Source: Kiritimatiellia bacterium (GTDB lineage: Bacteria > Verrucomicrobiota > Kiritimatiellia > CAIQIC01 > Lenti-01). From it: a stretch of 64,000 bases of DNA. The notes under the pieces were generated by a model. That model saw nothing but the letters and a program-made list of their open reading frames with translations. It did no database searches and had not been told where the DNA came from. Numbering within the stretch: the first letter of the stretch is position 1; every line of letters starts with the position of its first letter. The stretch covers positions 1-64,000 of the forward strand of contig JAFTAH010000138.1 in assembly GCA_017458625.1 (NCBI GenBank), in the 5' to 3' direction. Of this stretch, positions 1 through 64,000 are shown piece by piece. Position numbers and translations under genes: made by a program.

Positions 1-122
1 AAAACTTGTTCAAACGACGGCATGGTGTTTCCCGACGAGGCGCCGGATTGAAGGCGCAGTTTCCTGCGTCGAAATCCGGCAACGACGTGGGGGAACATCA
101 GGGCAAGTTTGGACAAGGAATT
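1..122. repeat. Large imperfect fold-back repeat at window edge
   Basis: Two arms of about 50 nt face each other around a short loop (about 52-72) that itself contains GCGCAG/CTGCGTC. The left arm reads CTTGTTCAAAC ... GCCGGATT. The reverse complement of the right arm reads CTTGTCCAAAC ... GCCGGATT, with TGTTTCCC/TGTTCCCC aligned between them. The element touches base 1, so its outer end may lie outside the window. It looks like a palindromic mobile or REP-type element; no gene is associated with it here. Confidence 0.6.
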
Positions 123-862
123 TTGAATTCAGGACACTAGGCCCCCCGCATGGACCGTCGCCCCAACTCGAATAATGCGTCCCCGCCGCCACAGACGAAC
201 GGGGACGCATGCCCCACTTTCCCTTGGCGTGGACGCGAACGAACCCAACTCGAGAATCATCCCTCGCTTTGCGGCACCCTCCGTCTCCCTCCCGATTCCC
301 CGCTGACCGACGACCTCCTCCGCTCCCGTGCCGCCCTTCCCCGCTCCTGGCGCGTGGTCCGCGAGGCCAATCCCCCCTGACTCGCCGTCGTTGGATTATC
401 GACATCCGGCGTCCGTCGTCCTCGCCCTCCACGTAGCGGGAGGGATACAATGCATTGCGTCCGCCCGGTGTGGCAACGGCGTCCCCGCCGTTTGCCCCGC
501 CCGCCTCCTATCGCCGCAACGGCGAGACGCCGTTGCCACATCAACTGCCGCTTTCCTCTCGCCCAAAAAGCCACTTCGACGATGCCGACGAAATCGACGA
601 AATCGAATGTTGTCGATGGCAGTCGATTCAACTTTTCAACCTTCCCCTCTGTGCTTTCCTGGGGGGGGGACCGCCCCTGCGGGTTCCCGGGGTCCGGCAC
701 GCCCTCCCCCCGGACGGACCAAACAGACAGCGGGGGCGCGTCCGCATGCGAGTCGGAAGCCGGGGGAGCGAAAACGTTGGCCCAAGCCGGAAAAAGGGCT
801 GTCCATCGGGGGGCGAGTGTGAGAGAATTGGCAGGTCAACTTCCACCCTCGCCGACACGCCC
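123..862. other. Gene-free stretch with small hairpins
   Basis: No open frame here has a credible start, composition or recognisable protein. The stretch holds a GCGTCCCC/GGGGACGC hairpin near 177-208, a partial repeat of CCCAACTCGA at about 161 and 245, and the GGCAACGGC palindrome pair at 469-540. It leads into the signal peptide of the gene starting at 863. Confidence 0.6.
469..540. repeat. GGCAACGGC palindromic repeat pair
   Basis: TGTGGCAACGGCGTC at 469-483 faces its near-complement at 516-540 across a pyrimidine-rich spacer. The right arm is itself a perfect 9-bp hairpin, GCAACGGCG-aga-CGCCGTTGC (516-536). The same palindrome recurs at 49268-49290, so this is a dispersed REP-like family. 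Confidence 0.65.
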
Positions 863-3307
863 ATGAACACACGTTTTCTCAAGTCTTCCGCATTTGCCGC
901 GTCCCTGGTCTCGCTGTTGGTCGCAGGGACAGCCCTCCTGACCATGGCCCCGACGGTGGCCGGCGCGCTGGCAAGCAGCCGTCCCGCGGACAAGACTTCG
1001 CGGACGGCGGCGCGGGCCGGCGGCGGCACGGGCCGGGCCGGGCCGGCGCGCTGGAACAAGCTGGAGAACTGCACGCTGGCGGGCGGCTACATGGACGGCG
1101 ACAGCTTCCACGTGCTCTCGGGCGGGCGCGACATCGTCATCCGCCTCTACTTCGTGGACACGCCGGAAACCGACGACACGCATCCGGAGCGCAATCACGA
1201 CCAGGCCGACTACTTCCACATCCCGATCACGCAAGTGATTCCCGTCGGCAAGCAGGGCAAGAAGTTCACGGAGAAGATGCTGCGCGGCGAGAAGTTCACG
1301 GTCTGGACCCGCTGGGAGGACGCGATGGGGTCGGGCCAGAAACGCTACTTCGGCATCGTGGAGGTCAACGGCCGCTCCCTCGCCGAGCTCCTGGTGGAGC
1401 AGGGTCTGGCGCGCGTCTACGGCGCCTCCTGCGTGCTGCCGGACGGCACCAGCGTGGACCAGGAGTTCAAGCGCCTCCGCCAGAAGGAGAACCGCGCCCG
1501 CGCCAAGAAGCTCGGCGGCTGGGGCCGGGACGTCAAGCGCGGCAAGGCCTCCTCCGGCGGCGACGGCATGTTCGCGGCGGGCCTGGAGGACCTGGAGAAC
1601 GAGGACGGCGAGTTCGTGCCGGCCTGGATGGACGAGGAGCTGGCGGACCTCAAGCCCTACTCCGACAAGTGGCTGAACGTGCCCATCGTGGCCTTCCTGC
1701 GCGCGGAGACGTTCATCAACACCGAGCAGTTCGAGGACGCGGAAATCGAGATGCGCAAGCTGCTCAAGCGCTTCCCGGACCATCCGCAGAAGGCGCGCAT
1801 CGAGTTCTACCTGGCCCTCTCATGCGCCATGCAGGAGCGCTTCCCCGAGGCGATCCGCCGCTTCAAGACCTGGCTCTCGGCGCACCCGAAGGACGACCCG
1901 CTGGCCCCGGACGTCCAGTACTGGCTCCCCATCTCGATGTACTACGGCGGCCAGTACGAGGAGGCCCTGCCGCTGTTCCGCGACTACGCCAAGAACAACC
2001 CGATGACCCCCTACGCGCCCGAGGCCGAGTACCGCGCCGCCTGCTGCCTCTACGCCCTCGAGGACTACGAGGGCTGCACCCAGGCCACCGAGGCGTGGCT
2101 CGCCGCGCATCCCGACCACTACTTCAAGTTCGAGGCCTCCATCATGCTCGGCGACGCCTATGGCACCCTCGCCGACTTCCCCGCCGCCAAGACCGCCTAC
2201 CGCCGCGCGATGGTCCCCGCCGCCGGCCCGTTCTACTACATCGCCCTCACCCAGGCCTCCCGCCTCCACAAGGCCCTCGCCGAGCCCGAGGAATACCAGG
2301 AGATGGCCCGCGAGTACGAGCAGTACATCCGCGACATGCCCAACGACTCCAACATCGTCGACGCCGGCTACAACGCGGGCTGGGCCTTCCGCCAGCTCAA
2401 GCACCCCGAGCGCGCCGTCGCCCTCTACTGGCGCATGATCGAGCTTTTCGGCAACACGCCCGCCTGGGAGGGCTTCGACCTCATCCTGGCCGACCTCGCC
2501 AAGCTCTACCCCCGCGACGACCCCAACGCCTATTCCCGCGAGCTCAACCAGCGCTACACCAAGGCCCTCGCCGCCGGCCGCACCACCCTCGCCAGCCGCC
2601 TCGCCGCCGAGATCGTCAAGCGCGCCACCAACACCGCCGACTTCCAGAAGGGCCTCGCCTCCTTCGCCAGCCACTTCCCCGCCGACGCCCTCGGCCCCGA
2701 GACCCTCGTCTGGCTCGGCCGCTCCTGGATCGAGAACGGCATGCCCGACGCCGGCACCGAATACCTCCGGCAGCTCCTCGCCGCCTACCCCGACACCCGG
2801 CCCGTCCCCGAGGCCCAGATGCTCCTCTCCCAGCAGGCCCTCGAGCGCCGCCAGTACGACGAGGCCTTCTCCATGGCCGACGCCGTGGTCCAGAACGCCG
2901 CCGAGCTCGACATCTACGTCGAGGCCACCTTCTGCCGCGCCGAGGCCCTGCGCGGACTCGGCCACCACGGCGAGGCCATCAGCGACTACAACGAGATCCT
3001 CGCCAACCGTTCCGCCCCCCGCCGCCTCAAGCCCGAGGCCCTCCTCGGCATCGCCTCCTGCCTCGAGGCCCAGAACGAGTTCGCCCAGGCCATCGCCTAC
3101 TACCAGCGCATCTACGTCCTCTACCGCGCCTACAAGCCCCAGGTCCGCCTCGCCTACCTCCGCTCCGGCATCGACTTCGAGCGCCTCGGCAAGACCCAGG
3201 ACGCCATCAACACCTACCAGGAGTTCCTCGGCGACCACGACCTCGCCGCCGGCTCCGCCGAGTCCGCCACCGCCACCCAGCGCCTCGCCGCCCTCCGCGG
3301 CTCCTGA
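863..3307 (+). CDS. Secreted thermonuclease-domain protein with TPR repeats
   Basis: An 814-aa protein. Residues 1-35 are a signal peptide (hydrophobic core SLLVAGTALL). Residues 65-220 form a staphylococcal-nuclease (SNase) domain with the family's catalytic set in place: DGD at 78-80, R94, D99-T100 and E102 in RLYFVDTPE, and R161 at the position of SNase R87. The remainder (about 250-814) is a solenoid of tetratricopeptide-like helical repeats. The expected activity is Ca-dependent phosphodiester cleavage outside the cytoplasm; the TPR part probably binds a partner. I chose the ATG at 863 because the frame upstream lacks coding character and the signal peptide begins there. A shorter SNase paralogue is at 41264. 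It precedes another secreted TPR gene by 110 nt, so co-transcription is possible. Substrate and partner are unknown. Confidence 0.85.
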   Translation: MNTRFLKSSAFAASLVSLLVAGTALLTMAPTVAGALASSRPADKTSRTAARAGGGTGRAGPARWNKLENCTLAGGYMDGDSFHVLSGGRDIVIRLYFVDTPETDDTHPERNHDQADYFHIPITQVIPVGKQGKKFTEKMLRGEKFTVWTRWEDAMGSGQKRYFGIVEVNGRSLAELLVEQGLARVYGASCVLPDGTSVDQEFKRLRQKENRARAKKLGGWGRDVKRGKASSGGDGMFAAGLEDLENEDGEFVPAWMDEELADLKPYSDKWLNVPIVAFLRAETFINTEQFEDAEIEMRKLLKRFPDHPQKARIEFYLALSCAMQERFPEAIRRFKTWLSAHPKDDPLAPDVQYWLPISMYYGGQYEEALPLFRDYAKNNPMTPYAPEAEYRAACCLYALEDYEGCTQATEAWLAAHPDHYFKFEASIMLGDAYGTLADFPAAKTAYRRAMVPAAGPFYYIALTQASRLHKALAEPEEYQEMAREYEQYIRDMPNDSNIVDAGYNAGWAFRQLKHPERAVALYWRMIELFGNTPAWEGFDLILADLAKLYPRDDPNAYSRELNQRYTKALAAGRTTLASRLAAEIVKRATNTADFQKGLASFASHFPADALGPETLVWLGRSWIENGMPDAGTEYLRQLLAAYPDTRPVPEAQMLLSQQALERRQYDEAFSMADAVVQNAAELDIYVEATFCRAEALRGLGHHGEAISDYNEILANRSAPRRLKPEALLGIASCLEAQNEFAQAIAYYQRIYVLYRAYKPQVRLAYLRSGIDFERLGKTQDAINTYQEFLGDHDLAAGSAESATATQRLAALRGS

Positions 3308-3310
3308 AAA

Positions 3311-3398
3311 CCCGTTTCCATTGCATGGAAAACCCCCGGAAACATGGTTCCATTGTCTGGAAAAACCCCCGAAACATGCTTCCATTGTCTGGAAAAGT
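3311..3398 (+). repeat. Tandem ~33-bp GGAAACATG/TTCCATT repeats
   Basis: Three contiguous units (3311-3332 partial, 3333-3365, 3366-3398) follow the pattern CCCCGGAAACATG, then TTCCATTG, then TGGAAAA. Each unit carries the inverted pair TTCCA/TGGAA. The array ends 19 nt before the next ATG, so it lies in that gene's leader. Related arrays are at 4641-4701 (reverse) and 32768-32861. Confidence 0.85.
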
Positions 3399-3417
3399 CC
3401 CCAACCCCCGCCCCGCC

Positions 3418-4491
3418 ATGAAACCGATCCGCCTCCCCGCCTCCGCCGCCGTCCTCGTCCTCGCCGCGCTGCTCGCGCCCGTCGTCGCCGCGCCGCCGGC
3501 CGCCGCGCAGCAGCTCGGCCCCTACGAGGTCCAGACGAAGGGCGCCTCCTTCAACGCCAAGTTCATCAAGCGCGAAAAGGACACCGTGTGGCTCCGCCGC
3601 ATCGCCCCCGACGGCACCATCGGCCCGCAGGTCGGGTACGAGAAGGCCGACATCGAGAACGTCGCCATGCCGCCCCCCGCCTTCTTCTCCAACGTCTACG
3701 CCATGGTCGCCTCGCCCACGCCGCCCCCCGCCTCCTCGCTCATCCGCGCCGACAAGGCCATCGACGCCTTCATCGACACCACCCGCCCCTACCGCGACCT
3801 GCCCGGCATCATCTGCGACGAGGCCATCTTCCTCAAGGGCCAGCTGCTCGACCTCCAGCGCAAGTACGACGACGCCATCGCCACCTACGAGAGCCTCCGC
3901 TCCATGAATCCCCCCTCCCCCTTCGCCACCAACGCCCTCGTCCGCGTCGGCATCGACTACCAGCGCACCACCAACTCCCTCGAGGCCATCTCCTGCCTGT
4001 CCGGCGTGCTGCTGCCCGAGGACGACGAGAACCTCCTCAGCGCCCTCCTCTTCGCGCTGGGCGACGCCTTCGCCGACGTCGGCAACTACGACAACGCCCT
4101 CCAGTCCTACCTCACGCTCGTCGTCTTCTACCCCTACGTCCGCGACAACGAGCCCCGCGCCCTCGCCAAGGTCCTGCCCTGCTACGCGGCCCTCAAGGAG
4201 TGGGAGCCGCTCTACCGCGCCATCCAGGACATCCACGCCACCTACCCCGGCACCCCCGCCGCCGCCGTCGCCGACGCCATCGCCAAGAAGTACGCCAAGG
4301 AGCTCGGCGAGGCCGGCCTCCTCGTCGCCGATGGCGAACGCGTCGTGGAAGACGCCGCCGACGGCCCCCTCAAGGGCACCACCGCCGCCACCGAGGCCCC
4401 CGAGCACACCCAGCTCCCCGGCGCCTCCGCCAGGCCCGACGCCGACATCTCCCCCATCGCCGACACCGTCACCTACCCCGACGAGCTGTAG
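3418..4491 (+). CDS. Secreted TPR protein
   Basis: A 357-aa protein of unassigned function. The N-terminus (1-31) is a signal peptide with a long Ala/Leu/Val core ending in AAPPAAA. Residues 32-90 are a small beta-type segment (YEVQTKGASFNAKFIKREKD). Residues 115-300 are helical repeats of TPR type, for example LLDLQRKYDDAIATYESL and ALGDAFADVGNYDNALQSYL. The C-terminal 50 residues are disordered and Pro/Ala/Glu-rich. It follows the SNase-TPR gene in the same direction, separated by the tandem repeat array. The two are likely part of one envelope-associated unit; an outer-membrane assembly or tol-pal-like scaffold role is possible but not shown. Confidence 0.8.
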   Translation: MKPIRLPASAAVLVLAALLAPVVAAPPAAAQQLGPYEVQTKGASFNAKFIKREKDTVWLRRIAPDGTIGPQVGYEKADIENVAMPPPAFFSNVYAMVASPTPPPASSLIRADKAIDAFIDTTRPYRDLPGIICDEAIFLKGQLLDLQRKYDDAIATYESLRSMNPPSPFATNALVRVGIDYQRTTNSLEAISCLSGVLLPEDDENLLSALLFALGDAFADVGNYDNALQSYLTLVVFYPYVRDNEPRALAKVLPCYAALKEWEPLYRAIQDIHATYPGTPAAAVADAIAKKYAKELGEAGLLVADGERVVEDAADGPLKGTTAATEAPEHTQLPGASARPDADISPIADTVTYPDEL

Positions 4492-4530
4492 CCCCCCCCC
4501 GCCGGCTGTCGGCGGTCCACGGCCGGCCCC

Positions 4531-4562
4531 TCGCGCGTCGCCAGTCGCGCGTCGCCAGTCGC
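4531..4562 (+). repeat. Tandem 14-mer TCGCGCGTCGCCAG
   Basis: Two full copies plus the start of a third. It sits just before a GTGATTTTACGTCAAA motif copy (4602). A related 14-mer array precedes another motif copy at 34355-34447. Confidence 0.7.
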
Positions 4563-4601
4563 AATGCCTGCCCGCACCCCGGACTTGCGCCCGCAATATG
4601 T

Positions 4602-4636
4602 GTGATTTTACGTCAAAACAAGGCTTTTTTGCGCAA
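4602..4636 (+). repeat. Dispersed GTGATTTTACGTCAAA motif, copy 1
   Basis: GTGATTTTACGTCAAAAC is followed by AAGGCTTTTTTGCGCA. It lies 111 nt after one stop codon and 193 nt before the typA start, oriented with both genes. It belongs to a family of about 17 intergenic copies in this window whose function is unknown. Confidence 0.8.
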
Positions 4637-4640
4637 AACG

Positions 4641-4701
4641 TTTTCCCGGCGATGGAAACGTGTTTCGGCACTGTTTCCATGAAATGGAACCTGGTTTCGG
4701 G
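4641..4701 (-). repeat. GGAAACATG/TTCCATT repeats, reverse orientation
   Basis: On the minus strand this reads as two units of the family seen at 3311 and 32768: CCCGAAACCAGGTTCCATTT then TGGAAACAGTGCCGAAACACG. It lies 94 nt before typA and directly abuts a GTGATTTTACGTCAAA motif copy. Confidence 0.75.
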
Positions 4702-4794
4702 CCGACGTCGGCGATGGCTCCGGCCCGTTTTCCGCCCCGTACGGCGTTTTTTCCTTTCCCCGTGTCCGTCTTTGGTGTAGAAACCGCGCCCGCC

Positions 4795-6639
<1,845 letters not shown>

Positions 6640-6675
6640 GAAGCCAGCAACGCCGGGATTTCCTCGGCAATTCCC

Positions 6676-6700
6676 GTAGCGGGCGGCCATCGCGCCGCCC
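6676..6700 (+). repeat. GTAGCG hairpin with conserved C(G/A)TCGC loop
   Basis: GGGCGGC-CATCGC-GCCGCCC follows GTAGC between two converging genes and is trailed by CCTTTC, so it may act as a terminator. The same arrangement with a CGTCGC loop and a different stem occurs at 10465, 18274, 18309, 19331, 22151 and 58804; most of those have imperfect stems. Confidence 0.55.
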
Positions 6701-6706
6701 CTTTCG

Positions 6707-8977
6707 CTATTGCCAGAACAGCTTGCTCGACGGCGTGGAGGCGGGCGCGTTGGTGGGGGGCGGCGGCGGCGGCAGCTGCTCGTCGAGGATGGACTGCAGG
6801 ACCAGCGCGTCGGGATCCTCCGGGACGGCCGAAAGATACTGCCGGAGCGGCTTCGCGGCCCGGCGGTACTGGCGGAGCCGGATGAGCGCGTCGGCCAGCT
6901 TGTAGAGCCGCTTGAAGCGATACGGGGCGATGCGCTCGGCGTGCGCGATGGCGTCGTTGGACTCGTCCCACTCGCCCGTCAGGCAGTAGAGGCTCGCCAG
7001 CTCCTCCCAGAGCAGCGGATTGTCCGGGGTCTGCTCAATGGCGGTGCGAAGCGCGGCGACGGCCTCGGCCGGCTGGTCGGTGCGGTAGAGGGCCTGGGAG
7101 AGCAGGATGGAGGCATCGGAGTTGGACGGATCGCGCCCCAGCGCGTAGCGGAGCCAGGGCTGGGCCGGCTCGGGATGTTCAGCCTCGAGCAGGTAGCTGG
7201 CGACGCGGGTGGCGTAGAGCACGTCGAAATAGCCGTCGTGCCCGTCCGGGGCGTGCAGGATAGGCAACACCTCGTCGAAGGGATGCCCCTGGGCGGACAG
7301 GATGAAGCAGAGCAGCGCGCGAACGTCGTAGCGGTGGGGCGCCAGGGACAGCGCGGACCGGGCGGCGGTCTCGGCGCGGGCAGCATCGCCGGCGCGCAAG
7401 AGGTAGTAGGCCGCACGGGCGGAAAAGGCGAGATCCCCGGGCCGGGCCTCCTGGCGGCGCGCGAAGATGGCATGGGTCTGACGCAGCGAAATGGCGTCGA
7501 CGCGCGCCTGGGCGGCATCGCGCAGACCTCTCAGATACGCCAGCGTGTTGGTGTGGGTGGTCTGCCGCAGGAACGGCTGCGACACCTGCTGGTGGAGCAG
7601 CGTGTCCGCCACGGAGCACTCGCCCCACGGATTCTGGAGCAGGAAGCTCGCCAGCTCGACGGCAGGCGGCAGGGCGGCATCCGGAGCCGGCAGGAGCGGC
7701 GCGAAGGCGGACGCGCCCTGGAGCGTCTCCAGCAGCCCCCGGGCCAGCGCGTAGGTGGCAGCGAAGGAGAAATGGACGTGGTCCAGGAAGAGGTCGTGGC
7801 CGGGAATCCCGTTGGTGGACAGCGTGGCAAACAGCTGGTCGGCGTCGAAGAGCGGCAGGCCGCGCTCTGCGGCCGCATCCCGGATGACCTGGTTGAGGTG
7901 CGAGGTCGCCCGCAACGGCAGGGCGTCTGCATCCGCCGCCCGGCGGAACAGCGCGTCCGCATCCGCCACGCGCCCCAGCGCCAGCGCAACGGTCGCGGCC
8001 CGGAAGAGGCCCTCGGCATGGCGCGGATTCAGCACCAGCAGCTCGTCATAACGGGCGGCGGCGGCTTCCAGGTCGTTGGTCTGCGCGGCCTTGATCGCGG
8101 CCCGGAAGAGCTCGCGCACCTCCTGCGCCTTGGTCTCGTCCGCCAGATATGCGGTGGCGAACGGCGAGCAGTCGCGCAGGTTCACGGGCATGGTGACGGG
8201 CACGACGACCGGGGCGGCCCCGCAGGCCAGATCGAGCGTCGCGGCATAGTTGGCCACGAACGAACGGCGCACGGACTCGCGGCGCGGGTCGTCGAGCTGG
8301 AAGCGGTCGCGCAAGGTGAGCGGCTCGGCGGACTTCCAGGCGTCGCGGTCGGCCAGGCGCGGCAAAAAGCGGTTCCGGAGGTCGGCGTAGAGCAGATGGA
8401 GGCTGGAGCGAGAAAGCAACGTCCAGATACGCGCAAGCCGAGCCGAGGTGTGCAGCCGTCCGGAAGGGGACGCCGGCCCGAAAGGCCCCGAGATCTCGTT
8501 GTTGCCATACATCAGGATCACCGCGTCCGGCTGCAGGCGGAAGAGGTCGCGGGCCGACTCGCGCAACGTGTGGGAATTGCCTTCGGCCAGGCCCAGGGGA
8601 ATCACCTCGACCTGCGCTTCCGGCGCCCGAACCTGGAGCAGCGCCTCCAGCACACGGGCCAGGCCAAAGGACGGATCGGGCAGCCCCAGCCCCGCGTCAT
8701 CGGCCAGCAGCACCACCCGGATGGAACCCGGCTGGCGGTGCTCGGCGGCGATGACGGGCAGCGGCGGCGTGGCCGTGCGCGGCGCCGCGAAACGGTAGGC
8801 GAAGAACGGATTGTCCACCAGCATCGGCGTGCCATCGGCGGCCGTCGATTCGACAAGATGCCGGGAGGAGTAGTGCGGCGCGACAATCCGCGCCACCAGT
8901 TCCGCCACGCCCAGAAGCAACAGGAGGACCAGCAGGACGATTCCGAGACGGCGAAGGAGTCGAAGCAAAGTGGACAT
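6707..8977 (-). CDS. Membrane-anchored SGNH-hydrolase-like protein with TPR domain
   Basis: A 756-aa protein from the ATG at 8977 (a TTG two codons upstream is an alternative). An N-terminal membrane anchor (LGIVLLVLLLLLGVAELV) precedes an SGNH/GDSL-type fold at about 50-430 interrupted by a short TPR insert. The GNNE block III (ILMYGNNE) and the D-x-x-H block V (DHVHFS) are visible. The block I serine is not: where relatives have a G-x-S near the first strand, this protein reads LLADDAGLG. Residues 480-745 are further TPR repeats. It may therefore bind rather than cleave acyl or glycan groups. It lies 41 nt after the lipoprotein gene at 9019-10212, almost certainly in one operon. Confidence 0.75.
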   Translation of the reverse strand: MSTLLRLLRRLGIVLLVLLLLLGVAELVARIVAPHYSSRHLVESTAADGTPMLVDNPFFAYRFAAPRTATPPLPVIAAEHRQPGSIRVVLLADDAGLGLPDPSFGLARVLEALLQVRAPEAQVEVIPLGLAEGNSHTLRESARDLFRLQPDAVILMYGNNEISGPFGPASPSGRLHTSARLARIWTLLSRSSLHLLYADLRNRFLPRLADRDAWKSAEPLTLRDRFQLDDPRRESVRRSFVANYAATLDLACGAAPVVVPVTMPVNLRDCSPFATAYLADETKAQEVRELFRAAIKAAQTNDLEAAAARYDELLVLNPRHAEGLFRAATVALALGRVADADALFRRAADADALPLRATSHLNQVIRDAAAERGLPLFDADQLFATLSTNGIPGHDLFLDHVHFSFAATYALARGLLETLQGASAFAPLLPAPDAALPPAVELASFLLQNPWGECSVADTLLHQQVSQPFLRQTTHTNTLAYLRGLRDAAQARVDAISLRQTHAIFARRQEARPGDLAFSARAAYYLLRAGDAARAETAARSALSLAPHRYDVRALLCFILSAQGHPFDEVLPILHAPDGHDGYFDVLYATRVASYLLEAEHPEPAQPWLRYALGRDPSNSDASILLSQALYRTDQPAEAVAALRTAIEQTPDNPLLWEELASLYCLTGEWDESNDAIAHAERIAPYRFKRLYKLADALIRLRQYRRAAKPLRQYLSAVPEDPDALVLQSILDEQLPPPPPPTNAPASTPSSKLFWQ

Positions 8978-9018
8978 AGGCAAACCGTGGGGCTAGGAGA
9001 CGGGAATTGGGCGGCGGT

Positions 9019-10212
9019 TCATGGCGTGATTCCCCGGTAGTGAAGCGGAGCGGACTCGCCCTCGGCCTCGGCGGCGGCTTTCGCGGCCTGCTCGGCAGCG
9101 GCGGCGTCGAACGAGTTGTCCTCCAGCCACAACGTGGACTGCTTGAAGTCGAGCACGACCGTGTATTCCCGCCAGAGCCGCCAGCCGATGCGCGGCGGAG
9201 CTTCCGGAGGCAGGCCCAGCGACTCGTGCGTGACGACCGGCACCTCGTCCAGGACGTAGCCACCCAGGTCCAGCATCGCCGTTCCGCGCTCGGCCGCCCC
9301 GGCCAGTTCAGGCACCCCAGCCGGCACCGACAACGCAAAATCGCCGGCCAGGTCAATCCAGCAGTTCTGCATGCTCCCGTCGATCCGGGCAACGACGGAC
9401 GGCCGCTCCCGCACCATCGTCATCGGCAGATGGAGGACCTCCTGCGACCCCGAACGGTAGGTCTGCGATGTCGCCAGAATCGCCGTCCGCTCCGGAAAGC
9501 TGATCCGGATGAACGAAAAGGCCTGCATCAGGGAGGCCCCCATCACGGCGGTGATGCGCTTGCGGGCGCCTTCCATCGCCCGCCGGACGAGCCAGGAACG
9601 TTCCGGCGCCGGGGCCGCCTCAGGACGCGCCAACGGCCCCAGCAGACCATACGCAGGCGGCACGTAGTAGACGGGCGACTCGACGTGCAACGTCTCGAAC
9701 ACCACCTTGTTGGCCACCCCCGCATAGCCCGGAATGTCCGAGACCACATGGTCCGGATACTCGCCGATGGGCTCGCCGTCCGGATCCTCCTTGAACGGCC
9801 GATAGTCCTGGTCGGGCGCGCTCTCGTAGCGGCACCAGTTCTGCCGCGCGGTCGGATCCAGCAGCAGCCCGTATTCCTCCATGCGGGCCGACTCCGCTCG
9901 CACGATAGGCAACGAGGACTTCCCCGGGCCGAAAAACCGGACTAGCGCGCTCTTGCCGTACCAGGGACGGTTCGCGTTCTGGAACACCGGCTTGCCCGTC
10001 GTCCCGCGATAGACCGTGATGTTGGCCACGCGGGCGTCGCGGCCGCTCTCGATGAAGGCGTCGACCTCCGCCTGGGGGGCCGGCTCCGGCGCCAGGGGCA
10101 GCCGATCGACCCCGAAGCGCAGACAGCCCGCCCCCAGCAGGGGCAACAAGGCCAGCGTCAACGTCGCAGCGCCAATGGCGGAAACAGGTTGTCGCAGAGG
10201 AAACAAGCTCAT
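9019..10212 (-). CDS. Lipoprotein, possible degenerate aspartyl-protease fold
   Basis: A 397-aa protein whose N-terminus is a lipoprotein signal (LALLPLLGAGC, Cys as acylation site). The start at 10212 follows from that signal; the longer upstream frame is low-complexity. The last 130 residues read like a retropepsin-type module: VVARIDGSMQNCWIDLAG takes the place of the usual strand-turn carrying DTG, and IGWRLWREYTVVLDF resembles the second-lobe 'GxxFLrxf' strand. The catalytic D-T/S-G is absent (IDLAGD), so activity is unlikely. This family assignment is inference. It is transcribed divergently from the metallopeptidase at 10604 and sits upstream of the SGNH-TPR gene. Confidence 0.6.
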   Translation of the reverse strand: MSLFPLRQPVSAIGAATLTLALLPLLGAGCLRFGVDRLPLAPEPAPQAEVDAFIESGRDARVANITVYRGTTGKPVFQNANRPWYGKSALVRFFGPGKSSLPIVRAESARMEEYGLLLDPTARQNWCRYESAPDQDYRPFKEDPDGEPIGEYPDHVVSDIPGYAGVANKVVFETLHVESPVYYVPPAYGLLGPLARPEAAPAPERSWLVRRAMEGARKRITAVMGASLMQAFSFIRISFPERTAILATSQTYRSGSQEVLHLPMTMVRERPSVVARIDGSMQNCWIDLAGDFALSVPAGVPELAGAAERGTAMLDLGGYVLDEVPVVTHESLGLPPEAPPRIGWRLWREYTVVLDFKQSTLWLEDNSFDAAAAEQAAKAAAEAEGESAPLHYRGITP

Positions 10213-10603
10213 GGTGGTTGCAGTATGCGCCCCCGACGCCCCCGACGCAAACCGAATCCGCCTCCCCCTCCGCCGTTCGACCGTCGACTGTCGGCCGTCG
10301 TTCCTCTCCCCTCCCCTCCCTTGCCTCTGGCCGTCCCGTTCCCCCTTTGCCTCCCCCTTCTGCCTCCCCCTTTGTCCTCCGCCCCCCTTCCTCCGCACCC
10401 CCCAAAAGCGTGTGATTCTACGTAAAATATTGGCTTTTTTACCCATTTCACCTCTCAGGCCACAGGGCCGTCGCGCCTCGCCTCCCCTCCCCTTTTTCGC
10501 CCCCCTCCATCCCCGGATTTCGTGCGCGACAAGCCCCCGCCGCTGCGCTATGATGCTTCCCGTCACGGCGGCATCCCCCGCCACACAGGAAGCGAGGCGC
10601 AAG
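10213..10603. other. Divergent intergenic region
   Basis: A pyrimidine-rich 391-bp spacer between divergent genes. It contains one GTGATTCTACGTAAAA motif copy (10412) and a GGGCCGTCGCGCC element (10465-10480). No protein-coding frame with credible features was seen. Confidence 0.6.
10412..10448 (+). repeat. Dispersed GTGATTTTACGTCAAA motif, copy 2
   Basis: GTGATTCTACGTAAAA is followed by TATTGGCTTTTTTACCCA. The centre here, TACGTA, is a perfect palindrome. It lies 192 nt before the ATG at 10604, oriented toward that gene, and in front of a divergent minus-strand gene. Confidence 0.8.
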
Positions 10604-11488
10604 ATGAGAATGGATGGCAGACGGCAGAGTTCCCACGTGGACGACAGACGCGGACGTACGGCCAAGGTGGCCGGCGGCCTGGGACTGGGCGGCATCCTGC
10701 TCGTCGCCCTCCTCTCCTACCTCGGCGGCGGCAATCCGCTGGAGGCGATCTTCGGCGCCATCTCGCAAAGCGGCGGCATCAACCTCGGCGGCCAGACCAC
10801 TTCCCAGCAGGCCGAACCCTACCAGCCCACCGCCGAGGAGGAGGAGCTCGCCGTCTTCGCCCGCCAGATCCTCGCCGGCACGGAGGACGTCTGGACCGAG
10901 CTCTTCGCCCGGCAGGGCAAGCGCTACACGCCGCCCAAGCTCGTTCTCTTCACCGATGCGGTCCAGAGCGGCTGCGGCGGTGCCACCAAGCAGACCGGGC
11001 CCTTCTACTGCTCCGCCGACCAGAACGTCTATCTCGACCTCTCCTTCTTCAGCTCCATGCGCCGCGACCTCGGCGCCGACGGCGACTTCGCCTACGCCTA
11101 CGTCATCGGTCACGAGATCGGCCACCACGTCCAGCATCTGCTCGGCACCCTCGACCAGGCCCACGCCCGCATGCAGCGCCTCGGCAAGGAGGAGGCCAAC
11201 CGCATCAGCGTCCGCCTCGAGCTCCAGGCCGACTTCTACGCCGGCGTCTGGGCCCATCACGACAACGCCCGCTTCGGCAGCCTCGAGGACGGCGACATCG
11301 AGGAGGCCATCCGCTGCGCCCAGGTCATCGGCGACGACTTCCTCCAGAAGAAGGCCCGCGGCTACGTCCAGCCCGACAGCTTCACCCACGGCACCAGCGC
11401 CTCCCGCATGCGCTGGTTCAAGCGCGGACTCGCCAGCGGCAACCTCGCGGACGGCGACACCTTCTCCGTCCCCTTCGACCAGCTCTAG
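10604..11488 (+). CDS. YpfJ-family neutral zinc metallopeptidase
   Basis: A 294-aa protein of the putative neutral zinc metallopeptidase family (YpfJ/KPN_00944). One N-terminal membrane segment at 20-41 (KVAGGLGLGGILLVALLSYL) is followed by a soluble domain. The zinc motif is HEIGHH (H170, E171, H174) and a second conserved block is LELQADFYAGVW. The paired cysteines CGGATKQTGPFYC are also typical. The start at 10604 has a weak GGAAGCGAGG upstream; an in-frame ATG at 10549 would add 18 residues. Substrate is unknown for the family. The gene appears monocistronic, though the transporter gene starts 81 nt downstream. Confidence 0.9.
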   Translation: MRMDGRRQSSHVDDRRGRTAKVAGGLGLGGILLVALLSYLGGGNPLEAIFGAISQSGGINLGGQTTSQQAEPYQPTAEEEELAVFARQILAGTEDVWTELFARQGKRYTPPKLVLFTDAVQSGCGGATKQTGPFYCSADQNVYLDLSFFSSMRRDLGADGDFAYAYVIGHEIGHHVQHLLGTLDQAHARMQRLGKEEANRISVRLELQADFYAGVWAHHDNARFGSLEDGDIEEAIRCAQVIGDDFLQKKARGYVQPDSFTHGTSASRMRWFKRGLASGNLADGDTFSVPFDQL

Positions 11489-11569
11489 CCGCGCGATGCG
11501 CCCGTCCGGCCCCCGCCCCACGTCCTGGCCCCGGACCCTCCGGTCTGCCCTCTGGCCGCCGCCTAGCCG

Positions 11570-13861
11570 ATGAGTTCCCGCGATTCCACGGCCCGTCCGC
11601 ACGGCTTTGGCACCTTCCAGGGCGTCTTCACGCCGAGCATCCTCACGATCATCGGCGTGGTCATGTACCTGCGCTTCGGGTGGGTGCTGGGCAACCTCGG
11701 CCTGGGCGCCACCCTGCTCCTGGTCACCGCCTCCAGCGCCATCACCTTCCTCACCGGCCTGTCCGTCTCCGCGCTTGCCACCAACCGCGAAGTCGGCGGC
11801 GGCGGGGCCTACTACATGGTGTCGCGCGCCTTTGGCGCGGAGGTGGGCGCGGCCGTCGGCATCCCCCTCTACCTCTCGCAGGCCATTGCCATCGCCTTCT
11901 ACGTCGCCGGCTTCACCGAGGCCTTCCTCGGCTCCGTCCCCGCCGCCGCCAACTGGGATCCACGCCTCGTCGGCACCGTGGTGCTGCTCTCCCTGGCCGC
12001 CCTCTCGCTCTTCTCCGCCAACCTCGCCCTCAAGGCCCAGTACGTGATCATGGCGGCCATCGTCGCCTCGCTCGTCTCCTTTTTCCTCGGCACCGCCCCC
12101 GCCCCGGACGTCCTCGGCAACCCGCTCTCCACCGTCGCCAAGAAGGACTTCTGGACCGTCCTGGCCGTCTTCTTCCCCGCCGTCACTGGCATCCTTTCGG
12201 GCGTCGGCATGAGCGGCGACCTGGCCGATCCTGGCCGCGCCATCCCGCGCGGCACGCTCGGCGCCGTCCTGACGGGCTGGGTCATCTACATGGCCGTCCC
12301 GATTGCCTTCCAGCACTTCGCCGGCGGCTCGGCGGCGCTCATCGAAGACCCCATGCTCTTCGCCAAGTGCGCCCGCTGGGCCGGGGCCGTCACCGTGGGC
12401 GTCTGGGCCGCGTGCCTCTCCAGCGCCCTGGGCTCCCTGCTCGCCGCCCCCCGCGTCGTCCAGGCCGTCGCCCGCGACCGCCTTCTCCCCGAGGCCTTTG
12501 GCCGCGGCTACGGCCCCAGCGACGAGCCCCGCCTGGCCACCACCTTCACCCTGCTCCTCGCCACGGCCTGCATCTGGGCGGGCGGCGTCGACCTCCTCGC
12601 CCCCGTCCTCACCATGATCAACCTCATCGTCTACGCCCTCCTCAACCTCTCCGCCGGGTTCGAGGAACTGGTCGGAAGCCCCTCCTGGCGCCCGCGTTTC
12701 CGCGTCCCCGCCCCCCTCTCCCTGCTCGGCTTCGCCGGCTGCGCCACCGTCATGCTGCTCATCAGCGCCTCCGCCACCATCGTCGCCGTCGCCGTCGTCG
12801 CCACCCTCCACTGGATCCTCATGCGCCGCCGCCTCAACGCCCGCTGGGGCGACATCCGGCGTGGCTTCCGCCTCTGGACCGTCCAGCGCAGCCTCCGCGC
12901 CCTCGCCGACTCCGCCGACGACGGCCGCAACTGGCAACCCGACCTCCTGGTGCTCGCCGGCACCCCCTCCCGCCGCCCCCGCCTCGTCCGCCTCGCCGGC
13001 GCCATCGCCCGCGACCACGGCCTCGTGACCGTCGCCGCCGTCATCCCCGCCGAGAACTGGACCGCCGCCCGGGCCGACTCCATGCGGCAGGCCATCCGCG
13101 CCTACCTCGACCGCGAAGGGCTCCACGCCTTTGCCTACGTCCATCCCGGCGGTACCCCGTCCCCCTGGACCGGCATGCGCGAAATGGTCCGCACCTACGG
13201 CTTCGGGCCTGTCGCCCCCAACACCATACTCCTCGGCTTCACCTCCGACCCCGCCGCCCAGCCCGAACTCGCCGCCCTCGTCCAGCTCGCCGCCCAGATG
13301 CGCCGCAACGTCGTCCTCGTCGCCGGCGCCGGGGCTGGCGATGAAGAAGACAATGTCCCGTCCCCGCCAGCGGCGGCTACGCCAGCCGAACCTGCCACCT
13401 CGACCGCCCCGCCGCCCCTCGCGCCTCCGCCTCGCCCCTTCCGCATCGACCTCTGGTGGCGCGGCAAGGGCCCCAACGCCCCCTTCCTCCTTGCCCTCGC
13501 CTGGCTGGTCCAACACGCCCGCCGCCACGAAGCCACTTGCCTCCGCCTCTGCCACGTCCTCGAGCCCGGCGAATCCTCCTCCGCCGTCGCCGCCACCCTC
13601 CGCGCCTTCCTCGCGCAAATCCGCGTCGACGGCGAAGTCAACCCCGTCGCCCCCGCCGGACGCTCTCCCATGCAGGCCATCCGCGACGAATCCGCCGACG
13701 CCTTCCTCGTCATCATGGGCCTCCGCGCCCCGCTCCCCGACGAAGCCCCAGCCGCCTACGGCGCCTACCTCGATGCCTGCCGCGCCTCTGCCACCGGCCT
13801 CCCCCTGACCGCCTTCGCCCTTGCCGCCGAGTCCCTCGACTTCCGCGGCATCTTCGCCTAG
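11570..13861 (+). CDS. SLC12-type cation-chloride cotransporter / APC transporter
   Basis: A 763-aa membrane protein matching the length of prokaryotic cation-chloride cotransporters. Residues 10-430 carry about 12 hydrophobic segments in the APC fold, beginning GVFTPSILTIIGVVMYLRFG, a signature of SLC12 proteins, with GGGGAYYMVSRAFG following. Residues 440-763 form a hydrophilic C-terminal domain resembling the Usp-like cytosolic part of SLC12 proteins (DLLVLAGTPSRRPRLV ... PNTILLGF), with a Pro/Ala-rich linker near 590-620. It probably moves K+/Na+ with Cl-, or an amino acid; the ion cannot be read from sequence alone. It may share a transcript with the metallopeptidase gene 81 nt upstream. 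Confidence 0.85.
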   Translation: MSSRDSTARPHGFGTFQGVFTPSILTIIGVVMYLRFGWVLGNLGLGATLLLVTASSAITFLTGLSVSALATNREVGGGGAYYMVSRAFGAEVGAAVGIPLYLSQAIAIAFYVAGFTEAFLGSVPAAANWDPRLVGTVVLLSLAALSLFSANLALKAQYVIMAAIVASLVSFFLGTAPAPDVLGNPLSTVAKKDFWTVLAVFFPAVTGILSGVGMSGDLADPGRAIPRGTLGAVLTGWVIYMAVPIAFQHFAGGSAALIEDPMLFAKCARWAGAVTVGVWAACLSSALGSLLAAPRVVQAVARDRLLPEAFGRGYGPSDEPRLATTFTLLLATACIWAGGVDLLAPVLTMINLIVYALLNLSAGFEELVGSPSWRPRFRVPAPLSLLGFAGCATVMLLISASATIVAVAVVATLHWILMRRRLNARWGDIRRGFRLWTVQRSLRALADSADDGRNWQPDLLVLAGTPSRRPRLVRLAGAIARDHGLVTVAAVIPAENWTAARADSMRQAIRAYLDREGLHAFAYVHPGGTPSPWTGMREMVRTYGFGPVAPNTILLGFTSDPAAQPELAALVQLAAQMRRNVVLVAGAGAGDEEDNVPSPPAAATPAEPATSTAPPPLAPPPRPFRIDLWWRGKGPNAPFLLALAWLVQHARRHEATCLRLCHVLEPGESSSAVAATLRAFLAQIRVDGEVNPVAPAGRSPMQAIRDESADAFLVIMGLRAPLPDEAPAAYGAYLDACRASATGLPLTAFALAAESLDFRGIFA

Positions 13862-13930
13862 CCCCCCACGCCCGCCCCCGCTCCTCGCCCCTCCGCCCCT
13901 CCGCCCCCCCCTTTTGCCCTCCAAAATGCT

Positions 13931-13969
13931 GTGATTTTACGTCAAACATTGGGTTTTTGCTCATTTTTC
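13931..13969 (+). repeat. Dispersed GTGATTTTACGTCAAA motif, copy 3
   Basis: GTGATTTTACGTCAAACATT is followed by GGGTTTTTGCTCATTTTTCC. It is 70 nt after the transporter stop and 182 nt before the next start, same direction. Confidence 0.8.
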
Positions 13970-14112
13970 CTGTTCCGCCCCGTTCGGTTCCGGGCTGCGC
14001 GGCCCGCCTCCCCTCTCCTGCCCCCCTTCCCGGGGTGTCGGGGCCTCGCCCCGCGAAAAGGTTGGAGCCCCCCCCTGGAGTGTGCTAGGATGACCCCATC
14101 AGGGGCAAACCC

Positions 14113-17100
14113 ATGCGCCACAACCATTCCCACACCCCACCCCGCTCCGGCCACCTGGGCCAGCTGGCGGTTCTGCTCGCAGCCACCGTCGCCCTCGCCC
14201 TGACGGCCTGCCAGGCCCCGGGACCATCCCGCACGTCCATGCTCCCCCCGCGCGAGCTGTGGACAACGACCACCAACGTCACGACCACGGCCAACGCCTT
14301 CTCGCCCACGGCGGCCCCCGTGGAGACCTTCGTCGCCATCGACCTCTCCCGCCCCACGCAGCTCGTCGCGGCCGCCCTCGACTGGGCCCCGGAGAGTGTT
14401 CCGTCCGCCTACTCCATTGAAGTCACCGACGATCCCGACACCTCCCCCTGGGTGACGGTGGCAACGGCCTCGCACCCTGTCCCGGGCCTCCAGCTCCTGA
14501 CTTTTACGCCCACTCTGGCCCAGCACATCCGGGTCCATGTCTCCTCGGCGGCCGTAACGAACCCGCCCCTCCTGCGCCGCTTCCGCCCCATCCCCTACGC
14601 CCAGCGCCCGACGGCCGTCTGGACGCTCCCCGACGGCTCGACGCTGCCGCTCCCCGACACCACCCCGCTCTTCGACGAATCCCCGGACACCCCCCTCGTC
14701 GCCCCCGCCATCGCTCCGGGGGACACCCTCCAGCTCGACATCGACCTCCACGCGCTCTTCTCCATCGGCGGCGTCCGCCTCGACTGGGCTTCCCCCAAGG
14801 CCCGCCCCGCCGCCCTGACGCTCTACCTTTCCCGCGACGGCGCCAACTGGATCGAGGCCGGATCCATCGACCCGGACGCCGCCGATGCCAGCGATGTCGT
14901 CATCGTCACCCGCTCGCTTCCCGTACGCCACATCCGGCTCGCAGCCATGGCCCCCTCGCCCTCCTCCGATGACGCCCAGAAGGCCAAGAAGTCCCCCAAC
15001 GCCTCTCCGCCAGACGCCAAGACGCCCAAGCAGGACGCCACCGCCCCCGCCGCAGACGCTCCCTCGCCTTCCGATGCCCCGCCGCCTTCGGCCCCAGCCG
15101 CTTCCCCGGAGAAGAAGAAGGGCGTGGCCACCGCCGTCGCCTCGACCATCGCCGAAGCCACGACGAAGACGGCCTCTGCCACCGTTTCCGTGCTCGAGAC
15201 GGCCGCCAGCGCCACGGTCTCCGCCGCTGGAGCCACCGTCTCGGCAATCGCCTCGGCCCCGGGGGCCCTCGTGTCGTCGGTCGAGCGCATCGTGGCACCC
15301 GCCGTGAAGCCGGTTTTCGCGTTCAGCCTGCTCGGCCTTTCGTTCCGCGATGCCGACGCCGCCAGCCGCCCCTGGTTGCTCTACCAGGCTTCCGCCGCCC
15401 ATGTTCCGCCCGCGCTCGCCCCGCGCGCCCTGCTCGGCCAGCAGCCCTTCTGGACAGTCGCCCTTTCCCCCGCCACCACCACCGGTCCCCTGCTCTCCAC
15501 GGAAGGCGCCTTCGCCCCCTCCGCCACGGCCCCCTCGCTCTGGCCCGTCGCCATCGTCGGCACCAACGCCTACACCCCCGCCAACGCCAGGTCCGCCAGC
15601 TACTCCATCCCCGCCCCCGGCGTCCCCCTCCCCGCCGCCACCTGGTCTTTCCCCGACGGCCTCTCCCTCGCCCTCCGCATCCTCCCCGTCTCCACTTCCA
15701 CCCCCACGAATCCGCTCGGTCGTCCGCTGATCCTCGCCTCCTACGAATGGGCCAATGCCTCCTCGAATCCGCTCCCCGTCCGGCTCGCCTGGATTCTCCG
15801 GCCCCTCCGCGTGCCCGCCCCGGCGGCCAAGGGCGGCCTGGCCTTCATCGCCCGCCTCCGCAGCAGCCGTCCCGCCGCCGTCTCCACCCCAGACCTCCAG
15901 GAGCTCCGCGTCAACGCCGAGCCCCTCTACGCCACGGCCGCCCCCGGTCTGAAGTGCGTCGCCGCCCCCTTCCGCGAGGCCGACATCACCACCTCCCTCC
16001 TCGCCCCGCCCGCAATGCCCGACACCGATGCCGCCAACGACCGCTCCGGCCTCGCCTCCGCCGCCTGGGTGCTCGACACCGTCATCCCCCCGCTTGCCAG
16101 CAACCGCGTCGTCATCGCCGCCACCCCACCCCTCTTCGACTCCGACCGGCTGCTCCGCCATCTTTCCGCCCCCGCCGCCCCCGCCTCGGCCTCGACCCCG
16201 CCGGAGCCTTCCGGGCCGCGCCTCTTCTGGCGGAAAACGGCGGCCCTGCCGCAGCATTCGTCTCTCCCCTCCCCGCTCGCCACCCTGCCCGGACATGACG
16301 CCTCCGTCACCGCCACGCCTGCGGACGGCACTCCCGCCGACGCCACCGGCCCCCGCCGCCACGTCCCGCCACGCCCCGCCTGGCCCCCCACCGAGGACGC
16401 CGCCGAAGCCCTCTTCGACGCCGCCTACGCCGACGCCACCTTCGCCGCCTACGCCCGCCTCGGCGCCTACGCCCCCGACATCCACCACCCACGCCCCCTC
16501 CAAGTCCAGCGCCTCCAGTTCGCCTATCTTCTCCAACTCGATGCCGACACCCGCCTCGTTCCCGACGCCGCCGACCGCATCCGTCTCGACGACGACATCT
16601 GGCGCTTCGCCGCCCTCCTCCGCGCCGGACTCGTCCAGCCCGCCGCCGACTGGCTCAAGCTTCTCCTTGCCGCCCAGAACCCGACCAACGGGGCCGTCCC
16701 CGCCCTCTACGCAGCCTTCCCCCTCGGCTTCGTCCCCGCCAGCCCCAACACCGCCCCCGGCCTCGCCCTCGGCGACACCGATGCCGCCCCCGACGCCCCC
16801 TCCGACACCGATGCCGCCCCCTCCCGCCTCCAGGACGTCCCCGCCGTCCCCGCCCCCGATGCCGAACAGGCCGGCCACAACTCCGCCCACTCCCAGCTCG
16901 TCTTCGCCTGCATGGAGTTCTTCCGCTTCACCCACGACACCACCTTCCTCCGCGCCGCCTACCCCTCCATGCGCGCCGCCATGGCCTATCTCCAGGGCCT
17001 CCACGAAGCCGTCATTCCCCGCCCCCCCTCCCGCTTGCGCCGCCTCTTCTCCTCCCCCCCCGATCCCACCCCCGCCTTCGGCCTCCTCCCCGCCTCCCCC

Positions 17101-18096
17101 TCCGACCCCGACCGCCATCCCTACGTCCACGCCTTCTGGGCCCTCCTCGGCTGGAAGGAGCTCCGCGCCGCCGCCACCACCCTCGGCCTCGACGAGGACG
17201 CCGCCTGGGCCGACTCCCACTACCAGGCGCTTCGAGGCCTCCTCCAACACTCCTTCGACCTCCTCTTCCAGGACTATCCCCCCGGCCGCCTCCGGCTCCT
17301 TCTCGCCTCCCCGGACCCTGGCGCGCCCCCTTCCCCCTACGATGCCGCCCTCCTGGTCTGGCCCGTCTGCGAACCCGACCTCCTGCCCCGCCACGTCCTG
17401 CTCTCCACCCTGGCCCTCGGCTACGAGCCCTTCCTCCGCGCCGTTCCTCTCGCCCCCCTCGAACGTCCGGGCGCTGTCACCGCCACGGCGGACGCCGCCA
17501 CCGCCGCGCCCGCCCCCCTCTCCCGGCCCCCGCGCCTATCCCTCGAAGCCATCCGCCTGCTCCTCCCCCTCTCCCTCTCCGGCCGCGCCGACTACGCCCG
17601 CGAGATCCTCTTCACCCTCACCGACGCCCTGACCCCCGCCCCCTGGGGAGCCCTCCCCATGGCCTATCCTCCCGGCCCCTCCCCCATGCCCTACCCCCGC
17701 GCCGCCGCCCTCTACGCCCTCGCCGTCCGCCAGATCCTCCTCCACGAAGATCCCGCCACCCAGGTCCTCCACCTCCTCCCCGGCTGTCCCCCCGACTGGC
17801 TCCAGCTCGGCGACGGCCTCTCCCTCCCCTCCGCCCCCACCGCCTATGGCCCCGTCTCCCTCGCCGCCTCCATCCGCGGCCGCCACTTCCGCCTGACCTT
17901 CTCCGGCTCGGCCTCCCCTCCCGGCGGCTACCGCCTCTGGTGGCCCCGCCAGCTCAAGCCCCTCCGCGTCCGCCTCAACTCCGCCGAGCTCGCCCCCGAC
18001 GCCTACGACGAGCTCGGCATCTCCCTCCCCCCCTCCTTCTCCGGCTCCCTCGTCGCCACCTACGACGACGACTTCCCCTCCTCCCGCGACTTCTAG
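14113..18096 (+). CDS. Large lipoprotein with discoidin-like and six-hairpin glycosidase-like domains
   Basis: A 1327-aa protein. The N-terminal lipoprotein signal (VALALTACQ) predicts anchoring in the envelope. Two carbohydrate-binding, F5/8-type segments follow (about 75-155 and 205-280, for example LTLYLSRDGANWIEAGSI), then an Ala/Pro/Lys linker (about 285-400). A beta-rich region covers about 410-710. Residues 760-1250 look like an (alpha/alpha)6 barrel as in several glycoside-hydrolase clans (DDDIWRFAALLRAGLVQPA, HPYVHAFWALLGWKEL). The C-terminus (GGYRLWWPRQLKPLRVRLN) resembles the beta cap of such enzymes. Polysaccharide breakdown or binding is likely; family and substrate are not identifiable by eye. 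Catalytic acids were not assigned. Confidence 0.7.
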   Translation: MRHNHSHTPPRSGHLGQLAVLLAATVALALTACQAPGPSRTSMLPPRELWTTTTNVTTTANAFSPTAAPVETFVAIDLSRPTQLVAAALDWAPESVPSAYSIEVTDDPDTSPWVTVATASHPVPGLQLLTFTPTLAQHIRVHVSSAAVTNPPLLRRFRPIPYAQRPTAVWTLPDGSTLPLPDTTPLFDESPDTPLVAPAIAPGDTLQLDIDLHALFSIGGVRLDWASPKARPAALTLYLSRDGANWIEAGSIDPDAADASDVVIVTRSLPVRHIRLAAMAPSPSSDDAQKAKKSPNASPPDAKTPKQDATAPAADAPSPSDAPPPSAPAASPEKKKGVATAVASTIAEATTKTASATVSVLETAASATVSAAGATVSAIASAPGALVSSVERIVAPAVKPVFAFSLLGLSFRDADAASRPWLLYQASAAHVPPALAPRALLGQQPFWTVALSPATTTGPLLSTEGAFAPSATAPSLWPVAIVGTNAYTPANARSASYSIPAPGVPLPAATWSFPDGLSLALRILPVSTSTPTNPLGRPLILASYEWANASSNPLPVRLAWILRPLRVPAPAAKGGLAFIARLRSSRPAAVSTPDLQELRVNAEPLYATAAPGLKCVAAPFREADITTSLLAPPAMPDTDAANDRSGLASAAWVLDTVIPPLASNRVVIAATPPLFDSDRLLRHLSAPAAPASASTPPEPSGPRLFWRKTAALPQHSSLPSPLATLPGHDASVTATPADGTPADATGPRRHVPPRPAWPPTEDAAEALFDAAYADATFAAYARLGAYAPDIHHPRPLQVQRLQFAYLLQLDADTRLVPDAADRIRLDDDIWRFAALLRAGLVQPAADWLKLLLAAQNPTNGAVPALYAAFPLGFVPASPNTAPGLALGDTDAAPDAPSDTDAAPSRLQDVPAVPAPDAEQAGHNSAHSQLVFACMEFFRFTHDTTFLRAAYPSMRAAMAYLQGLHEAVIPRPPSRLRRLFSSPPDPTPAFGLLPASPSDPDRHPYVHAFWALLGWKELRAAATTLGLDEDAAWADSHYQALRGLLQHSFDLLFQDYPPGRLRLLLASPDPGAPPSPYDAALLVWPVCEPDLLPRHVLLSTLALGYEPFLRAVPLAPLERPGAVTATADAATAAPAPLSRPPRLSLEAIRLLLPLSLSGRADYAREILFTLTDALTPAPWGALPMAYPPGPSPMPYPRAAALYALAVRQILLHEDPATQVLHLLPGCPPDWLQLGDGLSLPSAPTAYGPVSLAASIRGRHFRLTFSGSASPPGGYRLWWPRQLKPLRVRLNSAELAPDAYDELGISLPPSFSGSLVATYDDDFPSSRDF

Positions 18097-18107
18097 CCCC
18101 TCCCCGG

Positions 18108-18152
18108 CCCTCGCCTCCCCTGCCCTCGCCTCCCCTGCCCTCGCCTCCCCAG
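18108..18152 (+). repeat. 15-bp tandem repeat CCCTCGCCTCCCCTG x3
   Basis: Three consecutive copies (last one ending CAG) directly after the stop codon of the 1327-aa lipoprotein gene. It is a simple GC-rich array. Confidence 0.85.
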
Positions 18153-18221
18153 GGAAGCGCGGGGGGCCTTCCCCCGTCCTTTGCCTCCCCCCTCTCCGCC
18201 TCCCCTTCGTCCCCAAATGTC

Positions 18222-18262
18222 GTGATTCTACGTCAAAATCAGGCCTTTTTTCGCCGTTTTGC
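18222..18262 (+). repeat. Dispersed GTGATTTTACGTCAAA motif, copy 4
   Basis: GTGATTCTACGTCAAA is followed by ATCAGGCCTTTTTTCGCC. It lies between convergent genes, oriented with the upstream plus-strand gene (126 nt after its stop). It cannot be a promoter of the flanking minus-strand gene. Two GGCCGTCGCGCCCCG elements follow (18274, 18309). Confidence 0.8.
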
Positions 18263-18338
18263 TTTCTCGGAGCGCGGGCCGTCGCGCCCCGCCATCCCCC
18301 CCGGCCCGTAGCGCGGGGCCGTCGCGCCCCGTCCCCCT

Positions 18339-19256
18339 TTACCGCATCGGCACCATGAACGTCTTCATCACCGGCAGATGCTGCATGTTCCGAGCCGTGT
18401 CGTCCCACCGCACGGGGGGCGGCGGCGGATTCCACAGCCGCGAGTCGAACACCAGCCCATTGGCGAACGACCGCCCCCCCACCACCGTCGGCACCTCCAG
18501 CTTCGCCAGCCGTCGGCTCGCCAGCACGAAGTCGTACGGCCGGTTCCGCGGCCCGTTCGTGTTTGGATTCCCCGCCTGGTCCTGCGGCTGCCGCGTATCG
18601 TCGAAGTAGTCGCACAACGCCAGCACCGCCGCCGCATCCCGGCTCGTCGTGTTCAGGTCCCCGCACAACACCACATACGCCTCCCGCGGCCAATGCGCCC
18701 GGATCAGCCGCACCAGTTCCCGCGCCTGCTTCACCCGCAGCTCCCGCTTGCTGCTCGAAAGATGCACGCTCACCACATGCAACGGCCGCGGCCCCGGCAC
18801 CATGATCGTCGCCCACGCGAAGTTCCGGTTCTCCACGTACGGATCGTTCCACTGCCCCGCATCCAGGATTGGATACCGGCTGATGATCCCGTTCGGCAAC
18901 CGATCCGCCCCCTTCTCCCGCGTGAAATGATACCCCGCCCCGAACAGGTCGTACACCAGCGCCGCCGCTCCCCCCTCCTTGTAGTTGAACTCCTGGATGC
19001 CGATGATGTCCGGCTTCAGCGCCTTCAGGATCCGCATGCTCGCCGGCCCATACGCCTGCGTCGTGCTGTCCGACAGGTTTGCCGAGCAAATCGTGATGGG
19101 CACCTCCGTCACGGCCGCCTGCGCCCGTGCCGCCGCGATTGCCTCCGCCAACGTCCTCGGCCGCGCCTCCGCCACGCCGCCCAGCACGACGACCGCCACC
19201 GCCACCGCAATGACCGCCACCCGCCTCGCACTTGCCATGAACCTACCTGTCGTCAT
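18339..19256 (-). CDS. Secreted endonuclease/exonuclease/phosphatase (EEP) family protein
   Basis: A 305-aa protein with an N-terminal signal sequence (RVAVIAVAVAVVVLGGVAEA). EEP-fold motifs are in order: metal-ligand Glu in DIIGIQEFN (about 88), SVHLSSSKRE (about 170), GDLNTTSRD (about 198), YDFVLASRRL (about 240). The last motif, normally S-D-H-x-P, reads MQHLPVM. The catalytic His is kept but its partner Asp is replaced by Gln. The enzyme could be a nuclease or a phosphatase/phosphodiesterase acting outside the cytoplasm. It converges with the lipoprotein gene and is divergent from epmA. Confidence 0.85.
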   Translation of the reverse strand: MTTGRFMASARRVAVIAVAVAVVVLGGVAEARPRTLAEAIAAARAQAAVTEVPITICSANLSDSTTQAYGPASMRILKALKPDIIGIQEFNYKEGGAAALVYDLFGAGYHFTREKGADRLPNGIISRYPILDAGQWNDPYVENRNFAWATIMVPGPRPLHVVSVHLSSSKRELRVKQARELVRLIRAHWPREAYVVLCGDLNTTSRDAAAVLALCDYFDDTRQPQDQAGNPNTNGPRNRPYDFVLASRRLAKLEVPTVVGGRSFANGLVFDSRLWNPPPPPVRWDDTARNMQHLPVMKTFMVPMR

Positions 19257-19387
19257 CCTGTTACCTATTGCTCTGCAACCCTACCCCTCCCTCCCCTCCC
19301 CCTGCAACACTTTTCGCCTCCCCTCTCGTACTGCGGAACCGTCGCGCCCCGCCTCCCCGCCCCCCCATTTCGCCCCTCCCAATTCGC

Positions 19388-19429
19388 GTGATTTTACGTC
19401 AATCATTGGCCTTTTTTGCCACTTTTGCC
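19388..19429 (+). repeat. Dispersed GTGATTTTACGTCAAA motif, copy 5
   Basis: GTGATTTTACGTCAATCATT is followed by GGCCTTTTTTGCCACTTTTG. It sits in the divergent region, 135 nt before epmA and oriented toward it. A degenerate GTCGCGCCCCGC element precedes it (19341-19352). Confidence 0.8.
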
Positions 19430-19522
19430 CTCCCTTCACCCCGCCCTCTCCCGCCCCCCCGCCCTTCCTCCTCGACAACCCCCTCCCCCTGGCGTACAGT
19501 CCCGCCCCGGAGTTTGATTCCT

Positions 19523-20446
19523 ATGCCAACCCTCCCCTCCCCCACCACCGATCCCCTCTGGTCCGCGACCCGCCTCCGCGCCCGCCTCTTCGCCGCCATC
19601 CGCGACTTCTTCGCCGCCCACGGCGTCCTTGAGGTCGACACCCCCGTCCGCATCCCTGCCAACGCCCCCGAGGCCAACATCGACCCCGTCCCCGCCCCGC
19701 CCGGCTGGCTCCGCACCTCCCCCGAGCTCCACATGAAGCGCCTCCTCGCCCACGGCGCCCCCGCCATCTTCCAGCTCGGCCCCTGCTTCCGCGCCGGCGA
19801 ACGCGGTCCTCGCCACCGCGAGGAGTTCACCCTCCTCGAATGGTACCGCCCCGGCGGCGACGAATTCACCGTCCTCGACGACCTCAAGGCCCTCCTCGAA
19901 CACCTCGCCCGCGCCTTCTGGCACGGCCGTACCGCCTCCACCTGGCAGGGCCGCCCCATCTCCCTGGCCGCCGCCGACTGGCGTCTCCTCCGCATCCCCG
20001 ACCTCTTCCGCGACCTCGCCGGCTGGGACGTCCTCGACCACTTCGACCCCGACCGCTTCGACCTCGACCTCGTGGACAAGATTGAGCCCGCACTGCCCCC
20101 CTCCTGCCCCGTCGCCCTCCTCGCCTATCCCGCCCCCGTCGCCGCCCTCGCCCGCCGCGACGACGCCGACCCCCGCCTCGCCCGCCGCTGGGAGGCCTAC
20201 CTCGCCGGCATGGAGCTCGCCAACGCCTTCTGCGAACTCACCGACCCCGCCGAGCAGCGCGCCCGCTTCCTCGCCGAAAACGCCTCCCGCGCCCGCCTCG
20301 GCCACCCCACGGCCCCCATCGACGAGGACTTCCTCCGCGACCTCGCCTCCATGCCTCCCGCCGGCGGCATCGCCCTCGGCCTCGAACGCGTCCTCATGCT
20401 CCTCGCCGACGCCCCCGACATCGCCGCCGTCGCCCCCTTCCGCTAG
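19523..20446 (+). CDS. epmA: EF-P lysine ligase EpmA (GenX/PoxA, LysRS-like)
   Basis: A 307-aa class II synthetase core without the N-terminal OB anticodon-binding domain, as in EpmA (E. coli about 325 aa). Visible are RTSPELHMKRLLA, motif 2 (CFRAGERGPRHREEFTLLEW) and motif 3 (GGIALGLERVLMLL). EpmA attaches beta-lysine to elongation factor P, relieving polyproline stalling, and depends on the EpmB aminomutase. Neither efp nor epmB lies in this window. Start at 19523 gives MPTLPSPTTDPLW, the usual place. Confidence 0.93.
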   Translation: MPTLPSPTTDPLWSATRLRARLFAAIRDFFAAHGVLEVDTPVRIPANAPEANIDPVPAPPGWLRTSPELHMKRLLAHGAPAIFQLGPCFRAGERGPRHREEFTLLEWYRPGGDEFTVLDDLKALLEHLARAFWHGRTASTWQGRPISLAAADWRLLRIPDLFRDLAGWDVLDHFDPDRFDLDLVDKIEPALPPSCPVALLAYPAPVAALARRDDADPRLARRWEAYLAGMELANAFCELTDPAEQRARFLAENASRARLGHPTAPIDEDFLRDLASMPPAGGIALGLERVLMLLADAPDIAAVAPFR

Positions 20447-20573
20447 CCGCCCCCCCTCCAGGCGAAACGTTTTCCTGGAACGCCCCCATTTTGATTGACG
20501 CCAACCGCCCGCTGGCGCAAAGTTTCCCCTTGCACACGTTCCTCTCTTGCAAGCCAACCCCATAGGAGTACGC

Positions 20574-22052
20574 ATGAAACTCATCAAGAAGATCAACAAG
20601 AAGGTCCTCGAACGCAGCATCGCCCGCGCCCGCGAGCGCAACATCATCCTCCCCACCTTCGCTCAGCAGAAGGACCCCAAGAAGATCCCCGCCAAGATCC
20701 AGGCCAAGCTCAAGAAGATCGGCCTCTGGGACGTCAACCCCCTCAACCTCTTCCGCATCACCTGGCACAACGACCCCAAGACCGGCCTCTTCAACGACGG
20801 CAACTTCATCGAGTTCCCCTCCGCCCTCACCGGCACCGGTGCCCGCCTCGTCGGCCTCGTCGGCCGCTACTTCCCCACCGGCGCCCACAAGGTCGGCGCC
20901 GCCTACGGCTGCCTCGTCCCCCGCCTCGTCTCCGGCAACTTCGACCCCACCACCCAGAAGGCCGTCTGGCCCTCCACTGGCAACTACTGCCGCGGCGGCG
21001 CCTACGATTGCGCCCTCCTCGCCTGCCCCGCCATCGCCATCCTCCCCGAAGGCATGTCCAAGGAGCGCTTCGACTGGCTCCGCGAAATCAAGACCGACGA
21101 GATCATCGCCACCCCCGGCACCGAGTCCAACGTCAAGGAAATCTACGACAAATGCTGGGAGCTCCGGCGCGAACGCGGCGACAAGATCGTCATCTTCAAC
21201 CAGTTCGAGGAGTTCGGCAACTCCATCTGGCACTACAACATGACCGGCGGCATCATCGACGAGATCTACCGCAAGTTCTTCCGCAAGCCCCACTCCCGCC
21301 TCTCCGCCTACATCAGCGCCACCGGCAGCGCCGGCACCATCGCCGCCGGCGACTTCCTCCGCAAGCACTACCCCGACATCCGCGTCGTCGCCTGCGAAGC
21401 CGCCCAGTGCCCCACCCTCTACCAGTGCGGCTTCGGCGCCCACCGCATCGAGGGCATCGGCGACAAGCACATCCCCTGGGTCCACAACGTCCGCAACACC
21501 GACGCCGTCTCCGCCATCGACGACGAGCAGGTCATGCAGCTCATCCGCCTCTTCAACGAGGACGCCGGCAAGACCTACCTCGCCAAGCTCGGCCTCAAGA
21601 CCGCCCAGATCGACGCCCTCAAGGCCGTCGGCATCTCCGGCATGTGCAACCTCGTCAGCGCCATCAAGACCGCCAAGTACTACGACATGGACGGCCGCGA
21701 TGTCATCTTCTTCCCCCTCACCGACTCCATGGACCTCTACGCCAGCCGCCTCGCCGAAATGCAGGCTGCCGAAGGCAAGTTCACCGCCGAGTCCGCCGCC
21801 CGCGTCTACGGACAGTGGCTCGCCGGCTGCACCCCCGACACCTTCCGCGAGCTCAACTACTTCGACCGCAAGCAGCTCCACCAGTTCAAGTACTTCACCT
21901 GGGTCGAGCAGCAGGGCAAGACCTCCGACGAGCTCCGCGAGCTCTGGGATCCCGAGTTCTGGGACGAGCTCTTCGACGAGGCCCAGGTCAAGCAGTGGGA
22001 CAAGCTTATCGACCAGTTCAACGCCGCCACCGGCCTCCTCAAGAAGCTCTAG
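20574..22052 (+). CDS. PLP-dependent cysteine-synthase-like enzyme
   Basis: A 492-aa fold-type II PLP protein, clearly longer than CysK (about 320 aa). The Schiff-base lysine is K106 in PTGAHKVGAAYG and the phosphate-binding loop is ISATGSAGTIAAG. N-terminal (1-80) and C-terminal (about 400-492) extensions surround the core. An AGGAG at 20564-20568 sits 5 nt before the ATG at 20574, a strong ribosome-binding site fixing this start. It belongs to the group loosely annotated as 'pyridoxal-5-phosphate-dependent protein beta subunit'; the substrate is unknown and sulfur amino-acid chemistry is only a guess. It is followed by a terminator-like hairpin. Confidence 0.85.
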   Translation: MKLIKKINKKVLERSIARARERNIILPTFAQQKDPKKIPAKIQAKLKKIGLWDVNPLNLFRITWHNDPKTGLFNDGNFIEFPSALTGTGARLVGLVGRYFPTGAHKVGAAYGCLVPRLVSGNFDPTTQKAVWPSTGNYCRGGAYDCALLACPAIAILPEGMSKERFDWLREIKTDEIIATPGTESNVKEIYDKCWELRRERGDKIVIFNQFEEFGNSIWHYNMTGGIIDEIYRKFFRKPHSRLSAYISATGSAGTIAAGDFLRKHYPDIRVVACEAAQCPTLYQCGFGAHRIEGIGDKHIPWVHNVRNTDAVSAIDDEQVMQLIRLFNEDAGKTYLAKLGLKTAQIDALKAVGISGMCNLVSAIKTAKYYDMDGRDVIFFPLTDSMDLYASRLAEMQAAEGKFTAESAARVYGQWLAGCTPDTFRELNYFDRKQLHQFKYFTWVEQQGKTSDELRELWDPEFWDELFDEAQVKQWDKLIDQFNAATGLLKKL

Positions 22053-22071
22053 GCCATACCCCATACCCCAC

Positions 22072-22111
22072 CGGCCCCTGCCCGCCCCCCGGCGCCAGGG
22101 GCCGTTTCCTT
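22072..22111 (+). terminator. Rho-independent-type terminator
   Basis: CGGCCCCTG (22072-22080) pairs with CAGGGGCCG (22096-22104) over a 15-nt C-rich loop, followed by TTTCCTTT. It lies 20 nt after the PLP enzyme stop codon. Confidence 0.65.
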
Positions 22112-22241
22112 TGCCCCCTGCCCTGGCCTTGGCCCGTCTTTTCTCTGGCCGCGGGACCGTCGTGCTCCGCGCTCACCCCCCATCGCCCCCGGCTTCCGAA
22201 CGAACAGCTTCTTTGGACTTGGCAAGCCTTTTTGACATGCT

Positions 22242-24617
22242 ATGCTCAAAGCCATGTCCAAGTATGACCAAATCCTCTTGCTGGCTTTATCGTTTTTCGG
22301 CTTGCTGAAAACAGATGCCGCTGCAATTCCGCAGAGAGACGAGGGGGTCGCGCCCGAATTTCGGAACCAGCCCGCCTCCCACGTGACCAGCAAAACCTTT
22401 GGCCCGACGCGTTCCACCAGTGTTTTCAAGGGAGCGTTTCAAGTCGACTTGGTCATCATCTCGTTCGCGGACTGCAAAGTGCCCGAACCGGAAACCGTCA
22501 GAAACGCCCTGAATGTCATCCGGGGCTCGACCGTGTCCGATTATTACAAGGAATATTCGCAGGGCATCACCTGGCCCGTCCTTGCGGCCTACCCTGCGGT
22601 CTATGTGGACAAACAACCACTCGGATACTACTGCCGCCACGCCCCGGCGGCCAACATGGTTGGCTGGACGTCCATCGACGACGGGGTTGCAAGAGCCGCC
22701 ATGCTGCGCAAAAACGCCCTTCAGTTTGTCCGCAGGCTTTCCGGAAGGTTCACGCCGGGGAAAGTGACATGCTTTGTCTACTGCCGGGAACTGGGCCGGG
22801 GCTCCCCGGCGATGGAGAAATGCTTGCGGCCATTCTATCCCAAACCCACGGAAAAACAACTGCTTGCCGGAGCAGTTGACCCTCTCACGACCTATAATCC
22901 GGAAATTCCATGGGCTGATCCCTTGTGGCCCAACTCCCGCCCACAGGTTTTCTACCCGGCGGATGGAAGCACAATCGTCCATGAACTTGGCCATGTGCTG
23001 GGGGCTCCTGACTTCTATCACGCCACGGAAAAATATGATGGGCTGCCCGGCACGCCCACCCTGCCATGGGCCTGGGGACCGACCGGCCCTGCATACTGCC
23101 GCACTATCTACCAGGCCTTCGCGCCTCCGGCCGCCTATCCATTCCTCGACAAGCCCGGAACCTACATGCTCGGGCCCCGATCCGGGGCATTCCCGTTTTC
23201 TTTCGCCAGCAGGGCAGAGGAGGAAGCCGCTCTGCCCTTGGGCTTCTTCATCCCTTCGGCCCATCCCAATTATCTCTTCTGCGTCGAGTTCGTCTACGAC
23301 GAGAAGCCGCCCATTGGCACGCCGGGCTATTATGGCCTGCTCATCCATCTCATCAATGTCACCATGGACTCGCCCACCCTGGGACCGCCAGACAAATGCT
23401 ACACCTACCGTCCGGACGACCCGTTCTTCCGCGCGCTGAAGGCCGACTGGCCGCCCGCCCTGCTCCACGATGGCGATGTGTTCGACGACTCCTCCAATCC
23501 TCGCGCCATCCTGCCCAACCAGTTGCCCGCCGGCATCGCCATCCGCAATATCGAATTGGGCTATGGAATGGCCTCGTTCTCTCTCGAGTTCCAGCCCAAC
23601 ACGCTGTCCTCTTTCCAGCTCCACCAGTCGCTCCTGCCGATCATCAAGCTGACGGGCATCGACGAAATTGGAGCAACCTCCTTCCGCGCCCATGCCGATG
23701 TCATCTACCGGGGGGAACCGCTCCTGACCGAATATGGTTTCTGCTACGGTCCCACGCCACATCCAACCGTGACCAGCGGACGATTCCCCCTCTACCATCG
23801 CGACCGGTACGATGCGCGGATCATCGATTGCAAGCCCGGCGCAACCCTCCATGTGCGAGCCTACGCACAATCCGAACGCGGCATCGCCTATTCTGCGGAA
23901 GAACAGACCGTCACTCTGCCCACGCCCGAAAAAGTCACGACGGTTCCACCGCTGCTAACCGATCACCTGCTGGGAAACGCTTTCATCACTCGATGGCATT
24001 ACTCACGTGGCGACCAGGCGAGGGACACGGCTTCCGCCCAAGTGACCCTCATGTCATTGGCCGCCTACTATCATGTTGTGCCCGGCGGATCCCAGGCGGT
24101 GAAGGGACCATTCACCCGCCTGAACCTCTGGCGCATGCATACATCCCCATCGTTGTCGCGGCCAGATTTCCGCATGGTGGAGGAAGAGGCGATGCGCACC
24201 GGGATGCGCTCCGTCGCGGTGGCGGCAGGCCTGTGCAACCATCGGTTCGGCGACTTCAAGACATGGGCAAGAACGTGCGCCTCTCGCTTGAAAATCCCGT
24301 CGCCGGGCACCAACATCATTCGCGTGAGCCCGCAGGACATTGAGACCCACGCCCCACGCATCAAGGAATGGCTCCGTCATGCCCAGCCGGTCCTGCTGGT
24401 CCGCGAAAGCAAGCAGACCGTCTGGGAAACCACCCACATCACCTGGCCCCTCGACATCGCCATCCTCGATGGCTTCAATGCCAACGGACAATTCCATGTC
24501 GCCTTCCCCCTTGGCTCTGACCGTGGCAACCAGCATCGCAAGTCCGGCTACTACAGCCTGCCCGACCTCTTGCTTGACACCACGGATTCCTGCCTCATGT
24601 TCTACCGTCCCCGGTAA
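22242..24617 (+). CDS. Secreted M6-like metallopeptidase with degenerate papain-like C-terminus
   Basis: A 791-aa protein with an N-terminal signal peptide (QILLLALSFFGLL). An ATG at 22254 is an equally plausible start. The metalloprotease motif is HELGHVLGAPDFYH, the HExxHxxGxxD form of immune-inhibitor-A-like M6 peptidases. Residues about 475-560 look like a fibronectin-III-type module (LTEYGFCYGPTPHPT ... LHVRAYAQSERGIAYS). The last ~210 residues resemble a C10/C39-type cysteine-peptidase fold (ILDGFNANGQFHVAF ... GYYSLPDLL), but the nucleophile Cys is absent at AQVTLMSLAA and the usual His before the strand is missing. Base composition is visibly lower in GC than its neighbours, suggesting transfer. 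Confidence 0.75.
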   Translation: MLKAMSKYDQILLLALSFFGLLKTDAAAIPQRDEGVAPEFRNQPASHVTSKTFGPTRSTSVFKGAFQVDLVIISFADCKVPEPETVRNALNVIRGSTVSDYYKEYSQGITWPVLAAYPAVYVDKQPLGYYCRHAPAANMVGWTSIDDGVARAAMLRKNALQFVRRLSGRFTPGKVTCFVYCRELGRGSPAMEKCLRPFYPKPTEKQLLAGAVDPLTTYNPEIPWADPLWPNSRPQVFYPADGSTIVHELGHVLGAPDFYHATEKYDGLPGTPTLPWAWGPTGPAYCRTIYQAFAPPAAYPFLDKPGTYMLGPRSGAFPFSFASRAEEEAALPLGFFIPSAHPNYLFCVEFVYDEKPPIGTPGYYGLLIHLINVTMDSPTLGPPDKCYTYRPDDPFFRALKADWPPALLHDGDVFDDSSNPRAILPNQLPAGIAIRNIELGYGMASFSLEFQPNTLSSFQLHQSLLPIIKLTGIDEIGATSFRAHADVIYRGEPLLTEYGFCYGPTPHPTVTSGRFPLYHRDRYDARIIDCKPGATLHVRAYAQSERGIAYSAEEQTVTLPTPEKVTTVPPLLTDHLLGNAFITRWHYSRGDQARDTASAQVTLMSLAAYYHVVPGGSQAVKGPFTRLNLWRMHTSPSLSRPDFRMVEEEAMRTGMRSVAVAAGLCNHRFGDFKTWARTCASRLKIPSPGTNIIRVSPQDIETHAPRIKEWLRHAQPVLLVRESKQTVWETTHITWPLDIAILDGFNANGQFHVAFPLGSDRGNQHRKSGYYSLPDLLLDTTDSCLMFYRPR

Positions 24618-24685
24618 CCCCTGAAGCTCGCCCCCTCCCCTCCCTCTCCCTCCCTCTCCCCCCGCTTTTCGCCCCTCAAATTGTA

Positions 24686-24724
24686 GTGATTTCACGTCAA
24701 AACATTGGTTTTTTGCCTGTTTTC
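24686..24724 (+). repeat. Dispersed GTGATTTTACGTCAAA motif, copy 6
   Basis: GTGATTTCACGTCAAAACAT is followed by TGGTTTTTTGCCTGTTTT, 69 nt after the M6-like protease stop. Confidence 0.8.
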
Positions 24725-24937
24725 CCTTTCCCACGCCCTTGCCTCCCGGGGGTGCGCCCCCCCCGTTCTTCGCCCTCCGCCCCCCTCGCCCCCTCTTCGC
24801 CGTCCCCCTTTGTCCCCCCTCGCCCCCATCGTCCCCATTGTCCCCGCCGTCCTCTCCCCGCCCCTTCGTCCTCCTCCTCTCCACCTGTCCCAGTGGTCAC
24901 AGCCCCCCCATGCGCCTTTCCCCGTCCCCCAATTATC

Positions 24938-24976
24938 GTGATTTCACGTGAAAACAATCCCATTATTCCTTTTTTC
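24938..24976 (+). repeat. Dispersed GTGATTTTACGTCAAA motif, copy 7
   Basis: GTGATTTCACGTGAAAAC, with TTTCACGTGAAA forming a perfect 12-bp palindrome. The T-rich half is diverged (CATTATTCCTTTTTT). It lies 98 nt before the start at 25036. Confidence 0.7.
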
Positions 24977-25035
24977 TTGCCTTCCCCGTCTCTCTATGTA
25001 ATCATCCGTTCATCATCAACGAAAGGATGCCTCCC

Positions 25036-25788
25036 ATGCCCCGCAACCGCCACCCCTTCGCCCGCTCCCGCGGCCCCAACCGCCACTCCCCCGGCTTCTA
25101 CCACCGCCGCGAGGCACTCGCCCGCGCCGAGGCCGAATACGTCTGCAAGACCTTCCACTTCGGACTTGGCGGCGACCTCGCGACCGCATTCGCGGAACTC
25201 GTCGTCGGCGGCGCCTGGATGCTGGTGGGCAGCATCTTCCTGCTGGGCATGAATGCCATCAAGGCGCAGACGTCCAGACACCGCCGGGCCGCCATGGAGC
25301 GCCAGATGGCCCAGGCCAACCTCCCCACCCCCGCCGCACTCGAGGCCCGCTGGCACCGCACCAGGCGCAAGTCGCTCCAGGAGGCCTTGCGCCTCGGTGC
25401 CATGCTCATGCAGATTGCCGACACCACCTCCAACACGATTCAGCTGGACAAGAACGGCAAGCTGGCCGGGCGTGGCGCCGGACTGAAAGGCTGGCTACAG
25501 GCCTATTGCCCCAGCATCCCCTATCCGACCGCCATGCGGTACAAACGGATGGCTGAACGTTTGCTGATGCTCCTCTCCATCGAGGGCAAAGGGGCAGGTG
25601 TCGCGATGGATTGGGTTCTGCCAAAAGCCAGTCAGCCCTCCCCTCGAACCCAGATCCCAGGCAAGGCGGGCCGGGAGATTGCCCAGATCCAGGCCTGCGT
25701 GGGCAAGCTCCTCGAATTTCACCCCAGCCAGCGGAGCCTGCTCGCCCTGCTGAAGCGGGCGCTGGTCCGGGCAGGAAAACTCGCGTAG
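25036..25788 (+). CDS. Unrecognised protein with one membrane segment
   Basis: A 250-aa protein I do not recognise. The basic, His/Arg-rich N-terminus is followed by a hydrophobic stretch at about 55-75 (ELVVGGAWMLVGSIFLLGMN), then a basic helical region. Next comes GLKGWLQAYCPSIPYPTAMRY, a 'W...CP...tAxRY' pattern reminiscent of small DNA-binding segments in phage or plasmid proteins (weak similarity). The GAAAGG at 25021-25026 is 9 nt before the ATG at 25036 and abuts the ATG at 25027, so 25036 is the better start. Three copies of the dispersed motif flank it (24686, 24938, 25816), the densest cluster around any one gene. Confidence 0.65.
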   Translation: MPRNRHPFARSRGPNRHSPGFYHRREALARAEAEYVCKTFHFGLGGDLATAFAELVVGGAWMLVGSIFLLGMNAIKAQTSRHRRAAMERQMAQANLPTPAALEARWHRTRRKSLQEALRLGAMLMQIADTTSNTIQLDKNGKLAGRGAGLKGWLQAYCPSIPYPTAMRYKRMAERLLMLLSIEGKGAGVAMDWVLPKASQPSPRTQIPGKAGREIAQIQACVGKLLEFHPSQRSLLALLKRALVRAGKLA

Positions 25789-25815
25789 GGAAAAGTGAAT
25801 TATATGAATTATCGT

Positions 25816-25844
25816 GTGTTTTCACATAGAATCATAGCTTTTGG
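25816..25844 (+). repeat. Degenerate GTGATTTTACGTCAAA motif copy
   Basis: GTGTTTTCACATAGAATCAT then AGCTTTTGG keeps the layout of the family with several changes. It starts 28 nt after one stop codon and 189 nt before pepD. Confidence 0.5.
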
Positions 25845-26004
25845 AGGCTCCGGGGAACCGCATGTCCGCGCGCCATACAGGACACGGTGCGAGGCCTTTT
25901 GACTTCACCTCGGCCACCGCGAATTGGGCATTGCACCGCCTGCCAGGGAAACGCTAGAATAGCGAGGTGGCCAAGGTTTTGGCTACAGCGAAAGGACAGA
26001 CGAG

Positions 26005-27429
26005 ATGCAAATCCAGGTTGCGGACCAGCGGGCACAGGACATCATCGAACGATTTCTGGAGATTGCGGCCATTCCGCGCGCCTCCGGCCACGAAGGTGCC
26101 CTCGCGCAATACCTCCTGGACTGGGCGGCCGCGCGACATCTCCGGTCCGAGCAGGACAAGGCAGGAAACGTCCGCATCGACCTGCCCGCGACCGCCGGCC
26201 GTGCCGCCGAGGGGGCCATCCTCCTCCAGGCGCACATGGACATGGTGGCGGCCCCGGATCCCGACGGCGTGCCAGCACCCGTCCTCGCCCCCGATGGCAA
26301 GACCCTCCGCGCCCGCCACTCGACGCTAGGCGCGGACGACGGCATCGGCATCGCCATCATCCTCTCCATCCTGGACAGCCCCCCCGCCAGCCATCCCGCC
26401 CTCCGCGCCCTGTTCACCGTCGAGGAGGAGACCACGATGGCCGGCGCCGAAGCCCTGTCCCCGGACTGGCTGGCAGACGCGCAAGGCCTCCTGAACATCG
26501 ACTGGGAGGAAGCCGGCGTCGCCTGCGTGGCCTCGGCCGGCTGCAAGCTCCTGACCCTCAGCCGCATGTTCGAGAGTTGGACGCCCGTCTCAGCCGCCCA
26601 CGCCTACTCCGTCGCACTGCGCGATTTCCCCGGCGGCCATTCGGGGCTGGACATCGGCCGCGGCATCCCGAATCCGGTGCTGGTGCTGGCCCGCGCCATG
26701 TCGCTAGGCCTGGAGGTGCTCGCCCCCCGGCTTCACGCCTTTGTCGGCGGATCCGCGCACAACGCCATCCCCCAGAACGCCATCGCGACCTTCACCTCCG
26801 ACCATCCCGAGACGCCCCGCTACCTGACCGTCCTCCGCGCGGCCCTGCTGGCGAGCGCCCCGCCGCAGGCCTCCATCCCGGTCGGCCCCCTTGGCACTGC
26901 GGCGCGAGCCAGCGTGCTCTGCCTTTCTGCGGCCGACTCGGCACTTTTCCTACAGTTCCTGGGCCAATGTCCTGCCGGGGTGCTCAAGGCCAACGCCGAC
27001 GGCTCGCCCGCCATCTCTGCCAACGTCGGCATCGCCTCCCTGATGAACGCCGTCCCCGACGCCCCCGCCCAAGTCGTCGTCAACATCCGGGCCCACGAGA
27101 CCGCCGAACTCGACGAATGGTGTGCCGTCTACCGCCGCCTCGGCGCGGAATACGGCTTCGACTGCTCTGCCCCGCAGGGTGCCCCGCCCTGGAACCAGAA
27201 GCCCTCCGCCTGGGTCGACCGCGTCCTCGCCCTGGGCGGCGCGGGCTGGCGGGCCGTCAAGGCGCATGTCGGCCTCGAATGTTCCGCCTTCGCCCAAAAG
27301 GCCCCCGACCTGCCGCTGGTCTCCATCGGCCCCACCGTCCTCCACCCCCACTCCCTCGCCGAAACCTTGGACACCGACACCGTCGCCGACATCGCCATCC
27401 TCATCCGCACCGTCATCGCAGACACCTAG
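26005..27429 (+). CDS. pepD: Aminoacyl-histidine dipeptidase PepD (M20C)
   Basis: A 474-aa cytosolic M20C metallopeptidase close to the 485 aa of E. coli PepD. Metal and catalytic residues are visible: H77 and D79 in LLQAHMDMV, D111 in STLGADDGIG, and E140-E141 in FTVEEETTMAGAE. It hydrolyses Xaa-His and other dipeptides. The inserted lid/dimerisation domain is at about 190-380. A weak CGAAAGGAC precedes the ATG. It lies 68 nt before aroB in the same direction, so read-through is possible although the functions differ. Confidence 0.93.
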   Translation: MQIQVADQRAQDIIERFLEIAAIPRASGHEGALAQYLLDWAAARHLRSEQDKAGNVRIDLPATAGRAAEGAILLQAHMDMVAAPDPDGVPAPVLAPDGKTLRARHSTLGADDGIGIAIILSILDSPPASHPALRALFTVEEETTMAGAEALSPDWLADAQGLLNIDWEEAGVACVASAGCKLLTLSRMFESWTPVSAAHAYSVALRDFPGGHSGLDIGRGIPNPVLVLARAMSLGLEVLAPRLHAFVGGSAHNAIPQNAIATFTSDHPETPRYLTVLRAALLASAPPQASIPVGPLGTAARASVLCLSAADSALFLQFLGQCPAGVLKANADGSPAISANVGIASLMNAVPDAPAQVVVNIRAHETAELDEWCAVYRRLGAEYGFDCSAPQGAPPWNQKPSAWVDRVLALGGAGWRAVKAHVGLECSAFAQKAPDLPLVSIGPTVLHPHSLAETLDTDTVADIAILIRTVIADT

Positions 27430-27497
27430 CGAAAGGACTTTTTGGCTTCCTTTTGGTCCCGCGCCCGCATAGGCTTCCCCCGTTTTCGCATTCTCCC

Positions 27498-28571
27498 ATG
27501 GCTGTTCCCGCTTCCCACTCCATCTCTCCCGCTCCCGCCGCCGCGACGCCGCCCATGCCGCCGCTGCTCGCGGACCTCCCCCCCTACCTCACCCTTCGCC
27601 GCGGCGCCCTCGCCAACGCCGCCGCCCACCTCGACCTCCATCGCCGCGTCCTGGTCGTCACCGATGCCGGCGTGCCCCCCGCCTATGCCCAGGCCCTCGC
27701 CGAGGCCGCCGCCCAGTCCTCGCCCGCCGCCCCTCCCCCCATCCCCCTGACCCTCCCGTCTGGCGAAGCCACCAAATGCCCCGCCCTCCTCGCCGCCGTC
27801 CACCGCGCCCTCCTCAAGCGCGACTTCACCCGCCGCGACTGCGTCATCGCCGTCGGCGGCGGCGTCATCGGCGACCTCGCGGGCTTCGCGGCCGCCACCT
27901 ACATGCGCGGCATCGACTTCTACAACGTCCCCACCACCCTTCTCGCCCAGCTCGACTCCTCCATCGGCGGCAAGACGGCCATCGACTTCGAGGGCGTCAA
28001 GAACGTCATCGGGGCCTTCCACCCGCCCCGTCACGTCCTCATCGACCCCGATGTCCTCGACACCCTGCCCCCGCGCCAGCTCCGCGCCGGGCTCGCCGAG
28101 GCCATCAAGATGGCGGCCACCTCCGACCCCGCCCTCTTCGCCCTCCTCGAGCGCTCCACCGATCTCCGTGCCGACCTCCCCGAGATCATCCGCCGCGCCC
28201 TCCTCGTCAAGGCGACCGTCGTCGCCGCCGACCCCTACGAGGCCAACCTCCGCCGCGTCCTGAACTTCGGCCACACCCTGGGCCATGCCATCGAGGCCGC
28301 CGCCCGGGGCGACCTCCTCCACGGCGAATGCGTCGCCATCGGCATGCTCCCCTTCGCCGGCCCCGCACTCCGCCCACGCCTCGCCGCGCTCCTCCGGAAA
28401 TACGGTCTCCCGACCACCTCTCCTCTCCCCCCCGACGTCCTCCGCCCATTCCTCCTCCACGACAAGAAGGCGACCGCCTCCGCCATCACCGCCGTCTTCG
28501 CCGACGAGGTGGGCGCCTTCCGCTTCCAGTCTCTTCCGCCCGACGAAATCCTCGCCCTCCTGCCCCCCTAA
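27498..28571 (+). CDS. aroB: 3-dehydroquinate synthase AroB
   Basis: A 357-aa enzyme of the shikimate pathway that converts DAHP to 3-dehydroquinate with NAD+ and a divalent metal. NAD-binding GGGVIGDLAGFAAATYMRG, substrate loop DSSIGGKTAID, and the metal/His block LNFGHTLGHAIEAA are all present. The 20-residue Ala/Pro-rich N-terminus is longer than usual; the ATG at 27498 is used because no later ATG fits. aroC starts 22 nt after its stop, making an aroBC transcription unit. Confidence 0.97.
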   Translation: MAVPASHSISPAPAAATPPMPPLLADLPPYLTLRRGALANAAAHLDLHRRVLVVTDAGVPPAYAQALAEAAAQSSPAAPPPIPLTLPSGEATKCPALLAAVHRALLKRDFTRRDCVIAVGGGVIGDLAGFAAATYMRGIDFYNVPTTLLAQLDSSIGGKTAIDFEGVKNVIGAFHPPRHVLIDPDVLDTLPPRQLRAGLAEAIKMAATSDPALFALLERSTDLRADLPEIIRRALLVKATVVAADPYEANLRRVLNFGHTLGHAIEAAARGDLLHGECVAIGMLPFAGPALRPRLAALLRKYGLPTTSPLPPDVLRPFLLHDKKATASAITAVFADEVGAFRFQSLPPDEILALLPP

Positions 28572-28593
28572 GCCTGCCTCGCCCGACCGCCCC

Positions 28594-29688
28594 ATGAAAA
28601 ACACTTTCGGCACCGCCCTCACCCTCACCCTCTACGGCGAATCCCACGGTCCCGCCGTCGGCGCCGTCCTCGACGGCCTCCCCCCTGGTCTTCCCGTCGA
28701 CGAGGCCTCCATCGCGCGCCGCCTCGCCCGCCGCCGTCCCTCCGGCCCCGATGCCACGGCCCGCCGCGAGCCCGACCCCTTCCAGCTCCTCTCCGGCGTC
28801 TTCCGCGGCCACACCACCGGCACCCCCCTCTGCATCAACATCCCCAACACCGACACCCGCTCCGCCGACTACCTCCCCGACCGCCCCCGCCCCTCCCACG
28901 CCGACTACGCCGCCCACGTCAAGTACTGCGGCCACCAGGACTACCGCGGCGGCGGCCATTTCTCCGGCCGCCTCACCGCCCCCATCGTCGCCGCCGGTGC
29001 CATCCTCCTCGACGCCCTCGCCGCCCGCGGCGTCCGCATCGGCACCCACATCCTCCGCTGCGGCGGTGTCCCCGACCGTCCCTTCGCCGCCCCCCCCCGC
29101 GACCTCGCCAACGACCTCGATGCCCTCGACGCCGCCCCCTTCCCCGCCCTTTCCCCCGACGCCCCCGCCCAGATGACCGCCGCCATCCTCGCCGCCAAGG
29201 CCGACCGCGACTCCGTCGGCGGCGTCACCCAGACCGCCATCCTCGGACTCCCCCCCGGACTCGGCGAACCCTGGTTCGACTCCCTCGAATCCCTCCTCGC
29301 CCACGCCCTATTCTCCCTCGGCGGCATCAAAGGCATCGAATTCGGCGACGGATTCGCCCTCGCCGACCTCCGCGGCAGCCAGGCCAACGACCCCCTCTGC
29401 ACCGACGGCCGCGCCGTCGTCACCACCACCAACCACGCCGGCGGCATCAACGGCGGACTCTCCAACGGCATGCCCATACTCTTCCAATGCGCCGTCAAGC
29501 CCACCGCCACCATCCCCCGCCCCCAGCCCACCATCGACCTCCGCACCCTCCAGAACGCCACCATCGCCGCCGCCGGACGCCACGACCCCGCCATCGTCCG
29601 CCGCCTCCCCCCCTGCATCGACGCCCTGACCGCCCTCGTCATCGCCGACCTCCTCTTCCAGCGCCCGCCCTCCCCCACCCTCCCCTAA
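28594..29688 (+). CDS. aroC: Chorismate synthase AroC
   Basis: A 364-aa FMN-dependent enzyme that converts EPSP to chorismate, the last shikimate step. Signatures: GESHGPAVGAVLDGLPPG (catalytic His), FRGHTTGTPLCINI, DYRGGGHFSGRLTAPIVAAG, and SNGMPILFQCAVKPTATI. Length is normal. Its close spacing to aroB supports a single operon. Confidence 0.97.
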   Translation: MKNTFGTALTLTLYGESHGPAVGAVLDGLPPGLPVDEASIARRLARRRPSGPDATARREPDPFQLLSGVFRGHTTGTPLCINIPNTDTRSADYLPDRPRPSHADYAAHVKYCGHQDYRGGGHFSGRLTAPIVAAGAILLDALAARGVRIGTHILRCGGVPDRPFAAPPRDLANDLDALDAAPFPALSPDAPAQMTAAILAAKADRDSVGGVTQTAILGLPPGLGEPWFDSLESLLAHALFSLGGIKGIEFGDGFALADLRGSQANDPLCTDGRAVVTTTNHAGGINGGLSNGMPILFQCAVKPTATIPRPQPTIDLRTLQNATIAAAGRHDPAIVRRLPPCIDALTALVIADLLFQRPPSPTLP

Positions 29689-29759
29689 CGCCCCTCGGCC
29701 TCCCGAAATTCCAACCTCCCGCCTCCCCCGTTCACACCCGATTGTCTCCGCCAAATATC

Positions 29760-29800
29760 GTGATTTCACGTCAAAACCCACGTAATCTCACGTGATTATC
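29760..29800 (+). repeat. Dispersed GTGATTTTACGTCAAA motif, copy 8 (head-to-head pair)
   Basis: GTGATTTCACGTCAAAACCC is followed by ACGTAATCTCACGTGATT, a second core on the opposite strand, giving an inverted arrangement between convergent genes. It is 72 nt after the aroC stop. Confidence 0.75.
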
Positions 29801-29911
29801 TCTTGTCGCGGCGAGGAGGGGGCGCATCTCGCGCCCCGGCCTACGAAGTGAACCCCCTTTCCGCCACAACCCGTCCGACGGAAACAGCCACGGCTTTATC
29901 GAAACCAGCGC

Positions 29912-31024
29912 TCAAACTTCGCGGTCGAAGTCGAGGTCGCCCTGCCGGGGGTCCTGGCCAACGTCGCAGTACTTGCAGTCGAGGCACGGGGCCTGGCCGC
30001 GCAGGGAGCGGAGCTTGTTCTTCAGCGCCCAGCTGGCGGGATGCCTCACGTACTTGTGCATGACGGGGCTGGCGGTGCCCACCATCCAGCAGTTCTTGGG
30101 GCATTTGCTCACCATCTGGCGCACGCGCCGGGCCTGGTCGCTCCGCCAGATCGTCATGAAGTCGGCGTCGTGGATGTTGCCCATGCTCCAGTTCTTCGGG
30201 GTGTCGCAGGCAGTGGCCTCGTCCTGCGGCTGGCCGTTCTGGCGCAGTTCGATGCCGTTGCAGGGCATCACCTCGCCCCAGGGATCGATGAAGAAGTTGG
30301 CCATGCCGGCCTCGCAGGGGAGCATCCGGCGGCGGCCGCGGATATAGTTGATGAGCCCCATGTTGAACCAGGCGCGGAACCAGCTCTTCGGGTGGCGTTC
30401 GGCGAGCTGCCAGCGGACGAGCTGTTCGAAGTCGGCGCAGACGACGTCGGTGTTGGTGATGACGTTGTCCGACTTGTGGAAGTAGTAGGAATTGTGGAAG
30501 GCGGCAGTGGCAAATTCCATGCCGAGTTCGCGGGAGAGGCGGTACAGGGCGAGCATGTCGCCGCTGTTGTGGTTGGAGACGGTGCAGCCGAAGCCGATGT
30601 CCTTGAGGCCCATGGCGCGCAGGGCGAGGAGGGTGCGGAGGCCCTTGTCGAAGCCGCCGGGACGGCCCCGGAGCTCGTCGTTCTTCTGGCTGAGGCCCTC
30701 GATGCTGATGCGGATGCCGATGGTGGGAAACCGCCTGGCGAGGGCGAGGACGCGATCCTCGAACCAGCCGCTGGTGGAGATGACGATGCGGGGGGCATGG
30801 CGGTAGCATTCCTCGACGATTTCGGGCAGGTCTTCGCGGACGAACGGCTCGCCGCCGGTCAGGTTGATGAAGCGGAGGGGCGGCAACGACTTGAAGTCGG
30901 CGGCGACGACCTCCTCCTCCTTGCGGGTGGGATACTTCCAGATGTTGCACATCTGGCAGCGCATCGGGCAGCGGTAGGTGAGGATGAGGCTGGCGTCAGT
31001 GGGAGCGGGAACGGAGGTCGTCAT
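29912..31024 (-). CDS. Radical SAM protein with SPASM-like C-terminus
   Basis: A 370-aa protein. The 4Fe-4S/SAM motif is CPMRCQMC (C19, C23, C26), and the GGEP block is INLTGGEPFVRED. The C-terminal region has several cysteines able to hold auxiliary clusters: MLPCEAG, VMPCNGIE, CPKNCW, CLDCKYC. Its ATG overlaps the stop of the glycosyltransferase gene by 4 nt (31021-31024), so the two are translationally coupled. Substrate is unknown. The pairing with a glycosyltransferase suggests modification of a sugar, lipid or peptide in envelope biosynthesis. Confidence 0.9.
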   Translation of the reverse strand: MTTSVPAPTDASLILTYRCPMRCQMCNIWKYPTRKEEEVVAADFKSLPPLRFINLTGGEPFVREDLPEIVEECYRHAPRIVISTSGWFEDRVLALARRFPTIGIRISIEGLSQKNDELRGRPGGFDKGLRTLLALRAMGLKDIGFGCTVSNHNSGDMLALYRLSRELGMEFATAAFHNSYYFHKSDNVITNTDVVCADFEQLVRWQLAERHPKSWFRAWFNMGLINYIRGRRRMLPCEAGMANFFIDPWGEVMPCNGIELRQNGQPQDEATACDTPKNWSMGNIHDADFMTIWRSDQARRVRQMVSKCPKNCWMVGTASPVMHKYVRHPASWALKNKLRSLRGQAPCLDCKYCDVGQDPRQGDLDFDREV

Positions 31025-32151
31025 GGTACAGGCCTTTGAGGTTCAAGCGAATGGTAGACGGCGGCGGTCTGGCGGGCGATCTCGTCCCAGTCGTATTTCC
31101 GCATGTCGTAGGCGACGCGGGCGGGGGCATCGACGGCGAGGAGGGCCTTGAGGCGGGCGGCGAGGGCGGGAATGTCGCCGGTGGGGAAATAGCATTCGGC
31201 GGGAAGGGCGACTTCGAGGTTGGGGGCGATGTCGGAGACGGCCACCGGCAGGCCGTAGGCCATGGCCTCGAGCAGCGCGATGGGGAGGCCCTCGTGCGAC
31301 GATGCCAGCACGTAGCCCCTGGCCCCGGTCAGCAGGGCCTGCAGCGGCGGGCCGTTGAGGAAGCCCGGCAGGACGATGCCCTCTTCGCGGGCACGGGCCT
31401 TGAGCTGCGTGGCATAGGCGTCCTGGAAGTCGGCATCGCCGGCCAGCACCAGCTTGATGCGGCCCTCGCGGACGGCGGGCACCTCGCCGCGAAGCCGGGC
31501 AAAGGCCTCCACGACGTGGTGCAGGTTCTTTTCCGGGACGAATCGGCAGGCCGAGAGGAGGTAGCCGCCCTTTTGGATGCCGAGGCGCGCGAACAATGCC
31601 GGGTCGTCGGTGGGGCAGGGCTTGGGAGCGCCGTTGGGGATGAGGGCGACATCGGTCCGGCCATGGCGTTTGGCCACATGCGTGCGGATCATCTCGGAGA
31701 TGACGATGACGCGGTCGGCCCAGCGGCAGCCGCAGCGCTCGCCCCAGCGAAGGGCCCAGCGCGCGGGACGGCTCCACTTGGCGCGATCGTAGTCGAAGCC
31801 ATGGTGCGTAAAGACCACCTTCAGGCCCAGCCATTTCGCCAGGGGGACGGCCAGCGCTGGACCGATGGCATGGATGTGCACCACGTCCGCTCCGCGCCGC
31901 CTGGCCTCTCGCACCGCGCGAAAGGTGTGCAGGAACGCCTCCAGCCACTTCTGGTGCGGCGACGGCAGGTCCAGCAGCTTCACACCCTCCCATTCGCCGT
32001 GCGGGGCGTTTGCGGGCACATAGCCGGTCCGCCGCACCACGGTGAGATCGAGGCCCATCGCCGCCAGCCGGGGCATGAGCGCCTCGCAATGCGCCTCCAC
32101 GCCGCCCATGATGTGCGGGATGCCCCGGGTGCCCGTCACGAACACCTTCAT
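31021..32151 (-). CDS. Glycosyltransferase family 4 protein
   Basis: A 376-aa GT-B protein. The N-terminus KVFVTGTRGIPHIMGGVEAH matches the 'GTRGIP...GG' start of rhamnosyltransferase-like GT4 enzymes. The C-terminal donor site shows SSHEGLPIALLEAMAYGLPV (EX7E motif). It should transfer a sugar from a nucleotide donor during surface polysaccharide synthesis at the cytoplasmic face. The ATG at 32151 is chosen over an upstream extension that lacks coding character. It is transcribed divergently from the pilin-like gene and coupled to the radical SAM gene. Confidence 0.9.
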   Translation of the reverse strand: MKVFVTGTRGIPHIMGGVEAHCEALMPRLAAMGLDLTVVRRTGYVPANAPHGEWEGVKLLDLPSPHQKWLEAFLHTFRAVREARRRGADVVHIHAIGPALAVPLAKWLGLKVVFTHHGFDYDRAKWSRPARWALRWGERCGCRWADRVIVISEMIRTHVAKRHGRTDVALIPNGAPKPCPTDDPALFARLGIQKGGYLLSACRFVPEKNLHHVVEAFARLRGEVPAVREGRIKLVLAGDADFQDAYATQLKARAREEGIVLPGFLNGPPLQALLTGARGYVLASSHEGLPIALLEAMAYGLPVAVSDIAPNLEVALPAECYFPTGDIPALAARLKALLAVDAPARVAYDMRKYDWDEIARQTAAVYHSLEPQRPVP

Positions 32152-32340
32152 GCCCGCCGCCCTCCGCGCCGCCGCGCCCCGACGCCATCTGCCATTGCTC
32201 TCTTCATCGTTTGCCAGTATAGCGGCCGCCCCTGCCCCCGCAAAGCGCGAACTTCGCCGCCTTTTTGATTTCCCTTCCGTCGCCGGCGCGCTAGACTGGG
32301 GGCCGTAACCCACTCTAGCCGAAAGAACCCGGAGTCATCC

Positions 32341-32757
32341 ATGCGCAGAACCGAATCCCGTGCCGCCTTCACGCTTGTGGAGCTGCTGGCCGTCGTCGCC
32401 ATCATCGCCATCCTGGCCGCCCTTGTCCTCGGGCTGGCGGGAGTTGCCCAGCGCAATTCCGCCCGCAAGCGCGCCGAATCCCAGATTGCCCAGCTCCAGG
32501 CGTTCGTCGAGGAATACCAGACCAAGTACGGCAAGATCCCCGGCGACCCCAGCAAGAACGAGGCCGAAAACCTCAAGGCGCTCTCCAACGCCCTCGTCAA
32601 CGCCAAGCATGCCCTGACGAACCTCCTCGACCCGTGGGACGACCCCTATCACTACAAGGCGGCCTCGAAATTCACGTGCTACATCTGGTCCACCGCCGGC
32701 AACGCCGACGAGACCAACCGCACCGCCTGGATCGGCACGCCCATGCCCAAAGACTAG
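32341..32757 (+). CDS. Type II secretion/pilin-like protein (GspG-like)
   Basis: A 138-aa protein with a class III prepilin N-terminus. A short basic leader ends in Ala-Ala (RTESRAA) where Gly usually sits, then FTLVELLAVVAIIAILAALV. The Glu at +5 of the mature helix is present. The C-terminal part (DPWDDPYHYKAASKFTCYIW) resembles the GspG calcium-site region (D-P-W-x-x-P-Y). It is a likely pseudopilin; no other secretion genes are nearby. murF follows 108 nt downstream across a repeat array. Confidence 0.85.
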   Translation: MRRTESRAAFTLVELLAVVAIIAILAALVLGLAGVAQRNSARKRAESQIAQLQAFVEEYQTKYGKIPGDPSKNEAENLKALSNALVNAKHALTNLLDPWDDPYHYKAASKFTCYIWSTAGNADETNRTAWIGTPMPKD

Positions 32758-32767
32758 TCCCGCCGCG

Positions 32768-32861
32768 CCCGGAAACATGTTTCCATTCCATGGAAAAACC
32801 CCGGAAACACGTTTCCATTCCATGGAAAAAGTGCCGAAACATAGTTCCATTGCCTGGACAA
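32768..32861 (+). repeat. Tandem ~32-bp GGAAACATG/TTCCATT repeats
   Basis: Three contiguous units (32768-32798, 32799-32830, 32831-32861) follow the pattern CCCGGAAACATG, TTTCCATTCCATGGAAA. The inner TTTCCATTCCATGGAAA is near-palindromic. The array ends 4 nt before the murF ATG, occupying the whole ribosome-binding region. Confidence 0.88.
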
Positions 32862-32865
32862 CCCC

Positions 32866-34317
32866 ATGAAGCCTACCACGCTTGAAACGCTGGCGTCCTG
32901 GTGCGGCGCCGCCTACAGTCCGCCGCGCGACGGGTCGCCGGCCCCCGCCGCCATCACCTCGCTGGCCATCGACTCCCGCAAGCTCGCGCCCGGCACCCTC
33001 TTCTTCGCCCTGCCCGGCGAGCGCGCGGATGGCCACGACTTCCTCGGGGCCGTCGCCCCGGCGGGCGCGGCGGCCGTCGTGCGCGCCGACTACCCGGAGG
33101 ACAAGCTGCCGCCCGCCGCCGCGCTGCTGCGCCATCCCGACCCGGCGGCCGCCCTGCTGGCCATCGCCGCCGCCTACCGCCGCGAGTTCGCGGGGCGGGC
33201 GACCATCGTCGCCATCGCGGGCTCCGTGGGCAAGACGACGACCAAGGAGCTGGTCGCTGACGCCCTGTCCACCGTGGGACCGACCGTCCGCACCGTGGCC
33301 AATCTCAACAACCAGCTCGGCATGCCGCTGTCCCTCGCCACGTTGGGAGAGGACACCCGTTTCGGCGTGTTCGAGGTAGGCATCTCCCATCCCGGAGAAA
33401 TGCCGCCGCTGGCGGACGTGTTGCGTCCGGATGCCGTGGTCTTCACCACCATCGGCCCGGTCCATCTCGAATACTTCCCGTCCGTCGAGGCCATCGCCGA
33501 GGAGAAGGCGCAGCTGCTGGACGCGCTGACCCCGGGCGGGCTGGCGGTCCTGGACGCCTCGTCGCCCTATTTTCCGATCCTCCGCCGCCATGCGGAAGCG
33601 CGCCAGGCCCGCCTCGTCACCACGGCCCCCGAGTCCGCCGGCATTGCCGCCGACTACGTGTCGCGGCCCGACCCCGACGCCCCCGGCCAACGCGCCATCG
33701 TCGTCGAGACGGCCACGGGCGAGTCCGCCTCCCTGGCGCTGCCGCCGCCGGGGGGCCACATGGTCGCGAACCTGGTGCCCGCCGTCGCGCTGGCCCGCAC
33801 GCTAGGGGCAACCTGGGACGAACTCCGCACGGCCTTCGAGACGCCCTCCGCCGCCCCGATGCGCTGGGCCCGCTCGGTACTTCCCGTCACTGGCATCCAC
33901 CTGGTCAACGACGCCTACAACGCCAACCCCATCTCCATGCGCGCCTCCATCGAGTCCTTCCTGGCGATGCCGCCGCCGGCTCCCGCGAGCCGCCGCCACC
34001 TGGCCGTCGGGCCGATGCTCGAGCTCGGCAGCATCGCGCAGGAGGCCCATCAGGCGCTGGGGCGGCAGCTCGCGGCCATTCCGGCCGCCGCTGGCGTCGG
34101 TGCCATCGTCGTCCTCGACACCTACCCTCCGGCCTCGCCGCTGGCCCATGCCATCGCCGACGCCTACGCCGCCGCCCATGGCACGGCCCCGTTGCTCCTG
34201 GCCGCCGACTACCCGCCTGCCGCCGACTTCCTCCGCGCCCATGCCGCCCCCGCCGACCTGCTCCTGCTCAAGGCGTCCCGCGGCCTCCACCTCGAACGTC
34301 TGATTCCGCTGCTCTAG
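32866..34317 (+). CDS. murF: UDP-MurNAc-tripeptide D-Ala-D-Ala ligase MurF
   Basis: A 483-aa Mur ligase that adds D-Ala-D-Ala to UDP-MurNAc-tripeptide in the cytoplasm. N-terminal uridine-binding region AITSLAIDSRKLAPGTLFFALPG, ATP loop AGSVGKTTTKE (about 121-131), central FGVFEVGISHPGEM, and C-terminal domain VNDAYNANPISM are typical. The upstream sequence has no Shine-Dalgarno; instead a repeat array reaches to within 4 nt of the ATG. Confidence 0.95.
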   Translation: MKPTTLETLASWCGAAYSPPRDGSPAPAAITSLAIDSRKLAPGTLFFALPGERADGHDFLGAVAPAGAAAVVRADYPEDKLPPAAALLRHPDPAAALLAIAAAYRREFAGRATIVAIAGSVGKTTTKELVADALSTVGPTVRTVANLNNQLGMPLSLATLGEDTRFGVFEVGISHPGEMPPLADVLRPDAVVFTTIGPVHLEYFPSVEAIAEEKAQLLDALTPGGLAVLDASSPYFPILRRHAEARQARLVTTAPESAGIAADYVSRPDPDAPGQRAIVVETATGESASLALPPPGGHMVANLVPAVALARTLGATWDELRTAFETPSAAPMRWARSVLPVTGIHLVNDAYNANPISMRASIESFLAMPPPAPASRRHLAVGPMLELGSIAQEAHQALGRQLAAIPAAAGVGAIVVLDTYPPASPLAHAIADAYAAAHGTAPLLLAADYPPAADFLRAHAAPADLLLLKASRGLHLERLIPLL

Positions 34318-34354
34318 CGCGGCACGCCCCCCGGGAGGAAGACCCATGCCTTCC

Positions 34355-34447
34355 CCCGCCGCAAGTCGCCCGCCGCAAATCGCCCGCCGCAAGTCGCCCG
34401 TCGCAAGTCGCCCGCCGCTTGTCGCCACTCGCCTGTCGCCACTCGCC
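34355..34447 (+). repeat. Tandem 14-mer CCCGCCGCAAGTCG, ~6.6 copies
   Basis: Six degenerate 14-bp units plus a partial one drift from CCCGCCGCAAGTCG to CCACTCGCCTGTCG. The array precedes a GTGATTTTACGTCAAA motif copy by 30 nt. The last units resemble the 14-mer at 4531. Confidence 0.8.
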
Positions 34448-34477
34448 ATGGGAGGCGTTCGCGTCCCCGGAATCACT

Positions 34478-34516
34478 GTGATTTTACGTAAAACATTGGC
34501 CTTTTTCGCATTTTCC
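34478..34516 (+). repeat. Dispersed GTGATTTTACGTCAAA motif, copy 9
   Basis: GTGATTTTACGTAAAACATT is followed by GGCCTTTTTCGCATTTTCC; TTTTACGTAAAA is a perfect palindrome. It lies 161 nt after murF and 156 nt before the next ATG. Confidence 0.8.
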
Positions 34517-34633
34517 TGCCGGGAAGAAGCGGCAGGCATGGGGATGGACGGGGCGGGGGGCGGATTGACTTTGCGGGCGGGATGGACTATAAGGGGTGGC
34601 GACGCAAGTAGCGTCAATGGAGGAAAGGCAAGC

Positions 34634-35149
34634 ATGAAACAGTTTTCGATCCTTTTGGTCACCCTGGCCCTGGTGGCGAGCGGATGCGTGATGCAGGAGT
34701 CGCTCTCGGGGGACGCCTATTCGCGGAGTGGAGCGCGGTCCGGGAACATGGTGCGCATGGGCACCATCGTCTCCATCGAGGAGGTGCTGATCGAGGGCGA
34801 TGGCGGTGCCGCCGGCGGCATTGGCGGCGCGGTCGTGGGGGGAGCTGCCGGGAGCATGTTCGGCGGGGGCCGGGCCTCGATTCTGACGACGGCGGTGGGA
34901 GCCGTCGGCGGCGCGGTGGCAGGCTCGGCCATCGAGCACAAGATCACGCAGAAGAAGGGCCTCGAAATCACGGTGAAGTACGCGGGCAGCGACGAATGCG
35001 AGGCCATCGTGCAGGAGCCGGGCAAGGATCAGTTCATGGTGGGCCAGGCCATCCGCGTCCTCACCGACAAGAGCTCCGGCGTGAAGCGCGTCCGCCCGGT
35101 TCCGCAGCAGTCCCTCACCGTGGTCGAGGAAACCGTCGTATCCGAATAG
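34634..35149 (+). CDS. SlyB-like glycine-zipper outer-membrane lipoprotein
   Basis: A 171-aa protein with a lipoprotein signal (LVTLALVASGC). A glycine-zipper membrane region with closely spaced glycines (GGAAGGIGGAVVGGAAGS ... GAVGGAVAGSAIEH) matches SlyB/Pal-type outer-membrane lipoproteins. It ends with a small beta domain (LEITVKYAGSDECEAIVQEP). A GGAGGAAAGGC precedes the ATG at 34634, a good ribosome-binding site. It converges with lpxK, only 27 nt separating the stops. An envelope-stabilising role is inferred from the family. Confidence 0.88.
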   Translation: MKQFSILLVTLALVASGCVMQESLSGDAYSRSGARSGNMVRMGTIVSIEEVLIEGDGGAAGGIGGAVVGGAAGSMFGGGRASILTTAVGAVGGAVAGSAIEHKITQKKGLEITVKYAGSDECEAIVQEPGKDQFMVGQAIRVLTDKSSGVKRVRPVPQQSLTVVEETVVSE

Positions 35150-35176
35150 CGCGTTTGCGCCGGGGGGCTGGCGGCG

Positions 35177-36364
35177 TCAGGCGGGGCTGCCGTCCTGCGC
35201 CTTGAAGCAGATGCGGGCGATGAGTTCCTGGAAGGATTCCGCGCCGCTGAGCAGCTGGATCTCGATGCGCAGGAAGTAGACCGGCACGTCGATGCGGGAG
35301 AGGTGGGGGAAGCGGACGGCGTCCTTCTCGGTGGTGACGATGAGCTCCGCCCCGCGCGCCTTGGCGTCGTTGATGGTGTCGATGATCTCCTGGGCCTCGT
35401 AGCGGTGGTGGTCGGGAAAGCGGCGCCGGAAGACGATGGTGCCGCCCAGCCGTTCGAGCGAATCCTCGAAGCCGCGCGGGGCCGCGATGCCGGAGATGGC
35501 GGCGAGCGTCTTGCCCTGGAGGAAGTCGAGGGGCTGGCGGTCCGTGGAGTAGACGCCGCGCAGGTGGGTGGGCGTATGGCGGCACTCGGCAATTTCGGCA
35601 TGGTCGTTGTACTTGCGGATTTCCTTGCGCAGTTCGGGGGAGCCGTCGCCGTGGGACTTGGTGATGAAGATGAACGAGGCGCGGCGGAGATGCCGCTGGC
35701 TTTCGCGCAGCAGCCCGCGCGGCAGGACGTAGCCGTTGTCGAACGGGTTGTTGCGGTCGACAAGCACGATGTCGAGGCGGTGCTGGAGCCGCAGATACTG
35801 GAAGCCGTCGTCGAGGATGAGCGTGTCGCAGCCGAGCTTCTGGATGGCATAGCGGCCGCCCTTGACGCGGTCCTTGTCGACGATGACGCAGACATCGGGG
35901 AGGTTGGTGGCCAGCATGTACGGCTCGTCGCCGCCCTGGCCGCTGTCGAGCAGGATGCGATGGCCGTCGGAGACCACGCGCGGGGGAACGACCTGCGGCG
36001 TGTTGAAGGTGAGGAACCGCTTCCAGCGCTCCGACGACGGCTGGCTCACCGACTTGTAGCCGCGCGAGAGGATGGCGACCCGCCGCCCGTTCTGCTGGAG
36101 GGCGCGCGCGAACACTTCCACCACCGGCGTCTTGCCCGTCCCCCCCACCGTGAGGTTGCCGATGCTGATGACCTGGCAGCCGAGAATCTTCGGCCGGAGA
36201 ATCCGTTTCTCGTAGGCCCAGAGGCGGACCGACATGATCCAGCGGTAGAGCCGCGACAAGTTCTTCAGCACGAACCGCAGCAGCGACGGCACGACCCCCT
36301 TGAGGCGGTCGGTGATGACCGCCATGAAGAAGATTTCCATCCGTTCTGACTGCTGCTTGGCCAT
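35177..36364 (-). CDS. lpxK: Tetraacyldisaccharide 4'-kinase LpxK
   Basis: A 395-aa lipid A kinase that phosphorylates the 4' position of the disaccharide at the inner membrane. The P-loop is [23 protein letters not shown] follows, and the family block [22 protein letters not shown] is intact. An N-terminal amphipathic/hydrophobic helix is at about 20-45. The C-terminus [11 protein letters not shown] is characteristic. It proves an LPS-type outer membrane. The ATG at 36364 yields a normal N-terminus. Confidence 0.96.
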
Positions 36365-36496
36365 GTGTCCGCGCAATATACCCGCCCTTCTCGCCCGCGA
36401 CAAGCCCACAACGAGCGGTTGTGGCATCCTTGGTCACCGACCTTGCGGCAATGAATACGCCATGCCGTATAAGGAATCGGCTAGGACAAGAGGCCA

Positions 36497-36534
36497 AGAA
36501 TGCCGAAAAAGGTTAGCATTTGACGTAAAATCAC
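36497..36534 (-). repeat. Dispersed GTGATTTTACGTCAAA motif, copy 10 (minus strand)
   Basis: On the minus strand it reads GTGATTTTACGTCAAATG, then CTAACCTTTTTCGGCATT. It lies between two minus-strand genes, 68 nt after the stop at 36602 and 170 nt before the lpxK start, so its direction follows the local genes. Confidence 0.8.
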
Positions 36535-36601
36535 TTACTTTGGAGGGGCAGGCGGGAGGAGGGGGAGACGGGAAATCCCGCAGGGAGGAAGCGGGGGCGG
36601 G

Positions 36602-37330
36602 TCAGCGGCGGGCAATCCAGGCGGGAGAGGCGTAGCGGGCCAGGAGGGCGGGGACGGGCGGGGGAGCGGTCAGAGGCAGGGCGGCAGGAAGGTGGAAGAG
36701 CGCGAGGAGGGCGGAGAGCAGGGCGTCGGCGCAAGCGTCGTGGAGACGGGTGCGGGCGCCTTCGAGGCGGAGAGACCCCTGGTACAGGACGTGGGTGGCG
36801 CGGCGGCGAAGGGCGCCGCCGAGAACCTTGTGGCCGTCGGGGGCCAGCAGGTCGGCGGGAACGGGAGCCAGGAAGCACTGGCTGGCAGGAGCGACGTCTG
36901 TCGCGACGGACTGGCACGGACGGAGCGGCATCGGCTCGGCCGGGGACGGCGGAACGAGCCGAAGAGGCAGGGCGAGCGCGGAGGAAAGAGCCGCCGCGAT
37001 GGCGTTGTGGAGCGCGAGGTAGAGGGCGGCGGGCGCGGCCGGGAGCAGAGCACGGGGGGCGACGAGGGAGAAGGTGAGGTCGATGTCGTGGATGACGATG
37101 CCGCCGCCGGTGGGGCGTCGCGTGCAACGACGACGCAAGTGCGGGGGGAGGGTCTGGAGGACGTCGGCGTGGCGCTGGGCGTAGCCGAAGGTGGCGGAAG
37201 GCACGGAGGCGGGCGTCCAGCGGTAGAGGCGCAGACAGGGGGCGGGAGGGGCGGCATCGAGGAGCGTCTCGTCCAAGGCCATCTGGCCGGCAAGGCCTAG
37301 ACGCGGGGCCTGGAGGAGACGGAGGAACAT
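36602..37330 (-). CDS. Lipoate/biotin protein ligase family protein (LplA-like)
   Basis: A 242-aa protein of the lipoyl/biotinyl transferase fold. Conserved blocks: N-terminal GLAGQMALDETLL, RRPTGGGIVIHDIDLTFSL (the RRxTGGGxVxHD motif) and the lysine loop APDGHKVLGGALRRR, followed by HVLYQGSL. It should attach lipoate or octanoate to E2/GcvH domains, or be a related acyl transferase. There is no C-terminal accessory domain, so it resembles LipM/LipL-type enzymes or LplA lacking that domain. It starts 20 nt after the efflux adaptor gene, likely the last gene of that transcript. Confidence 0.88.
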   Translation of the reverse strand: MFLRLLQAPRLGLAGQMALDETLLDAAPPAPCLRLYRWTPASVPSATFGYAQRHADVLQTLPPHLRRRCTRRPTGGGIVIHDIDLTFSLVAPRALLPAAPAALYLALHNAIAAALSSALALPLRLVPPSPAEPMPLRPCQSVATDVAPASQCFLAPVPADLLAPDGHKVLGGALRRRATHVLYQGSLRLEGARTRLHDACADALLSALLALFHLPAALPLTAPPPVPALLARYASPAWIARR

Positions 37331-37349
37331 GGGGGCCGCGAGCGCAAGC

Positions 37350-38525
37350 CTATTCGGCCGCCGCCGCGGGGGCCTCGGGGGCGTCTGCAGAAGCCACGCC
37401 GACGCGTTCGATGGGTGCGCCATCGGTCAGCTTGTTCTGGCCCATGACGATGTATTCCTCGTTGGCGGCGAGGCCGGAGACGATTTCGACGCGGTCGTTG
37501 TCGCGAAGGCCGGTCTCGACGGTCTGGGCGCGGACGGTATGACCATCGGCGTTGACGACGAACAGGATCTGGTGGTCGAGGACGCGGATGAGGGCGGAAG
37601 CGGGAACCGTGAGGACGCCGGCGCGGGCGGCAATCTGCATGGAGGCGGTGGCGTACATGCCGGGACGCATGAGCCAGGAGCCGTCGGGCGTGCGTTCGTT
37701 GTCCAGCAGCACCTCGACCTGGGCGGTGCGGGTGGTGGTGTCGACGGTGGGGAAGATGCGGGACAGGGTGGCGACAAACGTGCGGTCGCCGACGCCGTCC
37801 AGGCGGATGGACACCTCGGTCTGGCCCGGCGTCAGCATGGGCAGCATGCGCGCCGGAACCGCGAGCATGAGGCGGAGGGGCGTCATCTGGGCCATCGTCA
37901 GGATGGGCGTGGAGGACGAGACCATGGCACCGGGATCGAGGTGGCGGGCGGTCACCACGCCGTCCATGGGGGCCTTGACAAAGGCTTCGTCGAGGTTGAC
38001 CTGGGCCAGGCGGAGACTGGCCTGGGCCTGGGCCAGGGTCGCCTGGGCGGATTCGAAGGCGGTGACGGCGGCATCGCGGGCCTGCTCGGTGGAGACGTTT
38101 TCCGCGTAGAGGGCCTCGATGCGGCGGCGTTCGCGGTCCTTGTCGGCCAGCGAGACCTCGGCGGCGCGGACCTGCGCTCCAGCCAGCGAAACCTGGGCCT
38201 CGAGCTCGTCGTGCGCGACTTCGGCAACGGTCTGCCCCTTCTTGACCTCGACGCCTTCGGTGACAGCCTGGCCCTTGCGGAGCACCACCTTGTCCAGACG
38301 CCCGGCAGCCTTGCTGGCAAGATTGACCGACAGGGGCGACTCCAAGTCGCCGGTGAACTCGAAGAGTTCGCGGATGTCGCTGGGCGCGGCCGTGGCGGTG
38401 CGGACGGCGACAGGCTGCATTTCGCCGCCGGTCTGGGCCTCGTCGGACTTCATGCAGGCGGCAGAAGAGCCAAGGATGGCGGCGGCAAGCAGGGCGCGGG
38501 CAAGAGCAAGGGCGGTTCTTTTCAT
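37350..38525 (-). CDS. Efflux RND-type periplasmic adaptor (HlyD/AcrA family)
   Basis: A 391-aa periplasmic adaptor with an N-terminal lipoprotein-type signal (ILGSSAACMK). Order: lipoyl half (SKAAGRLDKVVLRKGQAV), coiled-coil hairpin (about 105-190), second lipoyl half (FVKAPMDGVVTARHLDPG), beta-barrel (LRLMLAVPA), and membrane-proximal domain. It would bridge an inner-membrane pump to TolC. It is downstream of the TolC gene in one operon, but no pump gene is present on either side in this window. Confidence 0.92.
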   Translation of the reverse strand: MKRTALALARALLAAAILGSSAACMKSDEAQTGGEMQPVAVRTATAAPSDIRELFEFTGDLESPLSVNLASKAAGRLDKVVLRKGQAVTEGVEVKKGQTVAEVAHDELEAQVSLAGAQVRAAEVSLADKDRERRRIEALYAENVSTEQARDAAVTAFESAQATLAQAQASLRLAQVNLDEAFVKAPMDGVVTARHLDPGAMVSSSTPILTMAQMTPLRLMLAVPARMLPMLTPGQTEVSIRLDGVGDRTFVATLSRIFPTVDTTTRTAQVEVLLDNERTPDGSWLMRPGMYATASMQIAARAGVLTVPASALIRVLDHQILFVVNADGHTVRAQTVETGLRDNDRVEIVSGLAANEEYIVMGQNKLTDGAPIERVGVASADAPEAPAAAAE

Positions 38526-38569
38526 GGCAGGAAGTTGGGCTGGGGTGGACTGGGATGGGGTTGGTGGCT

Positions 38570-38627
38570 TTTCTAGGTTTTCTAGATTTCCAGTTGTCTA
38601 GATTTCTAGGATTCTAGCATTCTAGGG
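38570..38627. repeat. 8-bp TTCTAG array between TolC and adaptor genes
   Basis: Seven successive octamers follow TTTCTAGN (for example TTCTAGGT, TTTCTAGA, ATTCTAGC). One unit is altered to TTTCCAGT. The last octamer contributes the TAG stop codon of the TolC gene at 38622-38624. Related arrays are at 51236 and 56443. Confidence 0.85.
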
Positions 38628-40121
38628 CGAAGGGGTGGACGGGTCGGACGGAGCTGGTGCATCGGGGGCGGCGGAGGGGAAGAGCGGCTGGTCGGGCAGC
38701 GGGGCGTCGGCGAGGCAGCCCATGGTTTTCCGGAGGGCGAGGCGGGTCAGGACATGGTCGAAGATGGACTGGTAGTAGTTGGCGGAGGCGGTGGTCAGGG
38801 CGTTGCGGGCGTCGAGCACCTCGACCTGGGTGTTCTGGCCTTCGCGCAGGCCGACCTCTACGAGCCGGAGGGCCTCGCGAGCGGTCTCGAGGTTCTGGGA
38901 CTGCGAATCCGCGAACTCCTCGGCGGTCTTGAGGGCCAGGACGCGCTGGCGCACCTCGGAAACGACCGACTCCTCGGCGTCCTGGAGGGCGAGCTCGAGC
39001 TGGGCAAGTTCGGCGGCGGCCTTGCGGGTGGCGCCGCGCGTGGCAAGACCGTCGAAGAGCGTCCAGGAGGCGGTGAGGCCCGCGCGCCATTCGTCGCCCC
39101 AGTCGTCGGAGGAGGCGTCGTGGGGGTCCGGCGAGGCGTAGGTTTCGGTGAAGAACGCGGAAACGGTGGGATAGTAGGTGGCGCGCGCGTTGGCAAGGGC
39201 CTCGCGTTGGAGGCGGACGGCATACTCGGCGGTGGCGAGGTCGGCGCGGCTGGAGAGGGCGATCGCCAGGGCGGTGTCGAAGTCGATGGCCTCGCGCACC
39301 AGCGGGAGCGGGGTGACGAGCGTCACCTCGCTGTCGGGCGAGGCCCCGATGAGGCGGAAGAGGGCGGTGAAGGCCTTGTCGAGGTTGTTGCGCGCCTGGA
39401 GGGCTTCGGCCTTGAAGTTGGACACCTCGACGGTGGCGCGGAGCACGTCGTAGTTGGAGGCCATGCCCTGGCGCCGGCGGAGATTGGCCTCGCTGAGCTG
39501 GCGTTCGGCGGTCTGGAGCGAGATGGTCTTCACTTCCAGCAGATGCTGCGAGAGGATGGCGTTGAAGTACGCCGCCTGCAAGTCGTAGCGGACCTGCTCC
39601 TCGGCGGAACGGATCTTGGCCTCGGTCCATTCGCGGGTGAGATGGGCGGCACGGATGGCCGCCCCGATGCGGCCGCTGAACAGGGGCTGGGAGACCGTGA
39701 CGGCGGCGGACGATTGGTCGACGTAGCGGCCGCGGCGGCTGACGCCATTCTCGTCGGTGGCAGCAAGGTCGTCGTCGAGTCGCGTGTAGCCGCCGGAGGC
39801 GACGAGCGAGGGCAGGACGTTCTGGTAGGCGGACTGGATTTGCGCAGCGGCGGTCTCGCGGCCGAGCACCTCCTGCTGGAGGGAGAGGTTGAAGGCAAGC
39901 GCCTTTTCCAGGGCGTCGGCAAGCGACAGCGGCCCGGAAAGAAAGATGCCGCGACCTTCATAGGGCGTGCGCGCGTCCAGGGCGGCAAGGCGTGCCTGGG
40001 CGGCATCGTGGCGGAGCTCCCGCATCTCGTCGGCGTCCGGCGTGGAAAAGCAGGCGACAAGCAGCAGGGGCAGGGCCAGGAGGGCGGCCAAACGCCAGAA
40101 GGCGGAAGAGTGCGTGTTCAT
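38622..40121 (-). CDS. TolC-family outer-membrane efflux protein
   Basis: A 499-aa outer membrane factor with a lipoprotein signal (LALPLLLVACF), as in the NodT/OprM branch. Two repeated halves each contain long coiled coils and the TolC-type pattern (LSLADALEKALAFNLSLQQ; FDTALAIALSSRADLATAEY). The C-terminal tail is Pro/Asp/Ser-rich. It forms the exit duct for a tripartite pump or type I secretion system. It is first in the operon; the IS remnant begins about 90 nt upstream. Confidence 0.92.
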   Translation of the reverse strand: MNTHSSAFWRLAALLALPLLLVACFSTPDADEMRELRHDAAQARLAALDARTPYEGRGIFLSGPLSLADALEKALAFNLSLQQEVLGRETAAAQIQSAYQNVLPSLVASGGYTRLDDDLAATDENGVSRRGRYVDQSSAAVTVSQPLFSGRIGAAIRAAHLTREWTEAKIRSAEEQVRYDLQAAYFNAILSQHLLEVKTISLQTAERQLSEANLRRRQGMASNYDVLRATVEVSNFKAEALQARNNLDKAFTALFRLIGASPDSEVTLVTPLPLVREAIDFDTALAIALSSRADLATAEYAVRLQREALANARATYYPTVSAFFTETYASPDPHDASSDDWGDEWRAGLTASWTLFDGLATRGATRKAAAELAQLELALQDAEESVVSEVRQRVLALKTAEEFADSQSQNLETAREALRLVEVGLREGQNTQVEVLDARNALTTASANYYQSIFDHVLTRLALRKTMGCLADAPLPDQPLFPSAAPDAPAPSDPSTPSP

Positions 40122-40207
40122 GGGGAAAAGGGCCTCGGAATGGAAAAGGAACGTGGGGGCGGCACGTCTCGTGAATCATACGGCCAAGGCGCGGATTGTC
40201 AAGGAAA

Positions 40208-40223
40208 GGACTTTTCGAGACCG
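40208..40223 (+). repeat. 16-bp direct repeat GGACTTTTCGAGACCG, copy A
   Basis: Identical to 42393-42408 in the same orientation. It lies on the outer side of the decayed transposase and may be an insertion-sequence end. Confidence 0.6.
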
Positions 40224-40371
40224 GCAAATTGCAAGCTAACTCGGACAGAGGTCTGCGGGGGCTCATGCAGTGGCGAGATAGTCGTTCATGCAAAACCCGT
40301 TTTGAGTCCCGAAGCGTGGTCGGGACGGGGGCGTGAGGGGGGGGCATCGGCGAGGAGAGCCGTCGGCGGAA

Positions 40372-41070
40372 TCAGGCTGCCTGCGAGGGGGCAGGCCAGG
40401 CCATCGGAAGGGGGCGGGGGAAAAGGCACAAAAAGAGGCGCTTGAGCCCCTTCATCAGCTTGCGGAGGTTGAAGCCGACGGCGGTCAGCAGGGCGTGGAG
40501 GGCGTCGCCCTGTCTTCCTGCGAGTCGGCAGCGGCCTTCGCGGGAGTGGTCCTCCCGTACGTGCCCGATGACCGGTTCGATGGCGCTGCGCCGCTTCCAC
40601 CAGCGTAGCAGGCTCCGGTCCGGAGTCTTCCTGAAGCGGTTCACGATCTGGATGTCGCACGATCCGTCGTAGCCGCTCTTCCGGTATCCCAGGTCGGCGC
40701 AGGCCTGTTTCGGGGCCACGCCGGTGATCCGCTCCGCCTGCTCCAGGGACAGCTGGAGGGTGTGTCCGTCGTAGGGATTGCCCGGGAACGTCTGCGCCCC
40801 GAGGATCCAGCAGGAGCGCGCGCTCGTCACCAGCCCCGTTTTCACCCCGAACTCGTAGCGTTTGCGGGCCTTTCCCCGCGAGCATCCGGATCGGACACGA
40901 CGGACGGCCGTTGTCCGGCGAGTAGGCGGGTTCCATGACGGCCTCGAAGCGCGACCAGTCGATGGCCCTGGCAGCAGGACGAGTTCGTGCTTCGGGTTCA
41001 CGAGATCGGAAAGCAGGGGCTTCCACAACTGGGTCTGGACCGACTTGGCGGCGGGGCTTTTCGTCATCAT
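40372..41070 (-). pseudogene. Decayed IS5-family transposase
   Basis: The frame opens with WKPLLSDLVNPKHELVLL, the usual IS5-group N-terminus. The continuation (AIDWSRFEAVMEPAYSPDNG) is found only in another reading frame, so a frameshift is present. The original frame resumes at KRYEFGVKTGLVTSARSCW, then GAQTFPGNPYDGHTL, ACADLGYRKSGYDGS and RRSAIEPVIGHVRED. About 150-200 residues that should carry the first catalytic Asp are missing, while the later Asp and Glu regions remain. At 232 codons it is far below the usual ~370-450 aa, so it is inactive. Confidence 0.88.
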
Positions 41071-41142
41071 TTTTGGGGGTCACCGGAGAATATCCTTTGT
41101 TTTCGCGGGCAACCCTATCAACCCCCCCCCAATTGCACGATA

Positions 41143-41162
41143 ATAATTTATATAAATTATTG
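41143..41162. repeat. Perfect 20-bp AT-only palindrome
   Basis: AATAATTTAT is followed immediately by its exact reverse complement, inside an AT-rich island (about 41130-41235) 100 nt before the SNase-like gene. It could be an operator or a remnant of imported DNA. Confidence 0.8.
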
Positions 41163-41263
41163 TGAACAAATATGTTATGGCTCATCAAATAAATTTTTCA
41201 TAATCGACAACATAGTTGCAGAACAGGTGCCGGGATGATATTATTCCCAGAAAAGAGGTGGTC

Positions 41264-42268
41264 ATGAACAAGACAACAGCAGCGTTTGGCAAAATGGTGG
41301 GGCTTTTTGGGGTTCTGATCTGGATCTGCACGTCCTCCGCCTGGGGCGAGAAATGGACGACACTCACGGGGTGTTCGCTCATTTCCATTTCTGGCAATGA
41401 CGGCGACAGCTTTTTCACCCAGTGCCCGGGGCTTCAGCCCGCCGCCCCGGACCAAAAGGTGTTTCGCCTGTATTACGTGGACACGCCGGAATCCGACGAT
41501 TCCATTCCCGAACGGCTGGCTGATCAGAAGACCTATTGGGACCTCCCCGACGACAAAACCGTCGTCAAATGCGGGGTGATGGCCAAGGAGTTCACGGCCG
41601 CTTTCCTGCAAAAGTCGTTCACGGTGCATACGCAATGGGAGGACGCCATGGGGCGGACCGAGCGGGGCCGCACCTTTGCGATGGTGGTCGGCGGCGGCGG
41701 CGAGGATCTGGGGCTGGCTCTGGTGCGGAACGGCCTGGCGCGGGTCTATGGCCGAGGCCCCAACCTCACAGGACTGGCCACCTACCGCTCGGCGACTGCC
41801 AACATCTGGTGGGAAAAACTGCGCAAGGCGGAGGCCCAGGCCAAGCACAAGCGGCTGGGCTGCTGGGCTTATTCCGGAAGCCGGGGCGCAAGACTGGCTG
41901 CGGCGGAAGAAGCTGGCGTCACCGCTCCCGCCATCGGGGCGGCTGGTTTTTCCGGCCGGACCCCAGTTCTTGGGCCGGTCCCTCCTCCCTCCATCCGTCC
42001 GGGGGGGAGCGGAACTGTCGCTCCTGCTTCCGCACCTGCTCGCTCCGCGCCTCCTGCCACGGCCTATCCTCTGGAAACCACCACCCCCCGCCCTCTGCCC
42101 ATCTACTCCTTGAAAGACCCTGGCCAGGCTCAGCCTCTGGGCATGTTACGTGCGGGCTTTCCCGTGACCGTGGTGGGGGATGAAGGCCAGGGACGCGTCC
42201 GCGTCCGCTTCACCCTTTCCGATGGTACACGCGAAGGATCCGCCATGAAGACAGATTTGGGCCTTTAG
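41264..42268 (+). CDS. Secreted thermonuclease-like protein
   Basis: A 334-aa protein with a signal peptide (VGLFGVLIWICTSSAWG). The SNase-type domain (about 27-205) has NDGDSFF, RLYYVDTPESDD, WEDAMGRTERGRTFAMV and LALVRNGLARVYG, so the Asp, Arg, Asp-Thr-x-Glu and Arg catalytic positions all appear kept. After a Pro/Ala linker, a C-terminal ~60-residue SH3-like segment (PIYSLKDPGQAQPLGMLRAG) may bind cell wall or protein. It is a paralogue of the SNase domain at 863 but without TPRs. AGAGGTGG lies 3 nt before the ATG at 41264. The upstream island is AT-rich and an IS remnant adjoins, so transfer is plausible. Confidence 0.88.
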   Translation: MNKTTAAFGKMVGLFGVLIWICTSSAWGEKWTTLTGCSLISISGNDGDSFFTQCPGLQPAAPDQKVFRLYYVDTPESDDSIPERLADQKTYWDLPDDKTVVKCGVMAKEFTAAFLQKSFTVHTQWEDAMGRTERGRTFAMVVGGGGEDLGLALVRNGLARVYGRGPNLTGLATYRSATANIWWEKLRKAEAQAKHKRLGCWAYSGSRGARLAAAEEAGVTAPAIGAAGFSGRTPVLGPVPPPSIRPGGSGTVAPASAPARSAPPATAYPLETTTPRPLPIYSLKDPGQAQPLGMLRAGFPVTVVGDEGQGRVRVRFTLSDGTREGSAMKTDLGL

Positions 42269-42392
42269 CATGTTGCGCGGTTTTTCGTTTCTGACAAATC
42301 CCTCCAGCCAGCCGGACAGTTGGGGCTTCGTTGCTGGAGCGTGTGATCGTGATGGTTGCTTTTGGGGCGCGAACTCCATTTCGGTTACAAAG

Positions 42393-42408
42393 GGACTTTT
42401 CGAGACCG
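42393..42408 (+). repeat. 16-bp direct repeat GGACTTTTCGAGACCG, copy B
   Basis: Second copy of the sequence at 40208. The two bracket the transposase remnant and the SNase-like gene. No other feature was recognised in the ~295-nt gap before rpsA. Confidence 0.6.
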
Positions 42409-42563
42409 CATTTCGGGCTTGCATTGCGGGAGCGGACGTGGTTTAGTCCCCGCGTTTTCGCGTGCGCCGATGGGCGCCGCGGGAGCCGCCGGCGGCGCTT
42501 CAGTGGGCATTCCACCCCCGGCCTGGTCACGAATGCCCGGGACATCTAACCAAAATATCTAGC

Positions 42564-44324
42564 ATGTCTAAGAAAAAGAAGCTGGTCGCCGAGGAGTCTC
42601 CGGAACGCGCCCAGATGTGGGAACTGTACAACAGCACGATGAAGGCCATCCAGGAAGGCCAGATCGTCGAGGGAAGCATTGTTGAAAAGGGCGAAAAGGA
42701 CGTCCTCGTCGATATCGGCTACAAGTCCGAGGGCGTGCTCCCCGCCGAAGAGTTCGAGGACTTCGAGAAGGTCGCCGTCGGCGACAAGGTCGAAGTGCTG
42801 CTCGACCGCCTCGAGGACGAGGATGGAATGCCGGTCCTCAGCAAGACCAAGGCCGAACGCCAGCGCAAGTGGGACGATGTCGTCCAGAACAAGGACGAAG
42901 GCGACACCGTCATCGGCACCGTCAAGGGCAAGGTCAAGGGCGGTCTCGTCGTCGACGTCGGCGTCGACGCCTTCCTGCCCGGCTCGCAGATCGATGTCAC
43001 CCCGGTTCGCGACCTCGACCCGTTCATCGGCCAGGACATCGAATGCAAGATCCTCAAGATCAACAAGGAACGCCGCAACATCGTCCTCAGCCGCCGCGAC
43101 CTCCTCGAGGACCAGCGCCGCGAGCAGAAGCAGGCCCTCCTCAAGGAGATCAAGGTCGGCGAGAAGCGCATGGGCGTGGTCAAGAACATCACCGACTTCG
43201 GCGCATTCGTCGATCTCAAGGGCATGGATGGCCTCCTGCACATCACCGACATGAGCTGGGGCCGCATCAACCACCCCAGCGAGGTCGTCCAGCAGGGCCA
43301 GGAGCTCGAGGTCATCGTCCTCGACGTCAACCTCGACAAGGAACGCATCTCCCTCGGCCTCAAGCAGCTGCAGGCCAATCCTTGGGACGAGATCGAGATG
43401 AAGTACCCCAAGGGCGCCCGCGTCCATGGCAAGGTCGTCAACCTCGTGCCCTACGGCGCGTTCGTCCAGCTCGAGCCCGGCGTCGAAGGCCTCGTCCACG
43501 TCTCCGAGCTCTCCTGGACCAAGCGCATCGCCCGCGCCTCCGACGTGCTTAGCGTCGGCGACGAGGTTGACGCCGTCGTCCTCAACATCAACAAGGAAGA
43601 GCAGAAGATCTCGCTCGGCATCCGCCAGACCGAGGCCAATCCCTGGGACGACGTGGCCGACAAGTATCCCATCGGCAGCCGCGTGAAGGGCAAGGTCCGC
43701 AACTTCACCAACTACGGCGCGTTCATCGAGCTCGAAGAGGGTGTCGACGGCATGATCCACGTCTCCGACATGTCCTGGACCCGCAAGATCAACCACCCCT
43801 CCGAGCTCCTCCAGAAGGGCCAGGAGGTCGAGGCCGTCGTCCTCGAGGTCTCGCCCGAGAACCAGCGCATCTCCCTCGGCCTCAAGCAGGCGCAGGAAGA
43901 TCCCTGGTCCGGCATCTCCAACCGCTACCACCTCGGCCAGCTCATCAAGGGCAAGGTCACCAAGCTCGCCAGCTTCGGCGCCTTCGTCGAGCTCGAGGAG
44001 GGCGTGGACGGCCTCGTGCACATCTCCCAGATCTCCGACGACCACGTCGCCAAGATCCGCGATGTCCTCCAGCCCGGACAGGTGGTCGAGGCCCGCATCG
44101 TCAAGATCGACCCCGTCGACCGCCGCATCGGCCTCAGCATCAAGGCCGCCAACGTCTCCGACGAGGACTTCCAGGTCGACGACTCCATGCTCGAAGGCCT
44201 CCGCCCCGGCGAAGACCTGGTGGACCTGGCCGGCGCCTTCGACGCCGCCCTCAGCTCCTCCGACTCCAAGCCCGAGGAGTGGTCCCCCGGACAGGCCGAG
44301 TACGATGAGCCCAAGGGCGAATAG
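42564..44324 (+). CDS. rpsA: 30S ribosomal protein S1
   Basis: A 586-aa protein with six S1 RNA-binding domains, near the ~557 aa of E. coli S1. The first two are diverged (VEGSIVEKGEKDVLVDIG; VIGTVKGKVKGGLVVDVG). The next four are canonical, with GAFV/GAFI and GLxHxS cores (NITDFGAFVDL, LVPYGAFVQL, NFTNYGAFIEL, LASFGAFVEL). It recruits mRNA to the small subunit. Given the poor Shine-Dalgarno sequences of many genes here, S1-dependent initiation is probably important. The ATG at 42564 opens the lysine-rich N-terminus. A clear terminator follows. Confidence 0.97.
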   Translation: MSKKKKLVAEESPERAQMWELYNSTMKAIQEGQIVEGSIVEKGEKDVLVDIGYKSEGVLPAEEFEDFEKVAVGDKVEVLLDRLEDEDGMPVLSKTKAERQRKWDDVVQNKDEGDTVIGTVKGKVKGGLVVDVGVDAFLPGSQIDVTPVRDLDPFIGQDIECKILKINKERRNIVLSRRDLLEDQRREQKQALLKEIKVGEKRMGVVKNITDFGAFVDLKGMDGLLHITDMSWGRINHPSEVVQQGQELEVIVLDVNLDKERISLGLKQLQANPWDEIEMKYPKGARVHGKVVNLVPYGAFVQLEPGVEGLVHVSELSWTKRIARASDVLSVGDEVDAVVLNINKEEQKISLGIRQTEANPWDDVADKYPIGSRVKGKVRNFTNYGAFIELEEGVDGMIHVSDMSWTRKINHPSELLQKGQEVEAVVLEVSPENQRISLGLKQAQEDPWSGISNRYHLGQLIKGKVTKLASFGAFVELEEGVDGLVHISQISDDHVAKIRDVLQPGQVVEARIVKIDPVDRRIGLSIKAANVSDEDFQVDDSMLEGLRPGEDLVDLAGAFDAALSSSDSKPEEWSPGQAEYDEPKGE

Positions 44325-44350
44325 CCCCGCTCCCATCCCCCCATCGGCAC

Positions 44351-44386
44351 GAAAGCCTCCGCCCCTGCGGCGGGGGCTTTCCTTTT
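44351..44386 (+). terminator. Rho-independent terminator of rpsA
   Basis: A 13-bp stem GAAAGCCTCCGCC / GGCGGGGGCTTTC (one T-G pair) with loop CCTGC, followed by CCTTTTG. It starts 26 nt after the rpsA stop. Confidence 0.92.
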
Positions 44387-44430
44387 GTGCGTTCGGCACG
44401 TCACACGACGGGAAACGCCATGAGGCCAAA

Positions 44431-44466
44431 ATGCCAAAAAAACTTGCATTTTACACATAAAATCGC
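44431..44466 (-). repeat. Degenerate dispersed motif, copy 11 (minus strand)
   Basis: On the minus strand it reads GCGATTTTATGTGTAAAATG, then CAAGTTTTTTTGGCATTTT. It retains the layout with changes in the core. It is the only copy opposed to both neighbouring genes, and it follows a canonical terminator. Confidence 0.55.
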
Positions 44467-44523
44467 GCATCACAGCGCAACGGAGGGGATTAGCATTGCG
44501 GGGGCAAGGCGGTGCGGAGTAGG

Positions 44524-45234
44524 ATGGAAGAAATGAAACGGAGCATGACACGCGGCAGATGGTGGGGGGCAGGGGTGGCAGCACTGTGTCTATGGCTGGC
44601 TGCCGCAGGCGGGGCGCAGGGGGGCGAGGCATTCGCCACGCTGGAGCCCAAGACGTCGCGGGAGGGGTATCTGGCGCGGCTGCTCATCAACGAGGTGCCG
44701 TTTCCGGGAGAGCGTGGCTTCGTAAGCGAGGAGGACACGCGAACGGCCATGCGGGAGGTGCTATGGGTGCTGCACGGCCGGACCAAGCTGGTCCCGGCGG
44801 GCTACAAGCAGGAGGAGGTCGGCGGAACGACGGGCACGAACGTGCTGGACTTCATCACGGCGCGACGACAGTGCGAGGGGTTCATGCGGGATGCGCAGGG
44901 CGGACTGGCCATGGAAGCGCGCGTGGAGGCCCGGGTGGAGTATCTGCTGAAGCTGGCGAACAGCGGCAGCAAGCCGGGGCGCTTCGCAAATCTGCTGAAC
45001 TACGCGCAGGACCTGGCCAAGCGCTATTTTGCGGAGGGCATGACGGAAGCGGACGTGTTCGCGGAGCTAACGTCGATTGGCGGGGTGCCGGTGACGGGAC
45101 GTCCGTATTCGTGGATGGCGGGACAGGACATATATCATCCGGGCGGCAGCTTCGTGAGGATTCCAGACTCGCTGCGCGGACTGCTGGGAGGAAATCGGTT
45201 TTTCACCTTGCAAAGGAAGGATGGCACGCAATGA
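44524..45234 (+). CDS. Secreted protein of unknown function (upstream of coupled pair)
   Basis: A 236-aa protein with a signal peptide (AGVAALCLWLAAAGGAQG). The mature part is alpha-helical. The segment LARLLINEVPFPGE followed by AMREVLWVLHGRTK is faintly like the catalytic start of SleB-type cell-wall hydrolases (Glu then a helix with 'VVxxR'), but this is weak. Start at 44524 is preceded by GGAG at a short 4-nt spacing; ATG 44533 is an alternative. Its TGA overlaps the ATG of the next gene. Confidence 0.75.
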   Translation: MEEMKRSMTRGRWWGAGVAALCLWLAAAGGAQGGEAFATLEPKTSREGYLARLLINEVPFPGERGFVSEEDTRTAMREVLWVLHGRTKLVPAGYKQEEVGGTTGTNVLDFITARRQCEGFMRDAQGGLAMEARVEARVEYLLKLANSGSKPGRFANLLNYAQDLAKRYFAEGMTEADVFAELTSIGGVPVTGRPYSWMAGQDIYHPGGSFVRIPDSLRGLLGGNRFFTLQRKDGTQ

Positions 45235-46247
45235 GCAGCGGGCGAATGGCAAGTGGGCAGGGGTGGGCAATGGTGCTGGCGACCAGCGCACTGTCACTGG
45301 TACTGTCGGCGGCGACATGGGGGGCGGAAGAGGCAGCGGCAGCGGCAGGACAGACGGCAGCAGAATCACCTGCGGCACCCCTGACGGAAACACCATCCGC
45401 CGATGCGGCGGCGACGGAGTCGCTGAATCCGCCGGCGGCGGTGCTCGACCCAGAATATCTGGAAGACCTGGCGGTGTTCCTCTACTGGTGGTATCTGGAC
45501 GAGGAGGACTTGGACTTGGGAGACCGGAAGGGGTTCGTGTTCCGGGTGCGGCGGCTCCGGCCCGAAGCCGACGAGGCGGACCATAGCGAATGGGCGGAGA
45601 TTCGACTTCCGGCGTTCAAGCTGGGCGTGGTGGTGAAGCGCCCGGACTACGTCATCGAGGAGACGGGCGACGCCGTGAAGGGCAAGATGTTCCGCATCGT
45701 CAACCTGTTCCGGCTGGACGGGACGGAGGACGGAGAGCAGGAAACGGACGGCTGGCAACGCGTGGACTTGTCGCTGCCGGACATGCTGGAGGAGATTTAC
45801 GCACGGTACGAGCATCGGCGGTTCCCGGACGCGGAACTGACGGAACGCCTGCATCGGGCGTGCCGCCGCGCCATGAACCTCGACGTGAATGGTCGCGAGG
45901 CGGGCGACCAGGTGATGCACATCGCCCCGCTGTCGGACGTGGCGAACGAGGCGTGGGTGTACCTGGAGAACCAGTGCCTGCTCTTGCAGTTCACGACGGA
46001 CCGCGACATCGAGGAGCCGGGCGGCGATCCTGACGGGGCGGACATGCGCGTCCGGGGCTACAACCTGCTAGAGGACACCATCACGACGCCGGAAGAGATC
46101 CCGGGCACCACGCAGTACATGACGATGGACCAGGCCGGGCGCGCGCTCTACAACTGCCTGGTGCTGGGCAAGCGGCTGATTGTGCTCAATCCCGAGGATG
46201 CGCAGGAAACGCCCATCGTGAAGGAATTCGTGGTGGGGCGGCAGTAG
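45231..46247 (+). CDS. Secreted protein of unknown function (downstream of coupled pair)
   Basis: A 338-aa protein, not recognised. A signal peptide (MVLATSALSLVLSAATWG) is followed by a disordered Ala/Glu/Pro stretch (about 30-70), then a mixed alpha/beta domain rich in acidic residues (FLYWWYLDEEDLDLGDRKG). The start overlaps the upstream stop as ATGA, so translation is coupled to the first protein and the two probably act together in the envelope. Transcription would start after the rpsA terminator. Confidence 0.75.
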   Translation: MSSGRMASGQGWAMVLATSALSLVLSAATWGAEEAAAAAGQTAAESPAAPLTETPSADAAATESLNPPAAVLDPEYLEDLAVFLYWWYLDEEDLDLGDRKGFVFRVRRLRPEADEADHSEWAEIRLPAFKLGVVVKRPDYVIEETGDAVKGKMFRIVNLFRLDGTEDGEQETDGWQRVDLSLPDMLEEIYARYEHRRFPDAELTERLHRACRRAMNLDVNGREAGDQVMHIAPLSDVANEAWVYLENQCLLLQFTTDRDIEEPGGDPDGADMRVRGYNLLEDTITTPEEIPGTTQYMTMDQAGRALYNCLVLGKRLIVLNPEDAQETPIVKEFVVGRQ

Positions 46248-46362
46248 CCGGCGAAGGGGGCGGCGAGCAAACCGGGGCCTCTTCGATTGCAGCCGAATAG
46301 TGCTTGCAAGCGATTCATGCGGCACCGCACGCGTCCTCCCGCCCCGTCAGGACACAAAAAAA

Positions 46363-46440
46363 TGGGGTGAAAGACGGGATTTGAACCCGCAACGACTTGA
46401 ACCACAATCAAGTGCTCTACCAAGTTGAGCTACTTTCACC
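46363..46440 (-). tRNA. tRNA-His (anticodon GTG)
   Basis: The minus-strand sequence folds as a cloverleaf. The extra 5' G(-1) typical of tRNA-His is encoded opposite C73. The acceptor stem is GTGAAAG/CTTTCAC and the anticodon arm CTTGA-TTGTGGT-TCAAG gives GTG. The T-arm is GCGGG-TTCAAAT-CCCGT, and CCA is encoded (46363-46365). It is antisense to the flanking genes, just upstream of leuS on the other strand. Confidence 0.95.
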
Positions 46441-46631
46441 ACCAGCAACGGCAAACTTGCGGCCATTATGCACACTCGCCTCCCGATTGCAACCCTTTGC
46501 GCAAAAAAAAATTTGCCGGCGAGGCGAGGGGTGCACGTGCGGAGCGGGGCATCGGCGGGAAATCGGCGTTGAAATGGGGGCGGCCGGGGGGTATAGTGGC
46601 CGCGTTTTTCCAACAAAACAAGAGGTGTACG

Positions 46632-49235
46632 ATGGCGTATCCGCATGGTGAGATCGAGGCCAAATGGCAGCAGTACTGGGACGAGCACCAGACGTTCAGG
46701 ACCCCTGAGCGGCCCACGCCCGGCAAGCCCAAGAAGTACATCCTCGACATGTTCCCCTATCCCAGCGGCCAGGGGCTCCACGTCGGCCATCCGGAAGGCT
46801 ACACCGCCACCGACATCCAGGCCCGCTACTGGCGCACCCGCGGCGTCGAGGTCCTCCACCCCATGGGCTGGGACGCGTTCGGCCTCCCCGCCGAGCAGTT
46901 CGCCATCAAGACCGGCGGCCACCCGCGCACCTTCACCCACAAGAACATCGACACCTTCCGCCGCCAGCTCAAGATGCTCGGCTTCTCCTACGACTGGGCC
47001 CGCGAGTTCGCCACCACCGACGAGAACTATGTGCGCTGGACGCAGTGGATCTTCCTCCAGCTCTTCAAGAAGGGCCTCGCCTACGAGACCGAGCTCCCCG
47101 TCAACTGGAGCCCCGACATGTGCGCCGTGCTCGCCAACGAGGAGGTCGAGGAGTGGCGCGCCAAGGGCTTCACCGTCGAGCGCCGCATGATGCGCCAGTG
47201 GGTGCTCAAGATCACCGCCTACGCCGAACGCCTGCTCGCCGACCTCGATACGCTCGACTGGCCCGAGAGCATCAAGGAGATGCAGCGCAACTGGATCGGC
47301 CGCAGCGAAGGCGCGGAGGTCGACTTCGCCATCGGCGAGGACAAGGTCACCGTCTTCACCACCCGCCCCGACACCCTCTTCGGCGCCACCTACATGGTCC
47401 TCGCCCCGGAGCATCCCCTCGTCGACAAGATCGTCACCCCCGAACAGCGCCCCGCCGTCGAGGCCTACCGCGCCGCCGCCGCCCGCAAGTCCGACCTCGA
47501 GCGCACCGACCTCGTCAAGGACAAGACCGGCGTCTTCACCGGCGCCTACGCCACCAATCCCGTCAACGGCACGCAAATCCCCGTCTGGGTCGCCGACTAC
47601 GTGCTCTGGGGCTACGGCACCGGCGCCATCATGGCCGTCCCCGCCCACGACGACCGAGACTACGCCTTCGCCAAGAAGTTCGACCTCCCCATCATCCAAG
47701 TCGTCGGGGGCGGCGACATCTCCCAGACCGCCTGGACCGGCGACGGCCCCCTCGTCAACTCCGCCAACGCCGAGATTTCCCTCAACGGCCTCGCCGTCGC
47801 CGACAGCAAGCGCGCCATCACCGAATGGCTCGAGTCGAAGTGCCTCGGCCACAAGCAGGTCAACTACAAGCTCCGCGACTGGCTCTTCAGCCGCCAGCGC
47901 TACTGGGGCGAGCCCTTCCCCCTTATCCATTGCCCCCACTGCGGCGTCGTGCCCGTCCCCGAGGACCAGCTCCCCGTCCGCCTGCCCGCCATGGAGGACT
48001 ATCGCCCCACCCCCGACGGCAAGCCTCCGCTGGCGCGCGCCGGCGACTGGGTGAACACCACCTGCCCCGTCTGCGGCGCCCCCGCCACCCGCGAAACCAA
48101 CACCATGCCCCAGTGGGCCGGCTCCTGCTGGTACTACCTGCGCTACATCGATCCGCATAACGGCACCGCCCTCGTCGACCCCGACCTCGAGCGCTACTGG
48201 ATGCCCGTCGACCTCTACGTCGGCGGCGCCGAGCACGCCGTCCTCCACCTTCTCTACGCCCGCTTCTGGCACAAGGTCCTCTTCGACATCGGCGCCGTCC
48301 ACACCGCGGAGCCCTTCCACAAGCTCGTCAACCAGGGCATGATCCTCGGCGAGCTCGAGTACACCCTCTTCCGCGACCCCGACTCCGCCGAGCCCGTCTC
48401 CTACCTCTCCGACCGCTGGCAGGCCCGCCCCGCCGACGAATGGAAGACCGAGCGGCTCCCCGAAACCGACGTCGAAAAGCGCGGCGACCGCTTCGTCTGG
48501 CGCTCCCATCCCGAAGTCGTCCTCCGCGCCAAGGCCGAGAAGATGTCCAAGTCCCGCGGCAACGTCATCAACCCCGACGACATCGTCCGCGAGCACGGCG
48601 CCGATGCCCTCCGCCTCTACGAAATGTTCATGGGCCCCCTCACCCAGGTCAAGCCCTGGAGCATGAAGGGCGTCGAAGGCGTCTCCCGCTTCCTCAACCG
48701 CGTCTACCGCCTCGTCGTTGACGACGAGACCGGCGAACTCTCCCCCGCCCTCGCCGACGCCGCCCCCACCGACGCCCAGCTCCGCGCCCTCCACGCCGTC
48801 GTCAAGAAGGTCACCACCGGCATCGAGAAGATGGAGTACAACACCGCCATCTCCGCCATGATGATCTTCCTCAACGACGCCACCGCCTGGGAGCAGCGCC
48901 CCCGCGCCGTCCTTGCCCCCTTCGTGCAGATTCTCGCGCCCTTCGCCCCGCACATCGCCGAAGAACTCTGGTCCCGCCTCGGCCATTCCGACTCCCTCGC
49001 CTACGAGCCCTGGCCCACCTGGGACGAGGAAGTGCTGAAGGAGAAGGAGCTCGAGCTGCCCGTCCAGGTCAACGGCAAGCTCCGCGGCCGCATCACGGTT
49101 CCCGCCGACGCCGCCCAGCCCGACATCCTGGCCGCCGCCAAGGCCTGCCCCACCGTCGTCCCCTTCCTCGCCGGCAAGACCATCCGCAAGGAAATCGTCG
49201 TCCCCGCCCGCATGGTCAACCTCGTCGTCGGCTAG
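46632..49235 (+). CDS. leuS: Leucyl-tRNA synthetase
   Basis: An 867-aa class Ia synthetase of standard bacterial length. The HIGH-type motif is in [23 protein letters not shown] is in [16 protein letters not shown], and the CP1 editing domain (about 225-420) contains [20 protein letters not shown] and [16 protein letters not shown] zinc-binding-like CPHCG...[11 protein letters not shown] segment is present near 435-485. AGAGGTG lies 4-5 nt before the ATG at 46632. Confidence 0.97.
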
Positions 49236-49267
49236 CGCCTCCGCCCGCCTCTGCCTTCGCCAGTTGA

Positions 49268-49290
49268 GGCAACGGCAAGACGCCGTTGCC
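49268..49290. repeat. GGCAACGGC palindrome, second site
   Basis: GGCAACGGC-aagac-GCCGTTGCC, a perfect 9-bp stem 32 nt after the leuS stop. It matches the repeat at 469-540 and could also serve as a terminator hairpin, though no T-run follows. Confidence 0.7.
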
Positions 49291-49445
49291 CCTTCTTTGG
49301 TGTCGTCCCGCGCGACCTTTGGAGCCGTCCCGCGCGACCGCTCTTCCCTTCGGCTGCAATCGCTTGCACTCGACGGCATTCGTCTGCCCTCGCCCCCCCC
49401 CCCTGTCGCCCGCTCTCTCCCCCAACAATCCGCCGCCCAATTGCC

Positions 49446-49486
49446 GTGATTTTACGTCAAACATTGGCGTTTTTGCGCATTTTGCC
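49446..49486 (+). repeat. Dispersed GTGATTTTACGTCAAA motif, copy 12
   Basis: GTGATTTTACGTCAAACATT is followed by GGCGTTTTTGCGCATTTTGC. It is 211 nt after leuS and 212 nt before malQ, same direction. Confidence 0.8.
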
Positions 49487-49657
49487 TCTTCCAGGCGGGC
49501 AAGCCCCCTCTCCCGCCCGCCTCGTCCCCTTTCGCCCTGCTTGTCCCCAATGGCCCCTTCCTCTCCACCTTTTGCCACTTTTTCCAAAAAAACGTTTTAC
49601 ACGGAAAAAACAGGCGACTATAGTCCCCCTTGTTCACCCCAACGAGGAGACTTCACC

Positions 49658-51193
49658 ATGACTTTTGAACGCGCTTCCGGCATCCTGCTACACCCCACCT
49701 CCCTGCCCAGCCCCTACGGCATCGGCGATCTCGGCCCGGAAGCGGTCAAGTTCCTCGACTTCCTGCAAGAGGCCGGCCAGCGCCTCTGGCAGATCCTTCC
49801 CCTCGGCCCCACCTCCTACGGCGACTCCCCCTACCAGTCCCCCTCCACCTTCGCCGGCAACCCCCTCTGGCTGTCCCCCGACCTCCTCCATGCGGAAGGC
49901 CTCCTCTCCGATGCCGACCTCGACGCCTATCCCGCCTTTCCCGCCGACCACGTCGACTTCGGTCCCGTAATTCTCGCCAAGTCCGCCCTCCTCAAGGCCG
50001 CCTGCGAACGCTTCCGTGCCAAGCTGGACACCGATCCCGAGCTCTCCGCCGCCTTCGCCGCCTTCTGCCGCAACAACGCCGCCTGGCTGGACGACTACGC
50101 CCTCTTCGCCGCCCTCAAGGACGAGCACAACGGCACCCCCTGGACCACCTGGGAGCCTGAACTCGCCACCCGCGACCCCGCCGCCCTCGACCTCGCCCGT
50201 GCCCGCCTCGCCGTCCCCGTCCAGGACGTCCAGATCCAGCAGTTCCTCTTCGACCGCCAATGGCGCGCCATCCGCGAGGCCGCCGCCGCCCGCTCCATCC
50301 AGCTCATCGGCGACATCCCCATCTTCGTCGCCCACGACTCCGCCGACGTCTGGGCTAATCCCTCCCTCTTCTTCCTCAATCCCGACGGCTCTCCCGCCGT
50401 GGTCGCCGGCGTGCCCCCGGACTACTTCTCCGCCACTGGCCAGCTCTGGGGCAATCCCCTCTACAACTGGCCGGTTCACCGGGAGTCCGGCTACGACTGG
50501 TGGATTCGCCGCCTCCGCCGCGTCTTCTCCCTCGTCGACATCGTCCGCATCGACCACTTCCGCGGCTTCGAGGCCTACTGGGAGATTCCGGGCGGCGAGA
50601 CCACGGCCATCAACGGCCGCTGGGTCAAGGGCCCCGACGCGCCCTTCTTCGACGCCCTCCGCGACGCCCTCGGCGACCTCCCCATCATCGCCGAGGACCT
50701 CGGCCTCATCACCCCGGAAGTCGTCGCCCTCCGCGACCACTGCGACTTCCCCGGCATGCGCATCCTCCAGTTCGCCTTCGGCAACGACGACCGTGCCGCC
50801 GAATTCCGTCCCGAGTCCTATCCCGCCAACTGCGTCGTCTACACCGGCACCCATGACAACGACACCACCGTCGGCTGGTTCCATTCCCAGGCCGGCGAAG
50901 GCTCCACCCGCTCCCAGGCCGACATCGACGCCGAACGCCGCATGATCCTGGCCTACCTCGGCACCTCCGGCGAGCACATCGCCTGGGACCTCATCGAGCT
51001 CGGCGCCCGTTCCAACGCCAACACCTTCGTCGTCCCCCTCCAGGACGTCCTCGAACTGGGTTCCGAGGCCCGCATGAACACCCCCGGCAAGGCCGCCGGC
51101 AACTGGCAGTGGCGCTTCGCCTGGAACCAGCTCTCCGACACCGCCGTCGCCCATCTCGCCCACATCACCCGCGCCACCGGCCGCCTCAAGTAG
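49658..51193 (+). CDS. malQ: 4-alpha-glucanotransferase MalQ (GH77)
   Basis: A 511-aa amylomaltase of typical length. GH77 blocks: LHPTSLPSPYGIGDLGPEA, SPYQSPSTFAGNPLWLS, nucleophile Asp in VRIDHFRGFEAYWEIP, acid/base Glu in PIIAEDLGLITPEV, and the third Asp in YTGTHDNDTTVGW. It transfers alpha-1,4-glucan segments in glycogen/maltodextrin metabolism in the cytoplasm. The strong GAGGAGA site at 49644 supports the ATG at 49658. Confidence 0.96.
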   Translation: MTFERASGILLHPTSLPSPYGIGDLGPEAVKFLDFLQEAGQRLWQILPLGPTSYGDSPYQSPSTFAGNPLWLSPDLLHAEGLLSDADLDAYPAFPADHVDFGPVILAKSALLKAACERFRAKLDTDPELSAAFAAFCRNNAAWLDDYALFAALKDEHNGTPWTTWEPELATRDPAALDLARARLAVPVQDVQIQQFLFDRQWRAIREAAAARSIQLIGDIPIFVAHDSADVWANPSLFFLNPDGSPAVVAGVPPDYFSATGQLWGNPLYNWPVHRESGYDWWIRRLRRVFSLVDIVRIDHFRGFEAYWEIPGGETTAINGRWVKGPDAPFFDALRDALGDLPIIAEDLGLITPEVVALRDHCDFPGMRILQFAFGNDDRAAEFRPESYPANCVVYTGTHDNDTTVGWFHSQAGEGSTRSQADIDAERRMILAYLGTSGEHIAWDLIELGARSNANTFVVPLQDVLELGSEARMNTPGKAAGNWQWRFAWNQLSDTAVAHLAHITRATGRLK

Positions 51194-51235
51194 CCCCGGT
51201 GCCGGGCCCGGCCAAACCCGCTCGCCCCCACCAAG

Positions 51236-51275
51236 AATCCTAGAATTCTAGAATCCTAGTTTTCTAGCATTCCAG
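51236..51275. repeat. 8-bp CTAG-type array, second site
   Basis: Five octamers: AATCCTAG, AATTCTAG, AATCCTAG, TTTTCTAG, CATTCCAG. The array lies between the convergent malQ and decarboxylase genes and has the same periodicity as the 38570 array. Confidence 0.8.
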
Positions 51276-51296
51276 TGCTTTCCCCCGCCCCGCGCT

Positions 51297-53495
51297 TCAC
51301 AGCTCGGGCACGCTCCGGAGCTCTGCCGCCGACATCACCTCCACGCATGGCGGCGCGTGCGGACGGCAGAACAGGCCATGGATGGCATCCGGCCCCTCCA
51401 GCTCCAGCACCGACTGGAGCAGACGCACCATCGCCTTCGTGATGCGCACGCCCGGAATCATGATCGGAATCCCCGGCGGATACGGCACCACGAACTGCGT
51501 CGCCACGCAGCCCGCCGCCTCCGTCAACGGCACCATCTCGCCATAGGCGAGCGCGGCGTCCCGGGGCAGATAGCTCGGTTGCGCCGCCACCGCCGCCGAC
51601 ACCACCGTTCCGCTCCCCGCCGCCTCCGGCCGCCCGATCAGCTGCCGGTTCGCCCGGCACACCCGGAACAGATACTCGAAATGGTCCTCCACCGTTCCCG
51701 TCGTCGCCAGGAACAGCAACGTGTTGCTCGATGCCTTCTCCCACTGGATGTGCGCCTTCAGCAGCGCCTTCTTCATCCGTGCGCACGCCGCCGGGCTGCG
51801 CAGCATCAGCACCAGCTTCAGCGGATCCTTCAGATAGCCGTCCGCCTCCCAGTCCGCCCCGGAGCCCGCAATGTCGCCCAAGGTCGCGAAGCATTCCGTC
51901 TCCGGCCGTCCGCACACCTCCGCCACCCGCGTCCGGAAGTCCGCCGCCCACTGCAGCCGCTCGTCCAGCAGCTTCAGCCCCTCCAGCCGCATCTGCACCC
52001 CGGCCGTGTCGAGCGTCGCCAGAAACGGATAATGCGGGGACGTCGAATGCCAATACCGCAGCACTTCGTGGAAATCGTGCGAGAACTTCTCGTAGGAGCC
52101 CCGCCCCCGCACCGCGAACCGCCGCCGCAGCCACCGGAACGGCGCCTGCCCGTCCTCCTCCAGCAGCGCCTTGAACCGCGTCGACACGTGGATCATCGAC
52201 GCCTGCGAGAACGCCGACAGCACCTTGTGCGTCGACTGCACCGAGAAATGCGCCCCGCACGTCTCGTTCACCGCCGAATACCGGAACGCCCGGGGACGTC
52301 CCGACGGATCATCCAGGTCCAGGAACGTGTAGAACGGGTGGAAGTTCAGATACGCCGCCCACGCCTCGTCCGCGTAGAACAGCACCCCCGCCGCCTCGCA
52401 CAGCCGCGCCACGTCCCACACCGGATACAGCACCCCCTCGTACGTGCACGTCGTCAGGATCAGCAGCCGTGGCCGCCTGGCGTCGCCTTCCGGGATGGCC
52501 GCCGCCCGCGCCAGCTCCGCCTTGATGTCCGGCAGCGACGTCGGCCCCCAGATGCCCAGCCGCGCATTGTACCGCGCCGGCAAATATCGCGGCACCGCCC
52601 CCGCCATCACGATCGCGTGATGCACCGACTGGTGGCAGTTCCGGTCCACCAGCACCGTCTCCCCCGGCCGCAGCAGCGTCATCAGCATCGCCTTGTTCGA
52701 CGTGCTCGTCCCGTTGGTCACATAGCAGGACTGGGCCGTGCAGAAGATTTCCGACGTCAGCCGCTCCGCCTCCGACAGCGGCGTGTGCGCGTCTGGCACG
52801 CCCAGGTCCCCCAGCGACTCCACCGACACCGACAGGTCCGTCCGGAAGATTTCCGGCCCGTACTCCTCGTGAAACCCGTGCAAAAACGGCGATGTCTCGA
52901 ACGCCCGCCCCCCGTTATGCCCTGGCGTGTGCCACGACGACCCGGCCCGCACCTTCACGTACTGCCGCAGCGCCGTCGCGAACGGCGGCGTCCAGAACGA
53001 CTTGAACATCCGCACCAGCCGCTCGTGATACCGTCCCGGCTGCGCCAGCACCTCGTACGGCTTCTTGGACCACCGCCGTTGCGGCAGCGGCTTGGCCAGC
53101 GCCTCTCCGCGCCGCGTCACCACCACCTTCGGGATCGCGGGAAAGTACAGCCGCAGCCAGTCCCGCAGCGCCAGCCGGTCGATGGTCGTCACCTCCAGCA
53201 GCCCCGCGTCGATCAGGAACAGCCCGCAGCCCCGGCCGTCCGCCGTCAGCACCGTCCGTTCCGGCGGCGCGTCGTCCGCCCGCAGCGGTTCCTCGAACAG
53301 ATGCATCGCGAGGTCCTCTCCGCTCGTCACCATGCACAGCCGCAGCACCGGATAGTCCAGGGGCGCCCGCGTATTGAACGTCTCCCCGCAGAACTCCCGG
53401 AACGCGTCCGCCAGCCCCGCCTCCATCACCGGCAACGTCTTCCCGTCCCGCCGCGTCGCCTTGTGCAAATAGAAAACCGTCAACGATCTGATCAT
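51297..53495 (-). CDS. Orn/Lys/Arg decarboxylase (biodegradative type)
   Basis: A 732-aa fold-type I PLP decarboxylase with an N-terminal receiver-like wing domain, about the size of AdiA/CadA/SpeF. The core shows the substrate block SSWHTPGHNGGRAF, TNGTSTSNKAMLMTLLRPGE, the PLP Asp in LFYADEAWAAYL, and the Schiff-base lysine in SVQSTHKVLSAFSQA. The C-terminal GVRITKAMVRLLQSV is typical. It decarboxylates a basic amino acid, giving acid resistance or a polyamine precursor; which substrate cannot be told. No antiporter gene is adjacent. Confidence 0.93.
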   Translation of the reverse strand: MIRSLTVFYLHKATRRDGKTLPVMEAGLADAFREFCGETFNTRAPLDYPVLRLCMVTSGEDLAMHLFEEPLRADDAPPERTVLTADGRGCGLFLIDAGLLEVTTIDRLALRDWLRLYFPAIPKVVVTRRGEALAKPLPQRRWSKKPYEVLAQPGRYHERLVRMFKSFWTPPFATALRQYVKVRAGSSWHTPGHNGGRAFETSPFLHGFHEEYGPEIFRTDLSVSVESLGDLGVPDAHTPLSEAERLTSEIFCTAQSCYVTNGTSTSNKAMLMTLLRPGETVLVDRNCHQSVHHAIVMAGAVPRYLPARYNARLGIWGPTSLPDIKAELARAAAIPEGDARRPRLLILTTCTYEGVLYPVWDVARLCEAAGVLFYADEAWAAYLNFHPFYTFLDLDDPSGRPRAFRYSAVNETCGAHFSVQSTHKVLSAFSQASMIHVSTRFKALLEEDGQAPFRWLRRRFAVRGRGSYEKFSHDFHEVLRYWHSTSPHYPFLATLDTAGVQMRLEGLKLLDERLQWAADFRTRVAEVCGRPETECFATLGDIAGSGADWEADGYLKDPLKLVLMLRSPAACARMKKALLKAHIQWEKASSNTLLFLATTGTVEDHFEYLFRVCRANRQLIGRPEAAGSGTVVSAAVAAQPSYLPRDAALAYGEMVPLTEAAGCVATQFVVPYPPGIPIMIPGVRITKAMVRLLQSVLELEGPDAIHGLFCRPHAPPCVEVMSAAELRSVPEL

Positions 53496-53580
53496 GGCAC
53501 CCCCAGCATACCCCCCTCCCCTCCCCCGCGCAAGCTCTCCCGCCGCCCTGTCCCCCCGGAAAGGACGCGCCCAGATTGCC

Positions 53581-53600
53581 GTGATTTCACCCGCAACTCC
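53581..53600 (+). repeat. Truncated dispersed motif, copy 13
   Basis: GTGATTTCAC matches the first half of the core, then the sequence diverges (CCGCAACTCC). It is 201 nt before the next plus-strand start, in the divergent region, where other copies also sit. Confidence 0.45.
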
Positions 53601-53781
53601 CCTCGTTGGGCCATTTATGACTTCCCCCTCCTCCTCGTCCCTGGTCGCCCCCCGGTCGTCCCCTGGTTTCCATGCGCACCGTGTTGCCGATTTTTGCCGC
53701 TTGCCCTCTCCCCCTTCCCTCCGCTATATTTCCTTGGCATTTCATCCCACGTTTCGTCCCCTTCTTCTCCCGGAGCCCCCC

Positions 53782-56109
53782 ATGAGCGGAAAATTCAAGT
53801 ACATCGGCCAGTCCTACACCCGTCCCGACGCCGTCCAGAAGGCCCTCGGCAAGTCCGAATACCTCGACGACCTCCGCCTCCCCGACCTCCTCCACGCCTC
53901 CATCCTCCATCCCCCCGTCGCCCACGCCCTTATCAAGTCCATCGACACCTCCGAGGCTGAGGCCATGCCCGGCGTCGTCGCCGTCGTCACCGGCCGCAAC
54001 TGCCACATCCTCTACGGCGACAACATCACCGACATCTCCCCCATGGCCTCCACCCGCGTCCGCCACATCGGCGACCACGTGGCCGCCGTCATCGCCGAGA
54101 CCAAGCACCAGGCCGACGAGGCGCTCAAGAAGATCAAGGTCGAATACCAGCCCCTGCCGGTCTACACCGACGCCCGCGACGCCCTGGCGCCGGACGCCGT
54201 CCTCATCCACCCGGACGCGCCGAGCTACCGCCACATTCCGGGCCTCGGCTGCGTCCCCGGCACCAACATCGCCAGCCAGTACACCCTCCGCAAGGGCGAC
54301 GTCCAGAAGGGCTTCGCCGAGTCCGACGTCATCGTCGAGGGCGAGTTCGTCTACCCCCACAGCTCCTGCGCCGCCATCGAGCCGCACGGGGCCATCGTCC
54401 GCTTCAACGAGGACGGCACCATCGACGCCTGGTCCTCCTCCATCTGCCCCTTCATCATCCGCGACGATCTCGCCCACGCCTACCATCGCCCCGCCTCCCA
54501 GGTCCGCGTCCGCATCCCCGAGGTCGGCGGCTGTTTCGGCTACAAGAGCGACATCACCGTCGAGCAGACCGTCGCCTGGATCGCCTCCCACGTCCCCGGT
54601 CGCCCCGTCAAGTGGGTCGCCTCCCGCCAGGAGGACTTCACCAGCACCCTCATGGGCCACGGCTTCCGCCACCACATGAAGATTGGCGCCAAGCGCGACG
54701 GCACCCTCGTCGCCATCCAGGCCGACATCTTGCACTCGACCGGCGCCTTCGCCGACACCGGCGTCCACGTCTGCAACGCCGCCACCCACAACTGCACCGG
54801 CCCCTACCAGTTCCAGCACGCCCTCCTCGCCAACAAGTGCGTCTACACCAACACCCCCCCCGTCGGCGCCTTCCGCGGCTACGGCCACCAGGAGGGCCAT
54901 TTCGCCGTCGAACGCCTCATGGACATCCTCGCCCGCAAGCTCGGCATGGACCCCATCGAGCTCCGCCGCAAGAACTTCCTCGGCCCCGGCAAGGAAAACG
55001 CCGCCGGCGAGCGCTTCTACGCCACCAACGGCTCCGTCGCCCAATGCGCCGACCTCGTCGAGCAGGCCGTCTTCAAGGACGCCCCCAAGCCCGCCGAGGA
55101 CGACGAGTTCGTCTACGGCCGCGGCTTTGCCGCCGTCATGAAGTCCCCCAAGGGCGCCTCCTTCTCCTCCAAGTCGTGCTACCTCAAGCTCAACCCCGAC
55201 GGCTCCGCCAACGTCAACATGGGCGGCGCCGAGGTCGGCCAGGGCCTCCGCATGGTCGTCCAGCAGGTCGCCGGCGAGGCCCTCAAGATTCCGCCCGAGA
55301 AGGTCCGCGTCTACCCCCAGATCGACACCCAGTACTGCCCCTGGGAGTGGCAGACCATCGGCTCGATGTTCACCACCCAGGGCGGCCGCGCCATCGTCCG
55401 CGCCGCCGACAAGGCCATCGCCATGCTCAAGGAGAACGCCTCCCGCGCCCTCCTCGTCCCCGCCGACCTCCTCGAATGGGACGGCGAGAAGGTCTACCTC
55501 CGCCACGACCCGGCCGTCCACGCCACGATTGCCCAGCTCGCCCACGGCTACGTCACCGAAAACGGCATCACCGTCGGCGACGTCGTCCACGCCACCAGCG
55601 ACGCCCGCCTCCCCCGCTACTCCAACCCCGATGCCGACGGCCGCGGCGGCCTCGGCGTCGAATACACCTTCGGCGCCCAGGCCTGCGAGGTCAAGATTTC
55701 CAAAAAGACCGGCAAGGTCCACGTCACCCACTTCGCCTCCTCCTTCGATGTCGGCACCGTCATCAACCCCCGCCAGATCCGCGGCCAGATCGCCGGCGGC
55801 GTCGTCATGGCCATCGGCGCCTCCCTCTCCGAAGGCATCCAGTACGACGCCGACGGCCGCATCCTCAACGCCCACTACGGCAAGTACCACCTCGCCTCCT
55901 TCCGCGACGCCCCCGACCGCCAGACCATCGTCCCCGTCGAAAACCCCGGCGAAGTCGGCCCCTTCGGCGCCCGCGGCATCGGCGAACACCCCGTCGTCGG
56001 CGTCGCCCCCGCCATCCTCAACGCCATCTTCGACGCCATCGGCGTCGACTTCGACGAAATCCCCGTCACCCCCGACAAGATTCTCGCCGCCCTCGCCCAG
56101 AAACGGTGA
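53782..56109 (+). CDS. Molybdenum hydroxylase large subunit (xanthine dehydrogenase/aldehyde oxidase family)
   Basis: A 775-aa Mo-cofactor-binding subunit. Conserved segments: GKSEYLDDLRLPDLLHASIL, EVGGCFGYKSD (Q/G loop), PPVGAFRGYGHQEGHFAVE, GGAEVGQGLRMVVQQ, and the catalytic Glu loop GARGIGEHPVVG (usually GVGEPP). The N-terminal a/b hammerhead domain is present, but no 2Fe-2S or FAD domains are fused, and neither partner gene is in this window. The stop overlaps a GTG start of a 65-aa zinc-ribbon membrane protein. Hydroxylation of a purine, aldehyde or aromatic heterocycle is expected. Confidence 0.93.
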   Translation: MSGKFKYIGQSYTRPDAVQKALGKSEYLDDLRLPDLLHASILHPPVAHALIKSIDTSEAEAMPGVVAVVTGRNCHILYGDNITDISPMASTRVRHIGDHVAAVIAETKHQADEALKKIKVEYQPLPVYTDARDALAPDAVLIHPDAPSYRHIPGLGCVPGTNIASQYTLRKGDVQKGFAESDVIVEGEFVYPHSSCAAIEPHGAIVRFNEDGTIDAWSSSICPFIIRDDLAHAYHRPASQVRVRIPEVGGCFGYKSDITVEQTVAWIASHVPGRPVKWVASRQEDFTSTLMGHGFRHHMKIGAKRDGTLVAIQADILHSTGAFADTGVHVCNAATHNCTGPYQFQHALLANKCVYTNTPPVGAFRGYGHQEGHFAVERLMDILARKLGMDPIELRRKNFLGPGKENAAGERFYATNGSVAQCADLVEQAVFKDAPKPAEDDEFVYGRGFAAVMKSPKGASFSSKSCYLKLNPDGSANVNMGGAEVGQGLRMVVQQVAGEALKIPPEKVRVYPQIDTQYCPWEWQTIGSMFTTQGGRAIVRAADKAIAMLKENASRALLVPADLLEWDGEKVYLRHDPAVHATIAQLAHGYVTENGITVGDVVHATSDARLPRYSNPDADGRGGLGVEYTFGAQACEVKISKKTGKVHVTHFASSFDVGTVINPRQIRGQIAGGVVMAIGASLSEGIQYDADGRILNAHYGKYHLASFRDAPDRQTIVPVENPGEVGPFGARGIGEHPVVGVAPAILNAIFDAIGVDFDEIPVTPDKILAALAQKR

Positions 56110-56303
56110 AAATCGATTCCTCCCACGACTTCGGCACCCGCGAATGCCCCTCCTGCGGCGTCCGCGTCCCCGCCAACGAGAACCGCTGCCCCATCTGCCA
56201 CTACCCCTTCCCCGTCAAGTCCACCCTCTCCCGCTCCGCCCCTCTCATTGCCCTCGTCCTTCTCCTCATCTTTCTCGCCCTCCTCCTCCCCCTCTTCCTC
56301 TAG
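56106..56303 (+). CDS. Small zinc-ribbon membrane protein coupled to molybdenum hydroxylase
   Basis: A 65-aa protein starting at a GTG that overlaps the upstream TGA (GTGA). Residues 14-32 form a zinc ribbon with two C-x-x-C pairs (ECPSCG and RCPICHYPF). Residues 43-65 are one hydrophobic membrane segment (LIALVLLLIFLALLLPLFL) ending abruptly. The TAG stop is the first three bases of the TAGAGC-ended MITE-like element, so the original C-terminus may have been longer. Function is unknown; coupling suggests assembly or membrane tethering of the hydroxylase. Confidence 0.75.
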   Translation: MKIDSSHDFGTRECPSCGVRVPANENRCPICHYPFPVKSTLSRSAPLIALVLLLIFLALLLPLFL

Positions 56304-56439
56304 AGCATTTTCAAGAATATTGCAGCCGTTTTCGGTAGGGGCCGACCGCCGGGCGGCCCGAAGAACAATTCGGGAAACGGCCCGCCCGGCGGTCGGGCCC
56401 TACCATGGATGTGGCCACATATTTTCTTAATTCGCTCTA
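56301..56439. mobile_element. MITE-like element with TAGAGC ends, copy 1 (139 bp)
   Basis: The left end is TAGAGCATTTTCAAGAATA; the right end on the minus strand is TAGAGCGAATTAAGAAAATA. The interior is a strong hairpin: GGTAGGGGCCGACCGCC... on one side and its near-complement ending GGTCGGGCCCTACC on the other (about 56334-56404). Both outer ends carry TA, consistent with TA target-site duplication as in Tc1/mariner-IS630 transposition. No protein is encoded. Copy 2 is at 58835 in opposite orientation; a partial copy is at 58329. Confidence 0.75.
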
Positions 56440-56734
56440 CCCTCCTAGAAATCCTAGAAATCTTTAGAAATCTCTCGCCTTCCCCGCCCCCCCTGCGCCC
56501 ACCCGCCCCCCCCGTCGCCATCGTCCCCCTCGTCCCCTCCTCCCCCCCGCAAAAAATCTTCTCCTCCCCCTCATTTTTCTCTTGCCCGTCCCCTCCCCTA
56601 GGCGTACCCTTGACTTGGATTCGGGAAGCGGACTCCTCTCCGGAACCACCCGCCCCCCCCATCCAAAAAACGCATAAAACCTTAGAGAAAACTGACAAAA
56701 CTCCACAACGGGCAACAGCCCAAAGGATGGCCAA
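56304..56734. other. Intergenic region with MITE and CTAG array
   Basis: A 431-bp gap: most of MITE copy 1, a CCTAGAAAT array (56443-56473), then pyrimidine-rich DNA turning AT-richer (about 56640-56730) just before the lower-GC secreted genes. AAAGGA at 56721-56727 is the ribosome-binding site of the next gene. No gene was seen. Confidence 0.65.
56443..56473. repeat. CCTAGAAAT array, third CTAG-type site
   Basis: CCTAGAAAT occurs twice in tandem, then CTTTAGAAAT. The period is 9 bp rather than 8, but the CTAG-centred content matches arrays at 38570 and 51236. It lies 4 nt beyond the MITE end. Confidence 0.65.
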
Positions 56735-57412
56735 ATGAAAAAAGTATCCCTGATTCTCCTCGCCGCCGCCCTCTCGGCAACGGCCACCCTCGCCCAGTCG
56801 GCGACTGAGCCCGTCTACTCCCAGAATGCCGTCGGTTTCATCAACAAGACCGTCGAAGCTGGCACCTATGCAGCCTTGACCTTCCCGTTCGTTGACATGG
56901 CCGCGACCAATGACCTGATTGACTTCGACTCCCAGCAGATTGCCAAGGATGCCACCCGTGGCTCTACCGTCTATTTCTGGAATGGAACTGGTTGGGATAT
57001 GAAGACTGCACGCAACAATGGCTTCAATACCGGCAAGAAGCTTCTCCCCGGTGAACTGTTCCTGTACAAGCCCGCCTCGCAGCAGACTGTGGTCCTCTGC
57101 GGTGAAGTTCCCGATAGCGCAGAGCTTCAACGCGATATCGTAGGTGCGGCCAACTACACGGCTTGCGGCAATCCCTATCCCGTTGCTACTGAATTTGATA
57201 CTTCGACTTTGGCGACTAGTTCTCCCCGTGGTGCGACTGCGTATTTCTGGAATGGAACTGGTTGGGATATGAAGACTGCGCGCAACAATGGCTTCAATAC
57301 CGGCAAGATTCTTGATCCTGGTGAGGGTTTCTTGTACAAGACACTTGCAACAGGTGCCTCGACGAACTGGGTTGTGACCCGCCCCTATGACTTCCCTGCT
57401 GCCAAGGAATAA
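56735..57412 (+). CDS. Secreted protein with duplicated internal cassette
   Basis: A 225-aa protein with a signal peptide (VSLILLAAALSATATLAQ). The mature part has two halves, each containing YFWNGTGWDMKTARNNGFNT G-K (about residues 80-101 and 170-191), followed by a 'PGExFLYK' strand. The coding DNA of the two cassettes is nearly identical (56972-57037 and 57242-57307, one mismatch in 66 nt). It lacks a PEP-CTERM tail. GC is lower than neighbours. It lies 30 nt before the PEP-CTERM gene, same operon. Function is unknown; a surface or matrix protein is likely. Confidence 0.8.
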   Translation: MKKVSLILLAAALSATATLAQSATEPVYSQNAVGFINKTVEAGTYAALTFPFVDMAATNDLIDFDSQQIAKDATRGSTVYFWNGTGWDMKTARNNGFNTGKKLLPGELFLYKPASQQTVVLCGEVPDSAELQRDIVGAANYTACGNPYPVATEFDTSTLATSSPRGATAYFWNGTGWDMKTARNNGFNTGKILDPGEGFLYKTLATGASTNWVVTRPYDFPAAKE

Positions 57413-57442
57413 CCCATAACATTTAGAAAGAAAGGTCTGAAA

Positions 57443-58102
57443 ATGAAGAAAGTATTGATTGGCTTGTTGGTCGCCTTGATGGCTGCCTCGTCGTTCGCTG
57501 GTATACTTGTCGCTTGGGATACAGGTGGTTTCTTGAGTGGTACTGATGGTAACCCTTATGTTTTCGATAGCGATGACGAAAGCACTACGAAATTGGTCTG
57601 GGATTTGGTCTATACGACCGATTCCTCTATCACCACGCCTGTGCTGAATGAGACAACGGGTGAAATCACGTACGGAAAGAACGACACGATTGTCTCCCAG
57701 CGTATTGCGACGCCAGGTGCCGATAAGGTGAACACGGAGATCACTGATCTCATCGGCTCGCCTCAGGTTTCTCTGAGTCCGCAGGAGATGGATGCTGGTG
57801 CCTACTTGAATAATGTAACATACCAGCACAGGGAGTTCCCCTATAGCTCTGGTGGGCTGTATGCGGCGGTGTTCCAGTACACGTCTGACAACACCGTTTA
57901 TTACGCTATGACGGCTTTGGTTACAGAGGTCAACTGGTCGAATGATGGTTCTGCCACGCCGACTGAAGTTTGCTTCGACTTGACCGCTGATACCCAGTTG
58001 GAGAAGTTGGGCTCGTTCACTCCTGTGCCTGAGCCCGCTACGATGAGCCTGCTGGGCCTTGGCGCGCTGGCGATGGTTCTCCGCCGCAAGCTCCGCAAGT
58101 AG
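57443..58102 (+). CDS. PEP-CTERM sorted secreted protein
   Basis: A 219-aa protein with a signal peptide (VLIGLLVALMAASSFAG) and a C-terminal PEP-CTERM signal: VPEPATMSLLGLGALAMVL then RRKLRK. Proteins of this type are handled by an exosortase, usually linked to exopolysaccharide. The extracellular domain is unrecognised. AGAAAGG precedes the ATG at good spacing, and a terminator follows. GC is visibly lower than the chromosome around it. The nearby EPS operon (59-64 kb) fits the known PEP-CTERM/EPS association; the exosortase itself is not in this window. Confidence 0.9.
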   Translation: MKKVLIGLLVALMAASSFAGILVAWDTGGFLSGTDGNPYVFDSDDESTTKLVWDLVYTTDSSITTPVLNETTGEITYGKNDTIVSQRIATPGADKVNTEITDLIGSPQVSLSPQEMDAGAYLNNVTYQHREFPYSSGGLYAAVFQYTSDNTVYYAMTALVTEVNWSNDGSATPTEVCFDLTADTQLEKLGSFTPVPEPATMSLLGLGALAMVLRRKLRK

Positions 58103-58125
58103 TTTTCGGTTAGGTTATATACGTT

Positions 58126-58158
58126 CTGGCCGGTGGGCATCGCTCACCGGCCAGTTTT
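58126..58158 (+). terminator. Rho-independent terminator after PEP-CTERM gene
   Basis: CTGGCCGGTG (58126-58135) pairs with CACCGGCCAG (58145-58154), followed by TTTT. It is 23 nt after the stop codon. Confidence 0.9.
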
Positions 58159-58301
58159 GTATTCCCCCTTCCCCGCCCACCCCTTGTTGTGACGAGGACG
58201 CCCCCACCCTCGCCCTTTCCCTTCTCCTCGCCCCTTTCTTCCTTCCCCTTTTTTCCCCCTCTCTCAACCCTGGCCCCTCCACCCCGCCCGCTCCAATCGT
58301 C

Positions 58302-58328
58302 GTGATTTTACGTCAATCATTGCCCATT
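58302..58328 (+). repeat. Dispersed motif, copy 14, interrupted by MITE
   Basis: GTGATTTTACGTCAATCATT then GCCCATT, identical to copy 15 up to base 58328, where a TAGGGC MITE end begins. Copy 15 instead continues with TCGCCCATTTTTCC. Confidence 0.75.
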
Positions 58329-58395
58329 TAGGGCAAATTTAGAAAATTTGTGGCCACATCCATGGTAGGGCCCGACCGCCGGGCGGCCCGGAAAA
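58329..58395. mobile_element. Partial MITE-like element, copy 3
   Basis: TAGGGCAAATTTAGAAAATT, then TGTGGCCACATCCATGG and TAGGGCCCGACCGCCGGGC align with the minus strand of copy 1 (56301-56439). The match ends around GGCGGCCCGG and the far end is missing or diverged. Confidence 0.65.
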
Positions 58396-58533
58396 CCAAT
58401 GCGAGGAACGCCCCGCCTCCTCTCCACCCCCCTCCCCCGAAATTCTCGAAACCCTCTCAATTCTCGATTTGCCTCCCCCGTCTCTACGTCTCTGCGCCTC
58501 TACTCCCCCTCCTCCCGACCCGCCCCAATCGTC

Positions 58534-58574
58534 GTGATTTTACGTCAATCATTGCCCATTTCGCCCATTTTTCC
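58534..58574 (+). repeat. Dispersed GTGATTTTACGTCAAA motif, copy 15
   Basis: GTGATTTTACGTCAATCATT, then GCCCATTTCGCCCATTTTTC. The first 27 nt are identical to copy 14, 232 bp upstream. Confidence 0.8.
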
Positions 58575-58706
58575 TCCCATTCATCCCCGTTTTTCCCCGC
58601 CTCATCCCCCCCCTTCTTCGTCCCCTCCCGTCCCCCTTGCCACCCCCTCCCGTACCGCAGGGGCGTCATCCCTCGCCCTCGCCCATTTTCGCCCCTCCAA
58701 ATTCGC

Positions 58707-58748
58707 GTGATTTCACGTCAAAATCAGCCTTTTTTCGCCATTTCTCGC
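58707..58748 (+). repeat. Dispersed GTGATTTTACGTCAAA motif, copy 16
   Basis: GTGATTTCACGTCAAAATCA, then GCCTTTTTTCGCCATTTCTC. Third copy within 410 bp. Confidence 0.8.
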
Positions 58749-58834
58749 CTCCCCTTCCCTCCTCGGCTTGCGCCCCCTGACTGCCCCTCTTGTCTTGGTG
58801 CCTCGGCCGTCGCGCCCCGCCTTCTCCCCCCCTC

Positions 58835-58972
58835 TAGAGCATTTTGCGAAAATGTGTGGCCGCAAGGTTCGGAGGTGCGACATCCTGTCGCGCCCAAATC
58901 AATTGCGCGGCTGGAAGCCGCACCTCCGGAAGCCGCCCGCCAAAGGGCTACAGTAATTTGAAAACCGCTCTA
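58835..58972. mobile_element. MITE-like element with TAGAGC ends, copy 2 (138 bp)
   Basis: The left end TAGAGCATTTTGCGAAAATG matches the minus-strand right end of copy 1 (both lead into GTGTGGCC/TGTGGCC). The right end read on the minus strand, TAGAGCGGTTTTCAAATTAC, matches copy 1's left end (both lead into TG-AGCC). The interior hairpin differs: CGGAGGTGCG ... CGCACCTCCG. So two elements share ends and length but carry different palindromic interiors. Confidence 0.72.
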
Positions 58973-59081
58973 AACTCTCGAAACCATCGCAATTCGCGAA
59001 TTTCTCGATTATCCCCCCCCTCTCTGCATCTCTGCACCTCAGCGCGAGCCCTTCCCCCCTCTCCTCCCCCCATCCCCCAGC

Positions 59082-61037
59082 TCACTCCCCTTTCATTTCC
59101 CGCTCTTCGAGACGGTTCAGCTTATAACCGGCGCTCCCATCGATTCCGCCGGCCTCCTTCCGCTCGCGCAGGAAGGCGACCGCCTCGCCAAAGCGCCCCA
59201 TGACGCTCAGCTGGTCGGCATATTGGTTCACATAGAAACGATCCATCGGACTGACCTCGAAGGCCTGTCTGTAAGCCGCCAGCGCCCCTTCCGGATCATC
59301 CTGGTAGATCCGTGCGCGCCCCAGCGTGTAATAGGCTAGCGGCTCCAGCGGATTGCACGCCAACGCTTGCCGCGCCTCGGCCTCGGCCTCGGCCGCAATC
59401 CGATGCCGCCCCGCCTCCCGGACCGCCGGATCGGCATCATAGAACCACTTCGCCTGTGTCAGACGGATGGCGGCCAGTCCCAGATGCGCATTCGCATTGC
59501 GAGCATCCCATTGCGCAGAGGCCACGAACAGCTTCTCGGCCTGCGCCGAACGCAGACTCGTGCACGCCAGTTCGCCCTGGACATAGCACCAGTAGGACAT
59601 CCCCGCGCGGAACGAGACGATACCGCAGAACAGCGCCAGCCCCGCCATGGTCAGCCCGCCCGCACTGCGCCACAGCCAGCCCAGCTTGCTCGCGCCCATC
59701 GGCTCCGTATCCTCCCCCAGCACCGTCCCCCAGGCAAGCCCGCAGAGCGTCACCAGCAGCAGTGGAATCGGGAAAATATGGAAATTGAAGTCGAAGACCG
59801 CGTGCGCCGTCGCCATGACCATCGCCCCGCCCACTCCGGCCAGGAAACACGCATTCCCCGGCTCGCGCACCCGCCGCATGGCCGCCATCCACGCCCCCGC
59901 CGCGCACAGCAACGCCACCAGCAGCAGCCCCGCCCCCGCCAGACCATATTCCGCCACCACCTGCACATACTCGTTGTGCGGATAGTCGTAGAGCAGATTC
60001 AGCTTCGCCTTGCGCTGATATTTCGGATAGGCCCAGACCCACTGGCCACCGCCATGCCCGAACTCGGGTGCATCACGCACCATCGCCGGAGTATCCTGCC
60101 ACATGTTCCGTCGCGCCGTCCACGAGGTATTCGTCGCCTTGAACGGGCCGTCGAAGCGAGCCTTCACCGCCGGAAATGCCGCCAGCGTCCCCGCCGCAAT
60201 CGCCGCCATCAGCAGCGGCACCACCACCAGCGCCACCGCGAAGTGTTTGCGGTTCACCCGCCACAGCCAGAGCATCACCATCGCCCCCAGCCCCAGCAGC
60301 GTGCCCACCAGTGCGCTCCGCGAAAGCGACCAGAACAATGCCGGCAATGCCGGCAACAGGTAGTAGATCGCCAGCATCCGCAGCGGCAGCCCCGCCCCCG
60401 GCGCAAAAATCACCGCAAACGCCACAGGAATCAGCATGCCGATAAGACACGCGAAGTGGTTCGGACACAGGAACGTACCCGAAACCCGCCCTGCATACTG
60501 CGACGCTTGCGTCATCCAGAGGATCTGGCTCGATCCCGTCAGATGCTGATAGACTCCGTAGAATGCCTCGAACGTCCCCAGCAGTAGCAACAACGCCACG
60601 ACCATCTTCCACCGCCGCGGCCGCTTGCCCAGCTGCACCCAGGCAATCCCCAGCCCCAGATACGCCCCCCACTTGAGCGCATCCCAGCGGGCCGCATCGT
60701 GGACCGGCGTGAACTGATCGCGCAGCACCACGTAGGCGACCAGCGCCACGAACGGATAGACTGCCCATGGCAGGCGTGGCGAGGCCGTCTGGCGGACGAG
60801 CACCGGTCGCAGCATCGCGCAGAAAATGCCCGCGAACAGCAGAATCAGCCCAATGGAGAAGCCCCAGGTCCTCGTACACGCCAGCATGCCCGTTCCCCAC
60901 ACCAGGGCCCCCACGAAAAACCCCATCGCGAGCCAGTCCAGCACGCGCCCCGCCAGCGGCTGACGATCCCAAAAGGCAATCTCCGGCATGATCTGCCGGT
61001 ACTCCCGCCCCTCTTCAGCCATATCCCATTCCCCCAT
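59082..61037 (-). CDS. O-antigen ligase/polymerase (WaaL/Wzy-like) with TPR tail
   Basis: A 651-aa membrane protein. About 12 hydrophobic segments span residues 30-480, with the ligase-type periplasmic loop between the middle helices (TSWTARRNMWQDTPAMVRD ... YDYPHNEYVQVVAEYGLAG; the H-N-x-Y near the end is typical of Wzy_C proteins). Residues 500-630 are soluble TPR repeats (PLAYYTLGRARIYQDDPEGA). It should polymerise or ligate surface polysaccharide. Its ATG overlaps the stop of the exporter gene as TAATG (61037), showing coupling; ATG 61022 is an alternative start. Confidence 0.88.
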   Translation of the reverse strand: MGEWDMAEEGREYRQIMPEIAFWDRQPLAGRVLDWLAMGFFVGALVWGTGMLACTRTWGFSIGLILLFAGIFCAMLRPVLVRQTASPRLPWAVYPFVALVAYVVLRDQFTPVHDAARWDALKWGAYLGLGIAWVQLGKRPRRWKMVVALLLLLGTFEAFYGVYQHLTGSSQILWMTQASQYAGRVSGTFLCPNHFACLIGMLIPVAFAVIFAPGAGLPLRMLAIYYLLPALPALFWSLSRSALVGTLLGLGAMVMLWLWRVNRKHFAVALVVVPLLMAAIAAGTLAAFPAVKARFDGPFKATNTSWTARRNMWQDTPAMVRDAPEFGHGGGQWVWAYPKYQRKAKLNLLYDYPHNEYVQVVAEYGLAGAGLLLVALLCAAGAWMAAMRRVREPGNACFLAGVGGAMVMATAHAVFDFNFHIFPIPLLLVTLCGLAWGTVLGEDTEPMGASKLGWLWRSAGGLTMAGLALFCGIVSFRAGMSYWCYVQGELACTSLRSAQAEKLFVASAQWDARNANAHLGLAAIRLTQAKWFYDADPAVREAGRHRIAAEAEAEARQALACNPLEPLAYYTLGRARIYQDDPEGALAAYRQAFEVSPMDRFYVNQYADQLSVMGRFGEAVAFLRERKEAGGIDGSAGYKLNRLEEREMKGE

Positions 61038-62215
61038 TAGAAGAAGCGTTCCTGCAGCTCGACAATGTCGCCCGGCTCCAGCAGGATGTCATCCTCCGGC
61101 GTCCGTTCCAGCTTCTTCGCGTTCTTGATGATCTTGAAGATGGCCCCGTTCCGCCGGATGAGCACCTTCCCGTTCCAGAACTCGGTACCTCCGCCCGCCG
61201 CCGCAATGGCCTCGGAGACGTGCACGGCATTCTGCAAGTTGTACCGTCCCGGCCCCCGAATGGTGCCCGAAATGTAGTAGAAACGCGTCGGCACGATGAC
61301 CTGGACGGTCATGTTGCGATAGATGCCCTGCTTCAGATAGGTGTCGCGAATGGTGCGCTCAAGCTGCGAGGCGGTCAGCCCCGCCGCCCGGATCTCGTTG
61401 ATGAACGGCAAGGTCACCATGCCCGCCTCGTCGATGATGTCTTCCACCCGGTCCGCTTCCGGAATCCCGCGCAGGTAAATCTGCACCGCATCGCCCGGCC
61501 CCAGCGTGTAGGCGGACGGATCCATCGGCCGCGACGATGGCGACTCGCCTCCGCCCGCCGGCACGACTGGCCCTGCGGGCTCAGCCGACGCCTGCGGCTC
61601 CGCCAGCACCGGAACCTCTGGCGCCGGAACCGGAACCACCGGCACCGCCACCGGCTCTTCGCCCGGCACCTGCGCGCTCGGCGGCGGCAGCAGCTGCACC
61701 GGGGGCGGCTCCACCGCCTCCTCTACGGGAACCACCTCGGGCGCAGGCTCGGGCTTCGCCTCCTCCCCCGTCACCGCCTGCGTCTGCTGCGCCTCCAGCT
61801 GTTTCTCGGCCGCCCGCGCCCGCTCCTCCGCCGCCTTGAGCCGGGCCTGGGCCGCCTGCAAATCCGCCTCCGCGCGCCGGATGCGCTCGTCGGCTTCCTG
61901 ACGGGCCTGGGCCTCGCGCGCTGCGGCCGCCTGGGCGGCGGCTTCCCGCGCGGCTTCCGCCTGCTGGCGCGCCTGTTCGGCCGCCGCCGCCTGCTCGGCC
62001 GCCGCCTGCTGGCGCGCCTGCTCCTCCGCCTCCTGCCGCTGGCGGATGTGCATGGGCGTGGCCGATGCCGCACGCCGCTTCGCCACCAGCTTTTCATACT
62101 CCGACAACGTGCTTCCGTGCGTGCTGCTACAGGCCGCGCCCCCGAGGACGAGGCCTGCCGCCAGGCTTGCGAGCAGGACAAAGCGAATGGACGGGAAAAA
62201 CTGATTGGCACGCAT
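61037..62215 (-). CDS. Wza-like polysaccharide export lipoprotein with coiled-coil insert
   Basis: A 392-aa protein with a lipoprotein signal (LAAGLVLGGAACSS). Residues 55-150 form an Ala/Gln/Glu/Arg-rich coiled coil (EEQARQQAAAEQAAAAEQA), residues 150-235 a Pro/Val/Glu linker. The C-terminal 160 residues are the exporter core: YTLGPGDAVQIYLRGIPEAD, the Poly_export/SLBB-type strands FYYISGTIRGPGRYNL, and ILLEPGDIVELQERFF. The N-terminal extension is unusual for Wza (no such coil) and may span the periplasm or peptidoglycan. It starts 10 nt after the kinase gene, same operon. Confidence 0.9.
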   Translation of the reverse strand: MRANQFFPSIRFVLLASLAAGLVLGGAACSSTHGSTLSEYEKLVAKRRAASATPMHIRQRQEAEEQARQQAAAEQAAAAEQARQQAEAAREAAAQAAAAREAQARQEADERIRRAEADLQAAQARLKAAEERARAAEKQLEAQQTQAVTGEEAKPEPAPEVVPVEEAVEPPPVQLLPPPSAQVPGEEPVAVPVVPVPAPEVPVLAEPQASAEPAGPVVPAGGGESPSSRPMDPSAYTLGPGDAVQIYLRGIPEADRVEDIIDEAGMVTLPFINEIRAAGLTASQLERTIRDTYLKQGIYRNMTVQVIVPTRFYYISGTIRGPGRYNLQNAVHVSEAIAAAGGGTEFWNGKVLIRRNGAIFKIIKNAKKLERTPEDDILLEPGDIVELQERFF

Positions 62216-62225
62216 GGGAAGTCTC

Positions 62226-64000
62226 CTAGGATTCGGCGGCGTCTTCTTCCGTCTCGCGCCGCGTGTTGCCGTAATACTTCTTCGTTGTGTAGTGATAGTA
62301 GTAATAGTAGTCGTCGCGCATGATGTTGATGTTGTTCAGCACGGCTCCCATCAGGGTGCCGCCCGCATTCTCCACCATCCGCTTCGCCCGCAGACTGATC
62401 AGCTTCGGATACTTCCGATACTGCACCACGAGCAGCACGCCATCCGCCTCGGAAGACAGGATCGCCGCGTCCGTCACGCCGAGGATCGGAGGGGAATCCA
62501 TCAAGATGACATCATAGTGCGGCTTGAGCTTGTCCAGCAACGCCCGGATGCGAGGCCCGTTCATGATTCCCAACGTACCGCGGCGAATGCGCCCGGCCGT
62601 GATCATCGACAGATTCGGCACGCCCGTCTCCTGCACCGCCTCCATCGGCTCGAGCTCGCCCAGCAAGATGTTGACCAGTCCCTTCTTGTTGGAAAGACCC
62701 ACCATCTTATGCTGCACGGGACGGCGCATGTCGGCGTCGATGACCAGCACGTTGCTCCCCTGTTCCGCATAGACGTACGAAAGGTTGAACAGCGTCGTCG
62801 ACTTGCCTTCGCCCACACCACCGGAAACCACGGTGAACACCTTCTGGTTCCCTTCGCGCGCCAGCAGCGCCAACGACGTCCTGAGCCCGCGGTACGCCTC
62901 GCCCTGGCCCGAGGAATGCCCCGCCTCGGTGAGCGGCCGCGACTGCTGCGGAATGACCGCCAGCACGGACAGGCCGAGGTACTTCTCGACTTCGTCGACC
63001 GTCTTCAGCGACACATCGAGGTATTCGACGAAGAACGCCAGCCCCACGCCGGCCAGCAGACCGAGCACCACGGACAGGACGATGTTGAGCGGAATGATCG
63101 GCGAGGAAGGACGCTCCGGGGCCTCCGCCTCCTCCACGATATGCACCATGGTGCGCGGTACTTCCAGCTCGATGCCGGTCTGCGTGACCCGCGCGCGCAA
63201 CGCCGTCAGGATGTCGCGCTGCAGGGCCACCTCGCGGTCGGCACGTTCGAACGGCAGCAGGTCGGCGGCCTGCGACTCGATGTCGAGCGCGCGCAATTCG
63301 TCGAGTTCCTTCTGGAGCGAATCCACCTTGCTCTTCCGCACCTGATAGTCGGCGGAAAGCCCTCGCTTGAGGCCATCCAGCGACTCTTCGAGCTGCTTCT
63401 TGATCTCGTCAATGGCCCCCTTCAGCCGCTTGATGTTCGGGTGGTTCTCGCCCAGCGTCCCATCCGCCAGCATCGTCTGCAACGACACATTCGCATCGAT
63501 GTACTGCTGGCGCAACGCCACCAGGGCCGGATCGCTGACCGTGTACACGGCCGCCGACAGCAGCTGCTCGCCATCCAGCTGCGACAACTCGTCCATGCGC
63601 GTCTTGCTCTGGATCATCTCGACGCGCGCCGCCGACACCTGCTGCTCCAGCATCTGAATCCGCTGGAGTTCCGCGCTAATCGACCCCGAATACGTCCGTG
63701 CCACCAGCAGCAGGTTCTTCTCCGAACGAATCTTCTCCAGCTTGTTCTCCGCTTCCTCCACGCGTTCCTGCTGGAGGCGCAACTCGTTGCTCATCGCATC
63801 GATCGAGTTCTGGATCTTGCGCCGGACGTCCTGCTCGCGCGAAGCCTGGTACACGCTGGCAATCTCGTTGGCAATCTCCGCCGACTGCTTGGGATTCTCG
63901 GTCGTCACGCGGATGTTCATCAAGGTGGTATCGCGGTCCTGCTCGACCCGTATCGAGCGCTGCAGCATCCGACGCGTCTCCTCGGCGTCGAGCGGCGACT
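62226..64000 (-). CDS. Polysaccharide co-polymerase / BY-kinase (Wzc-like), 5' end beyond window
   Basis: At least 591 codons; the frame remains open to base 64000, so the N-terminus is outside. Visible order: periplasmic coiled coil (NELRLQQERVEEAENKLEKI and onward), the second transmembrane segment with its proline-rich approach (RPSSPIIPLNIVLSVVLGLL), then the cytoplasmic BY-kinase. Walker A is SGGVGEGKSTT, A' VLVIDADMRRP, and B VILMDSPPILGVTDAA. The C-terminus has a tyrosine cluster (DDYYYYYHYTTKKYYG) for autophosphorylation. It controls chain length and export with the Wza-like protein encoded 10 nt downstream. Confidence 0.95.
   Translation of the reverse strand, partial: SPLDAEETRRMLQRSIRVEQDRDTTLMNIRVTTENPKQSAEIANEIASVYQASREQDVRRKIQNSIDAMSNELRLQQERVEEAENKLEKIRSEKNLLLVARTYSGSISAELQRIQMLEQQVSAARVEMIQSKTRMDELSQLDGEQLLSAAVYTVSDPALVALRQQYIDANVSLQTMLADGTLGENHPNIKRLKGAIDEIKKQLEESLDGLKRGLSADYQVRKSKVDSLQKELDELRALDIESQAADLLPFERADREVALQRDILTALRARVTQTGIELEVPRTMVHIVEEAEAPERPSSPIIPLNIVLSVVLGLLAGVGLAFFVEYLDVSLKTVDEVEKYLGLSVLAVIPQQSRPLTEAGHSSGQGEAYRGLRTSLALLAREGNQKVFTVVSGGVGEGKSTTLFNLSYVYAEQGSNVLVIDADMRRPVQHKMVGLSNKKGLVNILLGELEPMEAVQETGVPNLSMITAGRIRRGTLGIMNGPRIRALLDKLKPHYDVILMDSPPILGVTDAAILSSEADGVLLVVQYRKYPKLISLRAKRMVENAGGTLMGAVLNNINIMRDDYYYYYHYTTKKYYGNTRRETEEDAAES

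Follow-up and report, generated by a model that had tools for sequence, protein, structure and literature searches.

The window, a stretch of 64,000 nucleotides corresponding to positions 1-64000 of the contig labelled C95, comes from a 2.69-Mb assembly that is 80% complete and divided into 165 contigs. Near its right-hand side it carries two intact short repeats of the MITE type. The first, which we call B-type, measures 139 bp from TA to TA (56301..56439, plus strand) and contains a GGTAGGG...CCCTACC hairpin. Its left terminal repeat, TAGAGCATTTTCAAGAATATTGCAGCC (56301..56327, plus strand), was located by the end scan, and its right terminal repeat, TAGAGCGAATTAAGAAAATATGTGGCC (56413..56439, minus strand), is similar to an end that overlaps an IS630 gene on contig C94. 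The second, of A-type, measures 138 bp (58835..58972, plus strand) and contains a CGGAGGTGCG...CGCACCTCCG hairpin between a left terminal repeat, TAGAGCATTTTGCGAAAATGTGTGGCC (58835..58861, plus strand), and a right terminal repeat, TAGAGCGGTTTTCAAATTACTGTAGCC (58946..58972, minus strand), both identified by end pattern and scan. Each copy is defined by its ends, its internal pairing and its predicted folding as a hairpin, with DNA fold z values of -7.2 for 56301-56439 and -3.7 for 58835-58972. A third copy in the window, overlooked by the earlier sequence-only reading, is a truncated B-type element (58329..58390, unstranded) that retains half of the hairpin and one decayed end (TAGGGC) and is 92% complementary to 56378-56439. 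A further intact A-type copy lies just past the window end, at contig position 66644-66781. An Rfam search with the B-type copy returned only a sub-threshold match, to mir-341, and no known RNA family. Between the MITEs, positions 56735-58102 hold two adjoining genes with signal-peptide-like starts, the second of whose products carries a PEP-CTERM motif.

The two intact copies had been described from the letters alone as elements of 139 and 138 bp with TAGAGC ends, and they are present at these coordinates with exactly those ends. The description of shared ends around differing interiors likewise holds. The 27-bp ends of the A- and B-type window copies are 74% identical, while their interiors show an identity of 0.66 versus 0.61 for shuffled sequences (z 2.5) and are essentially unrelated. 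Two other features of that description carry less weight. Because the ends are inverted repeats, the "opposite orientation" of the copies has no clear meaning, and since there are many interior types, most of them spanning 135-258 bp, it is a coincidence that both window copies have the same length.

To place these copies in their genomic context, we combined genome-wide pattern searches with a census of sequence totalling 757 kb, some of it picked because it contains ends. A single end pattern, TAGAGC-NNTTT-(9)-TGTRGCC with an N9 spacer, fits both ends of both window copies. With up to 3 mismatches, it occurs at 256 sites genome-wide versus 9 for the reversed control, so that the ends, whose failure to recur elsewhere would have spoken against a mobile family, do recur. 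CTAGAGCATTTT alone occurs 47 times in the genome, compared with 0 for its reversed control. A relaxed end scan of the 757 kb gave 172 sites, some of them due to chance, and 63 paired elements; one pairing of 394 bp, which falls outside the 135-258 bp range, consists of two elements joined by the script. The window repeats thus belong to a family of more than 100 tiny mobile elements that are short (mostly 135-258 bp), lack a transposase gene and carry TAGAGC...TGTRGCC terminal inverted repeats at both ends.

Within this family we distinguish several subfamilies by interior. Subfamily A (138 bp), represented in the window by 58835-58972, is the commonest, accounting for 32 of the 63 pairs and for 66 apex matches genome-wide. 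Subfamily B (135-139 bp) includes the window copy 56301-56439 and C131:849-983. In subfamily C (about 153-177 bp) one half is A-like and the other B-like, subfamily D (163-164 bp) has CTTCGT hairpins, and the remaining subfamilies reach 258 bp. Interiors are related for the pairs A-C, B-D, B-E and H-J, and most other pairs are unrelated. The ends extend beyond this genome: at no more than 1 mismatch, the pattern was found in 41 of the 96 genomes searched, own genome included, with a control near zero, and in several of the other genomes the copies read there have other interiors. In other genera, TAGAGC ends were also observed on a MITE family of 159 bp (L216-L235 in G007, L242-L255 in G030 and L138 in G010). 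Its interior has a single predicted fold kept through two-sided changes (11 of 45 pairs) along with invariant stretches, and a search of Rfam with this family of G007, G030 and G010 gave no match.

The elements are flanked by TA, and the context of this TA is itself biased. Immediately outside it, 53 of 61 elements have C at the left border, 52 of 61 have G at the right border, and 44 of 61 have both; the background frequency of CTAG is 458 of 8862 NTAN sites (690 kb). The claim of a TA target duplication is further supported by a paralogous empty site. When the flanks of a D-type element (C34:1204-1366) are joined, they align without gaps to C94:2741-2862 at 95% identity over 122 bp. The empty paralogue has TG at the position of the target TA, and the comparison fits TA duplication; the locus itself appears, judged by its reading frame, to be a duplicated gene for an IS30-type transposase. 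Similarly, an F-type element (C157:5606-5849) has TA on both sides and sits between two elements that elsewhere adjoin at a single TA. Elements often adjoin, and copies with one common TA were observed on C138, at C34:6590, at C127:373 and at C112:25583. Since C-TA-G is re-formed at every border, elements can stack end to end.

Other repeats share this neighbourhood. One is a further MITE family, likewise flanked by TA and about 153 bp long, TAGTGTCCTGGAT...CAGGACACTA; it is present at window positions 1-139, at C7:1419-1572 and on C115, C145, C157, C12, C15 and C23; the window start falls inside the first of these copies. A-type elements adjoin the end of this MITE at least 5 times. The 64-kb window also contains a dozen or more copies of a dispersed motif like GTGATTTTACGTCAAA, often next to C-rich stretches (at 4590, 10400, 13919, 18210, 19376, 24674, 24926, 29748, 34466, 49434, 58274, 58522 and 58695). 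At 3303-3428 and 32768-32893, a 32-bp palindromic unit similar to CCCGGAAACATGTTTCCATTCCATGGAAAAAC is repeated in short arrays.

With respect to the source of the ends, the genome contains three DDE_3 genes. At the terminus of contig C94 lies a truncated DDE_3/IS630-family transposase of which the C-terminal 115 aa are preserved (L068), and an end of the family, TAGAGCAAATTAAGAAATAATGTAGCC, overlaps its stop codon. The closest transposase hit, at 77% identity, comes from a goat-rumen Kiritimatiellae MAG, which suggests a host in Kiritimatiellae. Among relatives from Verrucomicrobia and further phyla are IS630 elements about 1.0 kb long that carry both ends. One of these, L159, is 1005 bp long and has TAGAGCGTATTAAATAAAACTGTAGCC ends forming an inverted repeat of 28/30; L154, L157 and L169 are further full-length IS630 elements with such ends. 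The proposed IS630/Tc1-type transposase with matching terminal repeats is therefore represented by the C94 gene fragment together with elements of about 1 kb such as L159. The 80%-complete, 165-contig assembly yielded no intact transposase gene bearing these ends. In the same genome, orfA remnants are joined to a right end in two short derivatives (C127 from 535, C22 up to 1665). The transposase of L159 (2387-3348) is read in two overlapping frames, which suggests programmed frameshifting, and in L157 and L169 only the second part is visible, as one long frame.

Several copies combine parts of different subfamilies. In C63:32860-32997, positions 1-118 match the A consensus except for one apex base, and the last 27 bp are an exact B-type end. 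C144:200-457 joins an F-type left part to an A-type right half, and in C119:10896-11033 the left end is of an older type and the right half is A-type. It is evident from these mosaics that both ends and half-elements undergo recombination, and the differences between interiors look like the outcome of independently formed deletion derivatives together with mosaic exchange among MITE lineages.

Taken together, these repeats are, with a probability of about 0.92, non-autonomous IS630-family (Tc1/mariner-type) MITEs that would be mobilised in trans and whose interiors would have arisen by internal deletion and mixing. A full-length IS630 element with the same ends of about 27 bp would supply the transposase, and the MITEs would move in trans. 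Insertion would take place at a TA within CTAG with duplication of the TA, and restoration of C-TA-G at both borders would then permit end-to-end stacking. Separate internal deletions of IS630 elements would yield the different interiors, which may later have been mixed into mosaics by recombination or by the pairing of ends from neighbouring elements. For the latter, stacking at the regenerated CTAG would offer a route to hybrid end pairs.

The sequence-only reading anticipated the MITE family, the TA duplication and the IS630/Tc1-type transposase with matching ends, and it went on to hint at REP-type units packaged between transposase-recognised ends. On this view, a RAYT (Y1) transposase would have moved the palindromes before their capture. 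The interiors are indeed GC-rich and palindromic, and the genome has six Y1_Tnp matches, five of them in long frames. The distribution of the hairpin modules nevertheless makes this packaging very improbable. The module GGTGCGACATCCTGTCGC has an end on both sides at 22 of 26 places and on one side at the remainder, and GACCGCCGGGCGG lacks any end at only 3 of 15 places, one of these being the truncated window copy with its decayed end. The modules are thus almost confined to TIR-bounded copies or their truncations, and none of the four Y1 (IS200/RAYT-like) loci examined contains one. Independent palindromes flanking a Y1 gene, as in REP/BIME-RAYT systems, are accordingly not seen here: free modules are few, and the four Y1 loci have none.

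Subfamily A shows an additional peculiarity at the tip of its hairpin. A dinucleotide within the 11-nt apex loop, CA in the window copy (58900..58901, unstranded), is hypervariable across A-type copies. Among 54 near-intact copies from this one assembly, the apex reads GA in 19, TA in 17, TC in 7 and TT in 6, and GT, AA, CA, AT and TG occur once each, giving nine states in total, most of them one change from TA and usually by transversion. In the same alignment, position 28 varies (G 35, A 18, T 1), and any other non-apex column has at most 6 departures in 54. Among copies that have another marker in common the apex varies, and copies with the same apex are not alike at further markers. Searches of 345 other genomes of the class and of viral contigs gave no match to the A-type apex. 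At one A-type apex (C123:95556-95795; L061, L094), another element, about 100 bp long and with CTAATCGTCTCAT/ATGAGACGATTAG ends, lies between two TA.

For this variability, we give even odds to an old polymorphism of several active source copies that gene conversion has shuffled without any special mutation process. Four states (GA, TA, TC and TT) cover 49 of the 54 copies, and the mosaics demonstrate recombination between copies; yet all four bases occur at both apex positions, in nine states, with nearly all other columns almost fixed, and the two variable columns are adjacent and lie within the apex loop. A true hypermutation site, at which a process acting on the extruded palindrome tip rewrites two bases at a much higher rate than nearly all other positions, is a tentative alternative. 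Candidate processes would be cleavage at the tip followed by repair, a turnaround of replication, or another TA-specific element, such as that at C123:95556-95795, inserting and excising there. Were hypermutation the cause, the copies would form a natural replicate array for measuring how bacteria process extruded palindrome tips. Errors of short-read metagenome assembly among near-identical repeats are an unlikely source. The assembly is fragmented and many contigs terminate in these repeats, but the element is just 138 bp long, many copies are contig-internal with unique flanks, and such errors would not single out two adjacent columns. Two further ideas were set aside. Five A copies sharing the flank CATCCAGGACAC were considered as duplicates of one insertion, which would prove apex change after insertion; this was dropped, as the flank is itself a MITE of about 153 bp (TAGTGTCC...GGACACTA) and the five copies may therefore be separate insertions at a hot target. 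An inversion of the apex, with GA and TC as reverse complements, was judged unlikely because the asymmetric CAAAT/ATTG arms keep their orientation.

These findings add an IS630-driven MITE system that has been strongly amplified in a bacterial group on which little work exists. They also suggest how new MITE subfamilies may be made, through internal deletion, CTAG stacking and the exchange of ends and half-hairpins.

Among known systems, the family is, by analogy, closest in kind to RUP of pneumococcus, a 107-bp element present in about 108 copies together with IS630-Spn1, with IS630-like ends, TA targets and insertions into IS genes (PMC2229807, PMC3049150). The likeness was judged on architecture and comprises small size, high copy number, IS630-type ends and TA targets. 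The family described here differs in having many interior types with one kind of end, mostly 135-258 bp in length, in its mosaics and in its host, which appears to belong to Kiritimatiellae. For IS630 itself, a preference for TA within 5'-CTAG-3' has been reported (Tenzen and Ohtsubo 1991, cited in PMC2170065); the likeness lies in this target, and IS630 is autonomous. ISY100, a Tc1/mariner-type bacterial IS, is TA-specific and has short ends recognised by a single transposase (PMC2170065); it shares the TA specificity and short ends with our family but is likewise autonomous. BOX elements of pneumococcus are also small modular mobile repeats, but they are built from boxA, boxB and boxC modules, and their ends are proposed to match ISSpn2 (PMC3049150) rather than IS630. 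REP/BIME elements with RAYT resemble the family in their GC-rich palindromes, whereas in our family the modules are restricted almost entirely to TIR-bounded elements with TA on their flanks.
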